NCBI GenBank assembly: GCA_016871195.1
Contig: VFZN01000005.1
Span: forward strand, 1 to 64,000
Source: Acidobacteriota bacterium
GTDB taxonomy: Bacteria > Acidobacteriota > Vicinamibacteria > Vicinamibacterales > UBA2999
Reading direction: 5' to 3'
DNA: 64,000 nt
Numbering within the stretch: position 1 is the stretch's first letter; every line of letters begins with the position of its first letter. The position numbers were made by a program, and so were the translations under genes. The notes under the pieces are model-generated. The model saw only the letters and a list, made by a program, of their open reading frames with translations, was not told where the DNA came from and did no database searches. This document shows positions 1 to 64,000 of the stretch, one piece after another.

Positions 1-693
1 CAGGCTCAAACACTCATCTCGGAACTTGCCGTTGAACGATTCGTCGGTGCCATTCTGCCACGGCTTGCCGGGGTCGTTCAGCGCGGTGGCGATGCCAGCG
101 TGTTGCAGCCACTCGAGAATCGCCCGTGCCACGAACTCAGGCCCATTGTCCGAGCGCAGGTACGCCGGGGCGCCGTGCGTGGTGACCAACTGTGCGAGCA
201 CCTCGATTACGCGGTGTGATCGAATGCCACCGGCGACGTCGATGGCGAGGCACTCACGCGTGTACTCGTCGATGATGGTGAGGCACTTCAATTGCTGGCC
301 ATTCGCACACGTGTCGAAGACGAAGTCGTAGGCCCAGACATGGTTGGCCTGCGTCGGCGGTACCGGTCGCGGGCGTCCGGTGGCGACACGTCGCCGCGGA
401 CGCCGTCGTGGCACTTGGAGTCCCGCGGCACGCCAGATCCGATGCGCGCGATCAGGCCCCAAGACGAACCCTCGGCGCTTCAGGAAGACGAGGATGCGTC
501 GGTACCCAAACCGAGGATACTGCAACGCCAATTCCCGCATTGCGGCCAGCACCGCCGCGTCCTTCACATTGAGGCGTGATTGGTATGTGGCCGTCGATCG
601 CGCCACCGTCAACAAGGCGCACGCGCGTCGCTGGGACCGACCGCGTGACACGAGGTACACGATCTGCTCCCGGCGCACGCGTGCGCTCACCAT
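1..693 (-). CDS. IS3-family transposase OrfB, DDE integrase domain (3' end off window)
   Basis: The partial reading frame on the minus strand starts at the ATG at 691-693 and stays open to base 1. It has an N-terminal HTH_21-like region (RACALL...) and an rve/DDE core. Catalytic residues are visible as YDF (first Asp), SDNGPEF (second Asp) and DESFNGKF (Glu), so the catalytic domain looks intact as far as it goes. OrfB lies in the -1 frame relative to OrfA and overlaps its end. It is probably expressed as an OrfAB fusion by frameshifting on the A7 run at 692-698. Confidence 0.88.
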   Translation of the reverse strand, partial: MVSARVRREQIVYLVSRGRSQRRACALLTVARSTATYQSRLNVKDAAVLAAMRELALQYPRFGYRRILVFLKRRGFVLGPDRAHRIWRAAGLQVPRRRPRRRVATGRPRPVPPTQANHVWAYDFVFDTCANGQQLKCLTIIDEYTRECLAIDVAGGIRSHRVIEVLAQLVTTHGAPAYLRSDNGPEFVARAILEWLQHAGIATALNDPGKPWQNGTDESFNGKFRDECLSL

Positions 694-950
694 TTTTTTC
701 GGGACACCTCTTTCAGCAAATCGACGTCAAGCGTCAGGTTGGCGACCAGCTTCTTAAGCCGCCCATTTTCCTGCTCGAGCTGGCGCAGGCGCTTCACGTC
801 GACGGCCTCCAATTTGCCGTACCGCTTCCGCCAGGCGTAGCTCGTCTGGTCGCTCACCCCGTGCTTCTTGGCGACCTCTGGGACCGTCTTCTGGTCCGCC
901 TCGCGCAGAATGCGCACCATCTGATCTTCGGTACATCGTGACTTCTTCAT
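687..950 (-). CDS. IS3-family transposase OrfA (HTH_Tnp_1)
   Basis: This 87-residue protein begins MKKSRCTEDQMVRILREA, the standard start of IS407-type OrfA. The first part is a helix-turn-helix (VAKKHGVSDQTSYAWRKRYG) that binds the terminal repeats. The second half is a leucine-zipper-like segment (LRQLEQENGRLKKLV) used for multimerisation. It ends in ...RKKW at the slippery A7 sequence and overlaps the OrfB start by 7 nt. Length and architecture are normal for the family. Confidence 0.9.
   Translation of the reverse strand: MKKSRCTEDQMVRILREADQKTVPEVAKKHGVSDQTSYAWRKRYGKLEAVDVKRLRQLEQENGRLKKLVANLTLDVDLLKEVSRKKW
691..699 (-). promoter_or_regulatory. A7 slippery sequence, predicted -1 programmed frameshift
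   Basis: Seven consecutive A residues (minus strand) sit where OrfA codons read CGA AAA AAA TGG. Slipping back one base puts the ribosome in the frame of OrfB, whose ATG overlaps the run. This is the usual IS3-family device for making the OrfAB transposase. I did not identify a downstream stimulatory structure. Confidence 0.7.
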
Positions 951-992
951 GGCTCCCTCGTCGCTCCGAGGGCGCCATTCTCTCAGGCTTCA

Positions 993-1020
993 GCTGGTCC
1001 GAAAAAGCCCGGGCAGGTCA
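993..1020 (-). repeat. Left terminal inverted repeat of the IS407-like element
   Basis: On the minus strand the sequence starts TGACCTGCCCGGGCTTTTTC and lies about 45 nt upstream of the orfA start, the expected place for an IS3-family left end. The junction with the interrupted orfB at 1020/1021 supports this boundary. The partner repeat is outside the window, so the match cannot be checked here. Confidence 0.65.
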
Positions 1021-1521
1021 CTCGCTGACGGCACGGACCTCTTCGAGGGACTCAAAGAGATAGGCGGCGAGGACCTCTTCCCGATAGGTCCGATTGACGC
1101 GTTCAATGTAGGCATTCTGGTCGGGCTTGCCCGGCTGAATGTGGTGGATGCCGATACCTCGCGTGGCACACCAGTCGACAACGACCTCCGCCAAGAGCTC
1201 GGGGCCGTTGTCGACGCGGATCGCGTCCGGGCGGCCATGGAGCGCCACCAATGCAGACAGGACGCGCGTGACGCGGGCGGCGGGCAGCGATGTGCCAATC
1301 TCCAGCGCCAAGGCCGCGCGATGGCCTTCGTCGATCAACGTCATCACGCGAAAGCGGCCGCGATCATCGAGCGCTTCGCTCATGAAATCGAGCGCCCAGG
1401 TATGATTGAGCGCTGGCGGCGCCTGCAGCGGTCGGCGCAGCCGGGGCGGCACGCGGCGCTTCGTGCGCCGCTTCAGATTCAGGCGCAGGTCGCAGTACCC
1501 GCTTGGCCTCGGATCGTGCAA
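1018..1521 (-). pseudogene. Truncated IS3-type transposase OrfB remnant, interrupted by the adjacent IS
   Basis: The product shows the DDE core of another IS3-type transposase: WALDFM (first Asp), RVDNGPEL (second Asp) and NAYIERVN (Glu). Homology starts only near YCDLRLNL, so the N-terminal half of OrfB and all of OrfA are missing. The C-terminus stops at ...EEVRAVSE because the IS407-like element inserted there; its terminal TGA is the stop codon. The missing C-terminal part should lie on the far side of that element, outside the window. No function is expected. Confidence 0.85.
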
Positions 1522-1535
1522 GCCTCCCCCGGCGG

Positions 1536-1570
1536 CCGATCGTACGCTTCCCCGTCAAGTAGACAGTTCA
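1536..1570 (-). repeat. Probable left end of the older IS3-type element
   Basis: On the minus strand this stretch starts TGAACTGTCTACTTGACGGG, which resembles an IS3-family terminus (TG start, AC/GC-rich repeat). It lies only about 50 nt from the OrfB remnant, so orfA and the first part of orfB appear to have been deleted internally. The assignment rests on appearance only. Confidence 0.4.
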
Positions 1571-1596
1571 AGAGTAGACTCGCCGCCTGACTTTGA

Positions 1597-1959
1597 TCAC
1601 CCCAAAATAATGATCAGGCACATCAAGAGAACCGAGGCAGCGGGAAGAGATTTTTTGATGGGATCTTTGACCTTAACATGCATGGAAAGCGCTCCAATCA
1701 TCAGCACAGAAACGATGGCGGCAGGATAAACTTCGATTCCAGGAAAAGCGAAAGCGGCTAGGAGGGCAACTCCTGAAGTGACTTTCAAGAATCCCACCAC
1801 GTAACAAAACCATTCGGGGAGACCGTAGGTCGCAAACTCTTCTCTCATTGTTGCGGCAGCTCCTCCTCGATACTCAGTCCTGTTGTTGAAACGAAGAAGC
1901 CAAACGTTGAGTAACCCCAACGCCACAACAACTTGGCAGATTTGAACAAGAATAGTCAT
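1597..1959 (-). CDS. DoxX-like family membrane protein
   Basis: This 120-residue protein has four predicted membrane helices (VQICQVVVALGLLNVWLL, WFCYVVGFLKVTSGVALL, PAAIVSVLMIGALSM and ASVLLMCLIIILG) and the YRGG...MREEFATYGLPEWF segment typical of DoxX-like (DoxX_2) proteins. The start at 1959 is chosen because GGGAGGA lies just upstream of it; an in-frame ATG 45 nt further up lacks this. The gene is clearly AT-richer than its surroundings. It is divergent from a second DoxX-like gene 73 nt away and is flanked by insertion sequences on both sides. The physiological role of this family is poorly defined, so none is assigned. Confidence 0.75.
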   Translation of the reverse strand: MTILVQICQVVVALGLLNVWLLRFNNRTEYRGGAAATMREEFATYGLPEWFCYVVGFLKVTSGVALLAAFAFPGIEVYPAAIVSVLMIGALSMHVKVKDPIKKSLPAASVLLMCLIIILG

Positions 1960-2032
1960 ACAGTCTTTCCTCCCGCAGTGTGAGGAATCTTTAATAGCAC
2001 ACAAACAAACCGTTCCAATCCGAAAGGTTTAA

Positions 2033-2380
2033 ATGCTTGAGTTAGCGGTGTCGGTACTTTCTGTGTCATCGGGAATATCCTTCCTTTTTTATGGGGCTTT
2101 TTGCGTCTTTTCGACAAAAATGGAATTGGAGTTTGAAAGATACCGATTGGCCCGGTTTCGTCGATTAGTAGGGTTTCTTGAAATTGGAGGCGGCCTAGGG
2201 CAACTCATCGGCCTCAATTCTCCTACATTCGCTATCGTCAGTTCAGCGGGACTCGCTCTTCTAATGATTTGTGGGATCTGGGCAAGACAACGGATTCGGG
2301 ATCCTTGGTATCTTTTTCTTCCTGCATTTATTTTGTTTTTGATCAACACGGTTTTATTGCTTCAGATGATTCTTTGGTGA
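2033..2380 (+). CDS. DoxX-like family membrane protein
   Basis: This 115-residue, four-helix membrane protein carries the segment EFERYRLARFRRLVGFLEI, followed by GLGQLIGL and RIRDPW. That pattern is shared by small DoxX-like integral membrane proteins. AAAGG precedes the ATG. The gene is AT-rich relative to the window and is arranged divergently to its relative at 1597-1959. Both lie between IS elements, which suggests they arrived together by transfer (inference). No enzymatic motif is visible. Confidence 0.75.
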   Translation: MLELAVSVLSVSSGISFLFYGAFCVFSTKMELEFERYRLARFRRLVGFLEIGGGLGQLIGLNSPTFAIVSSAGLALLMICGIWARQRIRDPWYLFLPAFILFLINTVLLLQMILW

Positions 2381-2707
2381 TGCGCCGGGCCTCTATCGCG
2401 GACCGAACACCGTGTCTGATCATACCGGCGTGGCTCCCATCGTTGGCTGGCCAAGTCGGCTCTGGGTGTGAGACCTGGGTCTGAGAACAGGCCTTCCGTT
2501 CACCGGGAGGCCGCTCATACGGCCTATCGTCCCGGGGTGGTCACAGTTCGCCAGGAAATCCGCCTCCCGTGTTTCGTAGCTATTCATTGCATGCGCCATC
2601 GCACACGCTCCCTTGCGGCCGTCCGGCCGCATGACGTTCGTGAATTGGTGGAGGATGTCCGGACGTCACGTCGACGGACGCAGCGCAGATCGGCGGCGCT
2701 CCAAACG
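2381..2707. other. No recognisable gene between DoxX-like gene and decayed IS
   Basis: This 327-nt stretch returns to high GC. It contains only short open frames that resemble nothing I know, and no clear IS terminus. It may hold the lost 3' end of the neighbouring IS orfB, or the target DNA into which that element was rearranged. Confidence 0.5.
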
Positions 2708-3388
2708 TCACCGCGCATTGAAGGACTCGATCATGGCGTTGTCCGTCGGCGTGCCGCGCCGACTGAAGTCGAGGATCACGCCGTTCGTGTACGCCCAGAG
2801 GTCCATCGCCGCACTGACGAACTCCGTGCCGTTGTCGCAGTAGATACGTTGCGGCACACCGCGTTCGAATCGGAGTCGCTCACGCGTGGCGGCGACATCG
2901 TACCCCCCCAATCCGTGGCCGATGTCGATCGCCAAGCACTCGCGCGCGAACATGTCGATGACGGTCCGGGCACGGAAGCGGCGCCCATCGGCGAGCTGAT
3001 CCGCGACGAAATTCATGCGCCAGATGTCGTTGTACGCGGTCGCCGCTCGCCGCTGCTCGCGGTACACGGCCGTGACGTGACGCCAGGGCCGCTTCCGCCG
3101 CAACGCCAAGCCCTCCTCGGTGTAGACGCGATAGAAGCGCTCTGTACCCACCGGCCAGCCTTCACGCTGCATGAGGACGCGCAGGCGACGATACCCGTGC
3201 CGCACCCGGGTCTGCGCGAACTCGCGCATGCGCTGTCGGAGGCTCGTGAGCAGCGCATGTCGACTCGTGTAGTACACCGACGAGCGTGTCGTCTGGACGA
3301 CCCGACAGGCGCGCCGTGCGCTGACGGTGTAGCGGTCCATCAAGTAGTGCATGATCGCGCGCTGCTCGACAGGCGTTAGAATTCTTTT
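2708..3388 (-). pseudogene. IS3-family transposase OrfB, truncated and with a mutated DDE Asp
   Basis: The product contains the HTH_21 region (ARRACRVVQTTRSSVYY) and the rve core. The second Asp (YCDNGTEF) and the Glu (AMIESFNAR) are intact. At the first catalytic position the protein reads WRMNFV where family members read WxMDFV, an Asp-to-Asn change (codon AAT). The frame stops right after the Glu motif, so about 50-60 C-terminal residues are missing. It would be read after a -1 shift at AAAAG (about 3385-3388) near the end of orfA. It is not expected to be active. Confidence 0.82.
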
Positions 3389-3642
3389 AGGACGACATCC
3401 TGCAGTATGACCTTGTCGAGCGACAGGTCGGCCACGAGCCGCTTCCGCTTGGTGTTCTCGTCGCGCAACTGCTTCAGCTCGCGCGCTTCGCTCGGCAGCA
3501 TCCCTCCATACTCTTTCTTCCACCGGTAGAACGTTTGCTCAGACACGCCGATCTGGCGACACACGTCCCCGACGGGCACGCCCGCCGCGACTTGCGGCAA
3601 TACCGTCGTGATCTGCTCGACCGAAAATCGCTTCTGCTTCAC
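3376..3642 (-). CDS. IS3-family transposase OrfA
   Basis: This 88-residue protein begins MKQKRFSVEQITTVLPQ and has a helix-turn-helix (VCRQIGVSEQTFYRWKKEYG) followed by a coiled-coil segment (ARELKQLRDENTKRKRLVADL). These are the hallmarks of IS407-type OrfA. It ends in the -1 frame relative to orfB, with an AAAAG slip site just before its stop. It belongs to the decayed element at 2708-3725, so it is probably without function even though its own frame is open. Confidence 0.88.
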   Translation of the reverse strand: MKQKRFSVEQITTVLPQVAAGVPVGDVCRQIGVSEQTFYRWKKEYGGMLPSEARELKQLRDENTKRKRLVADLSLDKVILQDVVLKEF

Positions 3643-3689
3643 GGCACATCCTCCTGGCCCGCTCGGGGCCGATTGTGCCGCAGAAACTC

Positions 3690-3725
3690 ACTCCGCGGAT
3701 GGTCTGAAAAAACCGGAGCCCCTCA
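3690..3725 (-). repeat. Left terminal inverted repeat of the decayed IS
   Basis: On the minus strand it starts TGAGGGGCTCCGGTTTTTTC and lies about 50 nt upstream of orfA. TG-start, G-rich tract and T6 run are typical of IS407-group termini. No matching right end was found in the window. Confidence 0.6.
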
Positions 3726-3983
3726 GTGGCCCCAGTCGAAGCACTGCACCTTCAGGCGTCATGCCCGGTCCCTGACCGGCGTGCTGCGGCAGGTGCGCCC
3801 GGTCACGAAACACGACCGAATCACCGTCAGCAGTACGACTGACAGGAGCGGGATCAGAACGCGAACGCGGCGCACGGGAGTGGGCGATACTGACGCCAAC
3901 ACGTGCCACTGGCGAGGGCACCGCAGTGTGACGCTCGGCGAAGGCACATCATCAACACAACGGTATCACCGAGGTAGGGCCGG

Positions 3984-4889
3984 ATGTGGGTGGTAAAATC
4001 CGGTCTCATGAGGATATGGCTGATTCGGCTGGCTGTTTGGGCGGTCGCTGCGGCGGGTGGCCTCTGGGACAATGCGACCGCGTTGACCCTACAGGACGAC
4101 TGGACGCGCCCGATGGCACCGTTCCGGATGGTCGGGCCCATCTACTGGGTCGGCAGTCACGACCTGTCGACATATCTGATTACGACGCCGGCGGGGCACA
4201 TCCTGATCAATACCGGCATCGCTGACACGGCCGACCAAATTGCCAAGGGCATCGTACAACTGGGATTCTCGCTCGCTGACGTCAAGGTGCTGACAGCGAC
4301 ACACGCCCACTATGACCATGCCTGGGGGCTCGCCGAGCTCAAACGCCGCACAAAGGCGCGCGTGGTGGTCAACCGCGCCGATCGGGAACTGTTTGCGTCG
4401 GGCGGCAAGACGGATTACCTGTGGGCCTCTCGTCCGGAGATGCACTTTGAACCCGTACCGATCGATGACACCTTCACCGACGGCGGTACGATCTCGCTGG
4501 GTGGCGTGACGCTGACCGCGCATCACCATCCCGGTCACAGCAAGGGCGCGACCAGCTTCACGCTGACCGTGCGCGAGAACGGCCGCGACTATCGCGTCAT
4601 CATCGCCAATATGGGATCGATCAATCCCGGGGCGCGCGTGACAGGCATGCCTTCGTATCCCGACATCGGACGTGACTATGCCCTGACGTTCGAGCGGCAG
4701 AAAGCCATGTCGGTCGATGTGTTCCTTGCGTCGCACGCGTCGCAGTTCCGCCTGCATGAACAGTACACGCCGGGGGCCGCATACGACCCGGCTCGGTTCG
4801 TCGACCCTGACGGGTTCCGCCGGTCGGTCGAACAGCTCGAGCGCACGTATCGCGAGCAACTGGCGCGCGAGCGCGTGACGAAGCCGTAG
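3984..4889 (+). CDS. Secreted metallo-beta-lactamase, subclass B3-like
   Basis: This 301-residue protein would hydrolyse beta-lactams or a related substrate in the periplasm with a binuclear zinc site. An N-terminal hydrophobic signal segment ends near NATA (residue 33). Zinc ligands are all visible: H107-x-H109-x-D111-H112 in THAHYDHAWG, H185 in HHHPGHSKG and H251 in ASHASQF. The last two motifs are characteristic of subclass B3. Start 3984 has GAGGT eight bases upstream; an ATG at 4008 would also leave a signal peptide. It lies about 260 nt beyond the decayed IS and 68 nt before the phosphotriesterase-like gene. Actual resistance activity cannot be told from sequence, because B3-like enzymes in environmental bacteria are diverse. 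Confidence 0.88.
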   Translation: MWVVKSGLMRIWLIRLAVWAVAAAGGLWDNATALTLQDDWTRPMAPFRMVGPIYWVGSHDLSTYLITTPAGHILINTGIADTADQIAKGIVQLGFSLADVKVLTATHAHYDHAWGLAELKRRTKARVVVNRADRELFASGGKTDYLWASRPEMHFEPVPIDDTFTDGGTISLGGVTLTAHHHPGHSKGATSFTLTVRENGRDYRVIIANMGSINPGARVTGMPSYPDIGRDYALTFERQKAMSVDVFLASHASQFRLHEQYTPGAAYDPARFVDPDGFRRSVEQLERTYREQLARERVTKP

Positions 4890-4957
4890 CACCACGCACC
4901 CGCATAGCGGTGCAGACGAGATACCCGAGGCAGGGCGTCACACGGGAGGGTCAAGAG

Positions 4958-6103
4958 ATGCGTGCACTGAATCGTCGCGAGGCACTCGAGCTGATCAGCG
5001 CAGGGCTGGTCGCGGCAGCGACGCCCTCCGGCTCTGCTGAGGCGACACAGACCTTTCCTCCAGGTGCGGTGATTCGCACGGTGCTCAGCGACATACCGCC
5101 GGAACGCGTGGCCGGCGGCGCTACGCTGTTTCACGAGCATCTCTCGTTCGCCGACGATTTCATGACCCGCTGGGTGCGTTACGCCGCCGACACCCGGCGC
5201 GAGCACGCTCTGCCGTCGGCGACGCCGTCGGCCACCGCACCGTCGCCTCGCCCGGCGGCTGCCCCTCCTGCGCCCGCCCCGTCGACACCCTCGGGGCGTT
5301 ATTTCATGCAGGATGCCGACTATCAGGTCGAGGAAATGCGGCTCGCCCGCACCGACGGCATCAGCTGCATCGTCGACGGCGGGCACGCCGACATGGGACG
5401 GGACATCGGTTTCCTGCGGACCGTCTCGGAGCGCTCAGGGATGCCCATCGTCGCGGGGGCCGGGTTCTATGCCCAGCCGTTCTATCCCGCGGCCCTGTCG
5501 GCCATGAGTGAACAGCAGATCTTCGAAGCGCTGATGCAGCAGGTGGCCAGCGAGCCGGTCGGGTGCTTCGGCGAGATCGGCTCGTGGGACTACATCACGC
5601 GTGATGAGCGGAAAGTGTTTCGCGCCGTCGGGTGGGCGAGTGTGGCCAGTGGTCTGCCGATTTTCACGCACACCGGCATTCCGGGAAAGTCAGCGCTCGA
5701 GCAGCTCGACCTGCTGGAGGATGTGGGGGTCAACCCGGCGAAGGTCGTCATCGGTCATCTCGGCAATCTGGTCGACCCGGCCGTCGAGGTGCATCGTGCC
5801 ATCTGCCGCCGAGGTGCCTTTGTCGGGTTCGATCGGCAGGGCGGTCAGGGCGATGCCACGCAGGTGCCTCTGGTGATGACGCTCATCGATGCCGGCTACG
5901 CCGACCGGTTGCTGCTGGCGTCTGACCTCTCGAACATCTCGCAGACGCGACAGGCGGGCGGGCCCGGCTATGGCCGGACCCTCACGGTGTTTGTACCGAA
6001 GCTCAAGGCGGCCGGCGCGTCAGACGCCGTGCTGCGGCAGATCATGCACGACAATCCCAGGCGCTTTCTCGCCTGTGTGCCGACGCAGTCGCGTCCGCGC
6101 TGA
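4958..6103 (+). CDS. Phosphotriesterase-family amidohydrolase, exported
   Basis: This 381-residue protein has the fold and metal ligands of the phosphotriesterase/PTE-like lactonase group. They are H59-x-H61 (FHEHLS), E206 (GEIGSW) as bridging ligand where PTE itself has a carboxylated Lys, H238 (FTHTG), H267 (VIGHLGN) and D323 (LASDLSN). The N-terminus NRREALELISAG followed by an Ala-rich stretch looks like a Tat signal, so it is likely exported folded with its metals. Residues about 86-112 are an Ala/Pro-rich insert between the first and second barrel elements. Start 4958 is chosen for GGGAGGG upstream. Its substrate may be a lactone or phosphoester; it is not predictable from this alone. 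Confidence 0.85.
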   Translation: MRALNRREALELISAGLVAAATPSGSAEATQTFPPGAVIRTVLSDIPPERVAGGATLFHEHLSFADDFMTRWVRYAADTRREHALPSATPSATAPSPRPAAAPPAPAPSTPSGRYFMQDADYQVEEMRLARTDGISCIVDGGHADMGRDIGFLRTVSERSGMPIVAGAGFYAQPFYPAALSAMSEQQIFEALMQQVASEPVGCFGEIGSWDYITRDERKVFRAVGWASVASGLPIFTHTGIPGKSALEQLDLLEDVGVNPAKVVIGHLGNLVDPAVEVHRAICRRGAFVGFDRQGGQGDATQVPLVMTLIDAGYADRLLLASDLSNISQTRQAGGPGYGRTLTVFVPKLKAAGASDAVLRQIMHDNPRRFLACVPTQSRPR

Positions 6104-6112
6104 TGCGCCCCC

Positions 6113-7756
6113 TTACCGGGGACGCGCGTCCTGTGTCGCCAGCGTCCACGCCGACTGGTGGACGAGCCTCGCAATCGCCGTCATTTTCCGGTAATTGATT
6201 TTCTCGGGACGGTCGTAGGCCGTGTGATAGTCGGGATGCAGGCCCGTGTGGAACCAGAGCGCCGGCACGCCGCGCTGGAGGAACGGCCACTGGTCGCTGC
6301 GCCTCAGCAGATTCGAGCTGTTGTTGTCATAGCGCAGACGCAGGTCAAGACGCGCGCCGGCGGCATTGAGGCGTTCAACGAGCGCGCTCAACTGCGGATG
6401 CCGGCTGTAGCCGAGCAGATTCACGGCGTTCCGGTTCGACTTACCGATCTGCACCTCGAGCCCGGCGAACCGTGCGCCGCCACCGACTTCGACTTCCTCA
6501 TCGCGCCCGATCATGTCCATGTTGAGCACGGCCACCGTCTGCGCGAGGGGCATCGTCGGTGACTCGGTGTAGGCCCACGCGCCCAGCAGGGGCCCGCGCT
6601 CCTCTGAGCCCCAGGCGGCAAACAGCACCGACCGGCGCGGTCGCTGCCCCGCAGCGGCCGCACGCGCGAAGGCATCGGCGATGTTCACGAGCGCGACGGT
6701 ACCCGAGCCGTTGTCGTCAGCGCCGTTGTAGACGGTATTGCCGTCCGCTCCCTCGTGGTCATAGTGCGCCGAGACGATCACCACCTCCTTGGACAGGGCA
6801 GGGTCGCTCCCTTCGAGAAGGGCGAGGACATTCCGATCCGCCACGGTGTGGCGGTTGACCCGGGCGGTGAGTGTGACCGTCGGCCCGTCGATCCACAGCG
6901 GAGCGAACCCGCTGGCGGTCTCGGCCGCGCGCGACAGTTCGACAAGCGAGCGCCCCGAGGGGCTGATGAGCGACTCGGCCACCGCGGGAGACACCTGTGC
7001 AACAGGGATGCGGACCTGATCGGCCCATGAGGCCAGCGTGAATCGGTCGATGCGCGGCGGTGTGGGGGGCCAGAAGGCGCGCGCGGCGGCATCGAAGGCC
7101 TGAGGGGCCGGATGATTGTGGACGTCGGTGACCAGAAGGACGCCGACAGCACCGGCCGCCTGCGCCGCGAGGGCCTTCCTGATGGCGACGGCCTGCTCGG
7201 ACGACACCATCCCGTCGAACGGGCTCTTCGGATCGCGCTCGCCGGGCTCGTGGTCGAGGATGAGCGCGATGCGTCCGCGCACACGGTCGCCATAGTCGTC
7301 ATAGTTGAGGGCGCGGGCCGTAATGCCGAACCCTGCATACGCGACCGTCGCCGTGGTTGAGGCGTTGGCGCTGAACCGCTGCGGGTAGAAGTCGTACATC
7401 GGCCGGAACGTCTGACCGTCCGTCTCCGACCGATGCACGTGAAGGGCATTCCCCTCGCCGAGCGTAGCCACCATCAGCTGCGTCGGCTGCACAAAGGTGC
7501 CATCGGGGGCACCCGGACGGAGGCCCGCCCGCTCGAAGCGAGACCGCACCCAGTCGGCGGCCAGCGCATTCTCGGGCGTCCCGACCAGCCGGCCGCGGAA
7601 GCCATCGCCGGCGAGGAAGAACAGGTCGGCCTTCAGATCCTCGAGCCGGATCGCGTCGTTGAATGGCGCAGCCACCTGCGCCGACAAGGCGCCGGTGAGA
7701 AAAAGGCCCAGCGCGGGCAACAGCGCGCGCGAAACAACGCGGAGTGGGGCAGGCAT
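6113..7756 (-). CDS. Secreted M28-family metallopeptidase with PA-like insert
   Basis: This 547-residue zinc aminopeptidase-type protein has a signal peptide (ending near LSAQ, residue 27). A PA-like domain lies at about residues 130-290 and the M28 catalytic domain from about 300. Zinc and catalytic residues are visible as H331 and D333 (SAHYDHEG), D347-D348 (GADDNGSG), E385-E386 (WGSEERG), D414 (MDMIGRD) and H511 (HPDYHTAYD). The open frame extends 85 codons further upstream, but that part would overlap the next gene and lacks signal-peptide character, so 7756 is taken as start. It converges with the PTE-like gene, with 9 nt between the stops. Role: extracellular or periplasmic peptide trimming. 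Confidence 0.88.
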   Translation of the reverse strand: MPAPLRVVSRALLPALGLFLTGALSAQVAAPFNDAIRLEDLKADLFFLAGDGFRGRLVGTPENALAADWVRSRFERAGLRPGAPDGTFVQPTQLMVATLGEGNALHVHRSETDGQTFRPMYDFYPQRFSANASTTATVAYAGFGITARALNYDDYGDRVRGRIALILDHEPGERDPKSPFDGMVSSEQAVAIRKALAAQAAGAVGVLLVTDVHNHPAPQAFDAAARAFWPPTPPRIDRFTLASWADQVRIPVAQVSPAVAESLISPSGRSLVELSRAAETASGFAPLWIDGPTVTLTARVNRHTVADRNVLALLEGSDPALSKEVVIVSAHYDHEGADGNTVYNGADDNGSGTVALVNIADAFARAAAAGQRPRRSVLFAAWGSEERGPLLGAWAYTESPTMPLAQTVAVLNMDMIGRDEEVEVGGGARFAGLEVQIGKSNRNAVNLLGYSRHPQLSALVERLNAAGARLDLRLRYDNNSSNLLRRSDQWPFLQRGVPALWFHTGLHPDYHTAYDRPEKINYRKMTAIARLVHQSAWTLATQDARPR

Positions 7757-7817
7757 TGGCGCATCTTGGCCCAGAAGCGGCGCGTGCGGCAATGTCGAGT
7801 GCGTTCGGGGCCCGACC

Positions 7818-7835
7818 AGGGTGCGCCCCCTGGCG
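7818..7835 (-). terminator. Short hairpin between MBOAT and M28 genes
   Basis: CCAGGG and CCCTGG flank a 6-nt loop just downstream of the MBOAT stop (minus strand). There is no clear U tract, so it may be only a weak or rho-assisted terminator. Confidence 0.3.
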
Positions 7836-7851
7836 CGTCCTGCCGTCGTCC

Positions 7852-9288
7852 TCAGAACTGGAAGTAGATGAAGTCGAGCGAGGCTGTGCTTCGAAACAGC
7901 AGGATGCTGATGAGGATGGCTCCGAGGAAACATCCTTGCAGCACCAGCTGCGGCCAGTCCGGATGCGGTGAGGGATGCCCAGGTGGCACCCCGGGGGACG
8001 ACCGATGCCACTCCATCCAGACCCCCTCCACAAACACCGGGGCCGCCCAGGGCAGCAGCATGAGTATCAGGGTGAGTGCCGCTTGCCGATCAAGCGCAGA
8101 GTCGGCCCAGGGCGACAGCGTGAGGTGTCGCAGCAGCATGGCGGTGTCAGTCTCGCGGAACATGAGCCAGCCGACGTGGGCGAGCAGCACCATACCGACG
8201 ATGCGGAATGGTACGAGCAGCGGAACGGCAGACGGAGGGGGTGAGGGTAGCCAGCGGCCGGCCAGGCGACTGAGCACCAGCAGCAGCCCGTGATAGCCAC
8301 CCCACATCACAAAGTTCCAGGAGGCGCCGTGCCACAGACCTGACAGCAGGAAGGTCAGCAGCAGGTGACCGAGTTCCCGCGGCAGCCCCCGTCGTGAGCC
8401 CCCGAGCGGGATGTAGACATAGTCACGGAACCAGGTGGACAGGGAAATGTGCCATCGCCTCCAGAAGTCGCGTGGCCCGAGGGCGAAGTAGGGCTGGTCG
8501 AAGTTGACCATCAGGTCGAATCCCAGCCACCGGGCGGTGCCCCTGGCGATGTCGCTGTAGGCCGAGAAGTCCGCGTAGATCTGCAGGCCGAAGGCAAAGA
8601 CGCCGGCCCAGAGCAGGGCGAACCCCGGGGCCTCGACGCTGAACACCTTGTTGGCGATGACGCCGGCCGAGTCGGCGACGACCAGCTTCTTGAAATAGCC
8701 CCACGCCATGAGCAGGAGGCCGGTCCTGGCCGCGTCCAGCGAGAACGTGCGCCTGGCCTCGACCTGCGGCAGCAGGGCCGAGGCCCGCTCGATCGGTCCG
8801 GCCACCAGCTGCGGGAACAGGGCGACGAAGGTGGCCACGTCCACCAGCGACTGCCGGGCGCGCAGACGACCACGGTAGACATCGATGGTGTAGCTCAGGG
8901 CCTGGAACGTGAAAAACGAGATCCCGACGGGCAACAGCACCGTGATGGAGGGAATCGTCGATGCCAGACCGAGGGATGCGAGGATGGGGCTGAGGTTAGC
9001 GGCGAAGAAATTGAAGTACTTGAAAAAGCCCAGCATGCCCATGTTGGTGCCGATGCTGAGCCCGAGATACCAGCGGCGGTGTGTCGGGGCCGATTCCATG
9101 CGGCGAGCGGCCCACCAGTCGACGAGGGTTGAGAAGGCGATGAGACCGAGAAACCAGGGATGGATGTAGCCGTAGAAGAAGTAGCTCGTCACCAGCAGCC
9201 AGCGGTTCTGCCAGCGGTGGGGTAGGGCCCAGTAGACTGCGACCGTGACGACAAAAAAAACGAGGAAGTCGAGGCTGTGAAAAATCAC
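7852..9288 (-). CDS. MBOAT-family membrane O-acyltransferase (AlgI-like)
   Basis: This 478-residue protein with about 10-11 membrane helices starts MIFHSLDFLVFF, as AlgI/PatA-like MBOAT proteins do. Diagnostic motifs include YFNFF, FPQLVAGPI, the DFWRRWHISLSTWFRDYVYIP stretch (split here as DFWRRWHISLS and TWFRDYVYIPLGG) and the putative catalytic His in SGLWHGASWNF. It would transfer acyl groups (commonly acetyl) across the inner membrane to an extracytoplasmic polysaccharide. It starts 4 nt inside the upstream SGNH-like gene, so the two are translationally coupled and probably work as an acyl-transfer pair. Confidence 0.9.
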   Translation of the reverse strand: MIFHSLDFLVFFVVTVAVYWALPHRWQNRWLLVTSYFFYGYIHPWFLGLIAFSTLVDWWAARRMESAPTHRRWYLGLSIGTNMGMLGFFKYFNFFAANLSPILASLGLASTIPSITVLLPVGISFFTFQALSYTIDVYRGRLRARQSLVDVATFVALFPQLVAGPIERASALLPQVEARRTFSLDAARTGLLLMAWGYFKKLVVADSAGVIANKVFSVEAPGFALLWAGVFAFGLQIYADFSAYSDIARGTARWLGFDLMVNFDQPYFALGPRDFWRRWHISLSTWFRDYVYIPLGGSRRGLPRELGHLLLTFLLSGLWHGASWNFVMWGGYHGLLLVLSRLAGRWLPSPPPSAVPLLVPFRIVGMVLLAHVGWLMFRETDTAMLLRHLTLSPWADSALDRQAALTLILMLLPWAAPVFVEGVWMEWHRSSPGVPPGHPSPHPDWPQLVLQGCFLGAILISILLFRSTASLDFIYFQF

Positions 9289-10355
9289 CGGAACACATCC
9301 GCCAGTTTCTGTGCAAACAGTTCCGTGTACCGCTGGCGATGGCGACCAGCCATGTGGTCTCCGTCCGTGTACCAGTCGAGGGGATAGTCCGGGTCCCCGG
9401 TGTCATCGTGGAACAGGGCGCCGCTGCGTTCCACGTAGGTCCGCAGGTCGGCCACATACCGTTGCAGGATGGTGGACTGCGGCGGGGGGCCGTCTGGCCC
9501 CGGGCGTCGCTGGACCCGCACCAGGCACAGCGTGACACCGTTGGCGCGCGCCAGTGCGATGAAATCGGGCAGGATCGAGCGCGGCAGCATGCGGTGGAAG
9601 TCTCCCAGTTCCCCGTCGCCGGACGCGATGTCGGCCGCCAGCGCGGGCCGCAGTTTGTCGAGGGCAAAGATGGTGTTCAGGTGCGATTGGAGCGTCTCGG
9701 CGTGTGCCGGACCGGCCAGCAGGCGGGGCGGCCACCGGCGCAGCGCCTGGTCGGCCGCCTCACGCACGGGCCGATAGCCATAGACGGCATCCAGGGCCCG
9801 AGGGACCCGGTACCATGTGCCCTCCAGACGCCTCGCCACCGCGCGGTCCAGTTCGGGTTCAATGGGACCGGCCACCGTGTCGACCGACCAGCGGAATTGG
9901 TCGTCCAGGCGGAACATCACGTCGGTCATGTTGAAGTCGCGGAAGAAGACGAACACCACCTTGGGCCGAACATTGGCTCCGAGCACGACGTTTTTCAGGG
10001 CCAGATACCAGTAGGCGGGACCGGTACCTGGCTGCATGACCCACCACGCCTGCTGCTTGATGACGTAGGACAGGTGTCGCGGGTCGATGCGCGACCCCAG
10101 CATCGAGTCGCCGATCAGCACGTACTTCGGCTGAATGCGGCGAATGTCCTCTCGGAAGGTCGGATCGAACGCGCGCCGGGCATAGGTCGCGCCGAGTGAC
10201 GGCAGGTAGCTCGGCGTCGCATCGGCGGTCAGGGTTGCCGCCACCGGCCTGAGCAGCAGTGGGAGGCAGAGTGCGAGGCACGGCAGCAGCGCCAGCGCCC
10301 AGGGACGCGGGGGGCGTCCGGACGGATTAACCGGTGATGACACAGCAGAGGACAT
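9285..10355 (-). CDS. SGNH/AlgX-AlgJ-like acetyltransferase partner of MBOAT
   Basis: This 356-residue protein has one N-terminal membrane anchor (ALALLPCLALCLPLLL) and an extracytoplasmic domain. It carries a GDS block (LIGDSMLGSRID) and a C-terminal Asp-His pair (DGDHMAGRHRQRYTELF), the layout of SGNH-type acyltransferases that pair with MBOAT proteins. The ATGA overlap with the MBOAT gene supports joint function in O-acylating a surface glycan. The glycan is unknown; no polysaccharide synthesis genes lie nearby. Confidence 0.75.
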   Translation of the reverse strand: MSSAVSSPVNPSGRPPRPWALALLPCLALCLPLLLRPVAATLTADATPSYLPSLGATYARRAFDPTFREDIRRIQPKYVLIGDSMLGSRIDPRHLSYVIKQQAWWVMQPGTGPAYWYLALKNVVLGANVRPKVVFVFFRDFNMTDVMFRLDDQFRWSVDTVAGPIEPELDRAVARRLEGTWYRVPRALDAVYGYRPVREAADQALRRWPPRLLAGPAHAETLQSHLNTIFALDKLRPALAADIASGDGELGDFHRMLPRSILPDFIALARANGVTLCLVRVQRRPGPDGPPPQSTILQRYVADLRTYVERSGALFHDDTGDPDYPLDWYTDGDHMAGRHRQRYTELFAQKLADVFR

Positions 10356-10524
10356 GGACGGGCGCCGATTTTACTCTCAGCAGACTCTCTGCGTCGCCCC
10401 GGATGGGCTGCGGCCGCTGCCCAGCCGATGCCACCGATATACGTGACTCGCGACGTGTATGCCGCCGTCCGGGGTTACGCCAGTGTCACGCTCTCGGAGT
10501 ACCTTACGACGTGGAGCGACTGAC

Positions 10525-11364
10525 ATGAGCGTGATTCCCATCAAGGATGTGGTGCGTGAGAAGTACGGCGCAGCGGCGCTGCGTGTGGCGGCCGGGCAGG
10601 GCAATGCCTGCTGCGGTGGCGCGGCGTTTGACGGTCAGTGCGATCCGATCACGACTGACCTCTATTCGGCCGAGCAGGCCGACCAGATTCCAGACGCCGC
10701 CATGCGCGCGTCGCTCGGCTGCGGCAATCCGACCGCGCTGGCGGAGCTGTCACCCGGAGAGACCGTGCTCGACCTCGGCTCGGGCGGCGGCATCGACGTG
10801 CTGCTGTCGGCGCGCCGGGTGGGGCCCACCGGGTTCGCGTACGGCCTCGACATGACCGACGAAATGCTGGCGCTCGCCGAGGAAAATCGTGCGAAGAGCG
10901 GCCTCACGAACGTGCGCTTCCTCAAGGGAGACATCGAGCACATTCCACTGCCAGATGCCAGCGTGGATGTCATCATCTCGAACTGCGTCATCAACCTGGC
11001 GGCCGACAAGGACCGCGTGCTGCGCGAGGCCTTCCGCGTGCTCAAGCCCGGCGGTCGCTTCGCGGTCTCTGACGTCGTTGTCACGGGGGAGGTGCCCGAG
11101 GCCATCCGCCGCAGCATGGAGTTGTGGGTGGGCTGCATCGCCGGCGCCCTGCAGGACACGCAGTACCAGGAGGCCCTGGACCGGGCCGGTTTCGAGGACA
11201 TCGACATCGAGCCGACCCGGGTCTACTCGGTAGAGGATGCCCGCGCGTTCCTCACCGCTGAGGGGCTCGATGCGGCGGCGCTGGCCACGGCGGTGGACGG
11301 TAGCTTCATGAGTGCCTTCATCCGGGCGCTTAAGCCGGCCGAGCGAACCGGCGCGGGGGCCTGA
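10525..11364 (+). CDS. arsM: Arsenite S-adenosylmethionine methyltransferase ArsM
   Basis: This 279-residue cytosolic enzyme would methylate As(III) to methylated and volatile arsenicals using SAM. A Rossmann methyltransferase core carries the SAM motif VLDLGSGGG (residues 81-89). The three arsenic-binding cysteines of the family appear as C66 (SLGCGNP), C154 (SNCVINL) and C204 (WVGCIAG). Extra N-terminal cysteines C29, C30 and C39 are also typical. Start 10525 follows GTGGAG; an in-frame ATG 66 nt further upstream gives no family-like sequence. arsC follows after 2 nt. No arsR, efflux pump or arsenical transporter is present in the window. Confidence 0.93.
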   Translation: MSVIPIKDVVREKYGAAALRVAAGQGNACCGGAAFDGQCDPITTDLYSAEQADQIPDAAMRASLGCGNPTALAELSPGETVLDLGSGGGIDVLLSARRVGPTGFAYGLDMTDEMLALAEENRAKSGLTNVRFLKGDIEHIPLPDASVDVIISNCVINLAADKDRVLREAFRVLKPGGRFAVSDVVVTGEVPEAIRRSMELWVGCIAGALQDTQYQEALDRAGFEDIDIEPTRVYSVEDARAFLTAEGLDAAALATAVDGSFMSAFIRALKPAERTGAGA

Positions 11365-11366
11365 GC

Positions 11367-11795
11367 GTGACCGGTGCCAACGATGCGCCGCGGATACGCG
11401 TGCTGGTGCTGTGCACGGGCAACTCGGCCCGCAGCCAGATGGCCGAAGGGTTGCTGCGGCACGACCACGGTGCGCGCCTGACGGTCGAGAGCGCCGGCAC
11501 CCGTCCCAGCCTGGTGCGACCCGAAGCGATTGCGGTGATGCGGGAACTGGGCATCGACATCAGCGGCCACCGGTCCAAGTCACTGGACGAGTTTCTCGGG
11601 CAGTCGTTCGACATCGTGCTGACCGTCTGTGACGATGCCCGGGAGGCATGCCCGGTGTTTCCGGGCGGCGGGCGTCGCGTGCACCGCGCGTTCGAGGACC
11701 CGGCCGCCGTGCAGGGCGCGGAGGCCGTGCGGATCGAGGCGTTCCGGCGCGTCCGAGACGACCTGCGACGGTATTTCGACGGCTGGACGCGGTAA
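11367..11795 (+). CDS. arsC: Arsenate reductase ArsC, LMW-phosphatase/thioredoxin type
   Basis: This 142-residue protein reduces As(V) to As(III), feeding ArsM. The phosphatase P-loop CTGNSARS begins at C16. The redox relay cysteines are C88 (TVCDDAREACP) and C95, as in the thioredoxin-coupled pI258-type enzymes, and FEDP supplies the catalytic Asp. The start codon is GTG, 2 nt after the arsM stop, so the two genes form an operon. The sequence has no fused permease domain. Confidence 0.9.
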   Translation: MTGANDAPRIRVLVLCTGNSARSQMAEGLLRHDHGARLTVESAGTRPSLVRPEAIAVMRELGIDISGHRSKSLDEFLGQSFDIVLTVCDDAREACPVFPGGGRRVHRAFEDPAAVQGAEAVRIEAFRRVRDDLRRYFDGWTR

Positions 11796-11807
11796 CATCT
11801 CGGGGTT

Positions 11808-13457
11808 GTGAACGTTCGCCTGTGGCAGCGCCCGTGGGGACGCGCGCTGGTGCTGCTGTCTGCCTTCTGGGCCATCACCGTGGCAATGGCAGCGCCCTGG
11901 ACCCTGCATCCGGCCACTCGTCTGGTGGCCAATCATCCCGATGTGCACCTGTTTGTATGGACCCTCGCGTGGGATGCCCATGCGTTCGTCACGCAGCCGC
12001 TGCGGATCTTCGACGCCAATACGTTCTTTCCCTTCGGCAATTCGCTGGCGTACTCGGAGAACCTGATCGGGTCGGCCCTGCTGTCGGCCCCGGTGCAGTG
12101 GCTCACGGGCAACGCGGTGCTGGCCCTCAACCTGGTGTCGATGCTGACGGTGGTGCTCTCGGGGGCCGGTGCCTACCGCCTCGGCCGGGCCCTCGGCCTG
12201 TCGCGGGCCGCGAGTGTGGTCGCGGGGGTCGCTTTCGCGTTTGCGCCGCCGAGGTTCGTGCGCATGGGGCAGCTGCACCTGACGGCCATCCAGTGGATTC
12301 CGTTTGCGCTGGCGTCGCTGCTCGACTACCTGAACCACGGTCGCCGGCGCGATGTGCTGCTGGCGGTCGCGTTCGCGACGCTCGAGGCGCTGTCGAGCGG
12401 GCACGGCGCCGTTTTCCTGCTCGTGGCGGTGGTGCTGCTGCTGGCGTATCGCCTGATCGTGCGCGAGCCCCTGAGAGTGGCACAGTGGATCCCCGATCTG
12501 GGGGCCCCGGGCGTGCTGCTGCTGGCACCGGCGGTGCTGGTGTTCGTGCCCTACCTGCGGGCCCAGCGGGAGGTCGGTCTGGCGCGCAGCCTCGAGAACT
12601 GGGAGGCGCATCTCGACAGCTTCCTGGCGTCAACGTCCTACCTGCACCAGTGGCTGCTGTCGCTGGCCACCACGCATGACTTCACGCGTGATGCGACCGC
12701 GTGGCTCTTCCCTGGCTATCTGCCCCTGGTGCTGGCCGGCGTGGCCCTGCTGAGGCCCGTGCGTGACCGGGCACCGTTCTACTTTCTGGCGCTGACCGTG
12801 GTCTCGGTCCTGATGATGACGGGCGGACCGTTGAGCCTGTGGCCGCACCTGTATGCGCTGCCGGGATTCAGCTTCATCCGCGTGCCGTCGCGCTTCGGAC
12901 TTCTCGCGATGCTGGGGGTGGCCATGCTTGCCGGGATCGGCCTGCAGCGGCTGGTGGAGGGGCGTGCTCCGAGACGCACCTGGGCCGCGGCGCTGGCCGT
13001 CAGCGGCCTGATGCTCGGCGAGTTTGCGTCACCCCCGACGCCCGGGGCGGACTTCACCGTGCACGCCGAGCCCATCGACCGCTGGGTGAACACTCTGCCG
13101 GCCGGAGCGTCGCTGGCCGAGGTGCCGGTGCCGAGCCCGGGCAATGCCGGCGCGTTCGAGCGGCAGCAGACCACAGCCATGCTGCACTCGATGGCGCACT
13201 GGCGACCAATTGTGCAGGGATACAGCGGCATCCGACCGCTACTGCAACTCGAGATCCTGACAGCGCTGACGGCGTTTCCCGACGAGCTCAGCCTGCACCT
13301 GCTCACTCAGGCCCAGGTCGACTACGTGCTCGTACATGCCGACCAGTATCCCGACGGCCGATGGCCCGCGGTGCTGGCGCGCATTGAGGCCGAGCCCCGT
13401 CTGCGACTCGTGCATGTCGAGGGCGAGGGGCGCATCTACCAGCTGCTGCCGCCTTGA
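11808..13457 (+). CDS. Polytopic membrane protein, GT-C glycosyltransferase-like
   Basis: This 549-residue protein has about 10-11 membrane helices and a C-terminal soluble part of about 120 residues. An acidic motif in the first extracytoplasmic loop (ANHPDVHLF) and a later loop with FDANTFFPFGNSLAYSEN resemble GT-C superfamily (PMT/ArnT-like) proteins, which use polyprenyl-phosphate sugars. No exact family could be assigned. It begins with GTG 12 nt after arsC and may be cotranscribed, although a functional link to arsenic is doubtful. It is convergent with the ABC-F gene, 17 nt away. Confidence 0.65.
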   Translation: MNVRLWQRPWGRALVLLSAFWAITVAMAAPWTLHPATRLVANHPDVHLFVWTLAWDAHAFVTQPLRIFDANTFFPFGNSLAYSENLIGSALLSAPVQWLTGNAVLALNLVSMLTVVLSGAGAYRLGRALGLSRAASVVAGVAFAFAPPRFVRMGQLHLTAIQWIPFALASLLDYLNHGRRRDVLLAVAFATLEALSSGHGAVFLLVAVVLLLAYRLIVREPLRVAQWIPDLGAPGVLLLAPAVLVFVPYLRAQREVGLARSLENWEAHLDSFLASTSYLHQWLLSLATTHDFTRDATAWLFPGYLPLVLAGVALLRPVRDRAPFYFLALTVVSVLMMTGGPLSLWPHLYALPGFSFIRVPSRFGLLAMLGVAMLAGIGLQRLVEGRAPRRTWAAALAVSGLMLGEFASPPTPGADFTVHAEPIDRWVNTLPAGASLAEVPVPSPGNAGAFERQQTTAMLHSMAHWRPIVQGYSGIRPLLQLEILTALTAFPDELSLHLLTQAQVDYVLVHADQYPDGRWPAVLARIEAEPRLRLVHVEGEGRIYQLLPP

Positions 13458-13474
13458 CGCGCAGGGCCGGCCTG

Positions 13475-15073
13475 TCAGTGCCGCGCGGATTCGAACTCTT
13501 CGAAGGTGCCCTTGAAGTCGGTGATGGCACCCTGTTCGAACGACCACACGCGCGTACCGACTTCTTCCATCAGGTCCTGATCGTGCGTCACGAGCAGCAC
13601 CGTGCCCTCGAACTTCTGCAGCGCGATATTCAGGGCATTGATCGACTCGAGGTCGAGGTGGTTGGTGGGTTCGTCGAGAATCAGCACGTTCGGTTTCAGC
13701 AGCATGATGCGGCAGAAGAGCAGGCGAGCCGTTTCGCCGCCCGACAGGGCGTGCGTGGGCTTGAGCCCCTCTTCGCCGGTGAACAGCATCTGCCCGAGCA
13801 GGCCGTGAATGTCCTGCCGCGAGGCATCCGGGTCGAACCGGTGCAGCCACTCGACGGCGGTGGTGCCCTTCTCGATGAGGCCCGTCTGATCCTGCGGGAA
13901 GTAACCGATCGACACCTCGTGGCCCCACTTGACCGTGCCGGCATCGATGTCGCCGGGCGTTGGTATCATGCCCGGGGCGTCGCTCATGAGCACCTTGAGG
14001 AGCGTGGTTTTTCCCTGGCCGTTGCGGCCGGCCAGCACAATCTTCTCGCCGCGCTGCACCATGCCGTCGAAGCCGCGGATGACCTCATGGTCGCCGTAGG
14101 CCTTCTGCAACCCCTTGAACTCGAGCACGTTGCGCCCCGACGGGCGCAGCTGGTTAAAGCGGATGTAGGGGCGCTGGATGTTCGATCGCGCCAGGTCGGT
14201 CGTCTGCAGGCGCTCGACTTCCTTCCGGCGTGACTGCACTTGACTCGATCGGGTTCCGGCGGAAAAGCGCTGGATGAAGTCCTGCAGCTGCGCGATCTTC
14301 TTGGCGCGCTGCGCGTTCTCGGCTTCGACGCGCGACCGAATCTGTGTCTTGGCCATCACCATCTCGTCGTAGCCGCCCGTGTAGGTGATGATCGTCTGAT
14401 AGTCGATGTCAGCCGAGTGCGTGCAGACCGCATTCAGGAAATGCCGGTCGTGCGAAATGACAATGAGCGTTCCGTCGTAGCGGTTGAGAAACTCGATGAG
14501 CCAGTGAATCGAGTCGAGGTCGAGGTGGTTCGTCGGTTCGTCGAGGAGCAGCGCCTCGGGGTGGCCGAAGAGGGCCTGCGCCAGCAGCACACGCACCTTC
14601 TGGCCGCCCTGCAGTTCGCCCATCGTGCGCGTATGCAGTTCGTCGGGAATGTCGAGGCCCTGCAGCAGGATGGCCGCATCGCTCTCGGCCGAGTACCCAT
14701 CTTCCTCGCCGACGACGCCCTCGAGCTCGCCCAGGCGCATGCCGTCCTCGTGCGTCATGTCGGCCTTGGCGTACAGCACCTCGCGCTCCTCGAGTGCCTT
14801 CCAAAGGCGGGCATTGCCCATGATGACCGTGTCGATGACACGGAAGGCATCGAACGCGAACTGATCCTGACGCAGCACGCCGAGCTTGGCCGGGCGGACG
14901 ACCGTGCCCTTCTGCGGATCGAGCTCGCCAGTGAGCAGCTTCATGAACGTCGACTTGCCGGCCCCGTTCGGACCGGTCAGGCCATAGCGACGCTGCGGCA
15001 GGAAGGCGGTCGTCACCTCGTCGAAGAGCACCTTCGACCCGTAACGCATCGAAACATCAGAGACGGAAATCAT
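13475..15073 (-). CDS. ybiT: ABC-F family ATPase (YbiT-like)
   Basis: This 532-residue soluble protein has two ABC ATPase domains and no membrane segments, the build of ABC-F ribosome-associated translation factors. The first domain has Walker A GPNGAGKST (about residues 34-42), a degenerate signature GELQGGQKV and Walker B LLLDEPTNHLDLD. The second has GRNGQGKTT, LSGGETARL and LILDEPTNHLDLE. The linker contains the charged interdomain (P-site) helices (RSRVEAENAQRAKKIAQLQ). The degenerate first signature and the length point to the YbiT subgroup rather than Uup or EttA. Resistance-type ABC-F function is not indicated. Confidence 0.87.
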   Translation of the reverse strand: MISVSDVSMRYGSKVLFDEVTTAFLPQRRYGLTGPNGAGKSTFMKLLTGELDPQKGTVVRPAKLGVLRQDQFAFDAFRVIDTVIMGNARLWKALEEREVLYAKADMTHEDGMRLGELEGVVGEEDGYSAESDAAILLQGLDIPDELHTRTMGELQGGQKVRVLLAQALFGHPEALLLDEPTNHLDLDSIHWLIEFLNRYDGTLIVISHDRHFLNAVCTHSADIDYQTIITYTGGYDEMVMAKTQIRSRVEAENAQRAKKIAQLQDFIQRFSAGTRSSQVQSRRKEVERLQTTDLARSNIQRPYIRFNQLRPSGRNVLEFKGLQKAYGDHEVIRGFDGMVQRGEKIVLAGRNGQGKTTLLKVLMSDAPGMIPTPGDIDAGTVKWGHEVSIGYFPQDQTGLIEKGTTAVEWLHRFDPDASRQDIHGLLGQMLFTGEEGLKPTHALSGGETARLLFCRIMLLKPNVLILDEPTNHLDLESINALNIALQKFEGTVLLVTHDQDLMEEVGTRVWSFEQGAITDFKGTFEEFESARH

Positions 15074-15136
15074 TCAGCAGGCTCGCGGAAGGGGAAGAAC
15101 AGCCGATGATCGTAGCACAGCCGATACCTGAAACCG

Positions 15137-15175
15137 GCGCGGTGAACGCCCCGGGAGACGGGGTATTCACCGCGC
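15137..15175 (-). terminator. Strong hairpin downstream of the M13 peptidase gene
   Basis: GCGCGGTGAA and TTCACCGCGC form a perfect 10-bp stem, extended by GCCCC/GGGGT pairs across a small loop. It lies 20 nt past the stop of the minus-strand M13 gene and upstream of the ABC-F gene. A few T residues follow on the minus strand. It probably ends M13 transcription. Confidence 0.6.
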
Positions 15176-15194
15176 GTGCAGGGCGCGCCCGACG

Positions 15195-17237
15195 CTACCA
15201 GATGCGGGCGCGCTGGTCGGCCGGCAGGAAGAGCGTGTCGCCCTCCTTGACCTCGAAGGCCGTATAGAACGCCGGCGCGTTGCGCAGCGGCACATTGCCG
15301 CGGAACTGCGCCGGGGCGTGCGGGTCGGTCATCACCTGCTGACGCAGGCTGTCGTCGCGCATCTTCGTGCGCCACACCTGCGCCCAGCCCATGAAGAACC
15401 GCTGGGGGCCTGACAGCCCGTCGAGTGTCGGTGCCGGCTTGCCAGCGAGGGCGAGTTCGTAGGCGCGATAGCTGATGATGAGGCCCGTTAGGTCGGCGAG
15501 ATTTTCGCCAAGCGTCAGTTCACCATTGACCTTGAGGCCGGGCAGCGCCTCGAGGGCGTTGTACTGGTCGACCACCATCTGCGCACGCTTCTTGTAGTCG
15601 GCGGCATCGTCGGCCGTCCACCAGTCGCGCAGGGCGCCGGTGGCGTCATAGTTGCGGCCCTGATCGTCGAAGCCGTGGCCCATCTCGTGACCGATGACCG
15701 CGCCGATGCCGCCGTAGTTGACCGCGTCGTCAGCCGCCATGTTGAAGAACGGCGGCTGCAGAATGGCGGCAGGGAAGACGATCTCGTTGCGAATCGGGTT
15801 GTAGTAGGCGTTGACCGTCTGCGGCGTCATGCCCCAGTCTTCGGGGTCGACGGGCTTGCCCACCTTGGCCAGTTCAAACTCCGATTGTGCCCGTGCGGCG
15901 CGCTGCAGGTTGCCCACGAGATCGTCACGCGAGACCTCGACCTTCGAGTAATCGCGCCACTTGTTCGGATAGCCGACCTTGGGCGCGAAGCGGGCCAGCT
16001 TCTCCTGCGCCTGCTTCTTCGTGTCGGCGCTCATCCACTCGAGCTGGTCGATGCTCTGGCGATAGGCGGCGCGCAGGTTTTCGACGAGCTGCTGCATGCG
16101 GGCACGGGCTTCGGGCTTGAAGTGCTTGTCGACATAGAGCTGGCCGACCATCTCGCCGAGGTTGCCGTTGAGGGTGCTGACGGCGCGCTTCCAGCGATCC
16201 TGCTGCACCTGCACGCCGCGCAGCGTCTTGCTGTAGAACTCAAAGTCGGCGTCGGCGTAGGCCTTGCTCAGGTAGGGGGCATAGCTGTTGATGAGCGAGG
16301 CCTTGAGGTAGGGCTTCCACTGCGACACCGGCATCTGCGCGTACATCGCCGCAAAGCCCTTCAGATAACTCGGCTGGCTGACGACGATGTTGGAGGCCCC
16401 GGCGAGTCCGAGCGCATCGAGCCAGGGCGCCCAGTCGAAGCCGGGAAACTGCGTTGCGAGGTCGGCGGTGGCGACCTTGTTGTAGGTCTTCACCGCATCG
16501 CGGTTCTCGACATTGGTCCAGTGCAGGCGTGCGAGCTTTGTCTCGAGGGCAATGATGTCGGCGGCCGTCACCTCGGGCGACGGCTGAGCCGCCTGCGTCA
16601 GGATGGTTGTCAGGAAGGTCTTGTACTTCTCGCGATACTCCTTGAGCTTGGCGTCGTCCTTCAGGTAGTAATCGCGGTCGGGCAGGCCGAGTCCCGACTG
16701 GAAGAGATAGAAAATCGAAATGTTGGGCTCGGCGGCATCGCCTTCCACATACCCGACGATGGGGTTGCTGATGTTGAGTTTGAGGGCATCAGCGAAATAG
16801 CGGGCGAGATCGGCCTTGGTCTCGAGGGCATCGATGGCGTTCATCTGGGCCGTGAGCGGAACCAGCCCCCGCGACTCGACCGTGGCCTCATCCATGAAGC
16901 TGTTGTAGAAGTCGCCAATCTTCTGCGCATCGCTGCCCGGCGCACGGTCGGTGGCCTTCGCGGCGTCCTCGGCGATGACACGCAGGTCTTCGCGGGTCTT
17001 TTCCGCGAGCATGTCGAACGCACCCCATGCAGCGCGGTCGGCGGGAATCTCCGTGGTGGAGAGCCAGCCGCCGTTCACGTGGTGGAACAGGTCGTCCTGA
17101 GGGCGGATGGCCTTGTCGGCAGTGGTCAGATCAATCCCCGACACCGGTGCCGGCGGCGGAGCCGCGGGAGGCGTCGACGAACAGGCCGCCATCAGTCCCG
17201 AGGCGGCAGCAAAGAACGCGAGGGTGACAGTGCGCAT
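15195..17237 (-). CDS. M13-family (neprilysin/PepO-like) metallopeptidase, lipoprotein
   Basis: This 680-residue zinc endopeptidase has an N-terminal lipobox, GLMAAC with Cys19, so it is probably anchored in a membrane on the periplasmic side. The zinc motif HEMGH lies at residues 517-521, followed downstream by GENLADLTG (third ligand Glu and structural Asp). The substrate-binding NAYYN motif and an RARIW end match M13 peptidases, and the length is normal. The start lies only 26 nt from the divergent MBL-fold gene, so the two promoters must overlap. The likely role is degradation of small peptides. Confidence 0.92.
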   Translation of the reverse strand: MRTVTLAFFAAASGLMAACSSTPPAAPPPAPVSGIDLTTADKAIRPQDDLFHHVNGGWLSTTEIPADRAAWGAFDMLAEKTREDLRVIAEDAAKATDRAPGSDAQKIGDFYNSFMDEATVESRGLVPLTAQMNAIDALETKADLARYFADALKLNISNPIVGYVEGDAAEPNISIFYLFQSGLGLPDRDYYLKDDAKLKEYREKYKTFLTTILTQAAQPSPEVTAADIIALETKLARLHWTNVENRDAVKTYNKVATADLATQFPGFDWAPWLDALGLAGASNIVVSQPSYLKGFAAMYAQMPVSQWKPYLKASLINSYAPYLSKAYADADFEFYSKTLRGVQVQQDRWKRAVSTLNGNLGEMVGQLYVDKHFKPEARARMQQLVENLRAAYRQSIDQLEWMSADTKKQAQEKLARFAPKVGYPNKWRDYSKVEVSRDDLVGNLQRAARAQSEFELAKVGKPVDPEDWGMTPQTVNAYYNPIRNEIVFPAAILQPPFFNMAADDAVNYGGIGAVIGHEMGHGFDDQGRNYDATGALRDWWTADDAADYKKRAQMVVDQYNALEALPGLKVNGELTLGENLADLTGLIISYRAYELALAGKPAPTLDGLSGPQRFFMGWAQVWRTKMRDDSLRQQVMTDPHAPAQFRGNVPLRNAPAFYTAFEVKEGDTLFLPADQRARIW

Positions 17238-17263
17238 AGAAATTCATCATATACAGTGAAGGG

Positions 17264-18160
17264 ATGCTCCACACAATCGACCTGCGCTATCAGGAACAGC
17301 CGCGCGTCATCGCCACCGCCGCATGGCGAACTCCTGACGGGTGGGTCGTGGTCGACCCGGGGCCGACGTCGTGTCTGCCGGCGCTCGAAGAGGGCCTCGC
17401 GGCCGTGGGGGGGGGCGCTCGTCGATGTCCGGGCCATCCTGCTCACACACATCCACCTCGACCATGCCGGTGCCACCGGCACGATTTGCGGGAGGGTGCC
17501 CGAGGCAGTGGTCTACGTCCACGAACGTGGCGCCCGTCATCTCGCCGACCCCTCGCGGTTGCTGGCCTCGGCCACGAGGCTGTACGGCGACGCCATGGAA
17601 CGGATGTGGGGCCGCTTCGACCCGGTGCCGGGCGAGCGGCTGCGCCCGTTGGCGGGAGGCGAGCGCATCAGCCTGGGCGGGGGGAACTCGCGGTGGCATA
17701 CACACCCGGACATGCGGTGCACCATGTGAGTTATTTCGATGCGGCAAGCGGTATGGCGTTCGTGGGTGACACGTGCGGCATTCGTCGGGGTGGGAACTTC
17801 ATGGTGGCGGCCACACCCCCGCCCGATGTCGACCTCGAACTCTGGCACGCCAGCCTGCGTACCATCGCCGCGTGGAATCCCGTCTCGCTCTTCCTGGCCC
17901 ATTTCGGCATCACACAGCCGGCCGCAGCGCATCTCACACAGTTTGCGGATGTCCTCGACCGCACTGCCCAGCAGGTGCTGGCCACGTTGCGGTCGGGGAT
18001 GGATGATGATGCGGCGCGCGCGTCGTTTGTGGAGGCGTTCCGCGCAGACGCCCGGCGTGGCGTGGGGGCGCAGGATGTGCAGGCGATGGAGGCGGCTGGC
18101 CCCATCGACGATATCTGGCGCGGGCTGGCCCGCTACTGGCGTGGCACAGGCGTCGTCTGA
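17264..18160 (+). pseudogene. MBL-fold hydrolase with two compensating frameshifts
   Basis: The two ends lie in one frame, while the middle (about 17416-17690) is coherent only in a second frame. That middle frame contains the metallo-beta-lactamase motif THIHLDHAG and the segment ERMWGRFDPVPGERL. The first switch is at a run of nine G residues (17407-17415), where one G too many is present. The second is at GGGCGGGGGG (about 17677-17686), where one G is missing. Joined, the protein would be a normal glyoxalase-II-like MBL protein of about 298 residues with TPGHAVHHVSY and GDT motifs further on. It is either a real double indel, slippage-prone DNA or homopolymer assembly error. Its 3' end overlaps the convergent TPR gene. 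Confidence 0.8.
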
Positions 18161-19644
18161 ACGGGCGTGGGTGCGGCACCTCCTGACTCGGCTCTGAGCG
18201 CCTCAAGGTCATGGGTGGCCCCCAACTGGTCGAGGGTGGCATCAGCGTCTGCGAGCAGCCGCGCGGCTTCGTCGCTGTCGCCAGTGGCCCGCCTCACGCG
18301 GGCCAGGGCCCAGCGGCTCATGGCGGCCTGGTAGCGATAGCCCGTCTGGTCGAACCCGTCCACGCTGTTCCGCAAGTGGCGCTCGGCATCGTCGAGGGCG
18401 CCCTGCGCGGCGTGGGCCTTGCCCAGCAGGCGTTCGAACTCAGCTGAACGGGCTGGCGCGGCCTCGTGATCGAGATGTTGTCCGGTATGACGCAGGCGCG
18501 CCATCGCGTCATCACTGCGCCCGGCGGCCAGCAGGGCTTCGATGCCAATCAGTTCGGCCTCCTGTACTTCGGCCGGCGGCGTGGCGAGCGAGCGCGTCAG
18601 CTCGTCGGCAATCGCCAGGGCGTCATCTGGGCGCCCTCGGCGGGTGGCCACTCTGGCAGCCAGGGTCCGCAGAGTGAACGCATATCATCCGCTGGTGTTG
18701 CGGCCATAGGCCCCGTAGGCCGTCAGGGCCTCGCGCAGATACGCGTCGGCCGCCTCGTAATCTCCGCGCAGCAGGGCCAGTTGGGCCAGCGTGTCGAAGA
18801 TGCCCCCGCCAATCTCATGGAACTGCACGGCACACCTCGCCTCGAGGCCCTCGTGCAGGATGCGCTCCGCGCAGGTCAAATCGCCCAGACGGAGCAGTAT
18901 CTGGCCGAGGTTGGCCAGCGACCGCGAAAGGCCGGGACCGCCCCGTCGCCGCCGCTCGAGGGCGACGGTTTGCTCGGCGAGCACCCGCGCCTGCCTCGGC
19001 TGGTCACGCAGGGCAGCAAGACTGGCCTGATTGCCGTACACCATCGCGAGCACGTCGCTGGCACCGGCGCTGCGCGCCAGTCCTTCGGCCCGGTCGAACG
19101 CGGTGTCTGCTTCGCCAAGATGGCCTGTCTGGGCCAGCACCGTAGCCGCGAAGGAATGCAGCAAGGCCAGCGTGCGCCGATCGCCGGCGCGGTGAAGCGC
19201 CACCGCCGCATCGGCGATGTGCTCCCGGAGAATGCTGGCGTCACCGACCTTCCTGAAGGCCTATGCCAGCGCGAAATGCGCCTGCCCGAGCGCACGTCCA
19301 TCCGTGCCGGCGAGCTGTACGGCCCGCTCGAGCCACGCGACCGCCGATGCCTGTTCGCCGCGGTAGAAGGCCAGCCGCCCCCTGACACGCGCCAGTGCTG
19401 ACGGCCAGATGCCCGTCAGAGCCTCAACCCGATCGGTGGTCAGCCCGCCGAGTGCCTCGGCGGCCTTGATGAGGTCCCCCTGCAGGATGAAGGCCTCGGT
19501 GAGCATGATGCGGGCGGGCCCCGCGGAGGTGCCGGTGCTCTGGCGAATCGTGGCCGACAGGGTCGCGATGGCGGCGTTCATGTCGCCCGTCTCGAGAGCG
19601 TGCACCGCCACATCAAGGAATGCGTGAGACGGCACCGTGGCCAT
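18133..19644 (-). pseudogene. TPR-repeat protein gene with two in-frame stop codons
   Basis: Three open segments (19644-19264, 19260-18688 and 18684-18136) lie in the same frame, separated by single stops: TAG at 19261-19263 and TGA at 18685-18687. All three read as tetratricopeptide-type helical repeats rich in Ala and Leu (for example ALLHSFAATVLAQTGHLGEA and NLGQILLRLGDL), and sense is continuous across both stops. Ignoring them gives about 503 residues with no catalytic domain. The simplest view is a recently inactivated scaffold protein. TATACT at 19651-19656 on the minus strand could be its -10 box. Confidence 0.75.
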
Positions 19645-19650
19645 GTGGGG

Positions 19651-19704
19651 AGTATAGCAACGCACCCGTGAATGGACGGCCGTCGGGCGCTACAATTATG
19701 GAGT
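19651..19704. promoter_or_regulatory. Divergent promoter region between TPR pseudogene and ttcA
   Basis: A TACAAT hexamer at 19691-19696 lies 8 nt before the ttcA ATG, and TATACT (minus strand, 19651-19656) lies just before the TPR start. Both would give very short or no leaders. The -35 elements are poor, so this remains a suggestion. Confidence 0.35.
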
Positions 19705-20556
19705 ATGTCCTATCGTACGCCCCTCGAGACGCGGCTGGCCAAGAAGACCACGAAGGCCATCGTCGACTTCGGCATGATCGAGGATGGCGATCGCGTCATG
19801 GTCGGGCTGTCCGGGGGCAAGGACAGCTGGGCGCTTCTGCAGGTGCTCGATGTGCTCCGGCAGCGCGCGCCCATCCGGTTCACGCTGGTAGCGGTCAATG
19901 TCGACTCGGGATACGAGGGCTATCAGCATCAGCAACTGGCCGAGGCTTGCGCGGCCCGCGGATGGGAGTTTCACCACGAATCGACCACCATCGGGTCGGT
20001 TATTGACGACAAGCTCGACCCCGGAGCCACGCCGTGTTCCCTGTGTGCGCGCCTGCGACGCGGCGTGCTCTATCGGATGGCCGATCAGGTCGGGGCCACC
20101 AAGATAGCGCTCGGGCATCATCTCGACGATTTCGTCGAAACCGTGCTGCTGAATCTGTTTTTTGCGGGCGCGCTCAAGGCCATGCCGGCGCGCCTGGTGT
20201 CGGACAACGCGCGATACGTCGTGATACGACCACTGGTCTACGTGACCGAGGCCGAGGCGCGTGCCTACTGCAAGGAACAGGCACTGCCCATCATCGGGTG
20301 CTGTTGCCCGGTCTGCGGCGACCTGGGGCTGCAGCGGCAGCGTGTCAAGCGACTCATCTTCGAACTCGAGCGCGAGCATCCGGCCATCAAGTCATCGATG
20401 ATCAAGGCGCTCGGCAATGTGATGCCGCGCCACCTGCTGGACCGGCGGCTCAATCCGGTACCGGAACTGCGGCAGGCGGCCCTGACGTCACTGGACGACT
20501 TTGCCGATGTGCCGGCCGATGTGCCGCTGATTCCCCTCATGCTCGGGCGGTCCTGA
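19705..20556 (+). CDS. ttcA: tRNA 2-thiocytidine(32) synthetase TtcA
   Basis: This 283-residue ATP- and iron-sulfur-dependent enzyme thiolates cytidine 32 of certain tRNAs in the cytosol. The PP-loop SGGKDS is at residues 36-41. The paired cluster cysteines are in PCSLCARLRRG (C111, C114) and a third Cys lies in the later GCCCPVCG segment. GHHLDDFVET is also diagnostic. The start at 19705 is preferred over an in-frame ATG 33 nt earlier because family members begin close to the conserved LETRLAKK. dtd follows after 2 nt. Confidence 0.93.
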   Translation: MSYRTPLETRLAKKTTKAIVDFGMIEDGDRVMVGLSGGKDSWALLQVLDVLRQRAPIRFTLVAVNVDSGYEGYQHQQLAEACAARGWEFHHESTTIGSVIDDKLDPGATPCSLCARLRRGVLYRMADQVGATKIALGHHLDDFVETVLLNLFFAGALKAMPARLVSDNARYVVIRPLVYVTEAEARAYCKEQALPIIGCCCPVCGDLGLQRQRVKRLIFELEREHPAIKSSMIKALGNVMPRHLLDRRLNPVPELRQAALTSLDDFADVPADVPLIPLMLGRS

Positions 20557-20558
20557 CC

Positions 20559-21023
20559 ATGCGGGCCGTGGTGCAGCGCGTCGATGAAGGGCGCGTGCTC
20601 GTGGGCGACCGTCTTGCGGGCGAGATCGCCACCGGACTCGTGGTCCTCGTCGGCGTCGAGGCGGGTGACGGCCCGGCAGACGCCGCGTATGTCGCGGGCA
20701 AGGTGCGCGACCTGCGCATCTTCGAGGACGAGGGCGATGCCGAGGGCCGCAGGCGGATGAACCGGTCGGTCCTCGACATCGGCGGGGCGGTGCTGGTGGT
20801 GTCGCAGTTCACGCTGTGCGGGGATGTCCGCAACGGCAGACGGCCCTCATTCGCCGGTGCCGCATCGCCCGAGATCGCGCGGGCACTGTACGAGGACGTC
20901 GTGCGCGCGCTGCGGGCCGACGGCCTGAGCGTGGCCACCGGCGAGTTTCAGGCCGACATGCGCGTGCACCTCATCAATAACGGGCCGGTGACCATCCTGC
21001 TCGACAGCCGGAAGACGTTCTGA
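20559..21023 (+). CDS. dtd: D-aminoacyl-tRNA deacylase Dtd
   Basis: This 154-residue cytosolic homodimer removes D-amino acids (and glycine mis-charged on tRNA-Ala) from tRNA. It begins MRAVVQRV, as nearly all Dtd proteins do. The active-site motif SQFTL and the cross-subunit motif NNGPVTI near the C-terminus are both intact. It sits between ttcA and a beta-barrel gene with 2 nt spacing and a 1-nt overlap, which indicates one transcript. Confidence 0.94.
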   Translation: MRAVVQRVDEGRVLVGDRLAGEIATGLVVLVGVEAGDGPADAAYVAGKVRDLRIFEDEGDAEGRRRMNRSVLDIGGAVLVVSQFTLCGDVRNGRRPSFAGAASPEIARALYEDVVRALRADGLSVATGEFQADMRVHLINNGPVTILLDSRKTF

Positions 21024-21877
21024 TGCCATCGTTGCGCGCCCTCACACTCGTGGGGCCGTTGGTGCTCGGGGGCCTGTTGCCGACACTGGCCGGTGCCCAG
21101 CAGCGGCCGTTTACGACCGAGGACCCCGAGGCCATCGGGGCCGGTCGCGTCATGATTGAGAGTGGCCTTGACTATGACCGGTCGATCACCTTCGGCAGTT
21201 CGGGTCTCACCGGGCACCTGCTGTCGGTGCCCACGCTGGGCATCAGTGTCGGGGTCAGTTCCATCGCGGAAGTACAAATCGATGGCGGGTTCTACCAGCG
21301 GCTGTCGATTACCAACCGGGTGCCCGCCCCCTTGAGCCCCGCGCTTGCCGTCACCGGCGACCGCACGACGGCCGTGCGCGACGTGATGGTCGCCACCAAG
21401 GTTCGTGTGTTCGGGGAGACGGAGACGCGGCCCTCGCTCGCCGTGCGTATGGCCACGCGCATTCCCAGTGCCAGTGCCGAGTCGGGCCTCGGAAAGGATG
21501 CGACCGAGTTCAATGGGTCGCTCCTGATTGCCAAGAGCGTGGAAAATGCCCGTATCGTGGCCAACGTCGGCTTTGTGATGCTCGAGGATGCGACGCGTCC
21601 GGCGCGCCAGGATGACCTGCTGACGTATGGCCTCTCGGTGGCCGCCTCGGTCGGACGCGGCGCCGAAGTGGTGGCCGAGGTCAACGGCCGGGCCAATTTC
21701 AATCAGCACGTGGTCGTCGGCTCAGAGAGCCGCGGAGTGCTCCGGGTGGGCACGCGGTGGACGCGCGGAACCGTACGACTGGACGCGGCGGCGGTCATCG
21801 GCATGACGGGTCTCGATCCGACCGTCGGTCTGACCACTGGCTTCACGTGGGTCTTCGACGCGTTCACGATTCCCTGA
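21023..21877 (+). CDS. Predicted outer-membrane beta-barrel protein
   Basis: This 284-residue protein has a signal peptide ending near LAGAQ (residues 22-26). The rest is a series of alternating hydrophobic/polar strands with a C-terminal aromatic strand (GFTWVFDAFTIP). The opening QQRPFTTEDPEAIGAG resembles transporter-like barrels related to the phenol-degradation MetA-type family, but this is not certain. It overlaps the dtd stop by one base and precedes dapF by 18 nt. No ligand can be named. Confidence 0.6.
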   Translation: MPSLRALTLVGPLVLGGLLPTLAGAQQRPFTTEDPEAIGAGRVMIESGLDYDRSITFGSSGLTGHLLSVPTLGISVGVSSIAEVQIDGGFYQRLSITNRVPAPLSPALAVTGDRTTAVRDVMVATKVRVFGETETRPSLAVRMATRIPSASAESGLGKDATEFNGSLLIAKSVENARIVANVGFVMLEDATRPARQDDLLTYGLSVAASVGRGAEVVAEVNGRANFNQHVVVGSESRGVLRVGTRWTRGTVRLDAAAVIGMTGLDPTVGLTTGFTWVFDAFTIP

Positions 21878-21895
21878 CGGAGTGTCCCTGTCATC

Positions 21896-22708
21896 ATGAG
21901 CTTCCAGATCTCCAAGGCGCACGCCTACGGCAATGACTTTCTGTTCGTGCCCCGCGACCAGGTGCACGGCCGGGCCCTCGACACGCTGACGCGCCGGCTC
22001 TGTCAGCGATACACCGGACTCGGTGCTGACGGCGTGATTTATTACTCGGTGCACGCCGAGGACGCGACCGCGACCATGCGACTCATCAATGCGGATGGCA
22101 GTCCGTCCGAGCTGTCGGGCAACGGGCTGCGGTGCCTCGGCGCATTGCTGACGCACCAGCGGGGCCGCGAGGCTTCGCCCGGACGGGAATGGCGAGTCAG
22201 CACCGATGCGGGGTGGAAGACGCTGATGCTGGCCGGTCATCACGATACGACCTACACCTTCCGTGCGGCGCTCGGTCCGCCCGAGCATGTCACGCAGGAG
22301 GTGCTTGCGGTGGCAGATGAGTTGCTTCGGGCCGTCATCCTGACCATGGCCAATCCCCAGTGTGTGGTGCTGATGCCTGAGTTGCCGGCCCCGGAGCGCT
22401 TTGCCAGGCTCGGCCCCGCATTGTCATCGCATCCGCGATTTCCTGCGGGAACCAATGTCGAGTTTGCCGTGGTCGATGCGCCCGACCGGGTGCGCATTCT
22501 GATCTGGGAACGCGGCGTGGGTCCGACGCATGCCTCCGGTACCGGGGCCAGTGCGTCAGCGGTCGCGGCCCACGTGGCCGGTGGCGCGGGGCGCGATGTG
22601 CTGGTCGAGGCACCGGGCGGCACCCAGCGCGTCGAGTGGCTCGACGAAGGCATCTTCCTGACGGGTGATGCCGAAGTGCTGTTCGACGGCGTCTGGCTGC
22701 CGCGCTGA
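21896..22708 (+). CDS. dapF: Diaminopimelate epimerase DapF, with Cys-to-Ser at the second catalytic site
   Basis: This 270-residue cytosolic enzyme converts LL- to meso-diaminopimelate for peptidoglycan and lysine. The fold motifs are clear: GNDF (residues 12-15), GLGADG, SGNGLRC with the first catalytic Cys80, and ERGVGPTHASGTGAS. In typical DapF the last motif reads ACGTGA. Here residue 214 is Ser (codon TCC), so one of the two acid/base thiols is missing. The enzyme may be slow, may act on another substrate, or another epimerase may exist. Its stop overlaps the next start by one base. Confidence 0.85.
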   Translation: MSFQISKAHAYGNDFLFVPRDQVHGRALDTLTRRLCQRYTGLGADGVIYYSVHAEDATATMRLINADGSPSELSGNGLRCLGALLTHQRGREASPGREWRVSTDAGWKTLMLAGHHDTTYTFRAALGPPEHVTQEVLAVADELLRAVILTMANPQCVVLMPELPAPERFARLGPALSSHPRFPAGTNVEFAVVDAPDRVRILIWERGVGPTHASGTGASASAVAAHVAGGAGRDVLVEAPGGTQRVEWLDEGIFLTGDAEVLFDGVWLPR

Positions 22709-24234
22709 TGGCATCCTTCCACGAAGCCCTGGCGGTCGCCGAGACCTATTCGCCGGCCGAGGAGCAGTTCAACCGCCGCCGACGCACGGTCGGCACACTG
22801 CTGGCGCCGGTCGCATTCTTCGGCCTCTGGTTCGCCCCGATGGGCCTCGACGGTCCGGCGCAAGCCATGGCGGCGATCATGGGGCTGGTGGTGGTGCTCT
22901 GGTTGTCCGAGGCGCTGCCGCTGGCCGTATCGGCGCTCCTCGGGCCGACTCTCGCAGTCATTCTGGGCGTGACGTCGGCCCGCACGGCGCTGGCCCCGTT
23001 TGCCGACCCGATCATTTTCCTGTTCATCGGGGGCTTCATCCTGGCACAGGCGATGTTCGTCCACGGCGTCGATCGTCGCATCGCCTACACCGCACTGGCA
23101 TCTCCCAGCGTCGGCAGCAGTCCGTGGCGCATCCTGCTGGTCTACACGGCCGTCACGACGACCCTGTCGATGTGGATCAGTAACACGGCGACGACCGCCA
23201 TGATGTTTCCGATCGGGTTGTCGATCGTGGCGCATCTGGCACGGCATGCGGGGGAGCGTCAGGGGGATGTGCGCCGTTACGCAACAGCGATGATGCTGCT
23301 GACCTCCTTCGGGGCATCCGTGGGAGGCATGGGCACGCCCGTCGGCACTCCGCCCAATCTGATTGGAATCGGCATGCTCGAAAAGCTGGTGGGCGTGCAG
23401 GTCACCTTCTTCCAGTGGATGGCGCTCGGCGTGCCGCTGGTGGTGCTGCTGTTCCTCTACCTTGTGAGTCAGTTTTACTTTACGTCCGTGCGGGGGCTGC
23501 CATCGGCCACGGACAGCACCGACCTGGTGCGCGCGGAGCTGGCGCGGCTGGGGCCGGTGTCGCGCGCGCAGAAGAACGTGCTGGTGGCCTTCGGGGCGAC
23601 GGTGGTGCTGTGGCTGCTGCCCGGTGTGATTGCCGTGCTGGGACTGGCACAGCACCCGTGGGCGGTGCGCCTGACCCAGGCGCTCCCTGAAGGCATCGTC
23701 GCAGTGATTGGTGCACTGCTGTTGTTCATGCTGCCGGTCGACTGGGCGCAGCGGAAATTCACCATCACGTGGGAAGAGGCGGCGCGCATCGACTGGGGCA
23801 TCATCCTGCTCTACGGAGGCGGTCTGTCCCTCGGCGAACTGGCGTTTTCGACCGGACTGGCCTCGGCGCTGGGGGATGCGGTGACCTCGTGGATGCCGGT
23901 GCAGTCGAGTCTGGGGCTGACGGTCGTGTTCACCGCCGCGGCCATCGTGGTGTCCGAGGCGGCATCGAACACGGCGTCGGCGAACATGATCATTCCCATC
24001 GCCATTGCTGTGTCGGCATCCGCTGGCGTGCGGCCGGTCGAACCGGTGCTCGGCGCCACGCTTGGGGCGAGCATGGGGTTCATGATGCCCATCTCGACCC
24101 CGCCGAATGCGATTGTCTACAGCTCGGGGTTCGTGCCGATCGGCCAGATGATGCGCCACGGGATCTGGCTCGATCTGGTGGCCTTCGTGCTGATTGTGGC
24201 CCTGGTCATGGCGATGGGCCCTCGGCTGTTCTAG
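22708..24234 (+). CDS. DASS/SLC13-family sodium-coupled dicarboxylate or sulfate transporter
   Basis: This 508-residue inner-membrane protein has about 11-12 helices. The two SNT signature motifs that bind sodium and substrate carboxylate are visible as SNTATTAMM and SNTASANM, each followed by the conserved Pro/Thr loop (GTPPNL and STPPNA). Length is usual for the family. It overlaps dapF by one base, which suggests cotranscription, although no functional tie is obvious. Substrate (succinate, malate, citrate or sulfate) cannot be read from the sequence. Confidence 0.88.
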   Translation: MASFHEALAVAETYSPAEEQFNRRRRTVGTLLAPVAFFGLWFAPMGLDGPAQAMAAIMGLVVVLWLSEALPLAVSALLGPTLAVILGVTSARTALAPFADPIIFLFIGGFILAQAMFVHGVDRRIAYTALASPSVGSSPWRILLVYTAVTTTLSMWISNTATTAMMFPIGLSIVAHLARHAGERQGDVRRYATAMMLLTSFGASVGGMGTPVGTPPNLIGIGMLEKLVGVQVTFFQWMALGVPLVVLLFLYLVSQFYFTSVRGLPSATDSTDLVRAELARLGPVSRAQKNVLVAFGATVVLWLLPGVIAVLGLAQHPWAVRLTQALPEGIVAVIGALLLFMLPVDWAQRKFTITWEEAARIDWGIILLYGGGLSLGELAFSTGLASALGDAVTSWMPVQSSLGLTVVFTAAAIVVSEAASNTASANMIIPIAIAVSASAGVRPVEPVLGATLGASMGFMMPISTPPNAIVYSSGFVPIGQMMRHGIWLDLVAFVLIVALVMAMGPRLF

Positions 24235-24800
24235 CGGCGGCGACTGCGACGCGGCGGCGTGAGGGCCGTGTCAATTTCCGCCAGCGCGGCCTCGGCCTCA
24301 GTCGTGGCCCGAGCCGCAGCCCCGGCGGCATCCTCGTATCGCTCGCCGTCAAGCGCCGAGCGCGCTTCTTGCAACGCCGCTTCCGCACGGGTGAGTGTGG
24401 TGCGGATGGGAGCGGTGCGTCGGCGTGGCAGCTTGACGACGTCGGCAGCCGCGAGGCGCTCGGCGGCACGCTGCACAACCACCGCCGCCGCCGTGATCGC
24501 GGTGTCGGCGGTCGCGCGGGCGGCGGCTGTTCGGTCTGTGGCCAGTCGGGTTGCCGTGTCGGCCTGTTCCCGGCTGTCGAGGGCCTGCCCGAGGGCAAGT
24601 CGATAGTCGCGCGTGTCAACGGCCTGCTCGGCGCGTTCAAGCGCGTCGACTGCGGCCTGCAGCTCGGGCGCGGCGAAGTGGTCGGCCCCTGCGGCTCGGG
24701 CAGCATCGATGGCTCCCTGAGCCTGGTGCATTTCCTTCTGCGGGGGTTCTCCGCAGGCCGAGAGCAGCCCCAGCGACAGGGCAATCACCCACACGCGCAT
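24231..24800 (-). CDS. Small lipoprotein with Ala-rich helical repeats (DUF4398-like)
   Basis: This 189-residue protein has signal peptide and lipobox LLSAC (Cys16), so it is probably a lipoprotein. The remainder is highly helical and Ala/Arg/Glu-rich, with the pattern APELQAAVDALERAEQAVDTRDYRLALGQA (shown in parts: APELQAAVDALERAEQ) that recalls DUF4398 proteins. A longer open frame extends upstream, but the lipoprotein start at 24800 is much more sensible. It is convergent with the DASS transporter (4-nt overlap) and divergent from radC. Function unknown. Confidence 0.68.
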   Translation of the reverse strand: MRVWVIALSLGLLSACGEPPQKEMHQAQGAIDAARAAGADHFAAPELQAAVDALERAEQAVDTRDYRLALGQALDSREQADTATRLATDRTAAARATADTAITAAAVVVQRAAERLAAADVVKLPRRRTAPIRTTLTRAEAALQEARSALDGERYEDAAGAAARATTEAEAALAEIDTALTPPRRSRRR

Positions 24801-24836
24801 GACGCCGTAGTGTATCGCAGGGAAGCGGAGGCTCGA

Positions 24837-25508
24837 GTGAAGGATCTTCCACGGAACGACTGGCCACGGGAAAAACTCGAACGCGTGGGGCGCGCGGCGC
24901 TGGGGGATGTGGAACTGGTGGCGCTGCTGCTGGGCAGCGGCACCCGCCAGCACGATGCGCTCGAGGTGGCGCAGACGGTACTGCGCCACAGCGACGGGGT
25001 CACGGGTCTGCAGCGCGTCGGCCTCGATGAACTCAGGCGCATCCCGGGTGTCGGACCGGCGAGGGCCGCCCGACTCAGCGCCGGGCTTGAGCTGGGGCGT
25101 CGTGCGGTACAGACCCAGGCCGGAGCCCGCCCGCAGTTCCGCGCGCCCGAAGACCTCGCGCGCTATCTGCTGCCCCTGCACGGCGGCTACCGCGTCGAGC
25201 ACTTCGGGGCCGTGCTGCTGGACATCCGCTTTCGCCTGATTCGGGCGTCGGTGCTGTCGGTGGGCACACAGGACGGCGCGCTGGCGCAGCCCCGTGAAGT
25301 CTTCCGCGAGGCGCTGCTTGCGTCGGCCTCGCGTGTGGTGATTTTTCACAATCATCCGTCGGGGGATCCCGACCCCTCCCAGGACGATGTGATGGTCACG
25401 CGACGGATGATGGACGCCGGCGAGACGATGGGGATTCCCGTGATGGACCACATCATTCTCGGGGCTGGGCGATACTACAGTTTCAAGGCGGGAAACCTGC
25501 TCGGATGA
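24837..25508 (+). CDS. radC: RadC/JAB-domain protein
   Basis: This 223-residue protein has an N-terminal helix-hairpin-helix region (LRRIPGVGPARAARL) and a C-terminal MPN/JAB metal domain with HNHPSGDPDPSQDD, the family signature. Start is GTG at 24837, supported by GGAGG eight bases upstream. Despite its name, the RadC family has no settled role in repair. It overlaps larC by 4 nt. Confidence 0.92.
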   Translation: MKDLPRNDWPREKLERVGRAALGDVELVALLLGSGTRQHDALEVAQTVLRHSDGVTGLQRVGLDELRRIPGVGPARAARLSAGLELGRRAVQTQAGARPQFRAPEDLARYLLPLHGGYRVEHFGAVLLDIRFRLIRASVLSVGTQDGALAQPREVFREALLASASRVVIFHNHPSGDPDPSQDDVMVTRRMMDAGETMGIPVMDHIILGAGRYYSFKAGNLLG

Positions 25509-26716
25509 CCACGATTTACTTCGACTGTTTTGCCGGCGCGGCCGGCGACATGATTCTCGGCGCGCTGATTGATGCCGGCGTGCCCATGGCCCACGTGCAG
25601 GAGGCGCTCGGAAGTCTCGGCGTCGACGGCGTGTCGGTGGAACTCGATCGTGTGCTCAAGACCGGCGTCACTGCCGCGAAATTCCGTGTGCGCGACCTGC
25701 GCCCGACGACGGGGCACGGCCACGCGCACTATCACCTCAAGCACATCCACGCGGCCATCGACCGTTCGGCGCTGTCGCCGGCCGCGCGGACGAGGGCACT
25801 GCAGATGTTCCGCCGGTTGGCCGAGGCGGAGGCGGCAATTCATGGCACGACAATGGAGCGTGTGCACCTGCATGAAGTCGGGGCACTCGACTCCATCATC
25901 GACATCGTGGGAACGGCGGCGGCCATGGAATGGCTGGCCCCGTCGCAGGTGGTCGTGTCTCCGGTCAATGTGGGCAGCGGCACGGTGCAGACGGCCCACG
26001 GCCTGTTTCCCGTGCCGGGACCCGCGACGGTGCGGCTGATGCAGGGCCTGCCGACCTACTCGAGCGGGGCCCCCATGGAGACGCTGACACCGACCGGGGC
26101 GCTCATCCTGACCGAGTATGCGACGGGAACGGGGGCGATGCCGGCGATGACCGTGACGGCCACCGGCTACGGAGCGGGCGACCGAGACCTGCCGTCGACG
26201 CCGAATGTGGTCCGGGTGTTTGTGGGGCAGGCCGCGCCGGCCGAGGGGCCCGTGCCTGCGACCGGCGGCGACCGTGTGTGCGTGCTCACCTGTGAAATCG
26301 ACGACCTCAATCCGCAGATTCTGGGCGCGCTCATGGACCGCCTGCTGGCGGCCGGGGCGCTCGACGTGTCATACACCGCCGTCCAGATGAAAAAGAACCG
26401 TCCCGGTACCCGCGTCACGATTGTGGCTGCGCCGGCACAGCAGCCGACGCTGGCCCGGTTGCTGTTCCGCGAATCGTCCACCCTGGGTATCCGGGTGCAG
26501 GAGCTGACGCGACTGGCACTCGAGCGCCGGGTCGAGCCGGTCGGGACGCCTTACGGCGTGGTACGATTCAAGGTCGCGCACGACGCCGAGGGAGTCGTCA
26601 ACGCGCAACCCGAGTTTGACGACCTGGCACGGCTGGCGGCCGACCGGGACGTACCGATCAAGCAGGTGCAGGCGGCGGCGCACAAAGCGTGGCTCGACCG
26701 CACCGGAGAGCAGTAG
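25505..26716 (+). CDS. larC: Nickel-pincer cofactor biosynthesis protein LarC
   Basis: This 403-residue single-chain LarC inserts nickel into the pyridinium-dithiocarboxylate pincer cofactor using CTP. It begins MTTIYFDCFAGAAGDM, the canonical start. A His-rich segment (GHGHAHYHLKHIH, residues 70-82) is a likely metal-holding region. The C-terminal CTP-binding half (CEIDDLNPQILG, MKKNRPGTRV) is in the same frame, unlike the frameshifted larC1/larC2 of Lactobacillus. larA, larB and larE are not in the window, so its client enzyme must be elsewhere. Confidence 0.92.
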   Translation: MTTIYFDCFAGAAGDMILGALIDAGVPMAHVQEALGSLGVDGVSVELDRVLKTGVTAAKFRVRDLRPTTGHGHAHYHLKHIHAAIDRSALSPAARTRALQMFRRLAEAEAAIHGTTMERVHLHEVGALDSIIDIVGTAAAMEWLAPSQVVVSPVNVGSGTVQTAHGLFPVPGPATVRLMQGLPTYSSGAPMETLTPTGALILTEYATGTGAMPAMTVTATGYGAGDRDLPSTPNVVRVFVGQAAPAEGPVPATGGDRVCVLTCEIDDLNPQILGALMDRLLAAGALDVSYTAVQMKKNRPGTRVTIVAAPAQQPTLARLLFRESSTLGIRVQELTRLALERRVEPVGTPYGVVRFKVAHDAEGVVNAQPEFDDLARLAADRDVPIKQVQAAAHKAWLDRTGEQ

Positions 26717-26748
26717 TAGAGACCGCGGGCCCGCGCCCGGAGTGCATC

Positions 26749-28719
26749 ATGGGATCGTTCTTTCTGACCACGGCCATTGACTACGTCAACTCGCGCCCGC
26801 ACCTCGGGACGGCCTACGAGAAGATTTCGGCCGACGTCATCGCCCGCTACCACCGTCTGAAGGGCGATCGCACGTGGTTCCTGATGGGCAACGACGAGCA
26901 CTCGCAGAATGTCTACAAGCGGGCGCTCGAGCAGGGAAAAGACCCGCTGGCCTACTGCGACGAGATGGAGCAGGTCTTCCGCGACGTGTGGGGCCGCCTC
27001 GACATTTCGTTCGATGATTTCATCCGCACGACCGACCGCCGCCGGCATTTCCCCGCCGTGCAGCAGATGGCCCAGGCCTGCCTCGATCGCGGCGACATCT
27101 ACGAGGGCACCTACGAGGGGCATTACTGTGTCGGCTGCGAGGAGTTCAAGCCCGAGAAGGACCTGATCGACGGCCTGTGCCCCGTGCACAAGACCCGTCC
27201 CGAGTGGATTTGCGAGCGGAACTGGTTCTTCCGCCTCTCTCGCTACCAGCAGGCCCTGCTTGACCTCTACCGGCAGCAACCGTCGTTCATCGAACCCGAA
27301 ATGCGGCGGAACGAGATTCTGCGCTTCGTCGAAGGCGGTCTCGACGACTTGTCGATGAGCCGGGCCGGGCAGTCATGGGGCATTCCCCTGCCGTTCGACC
27401 CGAAGAGCGTCGTCTATGTCTGGTTCGACGCGCTCATCAACTATGCCGCTGCCGTCGGCTACGGCTGGGACGACGCACAGTTTCGTGAGTGGTGGCCGGC
27501 AAGCCTGCACATTGTCGGCAAGGACATCACGCGGTTCCACTGCGTCATCTGGCCGGCCATGCTGATGAGTGCCGGGCTGCCGCTGCCCGGGCAGATCTTC
27601 GGTCACGGCTGGGTGTTTTTCAAGGGCGAGCGCATGAGCAAGTCGCTCGGCAACATGGTCGATCCGCTCGATGCGGCCCGCCGGTTCGGGCCCGATCCGC
27701 TGCGGCTGTATCTGACCAAGGAAGTGCCGTACGGCGGCGACGGCGATTTCACGTGGGAACGCTTCGAAGAGAAATACAACGCCGATCTGGCCAATAACCT
27801 CGGGAACCTCGTGAATCGCATCGCGGCGATGACCGAGCGCTATCGCGGTGGTCGCCTGCCGGCGCCGGCCTCGGGACCGCTGACGCACCTGGCGGCCGAG
27901 ACCACGGCGGCCTACCGCCAGGCGATGGATCGCCTGGCCCTGCACGACGGCGTGGCCGCCGCCTATCGTCTCGTCAGCGGGGCGAACGAGTTCATCGCCG
28001 AGACCCAGCCCTGGGCCCTGGCCAAGGACGAGTCGCAGGACGCGCGCCTCACGCAGGTACTCGCCGAAGCCTCCGAGGCCGTGCGCATCGCGGCCGTGCT
28101 GCTGAGCCCGGTAATGCCGACGGCGTCGCATGAAATCGCCCGGCGGATGGGTGACAGCGCGTCGGCATCGTGGCGTCTCGACGCCGCCGCCAGTTGGCGC
28201 ACCAGCGGCGACCGAACAGTGACCAACAGCGGAGCCCTGTGGCCCCGCCTCGAAGACAAGGGAGCGATTCACGTGAGCGAGACCCCGGCCCCCACCCCTG
28301 CCACCCCGTCGCCCGCAGCACCTGCCCCTGAGCCAGTGCCCGCGACGGCTCCAGCGACGGCCCCGGCGACCGCGATGGTCGAGGCGGCGTCGGCCGTGAT
28401 CCCGATAGACGACTTCATGAAGGTGCACCTCAAGGTGGCCCGTGTGCTCGAGGCCGAACGGGTGCCCAAGTCGAAAAAGCTGGTGCGCCTGCAGTTGGAC
28501 GCGGGCGAAGCGACCCCTCGACAGATTCTGGCGGGCATTGCCGAGTCGTATGAACCCGAGGCCCTCATCGGTCGCAGCATCGTCATCGTCGCCAATCTGG
28601 CGCCTCGCATGATGATGGGCATGGAATCGAACGGCATGGTGCTCGCCGCCAGTCCTGACGGCGGAGGCGCCATCGTGCTGGATGCAGAGCCCGCAGCGCC
28701 GGGCACGCGGGTCCGCTAG
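26749..28719 (+). CDS. metG: Methionyl-tRNA synthetase MetG with C-terminal tRNA-binding domain
   Basis: This 656-residue class I synthetase has a HIGH-like motif (HLGTAY), a zinc knuckle (CVGCEEF ... LCPVH), the KMSKS loop as RMSKSLGN and an anticodon-binding helical domain to about residue 500. An Ala/Pro linker (about residues 510-545) then leads to a Trbp111-type OB domain (IDDFMKVHLKVARVLEAE) used for dimerisation and tRNA binding. Start 26749 (MGSFFLTTAIDYVNS) is the conserved N-terminus. It sits 32 nt after larC and just before the TatD gene. Confidence 0.95.
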   Translation: MGSFFLTTAIDYVNSRPHLGTAYEKISADVIARYHRLKGDRTWFLMGNDEHSQNVYKRALEQGKDPLAYCDEMEQVFRDVWGRLDISFDDFIRTTDRRRHFPAVQQMAQACLDRGDIYEGTYEGHYCVGCEEFKPEKDLIDGLCPVHKTRPEWICERNWFFRLSRYQQALLDLYRQQPSFIEPEMRRNEILRFVEGGLDDLSMSRAGQSWGIPLPFDPKSVVYVWFDALINYAAAVGYGWDDAQFREWWPASLHIVGKDITRFHCVIWPAMLMSAGLPLPGQIFGHGWVFFKGERMSKSLGNMVDPLDAARRFGPDPLRLYLTKEVPYGGDGDFTWERFEEKYNADLANNLGNLVNRIAAMTERYRGGRLPAPASGPLTHLAAETTAAYRQAMDRLALHDGVAAAYRLVSGANEFIAETQPWALAKDESQDARLTQVLAEASEAVRIAAVLLSPVMPTASHEIARRMGDSASASWRLDAAASWRTSGDRTVTNSGALWPRLEDKGAIHVSETPAPTPATPSPAAPAPEPVPATAPATAPATAMVEAASAVIPIDDFMKVHLKVARVLEAERVPKSKKLVRLQLDAGEATPRQILAGIAESYEPEALIGRSIVIVANLAPRMMMGMESNGMVLAASPDGGGAIVLDAEPAAPGTRVR

Positions 28720-28724
28720 GCGCT

Positions 28725-29504
28725 GTGGTCGACTCGCACTGCCATCTCGCCGGCCGCGAGTTCGCCGACGATCTCGAGGCGGTGGTGGCCCGGGCGCACG
28801 CTGCCGGGGTGAGCCGGGCGCTGGTCATTCTGGCGGCCGATGCCCAGGCGGAACTGGACAGATGGCCAGCCGTGCAGCAGGCCTGGCCAGCGGTCAGGGC
28901 GGCGGTCGGCATCCATCCCCATCAGGCGGCGGCGTATGCCGGCGACCCGGTCGAGGCCGGCCGCCTGCTGGAACGGCGGCTCGATGCGGTGGTCGGTGCG
29001 GTGGCGGTGGGAGAGATCGGACTCGACTATCACTACGACTTCGCGCCGCGAGGTGTGCAACAGGCCGTGTTCGAGGCGCAACTGGCGGTAGCGGAGCGGC
29101 GGCAATTGCCGGTGGTCATTCATACGCGCGAGGCGGAGGAGGACACGCTGCGAATCCTCCGGGGTGCGCATGGCGTCACAACACGCGGAGTTTTCCACTG
29201 CTTTTCGGGAGACATAGGGGCTCTGGCGCGTGCGCTCGACACTGGTTACTTTGTGTCGGTGCCGGGCATCGTGACGTTTCCCAGGTCGACGGCCCTCCGC
29301 GAGGCCCTGACAGCGGCTCCGCGCGATCGGGTACTGGTAGAAACGGATAGCCCGTATCTCGCTCCAGTGCCCGTGCGGGGACTACGTAATGAGCCGGCGT
29401 ATGTGGCGCGCGTGGTGGAGACGCTCGCGGGGCTCTGGAGTACCACGCCTGAGGCGGTCAGCCGCCAGGTGTCAGACAACTTCCACCGGCTGTTCGGCGC
29501 GTAG
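28725..29504 (+). CDS. TatD-family metal-dependent hydrolase
   Basis: This 259-residue TIM-barrel protein uses a GTG start 5 nt after metG. Metal ligands are in DSHCHL, GEIGLDYHYD, IHTREAE, FHCFSG and ETDSPYL, all intact. TatD proteins are 3'-5' exonucleases or D-amino-acyl/DNA hydrolases, and the metG neighbourhood is conserved in many bacteria. Whether it acts on DNA, tRNA or another substrate is not clear from the sequence. Confidence 0.93.
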   Translation: MVDSHCHLAGREFADDLEAVVARAHAAGVSRALVILAADAQAELDRWPAVQQAWPAVRAAVGIHPHQAAAYAGDPVEAGRLLERRLDAVVGAVAVGEIGLDYHYDFAPRGVQQAVFEAQLAVAERRQLPVVIHTREAEEDTLRILRGAHGVTTRGVFHCFSGDIGALARALDTGYFVSVPGIVTFPRSTALREALTAAPRDRVLVETDSPYLAPVPVRGLRNEPAYVARVVETLAGLWSTTPEAVSRQVSDNFHRLFGA

Positions 29505-29567
29505 CTCACAGCGGGGGAACCGGGCGGAACACAGGCTCTGCGCTTCGTTGACACTGGCGCAGACCGT

Positions 29568-34094
<4,527 letters not shown>

Positions 34095-34098
<4 letters not shown>

Positions 34099-35528
34099 AG
34101 CCGCGCATTCTGGTCATCGACGACGAAGAAGGCATCCGCGATACGCTGCGGATGATCCTCAAATACGAAGGCTACGACGTCCTGCAGGCGGGCACGGGCG
34201 AAGATGGCGTGCGGCTCATCGAGCGTGATCCGCCTGATCTGGTGTTCCTCGACATTAAGATGCCGGGCATGGACGGCATCGATGTGCTCCGGCGCATTCA
34301 GCATCTGACCGACACGCTGCCGGTTGTGGTCATCTCGGGTCACGTGGAGCAGGGCGGCGCCTCGTCGTCGGAAGCCGCCGAGGCCATGAAGCTCGGGGCA
34401 CGCGACTTCATCGAGAAGCCACCGTCACAGGACCGGATCCTCGTCACCGTACGCAACGCCCTCGAAGGCGCCGCCCTGCGCCGGGAAAACTCCCAGTATC
34501 GGCACGAAGTCGATCGGAAGTATCAGCTCATCGGGGACGCTCCCGCACTGTCGGGGGTGCGCGAGGCCATTCACCGCGCAGCGCCGACCGGGGCCACGGT
34601 GCTCATCTGGGGCGAGAGCGGCGTGGGCAAGGAACTGGTTGCGCGCGCCATCCATCGCGAAAGCCTTCGCCGCGATGCCACGTTCGTGCAGGTCAACTGC
34701 GCGGCAATTCCCGATGAGCTGATTGAATCAGAACTGTTCGGGCACGAGAAAGGCTCGTTTACCGGGGCGGTCGATCGCCAGATCGGCAAGTTCGAGCAGG
34801 CTGACCGGGGAACCATCTTCCTGGACGAAGTCGGAGACATGAGTCTCAAGACGCAGGCCAAGGTGCTGCGCGTGCTGCAGGAGCAGGAACTCGAGCGTCT
34901 CGGGTCGAATCGGGTCATCCGCGTCGATGTGCGTGTCATCGTCGCCACCAACAAGAACCTCGAAGAGGCGATCAACACCGGCGCGTTCCGCGAAGACCTG
35001 TTCTACCGGCTCAATGTGGTGCCCATCCACGTGCCGCCCCTGCGGGAGCGGCGCGACGACATTCCTGCCCTCGTCCGGCATTTTGCCGACGTCCTGGCCC
35101 GCGAGCACAACTTCCGGCGGAAGGTGTTTACCGCCGCAGCCATGGACAGGCTCAGGCAGCGCCACTGGCGTGGCAACATCCGCGAGCTTCGCAACGCGGT
35201 CGAGCGGTTGCTGATCATGACCCCCGGCGACAGCATCGAAGCGCGCGATGTGCCGGATGAAGGCTTGTCGGCACGCGACGGGGCCGCCGGGGGAGGCGCA
35301 CTGCCGGGCAGTGCCGTGTCCGTGACGATGTCGCTCGAAAGTCAGTGGTTCGACCTGCCGTCGCTCCACGAATTCAAGAGCGTCTCGGAACGGGCCTATC
35401 TTGTGGCGAAACTGCGGCAGCACCACTGGAACATCTCGAAGACCGCCGAGGTGATCGACACACCGCGCAGCAATCTCTACAAGAAGTTGGAGCAGTACGG
35501 CATCAGCGAGGCGCAGGACGGCCAGTAA
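34095..35528 (+). CDS. NtrC/NtrX-type sigma-54 response regulator
   Basis: This 477-residue protein has three parts. A receiver domain has phospho-acceptor D53 ([11 protein letters not shown]). The AAA+ domain has Walker A GESGVGKE (173-180), a GSFTGA sigma-54 contact loop (220-225, where NtrC has GAFTGA) and Walker B GTIFLDEV. The C-terminus is a Fis-type helix-turn-helix ([19 protein letters not shown]). No histidine kinase gene lies beside it. It overlaps htrA by 4 nt and is followed after 4 nt by qhpG, so it could control, or at least be co-transcribed with, the amine dehydrogenase cluster. Confidence 0.92.
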
Positions 35529-35532
35529 CCGT

Positions 35533-36981
35533 ATGACCTCGCCCGACGATGTCGTGATCTTCGGGGGCGGCCCGTCGGCGTGCGCGGCGGCGATGCTGCT
35601 GCGTCGTCTGGGATACGCCGTGGTGATGCTCGCGCGGCCGCACGACCCCGGACGCCCCGACCTGTCTGTGTCACTGACGCCCAGCTGCCGGAAAGTGCTC
35701 GCGGTCGTGGGCCTGCTCGACGCCGTCGTGGCCGCGGAGCTACCCCCCTCGAGGGGAAACACCGTGTGGTGGGGCAACGCGGCCCCCCGCTTTGAGCCGT
35801 TCGGCGGAGAGGAGCAGGGCTGGCAGGTGTCGCTCCGGCAGCTCGAGGCGGTGCTGCACCCGGCACTGCAGGAGGCGGGCGTCCGCCTGAGGCGGCGTGC
35901 GGTCACCTCCGAGGAGGGCATGGCTCTGCCGGCGCGCTTCCGTCTGGACGGCACAGGCCGCACGGGCGTGCTGGCCCGGCGGCTGGCCGGACGTCGCCTG
36001 ACCGCGCCGCACCGGACCGTGGCCCTGTCGGCCGTGTGGGAGGCGGATCGCCCGTGGGCCGTGCCCGACGCCTCGCACACGGTGATTGAAGGCTACCGTG
36101 ACGGGTGGGCCTGGTCGGTGCCGGCCGCCGGTCATCGCCGGGTGGTGGCAGTCATGGTGGATCCCAGCACCTCTGACTTGAGTCGGGGAGACGGGGCGCT
36201 GGCGACCTATCGCCGCGAACTCGACAAGACCCGCGAGTTACGGGGCCTCATCAGCGGGGCACGCGTGGTGCAGGGACCGACCGGCTGGGACGCCTCCGAA
36301 TACTGCTCGTCCCGCTATGCCGGACCCGAGTGGCTGGTCATGGGGGATGCCGCCACGTTTGTCGACCCGCTGTCCTCGTCAGGCGTGAAGAAGGCGCTGA
36401 CCTCGGGATGGCTGGCGGCGGTCACGGTGCACACGTCGCTGCTTGACCCCGGCCGCGCCGCACTGGCGCAGGGCTTCTTCGCCGCCCGCGAGCAGGAGAT
36501 GTTTGACCAGTTGCAGCGGCTGACCCGACAGTTCCTGACGGAAGGGAATCCTGATGCTGGTGGCGCATTCTGGCGCGACCGGAGTACTTCGGATGGTCAC
36601 CGTCCTCCGGATGAGCGGGCCGACGTCGAGGCGGCCTGGCATCGCCTCCGACGCGCAGACCGGCTGGCGCTGGTGCCCGGGGCAATGACCTGGAGCGAGC
36701 GTCCTGCAGTCCGCGGGTCGGAGATTGTGCCCGAGTGGCGCCTCATCTCGGCGGCGCATCCCTCGGGTGTCAGGTATCTCCAGGATGTGGACCTCAGGGG
36801 GCTGGTGGAAATCGCGCCACAGTGCCATGATATACCGGGTTTACACTCGGCTTACTGCAGACAGGCGGGTCCGGTAGGCTGGCCCGCCCTGCTGACGGCG
36901 CTCTCGACTGCCGTCGCTCGGGGATGGCTGAGATGGGCTGACGAACCGGTGGTGAATGTGCATGACACAGCGACTCGGTAG
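35533..36981 (+). CDS. qhpG: Flavin-dependent monooxygenase QhpG, CTQ maturation
   Basis: This 482-residue flavoprotein has an N-terminal FAD-binding motif (IFGGGPSACAAAMLL) and a second FAD segment LVMGDAATFVDPLSSSG, the layout of halogenase-like monooxygenases. In known qhp clusters QhpG dihydroxylates the Trp of the small subunit to start cysteine-tryptophylquinone (CTQ) formation. The assignment rests mainly on its place at the head of an otherwise complete qhp set. By sequence alone it could be any member of the tryptophan-halogenase-like flavoprotein group. It overlaps qhpA by 26 nt. Confidence 0.8.
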   Translation: MTSPDDVVIFGGGPSACAAAMLLRRLGYAVVMLARPHDPGRPDLSVSLTPSCRKVLAVVGLLDAVVAAELPPSRGNTVWWGNAAPRFEPFGGEEQGWQVSLRQLEAVLHPALQEAGVRLRRRAVTSEEGMALPARFRLDGTGRTGVLARRLAGRRLTAPHRTVALSAVWEADRPWAVPDASHTVIEGYRDGWAWSVPAAGHRRVVAVMVDPSTSDLSRGDGALATYRRELDKTRELRGLISGARVVQGPTGWDASEYCSSRYAGPEWLVMGDAATFVDPLSSSGVKKALTSGWLAAVTVHTSLLDPGRAALAQGFFAAREQEMFDQLQRLTRQFLTEGNPDAGGAFWRDRSTSDGHRPPDERADVEAAWHRLRRADRLALVPGAMTWSERPAVRGSEIVPEWRLISAAHPSGVRYLQDVDLRGLVEIAPQCHDIPGLHSAYCRQAGPVGWPALLTALSTAVARGWLRWADEPVVNVHDTATR

Positions 36982-38662
36982 GATCGGGAGTGTTTCCGTG
37001 GCAGTGGTGCTGCTGTTCGGCATGAGTGCCGTGCACGCGCAGTCGCAGGCCGCATCGAATGCCGCGGGCATTCCCATCGACAACACGACGGTGCGGGCCA
37101 CATGCGGGGGCTGTCACAAGCCCGACGACCTGGGACGCATGTCGCGCATTTCCTATCAGCGCAACACGCCCGAGGGCTGGCAGGACACCATCAAGCGCAT
37201 GATGGCGCTGAATGGTCTGAAGATGGATCCGGCGGCCGGTCGCGAAGTGGTGCGGTATCTCTCCAACAATCTGGGGCTGGCCCCCGAAGAAGCTCGGCCG
37301 GTGGCCTACGAGGTCGAGAGGCGGCTGATTGACGAGAAGGATATTGCACCGGAACTGCAGGGCGTCTGCAACGCCTGCCACTCGACCGGGCGTGTGCTGT
37401 CGCAGCGCCGCACGCGCGAAGAGTGGGAACTGCTGATGACCATGCACCGTGGCTGGTATCCGCTGGTCGACCGTCAGGTCTTCCGCCGGATGGGTCCCGC
37501 CCCGAAGGAGCGCAGCGCCGACGGACGTCCTCCCGATACGCGACACCCGCACGAGAAAGCTGTCGACTACCTGGCGAAGGCCTATCCCCTCAACACGGCC
37601 GAGTGGGATCGATGGTCGGCCGCCCGGCGCCCGGCCCGCATCGGGGGCGAATGGACGGTCAGTGCCTACGAACCCGGCAAGGGGCCTGCCTTCGGCCGGC
37701 TGGTGTTGACCCCGGTCGCTGAGAGCGACGACGAGTTCACCTCGGATGTGATGTTCACGTATGCACGCACGGGTGAGCAGGTGCGCCGCACCGGTCGCGT
37801 CACGGTTTACACCGGCTTCCAGTGGCGCGGGCGGTCGAGCGCCGCGACTGGTGGTCCGGGCGCCGACGTGTTTCGTGAAGTGATGTTTGTCGACCGTGAC
37901 CTGCGGCGCATCGAGGGGCGCTGGTTCACGGGCGGGTACGACGAATCCGGTATGGATGTCACGCTGATCAGGGCCGGCGGTGACCTGACGCTGCTGGGGA
38001 CCGATCGGGCGTCGCTCAAGCGTGGGGCCACGGGGGTGACGGTGAAGCTGTTTGCCGTGAACCTGCCCGACGGCGTCCAGGCCCGCGAGATCGATTTCGG
38101 CTCCGGAGTGACGGTGACCCAGGTGTCGTCGAGCGGCGGTGTGGTGACGGCCACCGTCTCCGTCGCGGCGGATGCGGCGGTCGGTCCCCGGGATGTGGCG
38201 GTGCGGGGGAGCGTCAGGCCGGCGGCGGCCGTGGTGTATGACCGCATCGATTCGCTGCGGATCACCCCCGAGTGGAATCTGGCGCGCACCGGTGGGGTCT
38301 CGTTCCCCAAGCGTCTCGCGCAGTTCGAAGCCGTCGCGTACGCCAACGGTCCGGACCGCCGGCCCGGCACCGACGATGACATGCGGATCGATGTGGTCGA
38401 TGCGCAGTGGAGCCTGACCGAGTACACGGCCACGCTCAACGACGACGATGTGAAGTTTGTTGGACGTATCAACGAATCGACCGGGTTGTTTACGCCGAAC
38501 GCCGAGGGCCCCAATCCCCAGCGCAGTGGCGAACGGAACAACATCGGCGATGTCTGGGTGGTGGCGACGGTGTCCGAGGGCGGACAGGTCGTCCGCGGAC
38601 GTGCGCACCTGCTGGTGTCGCCTCCGGTCTACATGCGGTTTGATCCCACGGTGACGCCATGA
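36956..38662 (+). CDS. qhpA: Quinohemoprotein amine dehydrogenase alpha subunit QhpA (diheme)
   Basis: This 568-residue periplasmic subunit has a signal peptide ending near VHAQ (residues 26-29). It carries two c-type heme sites, CGGCH (50-54) and CNACH (138-142), in an N-terminal cytochrome domain. Three beta-rich domains follow, as in the Paracoccus/Pseudomonas alpha subunit. The hemes would take electrons from CTQ and pass them to a soluble cytochrome or cupredoxin. The ATG at 36956 is used; an ATG at 36962 is equally possible and changes only two residues. The 3' end overlaps qhpD by 4 nt. Confidence 0.9.
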   Translation: MCMTQRLGRIGSVSVAVVLLFGMSAVHAQSQAASNAAGIPIDNTTVRATCGGCHKPDDLGRMSRISYQRNTPEGWQDTIKRMMALNGLKMDPAAGREVVRYLSNNLGLAPEEARPVAYEVERRLIDEKDIAPELQGVCNACHSTGRVLSQRRTREEWELLMTMHRGWYPLVDRQVFRRMGPAPKERSADGRPPDTRHPHEKAVDYLAKAYPLNTAEWDRWSAARRPARIGGEWTVSAYEPGKGPAFGRLVLTPVAESDDEFTSDVMFTYARTGEQVRRTGRVTVYTGFQWRGRSSAATGGPGADVFREVMFVDRDLRRIEGRWFTGGYDESGMDVTLIRAGGDLTLLGTDRASLKRGATGVTVKLFAVNLPDGVQAREIDFGSGVTVTQVSSSGGVVTATVSVAADAAVGPRDVAVRGSVRPAAAVVYDRIDSLRITPEWNLARTGGVSFPKRLAQFEAVAYANGPDRRPGTDDDMRIDVVDAQWSLTEYTATLNDDDVKFVGRINESTGLFTPNAEGPNPQRSGERNNIGDVWVVATVSEGGQVVRGRAHLLVSPPVYMRFDPTVTP

Positions 38663-40182
38663 GCACTCCCGCCCTGCCAGAGATCGCCACGTCGGATGCG
38701 CCGCTGCCCGGCCTGCGGGTGACGCCGCAGACGCGGCTTCGGCTGCTGGAGTTCCACCGGTTCGAGGCCGCCGGACAGACGTTCGCCTATCTCGTGCCGT
38801 CTGCCGCCGTGTTTGCGCTGGATGAGTGCGCGCTCGCCCTGGTCGACCTGCTGGGCGAGCAGGGCACGGCGAGCATCGAGGCGCTGGCGGCGGCGGTCGA
38901 TGGGAAATACTCTGTGCAACAGGTGTGGGACACCCTCGGTGACCTGCATCGTGCCCGTGTCGTGACTGAGGCCCTGGCGCCGGCCCCGGCCCCGAAGATT
39001 CTTCCCCTCACGCCCATCCCGCTGCAGACGCTGGTGGTCAACGTGACCAATCAGTGCAATCTGAGCTGCGAATACTGCTACGAATACGGGGAAGACAAGA
39101 TCGTCGACACCGAGAACGGGCAGCAGCCCAAGTTCATGAGCGAAGAGACGGCGCGCGAGGCGGTGGAGTTCGCGTTGCGCGAAAGTGGCAGCAACCCCTC
39201 GGCGCACATCACGTTCTTTGGTGGCGAAACGCTGATGAACTTTCCGGTGCTGCGCAAGACCGTGGCCTATGCCCGGCAGCGCGCCGCCGACGTGGGGAAG
39301 TCAGTCGACTTCAGCCTCACGACCAACGCCACGCTGCTCAAGCCCGATGTCATCGACTTTCTCGCCGACGAACGCATCGGCGTGACGATTTCGATCGACG
39401 GCCCTCAGGAGATTCAGGACAAGTTCCGGGTGTTCAGTAATGGTCAGGGTAGCTACGCGCTGGTGGCGCCGAAGGTCAAGGCGTTGCTCGAGCGGCACCG
39501 CTCGCGTCCGATTGGCGCGCGCGTCACGCTGACGCGCCAGACGCTGGATGTGCTGAAGATCTATCGCCACCTGCACGACGAGATGGGGTTCTGGGAGGTC
39601 GGATTTGCACCGGTCACGACGGCGCCGCAGCGCGGTCATGCCATCTCAGACGCCGGGTTCGACCATCTGCTCGGCCAGTTCCGCACGCTGGCGATGGACT
39701 ATCTGCAGGCGGCGCTGGAGGGACGGCACCACGGATTCTCGAATGTGCGCGAGACCTTGCAGGAACTGCACCAAGGGCATGCGAAGGCCTACCCGTGCGG
39801 TGCCGGTCTGGGCCTCATGGGCGTATCGACCGATGGCCAGGTCTCGCTCTGCCACCGGTTCGCCGGATCAGAGGCACACAAGTTCGGCACGCTGACCGAG
39901 GGCGTCAACCGCGATACGCAGCGCGCGTTCCTCGAATCGCATCACATCAGCCACAAGACCGACTGCGCCACCTGCTGGGCCCGCCCCATCTGCGCCGGTG
40001 GCTGCTATCACGAAGCCCACACGCGCTACGGCACCACGCAGGGGCCCAATCTACACTACTGCGAGTGGATTCGCGGATGGACCCACACCTGTCTCGAGAT
40101 TTACGGTGCGCTGGCCGTGCAGCGTCCCGAGTTCCTGCGCCAGTTTGATGGAGTTGACCATGAAGCATCTGACCGCCATTAA
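38659..40182 (+). CDS. qhpD: Radical SAM/SPASM maturase QhpD
   Basis: This 507-residue enzyme forms thioether bridges between Cys sulfur and Asp/Glu side chains in QhpC. Residues about 25-110 form a PqqD-like leader-binding region. The SAM cluster motif CNLSCEYC has C133, C137 and C140. A SPASM domain (CHRFAG, CATCWARPICAGGCYHEA and a final Cys in HYCEWIRG) holds the auxiliary iron-sulfur clusters. It acts in the cytosol before export of QhpC. The qhpC start lies 23 nt inside the end of this gene, which would help couple their synthesis. Confidence 0.93.
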   Translation: MSTPALPEIATSDAPLPGLRVTPQTRLRLLEFHRFEAAGQTFAYLVPSAAVFALDECALALVDLLGEQGTASIEALAAAVDGKYSVQQVWDTLGDLHRARVVTEALAPAPAPKILPLTPIPLQTLVVNVTNQCNLSCEYCYEYGEDKIVDTENGQQPKFMSEETAREAVEFALRESGSNPSAHITFFGGETLMNFPVLRKTVAYARQRAADVGKSVDFSLTTNATLLKPDVIDFLADERIGVTISIDGPQEIQDKFRVFSNGQGSYALVAPKVKALLERHRSRPIGARVTLTRQTLDVLKIYRHLHDEMGFWEVGFAPVTTAPQRGHAISDAGFDHLLGQFRTLAMDYLQAALEGRHHGFSNVRETLQELHQGHAKAYPCGAGLGLMGVSTDGQVSLCHRFAGSEAHKFGTLTEGVNRDTQRAFLESHHISHKTDCATCWARPICAGGCYHEAHTRYGTTQGPNLHYCEWIRGWTHTCLEIYGALAVQRPEFLRQFDGVDHEASDRH

Positions 40183-40513
40183 CCGGAAGGCCCGTCGAGT
40201 CGAAGAAGTGACCGCTCCGCCCCAGCACGACGTGGTGGCGCTGCAGCAGGGCAGCCAGCCCCCGCAGCAGCCCGAGGGCCCGCATATCCCCGCCGGGTGT
40301 TCAATTGTGTTCTCACCGGGCTGGGAGGCCGACCGCACTGGTGGCACAGCCGGCCTGTGCCAGCCGGTCGAGCGCGACCTGTTCGATTGCCACATGGGCT
40401 GCTACTGGCCGGCGCAGGTGCCCGATCAGCTCAACCACGCTCCCGACTGGACGGCCAAGTGTGCCGCTGCCCAGAAGGATTGGCGCCAGATCGACCTCGT
40501 CTTCCCGGGATAG
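40160..40513 (+). CDS. qhpC: QHNDH gamma subunit precursor QhpC (CTQ-bearing crosslinked peptide)
   Basis: This 117-residue precursor holds the quinone cofactor. From memory of the Pseudomonas gamma subunit (mature numbering), the thioether pairs C7-E16, C27-D33 and C41-D49 map exactly to C47-E56, C67-D73 and C81-D89. The CTQ pair C37-W43 maps to C77-W83, a constant offset of 40, in LCQPVERDLFDCHMGCYWPA. Mature protein should therefore begin near P41, leaving an unusually long leader of about 40 residues. An extra Cys101 has no known partner. It is encoded in a separate frame overlapping the end of qhpD, with GGAG upstream. Confidence 0.93.
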   Translation: MKHLTAINRKARRVEEVTAPPQHDVVALQQGSQPPQQPEGPHIPAGCSIVFSPGWEADRTGGTAGLCQPVERDLFDCHMGCYWPAQVPDQLNHAPDWTAKCAAAQKDWRQIDLVFPG

Positions 40514-40518
40514 GGGCC

Positions 40519-41676
40519 ATGCCGTTGCACGTTGCTCGCCGGCGCATGGTGGCAGCCGGCATGTGGCTCGGCCTCTGGCTGTGCCTGACCGTGGGCGCGC
40601 CCGACGCCGCACAGGCGCAGGCGCGTCGTCCCGAACCGCAGGTGTCGGCCGGTGAAGGGAAGCTGTTCATCGGCACCTACGGCGGGGACATCCGCGTGGT
40701 CGATGAGGCCACCGGGAAGATCGAAGAACGCATTCCCCTGAAGGTGGGACTGGCGCGCTCGCTGCTGCCCTCGGCTGATCGCACGCGCTTCTACGTGCTC
40801 GATTCCACGTACGAGAAGATTGAAGTCATCGACATTGCCACGCGAAAGTCGCTGCGCGATTACTCCCTGCGTCAGGGCAATCGCCGCCTGCGCGTCGTCA
40901 GCATGGTGGCTGACCCAGGCAACCAGTACCTCATCCTGCTGACGCGCCTGGCCACCAAGCTCGTCGACCGATGGGAAATCGGACCGGCGCAGCTGCAGCA
41001 GTTCGATCTGGCGTCGGGCCAAATCACGCGCACGATTCCGTGGCCGCGTGGGGAAGAACGCGAAACCGTCAACCTCCGCTTCTCGCCTGATGGTTCCTCG
41101 CTGTTCATGTTCGGCGATGAGGTCATCATCCTCGAGACGCGCGGCTTCACCGAGGTGGAGTCGTGGCCGCTGTCGACGCCCGCCGAGAGCGGTGTCGGAC
41201 GCATCACGCTGGGACCCGTGCACGACTTCTACGACGACCCCGGAACATTTACGGGCCTCTTCGTGCAGCAGGACCCGGTACAGAAGCGCCGGATTATGGG
41301 CATCGGCCGTGTCAACCTGACGGCACGCAGCGTCGACTTCAAGCCGCTGGGGCCGGCCGAGAACGTGTCGTTCGCCCAGGCGCCCGACCGCAAACGCGCG
41401 TACGGCATCAAGACCGACATCGGTCGCTGGGAGTTCTGGACGTTCGATCTCGAGAAAGGCAGCGTGGTCAGCCGCGGCGAGTTCCAGAGCCGCCCGCGCG
41501 TGGTCCCGCGTGTCAGTTCCAACGGCAAGGTCATCTACGTGTATGTGGCGGGTGACACCATCGATCTGTATGAGGCCGCCACCTACCGCTACCTCCGGAC
41601 CATTCACCTGAACGCCGACCAGACGACCGAGATGTTTGTAGTGCCGCCTGCCGTCCCCGCACGCACGGCGCGCTGA
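40519..41676 (+). CDS. qhpB: Quinohemoprotein amine dehydrogenase beta subunit QhpB
   Basis: This 385-residue periplasmic protein has a signal peptide ending at AQAQ (about residue 35). The rest is a series of beta-propeller blades, for example LFIGTYGGDIRVVDEATG, RTRFYVLDSTYEKIEVIDIAT and IYVYVAGDTIDLYEAAT. In the known structure the seven-bladed beta subunit, with alpha, encloses the small gamma subunit. Start 40519 has AGGGG upstream and lies 5 nt after qhpC. The reading frame extends further up, but that part is the shadow of qhpC. Confidence 0.88.
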   Translation: MPLHVARRRMVAAGMWLGLWLCLTVGAPDAAQAQARRPEPQVSAGEGKLFIGTYGGDIRVVDEATGKIEERIPLKVGLARSLLPSADRTRFYVLDSTYEKIEVIDIATRKSLRDYSLRQGNRRLRVVSMVADPGNQYLILLTRLATKLVDRWEIGPAQLQQFDLASGQITRTIPWPRGEERETVNLRFSPDGSSLFMFGDEVIILETRGFTEVESWPLSTPAESGVGRITLGPVHDFYDDPGTFTGLFVQQDPVQKRRIMGIGRVNLTARSVDFKPLGPAENVSFAQAPDRKRAYGIKTDIGRWEFWTFDLEKGSVVSRGEFQSRPRVVPRVSSNGKVIYVYVAGDTIDLYEAATYRYLRTIHLNADQTTEMFVVPPAVPARTAR

Positions 41677-41685
41677 CACCCGGAA

Positions 41686-43467
41686 ATGATGCGCCCGACA
41701 CAGGCTGCCGACCTGCGTCGGGCGTTTGCCTTCGTTCGCCCTCACGCCTCGCGCCTGATTCTGGTGCTCGGCATCAGCCTGATCAGCACGCTGCTGTCTC
41801 TGGCCACGCCGCTTCTGACGCGTGACCTCATCGATCGGGCCCTGCTCGGTCGCGATGCCGAGGCCCTGCGACGCATCGTGCTGCTGTTCGCGGGTCTGGG
41901 ACTGGCGAGCTATGGCCTGACGGTCGTCAGTGGCCTGCGCTACACACGGGTGTCAGCAGAGATCCTCTTCGAGATGCGGGCCGCGCTGTACGCGCACCTC
42001 CAGCGGCAGTCACCGCGGTTCTATGCGCGCACGCGCCTCGGCGACATCGTCGCGCGCATCAACAGCGATATCGGGGAAATCCAGCGCATCGTGGCGGAAG
42101 TCGCGCTCGCGTGGGTCGGCAACGTGCTGTTCCTGGCAGGTTGCGTGGCGATGCTGGTCTGGCTCGATTGGCGTCTGGCCCTGCTGAGTGCGACGGTGCT
42201 GCCGCCGAGCCTCCTGGCACTCGTGCAGTATCGCAGACGCATGGAATCGCGAGTGGCGGACGTGCGGCAGCGCAGTGCGGACATCGGCAGCTTCCTGATT
42301 GAAACCCTGCAGGCACACACGCTGGTGGTCGCGTCCAATGCGCAGGCGCGCGAGCTGTCACGATTCCGTCAGCTGAACGATCGGTTCATTGCCGCACTGA
42401 TGCGGCTGCAACGCATCAGCTACGGGGCGGGAGGCATTCCAGGCCTGCTGGTGTCGCTGGGGGCGTCCGCCGTGTTTCTCTACGGCGGACTGCGGGTCGT
42501 CGAGGGCTCGCTGACGCTGGGCACCTTCGGCGCATTCATGGCCTATCAGATGCGTCTCATGGCTCCCGTGCAGGCGCTCATGGGGCTCTACACGGCGCTG
42601 GCGACCGCGCGCGTCTCGTGGGGACGCGTGACACAACTGCTCGATGCCCCCATCGAGGTCGTAGAGACCGACACGCCGGTGACGCTCGGGCCGACCGTGC
42701 GCGGCGACCTTGCCGTCTCACATCTGTCGATCAGAACCGAACGCGACGTGCAGGTGCTCGATGATGTGTCCTGGACACTGCCGGCGGGGCAATCGCTGGC
42801 GGTGGTCGGCGCGAGCGGCAGCGGCAAGTCGACGATTGCGGCCGTGCTGCTCCGGCTCATCGACCCTGACGCTGGCGTCGTGACCCTCGACGATGTGGAT
42901 GTGCGCCACCTGCGTCTGGCCGACGTGCGCCGGCACATCCGGTTGGTCGAGCAGGAGCCCACGCTGCTGCACGCGACGCTGCGCGAAAATCTCTGCTACG
43001 GACTGGAGCGCGGTCAGCAGGCCAACGCGGCGCACGCCGATACAGACGATGAGTTGTGGGCCGCAGTCGACGCCGCGGGCCTGCGCGAGTTTGTGGCGCG
43101 CCTGCCTGAGGGGTTCGACACGATGGTGGGCGAGCGAGGATTGCAACTGTCGGCGGGTGAGCGCCAGCGCGTGGCACTGGCGCGGGCATTTCTGGCGCGC
43201 CCGGCGGTGCTGGTGCTCGACGAGCCCACAGCAGCCCTGGACCCGGACGCTGAGCGGGCAGTCGTGGCCGGCTATCGCCGTGTGATGCAGGGACGCACCA
43301 CCGTGGTGATTTCGCATCGCCGTGATGTGGCGATGGCGGCTGATCTGGTGGTGCTGCTGCACGAGGGCCGTGTCAGCGAGGCAGGGCCCCCCGAGGACCT
43401 GCTGCGACGCGGAGGGCGGTTTGCCGCCATGTTCCAGGCCGCAGCCCCTGCGGGTGAGCTGCGGTGA
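41686..43467 (+). CDS. qhpF: ABC exporter QhpF (peptide/QhpC exporter)
   Basis: This 593-residue half-transporter has six membrane helices followed by an ATPase. The ATPase carries Walker A GASGSGKST, signature LSAGERQRV and Walker B VLVLDEPTAALD. Homologues in qhp clusters carry the crosslinked QhpC across the inner membrane, since QhpC has no Sec signal. No peptidase C39 domain is present, which agrees with a separate protease, qhpE. qhpE overlaps its end by 4 nt. Confidence 0.87.
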   Translation: MMRPTQAADLRRAFAFVRPHASRLILVLGISLISTLLSLATPLLTRDLIDRALLGRDAEALRRIVLLFAGLGLASYGLTVVSGLRYTRVSAEILFEMRAALYAHLQRQSPRFYARTRLGDIVARINSDIGEIQRIVAEVALAWVGNVLFLAGCVAMLVWLDWRLALLSATVLPPSLLALVQYRRRMESRVADVRQRSADIGSFLIETLQAHTLVVASNAQARELSRFRQLNDRFIAALMRLQRISYGAGGIPGLLVSLGASAVFLYGGLRVVEGSLTLGTFGAFMAYQMRLMAPVQALMGLYTALATARVSWGRVTQLLDAPIEVVETDTPVTLGPTVRGDLAVSHLSIRTERDVQVLDDVSWTLPAGQSLAVVGASGSGKSTIAAVLLRLIDPDAGVVTLDDVDVRHLRLADVRRHIRLVEQEPTLLHATLRENLCYGLERGQQANAAHADTDDELWAAVDAAGLREFVARLPEGFDTMVGERGLQLSAGERQRVALARAFLARPAVLVLDEPTAALDPDAERAVVAGYRRVMQGRTTVVISHRRDVAMAADLVVLLHEGRVSEAGPPEDLLRRGGRFAAMFQAAAPAGELR

Positions 43468-44150
43468 GGCGCTGGCCTGCTGGTCAGTGGCATGCCGAGG
43501 CCCTTCGCCCGCTGACGGGGCGGGGCGTCAGGGTCGTTGTGATCGACAGCGGGGTGCATGTGGCGCATCCGCACATCGCACACTTGGTGACGCGTGGTGT
43601 TCACATCGGTTCCGACGGGGCCGCCGGCGATGACTGGCGTGACCGACTGGGGCATGGCACGGCCGTCGCGGCGGCCATTCTCGAGAAGGCCCCGGCGGCG
43701 GAGGTACTGGCGGTCAGGGTGTTTGATCGTCAGCTGACCACCACAGTCGATGCCCTCGCGGCGGGCATCGACTGGGCCATCCGCGAGCGTGCGGACCTGA
43801 TCAACCTGAGCCTAGGCACTGACCGGCCCGAGCATGGCCCCAAGCTGTCGTCGGCCGTCACGGCGGCGGTTGCTTCGGGGGCGACGATAGTGGCAGCCGG
43901 GCACGATGGCGTGCACGCCTGGCTGCCGGGGACGCTGCCCGGGGCGGTGGGAGTGGCACTCGACGGGGCCCTGCCACGACATGAGGTGTCGATCACGGCC
44001 GAGGGGCTCGTGCGGGCGGCGGGTTACCCGCGCCCGATTCCGGGGGTGCCAGTCGAGCAGAATCTGCGGGGGCTGAGCTTCGCTGTGGCCAACGCGACCG
44101 GTGTGCTGGCGCTTCTGTGCGAACGGCTGCGCGATGCCCTGTTACACTGA
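43464..44150 (+). CDS. qhpE: Subtilisin-like leader protease QhpE
   Basis: This short 228-residue S8 peptidase has no signal peptide, so it likely acts in the cytosol on the leader of QhpC. The triad is visible as VIDSGVHV (Asp), GHGTAVAA (His) and GLSFAVANATG (Ser). The oxyanion-hole Asn seen in subtilisins (AAGNxG) is replaced: the sequence reads AAGHDG. Start is GTG inside the qhpF end. The RNase P RNA gene begins directly after its stop, so qhpE closes the cluster. Confidence 0.83.
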   Translation: MRRWPAGQWHAEALRPLTGRGVRVVVIDSGVHVAHPHIAHLVTRGVHIGSDGAAGDDWRDRLGHGTAVAAAILEKAPAAEVLAVRVFDRQLTTTVDALAAGIDWAIRERADLINLSLGTDRPEHGPKLSSAVTAAVASGATIVAAGHDGVHAWLPGTLPGAVGVALDGALPRHEVSITAEGLVRAAGYPRPIPGVPVEQNLRGLSFAVANATGVLALLCERLRDALLH

Positions 44151-44154
44151 AGCC

Positions 44155-44599
44155 GTCTCAGCGGGCCAGACGGTCGCTGCCGGCAACGGGCCGGTGGGGC
44201 GATGCTTTCGGGTGTCGTTCCTGCCGGAACTCGCGTCGGGAGAGGAAAGTCCGAACTCCAGCAGGACAGTGCGCCGGGTAACGCCCGGGCGGGGCAACCC
44301 GACGGAACAGTGGCACAGAAAAGATACCGCCGTGGTCGGTTTGCCGGCTGCGGTAAGGGTGAAATGGTGCGGTAAGAGCGCACCGCGCCTCTGGTAACAG
44401 AGGTGGCAGGCAAAACCCCGCACGGAGCAAGACCAAATAGGGAAGCGCGCGGCCTTCGGGTCGTACGGGTGGTCCATCCGAGCTTCCGGGTCGGTCGCTC
44501 GATCCCGTCAGCAATGCCGGGACTAGAGGAATGACCGTCATCGGCGTCGCCTTTACGGGTGGGGTCGGGACAGAATTCGGCTTATCGGTCCGCTGAGGC
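44155..44599 (+). ncRNA. rnpB: RNase P RNA, bacterial type A
   Basis: The catalytic RNA that trims tRNA 5' ends is recognised from several conserved pieces in the right order. P1 is CTCAGCGGGCC (44157-44167) paired with GGTCCGCTGAG (44587-44597). The core segment AGAGGAAAGTCCGA starts at 44241. It is followed by ACAGAAAAGATACCGCC, AAGGGTGAAATGGTGCGGTAA and GGCAGGCAAAACCCCG (about 44405), then GACCAAATAGG and the P4 partner ACAGAATTCGGCTTAT (44570-44585). Ends are estimated from P1. Open frames over this region are artefacts. Confidence 0.95.
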
Positions 44600-44632
44600 A
44601 TTGTTGCAGGGACAACAGGAATCGAGGCAGGC

Positions 44633-45802
44633 ATGAAGAGCAGGCAGACACGGGGTGCGCTCGCGCTGGGCATGCTGGCGTTGGCGGTGGCCGCCAGTGT
44701 GGGGGTGGTGGCCCAGCAGGGACCCGGCGTGCAGCGGGGACGGCCGGGGGCGGGGCGCAGCCCCGAGTTTCCCGTGCCCGCCATCACCGACTACAAGCCG
44801 CGAAACACCCTCAAGGTGCCGCAGCATCCCACACCGAGGGCCAAATTTCCCGTCATTGACATTCACAGCCACCAGCCGACGCCCATCAGCCCCGAGCAAT
44901 TCGCGAAGGTGGTCGAGGGCATGGATGCCAACAACCTCCGTGTGCTGATCAATCTCAGCGGCGGGTTCGGCGATCAGCTGCGTCGCGGGCTCGAGGCCAT
45001 CGCGTCCAGTCCGCTCAAGGACCGCATGGTGCTGTTTGCCAACGTCGACTTCCGGGGTGTCGGCACGCCCGGCTGGAGTGAGCGGGCGGCTGCCCAGTTG
45101 GAAGGAGACATTCGTGCCGGAGCGCGGGGGCTGAAAATCTTCAAGGACCTCGGCCTGCGTATCAGGAAGGCCGACGGGTCTCGTCTGAAGGTCGATGACC
45201 CTGACCTTGATCCGGTATGGGCCGTGTGTGGTCGTCTCGGGGTGCCTGTGCTCATCCACACAGCCGAGCCGCAGGAATTCTTTGAACCGATCGATACGTC
45301 CAACGAGCGGTGGCTCGAACTGGCGCTGTTCCGTGACCGCCGCTACCCGGCGGCGGAGTTTCCCCGCTTCGAAGAGCTGCTCGCCGAGCGTGACCGCATG
45401 TTCCGCAGGCATCCGAAGACGAAATTCATCGCGGCCCACTTCGGCTACCGCGGCAATGATCTCGCCAAGGCCCAGGTCATGCTCGACACCATGCCGAATG
45501 TGTATCTCGAAGTGGCGGCGATCCTCGCCGAACTCGGGCGGCAGCCGCGAACCGCGCATGATTTTTTTGTGAAGAATCAGGACCGCGTCCTGTTCGGCAA
45601 GGACAGCTTTCAGCCTGACGAATTCCCGTACTACTGGCGCACGTTCGAGACCGGCGACGAGTATTTTGATTACTACCGCGACTATCACGCCTTCTGGAAG
45701 CTCTACGGCATGGCACTGCCAGACGAGGTGTTGAAAAAGCTCTACTACAAGAACTCGCTCGCGCTGGTGCCCGGTCTGCCGAAAACCGGCTGGCCCAACT
45801 GA
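44633..45802 (+). CDS. Secreted amidohydrolase-2 family protein
   Basis: This 389-residue protein has a signal peptide (GALALGMLALAVAASVGVVAQ) and a TIM-barrel of the amidohydrolase-related family. Metal ligands are suggested by DIHSHQP (HxH), VLIHTAEP, IAAHFGY and FGKDSFQ (Asp). Members of the group include decarboxylases and hydrolases of aromatic or lactone substrates; the precise activity is unknown. It has GAGG before the ATG and lies 33 nt after rnpB. It may be part of the same secreted-hydrolase repertoire as the PTE-like gene at 4958. Confidence 0.75.
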   Translation: MKSRQTRGALALGMLALAVAASVGVVAQQGPGVQRGRPGAGRSPEFPVPAITDYKPRNTLKVPQHPTPRAKFPVIDIHSHQPTPISPEQFAKVVEGMDANNLRVLINLSGGFGDQLRRGLEAIASSPLKDRMVLFANVDFRGVGTPGWSERAAAQLEGDIRAGARGLKIFKDLGLRIRKADGSRLKVDDPDLDPVWAVCGRLGVPVLIHTAEPQEFFEPIDTSNERWLELALFRDRRYPAAEFPRFEELLAERDRMFRRHPKTKFIAAHFGYRGNDLAKAQVMLDTMPNVYLEVAAILAELGRQPRTAHDFFVKNQDRVLFGKDSFQPDEFPYYWRTFETGDEYFDYYRDYHAFWKLYGMALPDEVLKKLYYKNSLALVPGLPKTGWPN

Positions 45803-45812
45803 TGCGGTCGAG

Positions 45813-45848
45813 GCAACCGGCGGTTCCTCCTCGGGGAACGCCGGTTGC
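45813..45848 (+). terminator. Hairpin after the amidohydrolase gene
   Basis: GCAACCGGCG and CGCCGGTTGC form a 10-bp stem continued by GTTCC/GGAAC around a small loop, 10 nt past the amidohydrolase stop. There is no T run, so termination may need other factors. Confidence 0.55.
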
Positions 45849-45996
45849 GTGTGATGTGTCCCTCGGCCGGCGTCCGCCGGTCCTGTTTCCTCGACAACTG
45901 CAGGTGCGCGACGCTCCGAGGCGCGAGCCCAGGGTAGAGACCGCATCGTCGTCGGTTTCCCTCTGAACGTCGCACGCCCCTGGAGTGGTGCGGCGC

Positions 45997-46012
45997 TGGC
46001 CCGAACCTTGCC
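45997..46012 (+). promoter_or_regulatory. Sigma-54 (-24/-12) promoter upstream of comEA-pseudopilin operon
   Basis: The sequence CTGGCCCGAACCTTGCC (from 45996) matches the consensus YTGGCACGRNNNTTGCW at all but two positions, with GG at -24, GC at -12 and correct spacing. Transcription would start near 46023, giving a leader of about 100 nt before comEA. Pilin-type genes are commonly sigma-54 dependent. Confidence 0.7.
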
Positions 46013-46124
46013 TCTGAGAGGCGGTGATCGGCACGGTCACGCCAGGCGTCGGCGCCCCTGACCTCCGCAGACTCCCTGTGGCCGTGCCGGTCCTCGTCCG
46101 CCCCAAAAGGCGCAAGGAGACCCC

Positions 46125-46481
46125 ATGACCAAGTACGTGATTCTGATGATGGTGCTGATCGTGACGGGCAGCGTGGGCGTAGCGCCGCTGTTGGCGCAGT
46201 CTGCCGGTGAGGCGCGCGCGGGCTCGCCGCAGACCGGTGCGACGGCCGCCCGACCGATTGATCTCAATGCCGCCACGGCGCGCGACCTCGAAGCGCTGCC
46301 TGGCATCGGAGCGCGCACGGCGCAGCGCATTCTCGAGTATCGGCAGAAGGCCGGTGGCTTCAGGAAGATCGAAGAACTGATGAACGTGCGCGGCATTGGC
46401 GAGAAGAGTTTTCTTCGCCTCAAGCCACTGGTGACGGTCGGGGGCAAGACCAATGGCATCTCGCTTGGCAAACAGCCCTGA
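46125..46481 (+). CDS. ComEA-like helix-hairpin-helix DNA-binding protein
   Basis: This 118-residue protein has an N-terminal signal or anchor (VILMMVLIVTGSVGVAPLLAQ) and a C-terminal double helix-hairpin-helix (LNAATARDLEALPGIGARTAQRI, shown in part: DLEALPGIGARTAQRI, then MNVRGIGEKSFLRL). This is the form of ComEA proteins that bind incoming DNA in the periplasm during natural transformation. AAGGAG lies upstream. It overlaps the next pseudopilin gene by 29 nt, and the sigma-54 promoter lies ahead. Together these suggest a small DNA-uptake operon. Confidence 0.8.
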   Translation: MTKYVILMMVLIVTGSVGVAPLLAQSAGEARAGSPQTGATAARPIDLNAATARDLEALPGIGARTAQRILEYRQKAGGFRKIEELMNVRGIGEKSFLRLKPLVTVGGKTNGISLGKQP

Positions 46482-47055
46482 GCGCGGGGCTGCGCTCATC
46501 GACATCCTGACGACCCTGGCCATTCTGTCGGTGACGGCGGCGTCTGCCGTTCCCCAGATGCAGCCGTGGGTGGCCGAGCTGCACGCCGGGCACGAGGCGC
46601 GCCGCGTCTGGCAGTGGATGGTTGCCGCGCAAACAGACGCCAGCCGACGTGGACGGGCGGTGGGCCTTGAGTGGACCGTGCGCGACGGGCGCCTGTGGGG
46701 TGTTGTCGTGGTCGACGGCAACGGCAACGGCATCTCCCAGGCCGACATCGATGCGGGCATCGATGTCTCGGCTGGCGCAGATGTGCCGATGTTCGATCCG
46801 ACCTCGGGCGTCAGCATCGGCATTCACTCGCGGGTGCGGGCCATCGACGATGCGGGCTGGCTCGAGGCGGGCAGCGATCCGATTCGCTTCGGGCGATCCG
46901 ATCGGGTGACGTTCACACCCGATGGGCGAGCCACGCCTGGGACCGTGTATGTGTCGGGCCGGCAGGGCTCGCAGTATGCAGTGCGTGTGAGCGGAACGAG
47001 CGGGCGTGTGCAGATCCTGCGCTATGAGCGTAGTTCGGGCGGCTGGGTTTGGTAA
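46453..47055 (+). CDS. GspH/FimT-type pseudopilin
   Basis: This 200-residue protein has an N-terminal prepilin-like segment, ERGAALIDILTTLAILSV, where cleavage after Gly would leave AALID. Position 5, normally Glu in type IV pilins and pseudopilins, is Asp here, which is unusual. The globular part contains a DGNGNGISQADID segment, a calcium-binding-like Asp-rich loop. It is coupled to comEA by overlap and is probably a minor pilin for DNA uptake or type II secretion. Other pilus genes are not in the window. Confidence 0.75.
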   Translation: MASRLANSPERGAALIDILTTLAILSVTAASAVPQMQPWVAELHAGHEARRVWQWMVAAQTDASRRGRAVGLEWTVRDGRLWGVVVVDGNGNGISQADIDAGIDVSAGADVPMFDPTSGVSIGIHSRVRAIDDAGWLEAGSDPIRFGRSDRVTFTPDGRATPGTVYVSGRQGSQYAVRVSGTSGRVQILRYERSSGGWVW

Positions 47056-47105
47056 ATGCCGTGGGTATTTGCTTCGCGCTGGGTAGTAAAGAACGTCGAT
47101 TTTGA

Positions 47106-47116
47106 GTATCAGATAC
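47106..47116. repeat. 11-bp perfect palindrome in an AT-rich leader
   Basis: GTATCAGATAC is a perfect inverted repeat around a central A, in the AT-rich spacer between the pseudopilin gene and the AAA+ regulator gene. It could be a half-operator or chance. Confidence 0.25.
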
Positions 47117-47191
47117 CCAATTGGTGTTTTTTCAAGCAGTCATTAGCTGCCACGTGAGTACTCGATATGACAAATTCCGGGCTCTTCAAGT

Positions 47192-47207
47192 TGGCATCAA
47201 TCTTGGA
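47192..47207 (+). promoter_or_regulatory. Possible sigma-54 promoter upstream of AAA+ regulator
   Basis: TTGGCATCAATCTTGGA (from 47191) keeps GG at -24 and TTG at -12 with correct spacing but has GG where GC is expected. It would start transcription near 47218, about 37 nt before the ATG. It is a weaker match than the promoter at 45997. Confidence 0.4.
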
Positions 47208-47254
47208 GGTTTACCAGGTTGACGGTACGCCGTCACTTCACAAGGAGCATGCCC

Positions 47255-48646
<1,392 letters not shown>

Positions 48647-48654
48647 TACCGTGA

Positions 48655-48686
48655 GGCTGGCGGGGGCCACGGGGTCGCCGCCAGCC
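48655..48686 (+). terminator. GC-rich hairpin just upstream of gcvT
   Basis: GGCTGGCGG and CCGCCAGCC form a perfect 9-bp stem with a loop of about 14 nt. The stem ends 4 nt before the gcvT ATG. It could end the upstream regulator transcript or cover the gcvT start region. No glycine-riboswitch-like sequence is evident in the 44-nt gap. Confidence 0.5.
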
Positions 48687-48690
48687 CGTC

Positions 48691-49812
48691 ATGACCGACA
48701 CTACAGCCACTCTGAAACAGACGCCGCTCCACGCTTGTCACGTCGCGCTCGGGGCGCGCATGGTGCCCTTCGGGGGCTGGCACATGCCCGTCGAATACTC
48801 GGGGATCATCGCCGAACACATGGCCGTGCGGACCGCCGCAGGCCTCTTCGATGTGTCGCACATGGGCGAGGTCGAAATCGCAGGTCCGGGTGCGCTTGAT
48901 GCGGTGCAGCACATCACCTCGAACGACGCGTCGAAGCTGGCCATCGGGCAGATTCAATATTCGGCACTGACGACCCCCGAAGGGACATTCGTCGATGACT
49001 TGCTCGTCTATCGGATGGGGCCGTCGCATTTTCTGCTGGTGATCAACGCCGGCAACATCGACAAGGATGTCGCCTGGATTCAGCAGCGGGCCGCCGAGGC
49101 CGTGCCCGGCGTCGCCGTCGTGAACTCGAGCGACCGCTACGCGCTGATGGCCCTGCAGGGTCCTCGCGCCGAAGCGATTCTGCACACACTGACCGCCATC
49201 GATCTGCCAGCCATCCGCTACTACTGGTTCGCCCATGGCGAGATAGCGGGTGTTCGCGGCACGGTCTCGCGCACCGGATACACCGGTGAAGATGGTTTCG
49301 AAATCATGGTGCCGTCGGCACAGGGGCCGCGGGTGTGGGACGCGCTCATGGCCGCCGGAGACGCGCACGGACTCAAGGCCGCCGGTCTCGGTGCACGCGA
49401 TACGCTGCGCCTCGAGGCCTCGATGCGCCTCTACGGCAACGACATGGATGAGACACGTACCGTGGTCGAAGCGGGCCTCGGGTGGATTGTCGGCTGGAAA
49501 AAGCCGGCATTTCTCGGACACGACGTCCTGTACGCCCAGAAGGCCGCCGGCACGGCGCAGGTGCTGGTCGGTTTCGAAATGATCGATCGCGCGATCGCGC
49601 GCCACGGACACCTCGTGGTGGCCGACGGCGTGCAGGTCGGTGTGGTTACCAGCGGCACTCAGACCCCGTTCGTCAACAAGGCCATCGGCATGGCCTATGT
49701 GCCTCAGGCACTCGCGGCCGTCGGCACGCCGCTCACCATTGACATCCGCGGCCGTCAGGCGCGTGCCGTGGTTGTTCCGATGCCTTTCTACAAACGCGCC
49801 AAGTCGGCTTGA
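48691..49812 (+). CDS. gcvT: Glycine cleavage system T protein (aminomethyltransferase)
   Basis: This 373-residue enzyme moves the methylene group from aminomethylated H protein to tetrahydrofolate, releasing ammonia. The family start [23 protein letters not shown] is visible (in part: [14 protein letters not shown]), with [19 protein letters not shown] and [14 protein letters not shown]. Length is usual. It heads the run gcvT-gcvH-gcvP with a gap of 19 nt to gcvH and overlap from gcvH to gcvP. Confidence 0.96.
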
Positions 49813-49831
49813 GGCCTTGCGTCTGACGCTT

Positions 49832-50205
49832 ATGTCGTATCCAACGAATCTGCAGTACACGAAAGAACACGAATGGGTGCTGGTCGACGGCCAGACCGCC
49901 TCGGTCGGCATCACCGACTTTGCGCAGCAGCAGCTCGGTGATGTGGTGTACGTCGACCTCCCTGAGGTCGGTGCAACAGTCGAGGCTGGCCGGAATTTCG
50001 GGACCATCGAGAGCGTCAAGGCCGTCTCCGACCTTTATGCGCCCGTCACAGGTACGGTGATCGAGGTCAATACGGCCCTGAAGGACAGCCCGCAGGATCT
50101 CAACCAGCGCCCCCACGACGCGTGGATGATCAAGGTGTCGCTCGTCGACGGCGGTGCGATGGTCGAGCTGATGGATGCCGCGGCGTATGCGGAGGTCGCC
50201 AAGTA

Positions 50206-50206
<1 letters not shown>
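49832..50206 (+). CDS. gcvH: Glycine cleavage system H protein (lipoyl carrier)
   Basis: This 124-residue carrier has the lipoylation site in [16 protein letters not shown], where Lys is the modified residue. It starts [15 protein letters not shown], as H proteins do, and ends in AYAEVAK. It shuttles the aminomethyl group from GcvP to GcvT in the cytosol. The stop TAG shares its last base with the GTG start of gcvP. Confidence 0.96.
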
Positions 50207-53084
<2,878 letters not shown>

Positions 53085-53085
<1 letters not shown>

Positions 53086-54655
53086 TGCGCGTACTCTCCA
53101 CCGCGCAGATGCGCGAGGCCGATCGGGCCACCATCCATGACCTCGGCATTCCCTCCATCGTCCTGATGGAAAACGCCGGGCGTCAGGTGGCTGCGGCAGT
53201 CGAAACACGGTTCGACTCCGAAGCGCCGCTGCGCATCGCCGTGTTGAGCGGGCGCGGCAGCAACGGCGGCGATGGCAGCGTTGCCGCTCGCGCCCTGCAT
53301 CAGAACGGTCACCGCGTCTCGCTCTATCTCATCGGGACGGTGACCACGGTCACGGGAGACGCCCGGCTCAACCTCGATATTCTCGGACGGTTGCAGGTGC
53401 CCGTGTTCGAGGTGGCGACGGCGGGCGACTGGGAGCTGCATGCGTCCGAGGTGACCCGGCACGACGTCATTATCGATGCCCTGTGCGGCACAGGCCTCTC
53501 AGGTCCGCTCACCGGGCTCTTCGCGTCAGTCGTCGACGATGTCAATGCGTCGGACGTGCCGGTGGTGGCGATTGATCTGCCTTCGGGGCTGAGCGCAGAC
53601 ACCAGTGACGTGCCCGGGGCCGCGATCGAGGCCGTCGCGACCATCACCCTGGCGGCGCCCAAGCTGCCGCTGCTGTTGCCTCCCGCCGAAGAGCTCGCCG
53701 GCGATGTGGTGATCGCAGACATCGGCATTCCACACGAGATCATGGCGGCGCTCGACGGTGACCACACCGAGTTCCTCTCGCGCGACGAGCTGCGCCCGAT
53801 GGTCAATCCGCGACCCGCCGACTCGCACAAGGGGGACTACGGTCGCGTTCTGATTGTCGCCGGGTCGATGGGGAAGACCGGGGCCGCCGTGCTGGCGGCG
53901 CACGGCGCGCTTCGGTCAGGTGCGGGACTGGTGACCGTCGCCTGTCCCCAGTGCTGCCTGCCCATGGTGGCCGCGCAGGGGCTTGAGTTCATGACGCTGG
54001 GGCTACCGGAACTCGCGGACGGTGGGCTGGCTCCGGCCGCGGTCGAGTGTATCCTCGAGGCTGACGCCGACGTGGTCGTCATCGGTCCCGGTCTGGGACG
54101 TGCGCGCTCCACGCAGGACGTCGTGCGTGCGTTGGTGGCTCGCTGCGGGGCTCCGATGGTCATCGATGCCGATGCCCTGTTTGCGTTCAGCGAAGGCGCC
54201 GGTGCTTCATTGACGGGCAGCGACGAGCGCGTCCGCATCATCACGCCCCATGCCGCCGAGATGGCGCGCCTCGTCGGGGCCACGGCCGATGATGTTCACG
54301 CCCATCGGGTCGACGTCGCTCGCCGCACGGCCGTCGACCGCCATCTGCATGTCGTGCTCAAGGGACACCGCACCCTTGTGGCGTCTCCGGACGGACGCCT
54401 CGCGATCAACCCGACCGGGACCCCGGGCATGGCGACCGGCGGGACGGGCGATGTGCTGGCTGGTGTACTGGGCAGCTGGCTCGCGCAGACGATGGATGCC
54501 GAGGTCGCGGCATGCCTGTCGGTGTTTCTGCATGGCGCCGCCGGCGAGCTGGCCGCCCGTGACGTGGGCGAGGTGGCGATGCTGGCCAGCGATGTGGTCG
54601 ATCACCTCGGCGACGCCCTGCTCGAGCTCACCGCAGACGAGCGCGCAGGCCGCGC

Positions 54656-54659
<4 letters not shown>
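53085..54659 (+). CDS. nnr: Bifunctional NAD(P)HX epimerase/ADP-dependent dehydratase Nnr
   Basis: This 524-residue repair enzyme works on hydrated NAD(P)H. The N-terminal YjeF_N epimerase domain covers residues 1-210 (AQMREADRATI, VLSGRGSNGGDG). The C-terminal carbohydrate-kinase-like dehydratase domain covers 225-510 (SHKGDYGRVLIVAGS, TPHAAEMARL and NPTGTPGMATGGTGDVLAG). It starts with GTG at the last base of gcvP and overlaps tsaE by 4 nt. The nnr-tsaE pairing is common in bacteria. Confidence 0.94.
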
Positions 54660-59566
<4,907 letters not shown>

Positions 59567-59612
59567 GAAGGATGACGGCAGGGCGCCGATGCCGACAGTA
59601 TACAGGGAAGTG

Positions 59613-60527
59613 CTACTCGCTCCGTTGCGCCCGGGTCAGGAACTGCAGAGGGTTGAGCACCCGTCCGTTGACGCGTACTTCATAATGCAGGTGCGGTCCG
59701 GTGGCACGTCCGGTGGCACCCACCAGCCCGATGAGTTCGCCGCGCTTCACCGTCTGGCCTTTGGATGCCCGGAATGCCGACAGGTGACCATACCGGGTTT
59801 CGATACCGAAGCGGTGGTGGATGACCACGAGGTTGCCGTAATCCCCTGAATACGAGGCCAGTTCAACCGTGCCATCGGCCGTGGCATAGACCGGATCCCC
59901 GCGGTCGGCTGAGATGTCGAGACCGGGATGATAATCGGGGGCGCCGGTCAGCGGATCGCTGCGGCTCCCGAGCGTCGACGAGAGCCACCCGCGCGTCGGC
60001 CAGATGGAGGGGGTGGCCGCGGCCAGGGTGTTACGCCGGTCGAGGTCGGTGCTCACGGTGCGCAACTGCGTTTCCAGGCCCTTGAGGAGTTCCTCGAGCA
60101 AACTGAAGGTGTTCTCTGGAGACGTGAACGCGGTGGTCAGGGACCGACCCGGAGTGGCGGCCGTGGTGCCACCCATCGCGCGGTTCTTCACGATGGCCGG
60201 TAGCTTTTCCATGGCGGCCTGCAGCGACGCCTCGACGGAGGCCTTGCCTCCGAGGTCGGAAACCGCCGACTGGAGGGCGGCGATCTGGCCGGTGAGTTCC
60301 TTAGTGGCCTCGCGGTAGCTCTGGTTTTCCTGTTGCAGCGCCAGATTGGCAGCGGCGAGGGCCCTGACATCGGCCCACGTCTTCCAGGCGATGCCCATGC
60401 CGACCAGCGTGGGCAGGCTCATCAGGACCACCACCATCCCCCCGACCGTCCTCAGTGCAAGGGTGAACTGCCGGGTCGAGCCGGTGGCGGGATTGACGAG
60501 AGTGACCTGAAAGCGTCGGCGTGTCAT
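59613..60527 (-). CDS. M23-family (LytM) peptidase with N-terminal anchor and coiled coil
   Basis: This 304-residue envelope protein has one N-terminal membrane helix ([20 protein letters not shown]), then a coiled coil (about residues 60-110) and a C-terminal LytM domain. Zinc ligands are in HPGLDIS and HLHYEV, both intact, so it should cleave peptide crosslinks of peptidoglycan. Start at 60527 ([13 protein letters not shown]) is preferred over an ATG 33 nt upstream. Confidence 0.87.
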
Positions 60528-60601
60528 CACAGGGCGGAGATGACCGGCATCTCCATCCACGAGACTAGCACGAGCAGCGATGAGGCCAGCAACGGTGGGT
60601 G

Positions 60602-62104
60602 TCAGTCCACCAGCCGATACTGGAGCGCCTCGGCCATATGCGCCGGCGTCACGCCCGTTGATTCGGCGAGATCAGCAATCGTGCGAGCCACCCGAATCAC
60701 GCGGTGGTAGGCCCTGGCGGAGAGGTGAAGCGTAGTCGCCGACCGTTCGAGAAACTGGCGGGCGTCGCTCGATACCGCTCCCACGCGCGACAGTTGTCGC
60801 GCGCTGAGCCGCGCGTTGAGCGCCCGCTGACGGCGCCACTGGCGCTCGCGACTCGCCACGACCCGTTGGCGCACCGTGACTGAGGTTTCCGGTTCATCGG
60901 TCGAGTCATTGAGGTCGGCCGGGGTGACGGGGGCCACTTCCACCGTCAGGTCCATGCGGTCTCGCAGGGGCCCTGACACACGAGCGCGATAGCGGCTGAC
61001 CATGGTCGGAGTGCAGCGGCAGGCCCGTGCCTGACTGCCGGCGTATCCGCACGGGCAGGGATTCATCGCCCCTACCAGCATGACGAGGGCAGGGAAGGTG
61101 ACCGCGCGTGCCGCTCGGGCGAGGCAGATGCGGCCCTCTTCAACGGGCTGGCGAAGCGCGTCAAGGACGCGACGTTCAAATTCAGGCATCTCATCGAGAA
61201 AGAGCACCCCGTGGTGGGCCAGGCTGACCTCCCCCGGGCGGGGGAGGCTACCGCCGCCGATGAGGGCAGCCTCTGATACGGTGTGATGCGGAGCCCGGAA
61301 TGGCCGATGCGACAGCAGCCCGCCTCGAACGCCGAGTTGTCCGGCGACGGAATGCAGCGTGGTGACCTCGAGGGCTTCATCAAATGACAGGGGAGGCAGC
61401 AGCGTGGGCAGGCGCCGGGCCAGCATGGTCTTGCCCGAGCCGGGTGGTCCCGTCATGAGCAGGTTGTGACCACCGGCCGCCGCCACCTCGAGGGCTCGCC
61501 GACCGAATGCTTGGCCCCGCACGTCGCTCAGATCGACGTCCTCAGAAACGTCCGGTCGGGCCGGCGCTGCATCCAGCGTCGGCCACTCGTGAGGGGGCTG
61601 CCGCAGCCGCGCCACTGCGTCGGCGAGGGTCTGCACGGGCAGCAGGCGTACTCCGTCAACCACCGACGCCTCAGCGGCGTTGTCGAGTGGCAATAGCAGC
61701 GCGGCATCTCCCGATGCCCGGGCCAGAATGGCCACCGGGAGGATGCCACGAGCGGGGAGAATGTGTCCGTCGAGCGACAGTTCGCCCACGACCCGGATGC
61801 GTGTCAGCGATTCGGGTGACAGGAGTCCGGACGCCGCCAGAATTCCCAGAGCAATGGGCAGGTCGAACGCCGTGCCCGCCTTCCGCACATCTGCAGGGGC
61901 AAGATTGATGACGATGCGATGCTGGGGAAACTCGAGGGCCGAGTTACGAATCGCCGCATCGACGCGGTCGCGACTCTCCTTGACCGAGGTATCAGGCAGG
62001 CCCACAAGCAGGAAGCGGGGCAGGCCGGTGCCAATGTCAACCTCGACGCTGACCGGATGGGCCTCGATGCCGATGACCGTAGCACTCTGAACGGTGGCAA
62101 GCAT
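60602..62104 (-). CDS. comM: ComM/YifB-family AAA+ Mg-chelatase-like ATPase
   Basis: This 500-residue protein begins with the typical MLATVQSATVIGIEAHPVSV (start 62104, GGGAGC upstream). An N-terminal Lon-like fold is followed by an AAA+ domain with Walker A GPPGSGKTML, the segment RPFRAPHHTVSEAALIGGG and a CPCGY zinc motif. ComM is a hexameric helicase that promotes branch migration when transformed DNA recombines. Together with comEA at 46125 it fits a naturally competent organism. Confidence 0.93.
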   Translation of the reverse strand: MLATVQSATVIGIEAHPVSVEVDIGTGLPRFLLVGLPDTSVKESRDRVDAAIRNSALEFPQHRIVINLAPADVRKAGTAFDLPIALGILAASGLLSPESLTRIRVVGELSLDGHILPARGILPVAILARASGDAALLLPLDNAAEASVVDGVRLLPVQTLADAVARLRQPPHEWPTLDAAPARPDVSEDVDLSDVRGQAFGRRALEVAAAGGHNLLMTGPPGSGKTMLARRLPTLLPPLSFDEALEVTTLHSVAGQLGVRGGLLSHRPFRAPHHTVSEAALIGGGSLPRPGEVSLAHHGVLFLDEMPEFERRVLDALRQPVEEGRICLARAARAVTFPALVMLVGAMNPCPCGYAGSQARACRCTPTMVSRYRARVSGPLRDRMDLTVEVAPVTPADLNDSTDEPETSVTVRQRVVASRERQWRRQRALNARLSARQLSRVGAVSSDARQFLERSATTLHLSARAYHRVIRVARTIADLAESTGVTPAHMAEALQYRLVD

Positions 62105-62247
62105 GCTCCCGGGTAGAGCAAGAGTCGCGCCAGTCCTGGACGGCCAATCACTCTGGTGGGATTCCGCAGCGGCGGCGACGGGCACACGGTAACAACTGCC
62201 TAGTGACCGCCGTCAACAGGTGGCGACAACTGCCGAAGGTGTGTGGG

Positions 62248-63999
62248 TTAGTCGTTGGCGTCGCGTTCAGACTGAATTACCAACCGCGTACCTATCGCGA
62301 GGGCTGAGGACGTCAGGCGGTTCCACGTCTTGAGGCTGTCGACTGATACGCGGTGGCGACGAGCGATGCTGCTCAGAGTGTCGCCCTTGCGCACCCGGTA
62401 GATGACACGGGTGGTGGCGGTGGCGCGCGAGGGGCGGAGGGACGCGGGTTCTGCGAGGGTGAGTGCCGTCTGTGGCAAGGGGGCGCCGGCCGCGCGTGCC
62501 AGCAGCGCGGCGGTCGGCATGCGCGGCACCAGCAGACGTTGCCCAGGTGCCAAGCGTGCCGAGGTGCGGAGGTGGTTGGCGTCCGCCAGGTCCGCGCGAG
62601 CGACGCGATGCCTTCGGGCGACGGCGGCCAGCGTCTCGCCACGCTTCACCGTGTGCCACTGAAGTGCATTGAGCTGATGCGGCTCGGCAGCGGCGAGCCC
62701 CGCTTTCACGGCGTCGGCCGTGCCGAGGGGCACCCGGACGCTATACTCGCCAGGCCGGATCGGCGTAGTCCATCGACGCAGTTCCGGATTGAGCTGCTGA
62801 ATTGTGTCGACCGAGGTCGATGTCCACTCGGCGACCCGCCGCAGGTCCACGGCTGGGGGCAGTGTCACAGTCTCGGTGCGCGTCACCGGCCAGGCGGGAA
62901 TATCGAAGCCATACTGTGCGGGGTTCCTCGCAATGAGGGTCGCCGCCAGAATCATGGGCACGTAATCGCGCGTCTCCCGCGGCAGGTAGCGTGTGGTCGC
63001 CGTGAGCGACCAGAAATCGGTGTTGCCGCTGCGCTTCATGGCGCGCTGCACGCGACCAGGGCCCCCGTTGTACGACGCCATGGCCAGGTGCCAGTTATCG
63101 AACATGCCGTACAGCGTCTTGAAGTAGCGTGCGGCCGCCACCGTGGATTTCTCCGGATCGGCCCGCTCATCAAGAAACCAGTCAGCCTGGAGTCCGTTCT
63201 CGAGCGCCGTGCCGCGCATGAACTGCCAGATGCCCCGAGCGCGCGTACGGGAGAGGGCCGACGTCTTGAAGGCACTTTCGACCAGGGGCACGAAGGCCAG
63301 GTCGGTGGGAAGACCTTCTGACTGGAACACATCGCGGACCATCGGCAGATACTGGGCGCCTCGCGCGAGCCCTTCCGTTAGGAACTCTCGCAATCGCCCC
63401 TGGAAAATTTCCACCCAGCGCAGGACCCGATCGTCGGAGGGGATGGGCAGGTCGTGCTCGGTTGTTTGCAGGTCGACCGCCACCGCCGACGCGGTCACCG
63501 CCGCGGGCGCAGCGCCGTCGCTGTTGTCGAGAGCGAGCAGCGTATCGATGGACGCCGGCTCGGATCGGGTCTCAGTGAAGCCATTGCCGGTCGCCATGGC
63601 ATCCTGCTCGAGTCGTCCAATCTGATCGACCAGTCGGAAAAGATGGGCTCGCAGGCGGGGATCTCGACGTACGTCGGCCGGGGCCTCGAGCAGCGTGTCG
63701 ACCGCGGCATCGAATGCCTGGCGCGCCTCGCCCAGATGGCCCTGTGAGAGCTCCGACTGACCGCGGGTGACGTGCGAATCAGCGGTAGCTAGCCGCTCAG
63801 GCAGCGGGTCAGCCGGCGCGGATGCCGGCAGGGGCGCGAGGACCGTTTCGGTCACCGGCGAGGCCACCGGCACCGAGGGCCCCTGGGCTGTCACGGGGCC
63901 TCGCGCCGCGCAGGCGACGCCGGCCGACAGGACCAGACACAGGGTCAGGCGAGTGAGGGCTGCCCGCGTGATACGCCAGGCCGACACAACCTGCGACAT
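62248..63999 (-). CDS. mltD: MltD-like lytic transglycosylase with LysM domains (start at window edge)
   Basis: This protein of at least 583 residues has a signal or lipoprotein-like N-terminus (SAGVAC; the residue at -3 is Gly, so the lipobox is imperfect). A helical stretch is followed by an SLT catalytic domain (catalytic Glu in PLVESAFKTSALSRT; ASYNGGPGRV). A YkuD-less tail carries two or more LysM repeats (WHTVKRGETLAAVARRH and YRVRKGDTLSSIARRH) that bind peptidoglycan. The ATG lies at the last bases of the window, so an earlier start cannot be excluded. Confidence 0.9.
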   Translation of the reverse strand: MSQVVSAWRITRAALTRLTLCLVLSAGVACAARGPVTAQGPSVPVASPVTETVLAPLPASAPADPLPERLATADSHVTRGQSELSQGHLGEARQAFDAAVDTLLEAPADVRRDPRLRAHLFRLVDQIGRLEQDAMATGNGFTETRSEPASIDTLLALDNSDGAAPAAVTASAVAVDLQTTEHDLPIPSDDRVLRWVEIFQGRLREFLTEGLARGAQYLPMVRDVFQSEGLPTDLAFVPLVESAFKTSALSRTRARGIWQFMRGTALENGLQADWFLDERADPEKSTVAAARYFKTLYGMFDNWHLAMASYNGGPGRVQRAMKRSGNTDFWSLTATTRYLPRETRDYVPMILAATLIARNPAQYGFDIPAWPVTRTETVTLPPAVDLRRVAEWTSTSVDTIQQLNPELRRWTTPIRPGEYSVRVPLGTADAVKAGLAAAEPHQLNALQWHTVKRGETLAAVARRHRVARADLADANHLRTSARLAPGQRLLVPRMPTAALLARAAGAPLPQTALTLAEPASLRPSRATATTRVIYRVRKGDTLSSIARRHRVSVDSLKTWNRLTSSALAIGTRLVIQSERDAND

Positions 64000-64000
64000 C

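Follow-up and report, generated by a model that had tools for sequence, protein, structure and literature searches.

A complete qhp operon with a five-cysteine gamma subunit in an acidobacterium

Do the seven contiguous genes at positions 35533-44150 of an acidobacterial contig encode a complete quinohemoprotein amine dehydrogenase (QHNDH) together with its maturation functions, and in what respect do they differ from the enzymes of known structure? The genes lie on the + strand of a 64,000-nt stretch of DNA analyzed here as a whole (hereafter, the window). These genes and the regulator gene that precedes them are as follows:

34095-35528, + strand: gene for a sigma-54 response regulator of the NtrC type, with 4 bases between its end and qhpG
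35533-36981, + strand: qhpG, FAD-dependent peptidyl-Trp dihydroxylase, 482 aa
36956-38662, + strand: qhpA, alpha subunit, 568 aa, with a signal-like N-terminus, two CxxCH haem motifs and domains I-IV
38659-40182, + strand: qhpD, radical SAM/SPASM thioether maturase
40160-40513, + strand: qhpC, gamma subunit precursor, 117 aa, with a leader of ~27 residues
40519-41676, + strand: qhpB, beta subunit, 385 aa, a divergent beta-propeller with a signal-like N-terminus
41686-43467, + strand: qhpF, ABC exporter, 593 aa, with membrane and ATPase domains
43464-44150, + strand: qhpE, subtilisin-like leader protease, 228 aa, with a GTG start and Asp/His/Ser motifs

Organization and identity of the operon

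The order qhpG-A-D-C-B-F-E proposed by the initial annotation was confirmed by the open reading frames of the window and by family assignments. Its description of overlapping ends was accurate for G/A, A/D, D/C, and F/E but not for C/B and B/F, which are separated by gaps of 5 and 9 bases, respectively. Spacing across the seven ORFs ranges from -26 to +9 bases, and all seven frames are intact. Scores against the NCBIfam models were above cut-off for QH_alpha (469 bits; cut-off 274), QhpD (588; 453) and QH_gamma (125; 50) and below it for QhpG (206; 240), QhpE (152; 165) and QH_beta (55; 223), each of which was still the top family for its protein. Best matches of QhpC and QhpD were to the expected families and not to unrelated ones. 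The gamma family was absent from all 14 control genomes, and the qhp assignment is far beyond chance. Both the QhpE subtilase and the QhpF ABC exporter of a QHNDH system are present, and cytochrome c assembly genes are found in the same genome. The gene set is complete and, to judge from its sequence, probably working.

By analogy with the characterized systems, the radical SAM protein QhpD would act in the cytoplasm on the QhpC precursor, joining its cysteines to Asp/Glu residues, QhpG would dihydroxylate Trp43, QhpE would cut off the leader and QhpF would export the gamma subunit. In the periplasm, the gamma subunit, di-haem QhpA and the propeller QhpB would then form a quinohemoprotein amine dehydrogenase, whose oxidation of primary amines would feed electrons into the respiratory chain. 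The QhpR regulator stands outside both the enzyme itself and its maturation. No AraC-type qhpR was seen among the genes adjoining the operon; the neighboring regulator is the NtrC-type response regulator, whose gene is possibly co-transcribed with the qhp genes.

The initial annotation had also described such clusters as known mainly from Paracoccus and Pseudomonas, and had treated the wider host range and the gene order as novel. These views did not hold, since >1300 species are already on record as having the operon, in arrangements, gene orders and strand placements that vary (PMC7876137), and a review gives both Gram-negative and Gram-positive hosts (PMC8172795). The order G-A-D-C-B-F-E is the usual one in the window's class and is identical on a Leisingera caerulea plasmid (L103; qhpE annotated as hypothetical), where the gamma subunit is of the four-Cys form and the cluster is followed by genes for a helix-turn-helix regulator and an aldehyde dehydrogenase. 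On one Paracoccus plasmid, by comparison, qhpG is on the opposite strand and qhpE is ahead of qhpF. Gene order and host are thus ordinary; what sets the operon apart is an extra, invariant cysteine in the gamma subunit and the older branch of the family that carries it.

Conserved residues of the subunits and maturases

QhpA keeps both haem motifs and the QHNDH alpha domains I-IV. In QhpD, all ten cluster cysteines are present, comprising the CX3CX2C motif at Cys133/137/140 and seven invariant SPASM cysteines, and there is an additional Cys at 478. The residues of the Cys7-Glu16, Cys27-Asp33, Cys41-Asp49, and Cys37-Trp43 pairs of QhpC, for which bonds are predicted, are all present and in register with the solved gamma subunits, in agreement with the crosslink residues expected by the initial annotation. 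Glu16, Asp33, Trp43, and Asp49 are kept in 138/138 distinct gamma cores. A search of PDB sequences with QhpB returned no match; its AlphaFold model (pLDDT 89), when compared with PDB chains, had 1jju_B and 1jmx_B as the top two hits, with E-values better than those for other beta-propellers. On the strength of this model, we regard QhpB as a QHNDH-type propeller beta subunit, though its sequence score was below cut-off. Families, crosslink, haem and cluster residues, and the QhpB fold all support the qhp identity and the predicted role in periplasmic amine oxidation.

QhpD of the window also matches the PapB and SCIFF maturase models, and QhpC and QhpD could on that account be read as a RiPP pair of the ranthipeptide type with no part in amine oxidation. 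PapB, the freyrasin maturase, is a radical SAM/SPASM enzyme that makes Cys-to-Asp beta-carbon thioethers, with Asp/Glu as the obligatory acceptor (PMC8172795). Its system, however, consists of a short peptide with six Cys-X3-Asp motifs and no amine dehydrogenase subunits, whereas QhpC lacks the repeated Cys-X3-Asp pattern and has donor-acceptor spacings of 9, 6 and 8 residues. With the structural subunits QhpA and QhpB, as well as QhpG, QhpF, and QhpE, encoded in the same operon, and with the QHNDH maturase model giving QhpD its highest score, above cut-off, the RiPP reading is scarcely conceivable.

Compared with the QHNDH of P. putida (PDB 1JMX/1JMZ; QhpG 7CTQ), the window shares all eight three-thioether and CTQ residues, the pair of c-haem motifs, every maturation function other than the regulator QhpR, the QhpB fold and the catalytic-pocket tryptophans of QhpG. 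It differs in QhpB, which is only 18% identical and lacks the conserved proteobacterial Cys pair, and in the mature N-terminus of the gamma subunit, which is longer, being extended by a Pro/Gln-rich segment. The Paracoccus denitrificans enzyme (PDB 1JJU/1PBY) likewise has the three-thioether and CTQ residues, c-haem motifs, QhpB fold, pocket tryptophans of QhpG and maturation functions except QhpR in common with the window.

The fifth cysteine of QhpC

Three codons of qhpC bear on a possible additional crosslink:

40460-40462, + strand: fifth cysteine (precursor Cys101, mature Cys61)
40478-40480, + strand: Asp107 (mature Asp67), possible acceptor in a fourth thioether
40493-40495, + strand: Asp112 (mature Asp72), favored acceptor candidate, invariant solely in sequences that have Cys61

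Among the 138 distinct gamma cores, Cys61 is invariant in Acidobacteriota, Planctomycetota and one Novosphingobium plasmid, and none of the remaining proteobacterial cores has it, those of the studied Pseudomonas and Paracoccus enzymes included. Since the four-Cys proteobacterial type is characterized by having no Cys at gamma 61, the window is not a member of it. P. putida has Ala and Gly in place of Cys61 and Asp72, and P. denitrificans has Ala61 and Gln72. Cys61, Asp67, and Asp72 occur together in 107/107 distinct five-Cys cores, compared with 31 four-Cys cores in which Asp72 is found in 15 and Asp67 in 28, a covariation that is not statistically independent because a single split of the tree underlies it.

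A disulfide between Cys61 and QhpA or QhpB was rejected, as neither has a conserved partner: QhpA contains no conserved spare Cys, and a QhpB cysteine at one column occurs in only 35/111 five-Cys rows, the window not among them. Asp67 as the sole acceptor, an idea drawn from the C-X5-D spacing, was weakened by its frequency in four-Cys cores, and Asp72 fits better.

We consider it plausible, though tentatively so, that QhpD of the window makes a fourth thioether from Cys61 to Asp72 or Asp67. Cys61 is already present when QhpD acts, every other gamma cysteine is a thioether donor, and it is only in the clade lacking Cys61 that Asp72 is relaxed. The chances are about even, on the other hand, that QhpD stops at the three known Cys-Asp/Glu bonds and that Cys61 is a free thiol or has some other use, such as a gamma-gamma disulfide, metal binding or contact with a redox partner. 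The residue is not next to the cofactor motifs, crystallized enzymes function without it, and the near invariance of Asp67 with or without Cys61 suggests another role for that aspartate; the Cys61 segment is also without reliable structure in the AlphaFold model of QhpC (pLDDT 55). Against this stand the invariance of Cys61 in 107 distinct cores spanning deep branches and the lack of any conserved partner cysteine in either QhpA or QhpB.

Distribution, ancestry and the QhpG docking surface

The gamma gene was found in 76/193 genomes (39%) of the window's class, as against about 1-2% in a Pseudomonadota sample; being so much commoner there, it makes acidobacterial amine oxidation worth testing. 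Edaphobacter modestus (L127) and Paracidobacterium acidisoli (L154) also have the operon. The QhpD tree places the window with members of its genus, family and class and far from the proteobacterial clade, and genus-mates carry the operon in the same neighborhood. Distances for QhpA, QhpD, and QhpB agree (r 0.95; 0.86-0.88 for QhpF), which supports the co-inheritance that the initial annotation had wished to see checked. Recent acquisition from Proteobacteria, where qhp is best known and is also found on plasmids, is in view of this placement highly improbable; moreover, a transfer appears to have run the other way, with Novosphingobium RL4 receiving an acidobacterial version.

Because the rooted QhpD tree, with an AU test in support, nests the four-Cys clade within five-Cys lineages, the textbook four-Cys form looks derived and the five-Cys gamma branch looks deeper than the proteobacterial clade of solved enzymes. 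The locus is very probably a complete, vertically inherited qhp operon for a periplasmic amine dehydrogenase of the five-Cys type; its genes, families, residues, distribution and tree are observed, and each biochemical step and the substrate are assigned by analogy. The likeliest reading of the enzyme itself is an ordinary periplasmic amine dehydrogenase of this ancestral type.

QhpG of the window retains Trp74, Trp181, Trp183, Asp260, Pro267, and Leu268 (numbering of the 7CTQ paper) but has Val in place of Glu42 and Ser, Asn, and Gln in place of Arg47, Arg70, and Arg314. In P. putida QhpG, mutation at any of these four positions all but abolished activity and/or affinity (PMC7876137), and the replacements could accordingly signal a decaying operon that forms no CTQ. 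Such decay is unlikely, given that the qhp frames are intact, that Val42 recurs in five other relatives and Asn42 in one, and that Ser47 and Asn/His70 are common to practically all QhpG of the five-Cys branch. This last pattern makes the arginine docking surface look specific to the four-Cys clade, and the Glu42/Arg47/Arg70/Arg314 set is best seen as a trait of that clade and not as family-defining.

Taken jointly, these observations may indicate, with somewhat less than even confidence, that a fourth bridge made by five-Cys QhpD pins the C-terminal segment of the gamma subunit, that this form is ancestral, and that the crystallized proteobacterial enzymes lost the bridge and differ by an arginine-based QhpG docking surface. 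The enzymes that defined the crosslinks and QhpG docking all fall within a single, apparently derived clade of proteobacteria. If the extra bridge is real, the number of crosslinks made by a radical-SAM protein modifier would have shifted in evolution in a manner readable from sequence and swappable in the laboratory, and the QhpG residues called essential would be clade-specific. Within the literature covered, the five-Cys branch is seemingly unstudied.

The initial annotation mentioned neither the fifth cysteine nor the ancestral position, and was silent on the altered QhpG docking residues as well. Clusters in family f18 that seemed to lack qhpG were rejected as such, since in two genomes (G019 and G022) the gene lies elsewhere on the contig, at a distance of 17-19 kb.

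The qhp operon and its gene identities

The operon and its surroundings comprised the following features:
35533-44150, + strand: seven ORFs in the order QhpG, QhpA, QhpD, QhpC, QhpB, QhpF and QhpE, with intergenic gaps of -26 to +9 bases
38659-40182: QhpD
40519-41676: QhpB
44158-44600: RNase P RNA, 7 bases downstream of the end of qhpE (region 44120-44600)

Three products, QhpA (alpha subunit of quinohemoprotein amine dehydrogenase, QHNDH), QhpD (maturase) and QhpC (gamma subunit), scored above the curated NCBIfam cut-offs, while QhpG, QhpE and QhpB each matched their own QHNDH family best, yet below the cut-off. A sequence search of QhpB against solved structures gave no match; the top fold matches of its predicted model (pLDDT 89) were the QHNDH beta subunits 1jju_B and 1jmx_B, with 16-18% identity and better E-values than other propellers. 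The ORFs, the NCBIfam best matches and the QhpB fold match bear out the complete seven-gene set, in the order G-A-D-C-B-F-E, that the initial annotation had proposed, and the cluster is a further member of an already known operon type. Two matches for cytochrome c assembly, which would be needed for the haems of QhpA, were found in the same genome.

From residue 45 on, the alignment of QhpC (P0004) with the solved gammas was gap-free. All the crosslink residues for which a check had been suggested were present and in register (Cys7-Glu16, Cys27-Asp33, Cys41-Asp49 and the CTQ pair Cys37-Trp43; mature numbering), and in QhpD both the radical SAM motif, CX3CX2C, and the seven invariant cysteines of the SPASM domain were found. 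A leader of 28 residues, followed by the cleavage site, has been reported for QhpC (PMC7876137). Placed on the Paracoccus sequence, this site falls within EVVA/MN, and its counterpart here is DVVA/LQ at residue 27, which suggests a leader of normal length and a putative cleavage site that would leave the extra residues in the mature N-terminus. By analogy with the known system, QhpD would form the crosslinks in QhpC, QhpG would dihydroxylate Trp43, QhpE would take off the leader and QhpF would serve the exporter step; in the periplasm, assembly of QhpA, QhpB and QhpC and completion of CTQ would then yield the amine dehydrogenase.

A fifth cysteine in QhpC and the surface of QhpG

QhpC has one cysteine beyond those of the solved gammas, at precursor position 101 (mature 61). 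Glu16, Asp33, Trp43 and Asp49 were unchanged in all 138 distinct gamma cores. Cys61 occurred in 107 of these, a ratio that is no census, as the named loci had been sorted by their similarity to a five-Cys query (the PF08992 family searches were free of this bias). Asp67 and Asp72 were present in every one of the 107, which came from Acidobacteriota, Planctomycetota and one Novosphingobium plasmid. The 31 four-Cys cores, proteobacterial without exception and including Paracoccus and Pseudomonas, had Ala, Val or Thr at position 61, Asp67 in 28 (Asn in 3) and Asp72 in just 15 (Gly in 12, Gln in 4).

Because QhpD bridges Cys to Asp or Glu, and a carboxylate acceptor is obligatory for the related PapB (PMC8172795), we tentatively propose an extra step in the five-Cys form, a fourth thioether from Cys61 to either Asp72, at a spacing of 11, or Asp67, at a spacing of 6, to which we give slightly less than an even chance. 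Alternatively, Cys61 may be a free thiol or a thiol used otherwise. QhpA of five-Cys organisms had no conserved cysteine besides the haem motifs, and one QhpB column held a cysteine in 35 of 111 five-Cys rows, the QhpB studied here not among them.

In QhpG of P. putida, mutants at Glu42, Trp183, Arg47, Arg70 or Arg314 had almost no activity left, bound crosslinked QhpC less tightly, or both; the authors suggested that the acidic gamma subunit docks onto the arginines (PMC7876137; residue numbers follow this paper, the printed 7CTQ chain numbers being shifted by two). All four-Cys QhpG examined had Arg47 and Arg70, and 17 of 18 had Arg314. Five-Cys QhpG had Ser at position 47 (45 of 46 filled rows) and Asn or His at position 70, and Arg was absent from the common residues at position 314. 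Position 42 was Val in our QhpG and five relatives and Asn in one. Trp74, Trp181, Trp183, Asp260, Pro267 and Leu268 were nearly universal. The chemistry of QhpG is probably shared between the branches and its docking different; the Val42 form may be active. Within the known operon type, the five-Cys branch stands as a variant that also has an altered QhpG surface; no description of it was found in the literature searched, a set from which the original QhpD and QhpE papers were absent, so that prior mention is possible.

Other cysteines also varied. Proteobacterial QhpB had a conserved pair that was missing from the five-Cys lineages, including the QhpB studied here. QhpD Cys478, outside the SPASM set, occurred in 86 of 102 five-Cys rows and 0 of 24 four-Cys rows. 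A very divergent gamma-like protein from a 12.3-Mb planctomycete genome (L226:1486-2043) had extra cysteines, some near positions 61 and 72, which would be consistent with the two positions lying near each other, though this is a single sequence with an indel.

Ancestry and inheritance

In a QhpD tree of 115 rows, a single branch separated the four-Cys rows from the rest (support 100), and the covariation of Cys61 with the Asp residues is one evolutionary event. Rooting with related radical SAM proteins nested the four-Cys clade (100/100) as sister to the five-Cys locus L106, which drove this placement; another genome from that genus had the same gamma (L238). An AU test rejected five-Cys monophyly (p 0.0003). 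Since the outgroup was distant and the group was chosen once the first tree had been seen, the five-Cys state is likely, not proven, to be ancestral.

Co-inheritance, for which the initial annotation had suggested a check, was supported by FastTree patristic distances, with a correlation of 0.95 among A, D and B over 89 loci and of 0.86-0.88 for F. QhpD grouped with its own genus and family, and the genes flanking qhp were common to genus-mates. Together, these observations support vertical inheritance and speak against recent transfer into this genome. In three other loci (L044, L046, L050) qhp lay downstream of rnpB, so that the present operon seems to have been relocated to its position directly between ntrC and rnpB. 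Its final qhpE codons (CTGTTACACTGA) form a motif also found before rnpB in the genus-mate L046, there outside any qhp gene.

An unannotated five-Cys cluster on a plasmid of Novosphingobium sp. RL4 (L099) had a QhpD placed among Terriglobia, and is likely a transfer from Acidobacteriota.

Host range and gene order

Neither the host range nor the gene order proved as unusual as first supposed. A 2021 paper records the operon from >1300 species, among which its arrangement, gene order and strands vary (PMC7876137), and hosts named in a review are both Gram-negative and Gram-positive (PMC8172795). The gamma family was present in 76 of 193 genomes and 34 of 104 genera of the same class, where G-A-D-C-B-F-E is the usual order, one that a Leisingera plasmid shares. 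Counting the seed genome, the family occurred in 15 of 294 genomes in the phylum sample of a planctomycete record and in 7 of 399 in that of an Amphritea record.

Four planctomycete clusters (L169, L177, L178, L193) read A-D-C-B-E; within the fetched stretches, qhpF was detected in none and qhpG in L178 only. One locus (L060) repeated qhpC-qhpB in tandem, two (L054, L133) held two clusters within one region each, and two genomes contained two gamma types (G510, with L106 and L113, and G1246). Acidobacterial-type qhp also occurred in records titled Bordetella parapertussis and Bifidobacterium breve MAGs (L142, L194), titles that look wrong. Finally, plasmid-borne pairs of a QhpD-like radical SAM protein and a QhpG-like monooxygenase/halogenase, mostly adjoining ferritin-like proteins and without QHNDH subunits, were found in Mesorhizobium, Bradyrhizobium and Mycetohabitans (L105:5740-8503, L234:1037-7474, L237:892-7633, and also L235 and L236).
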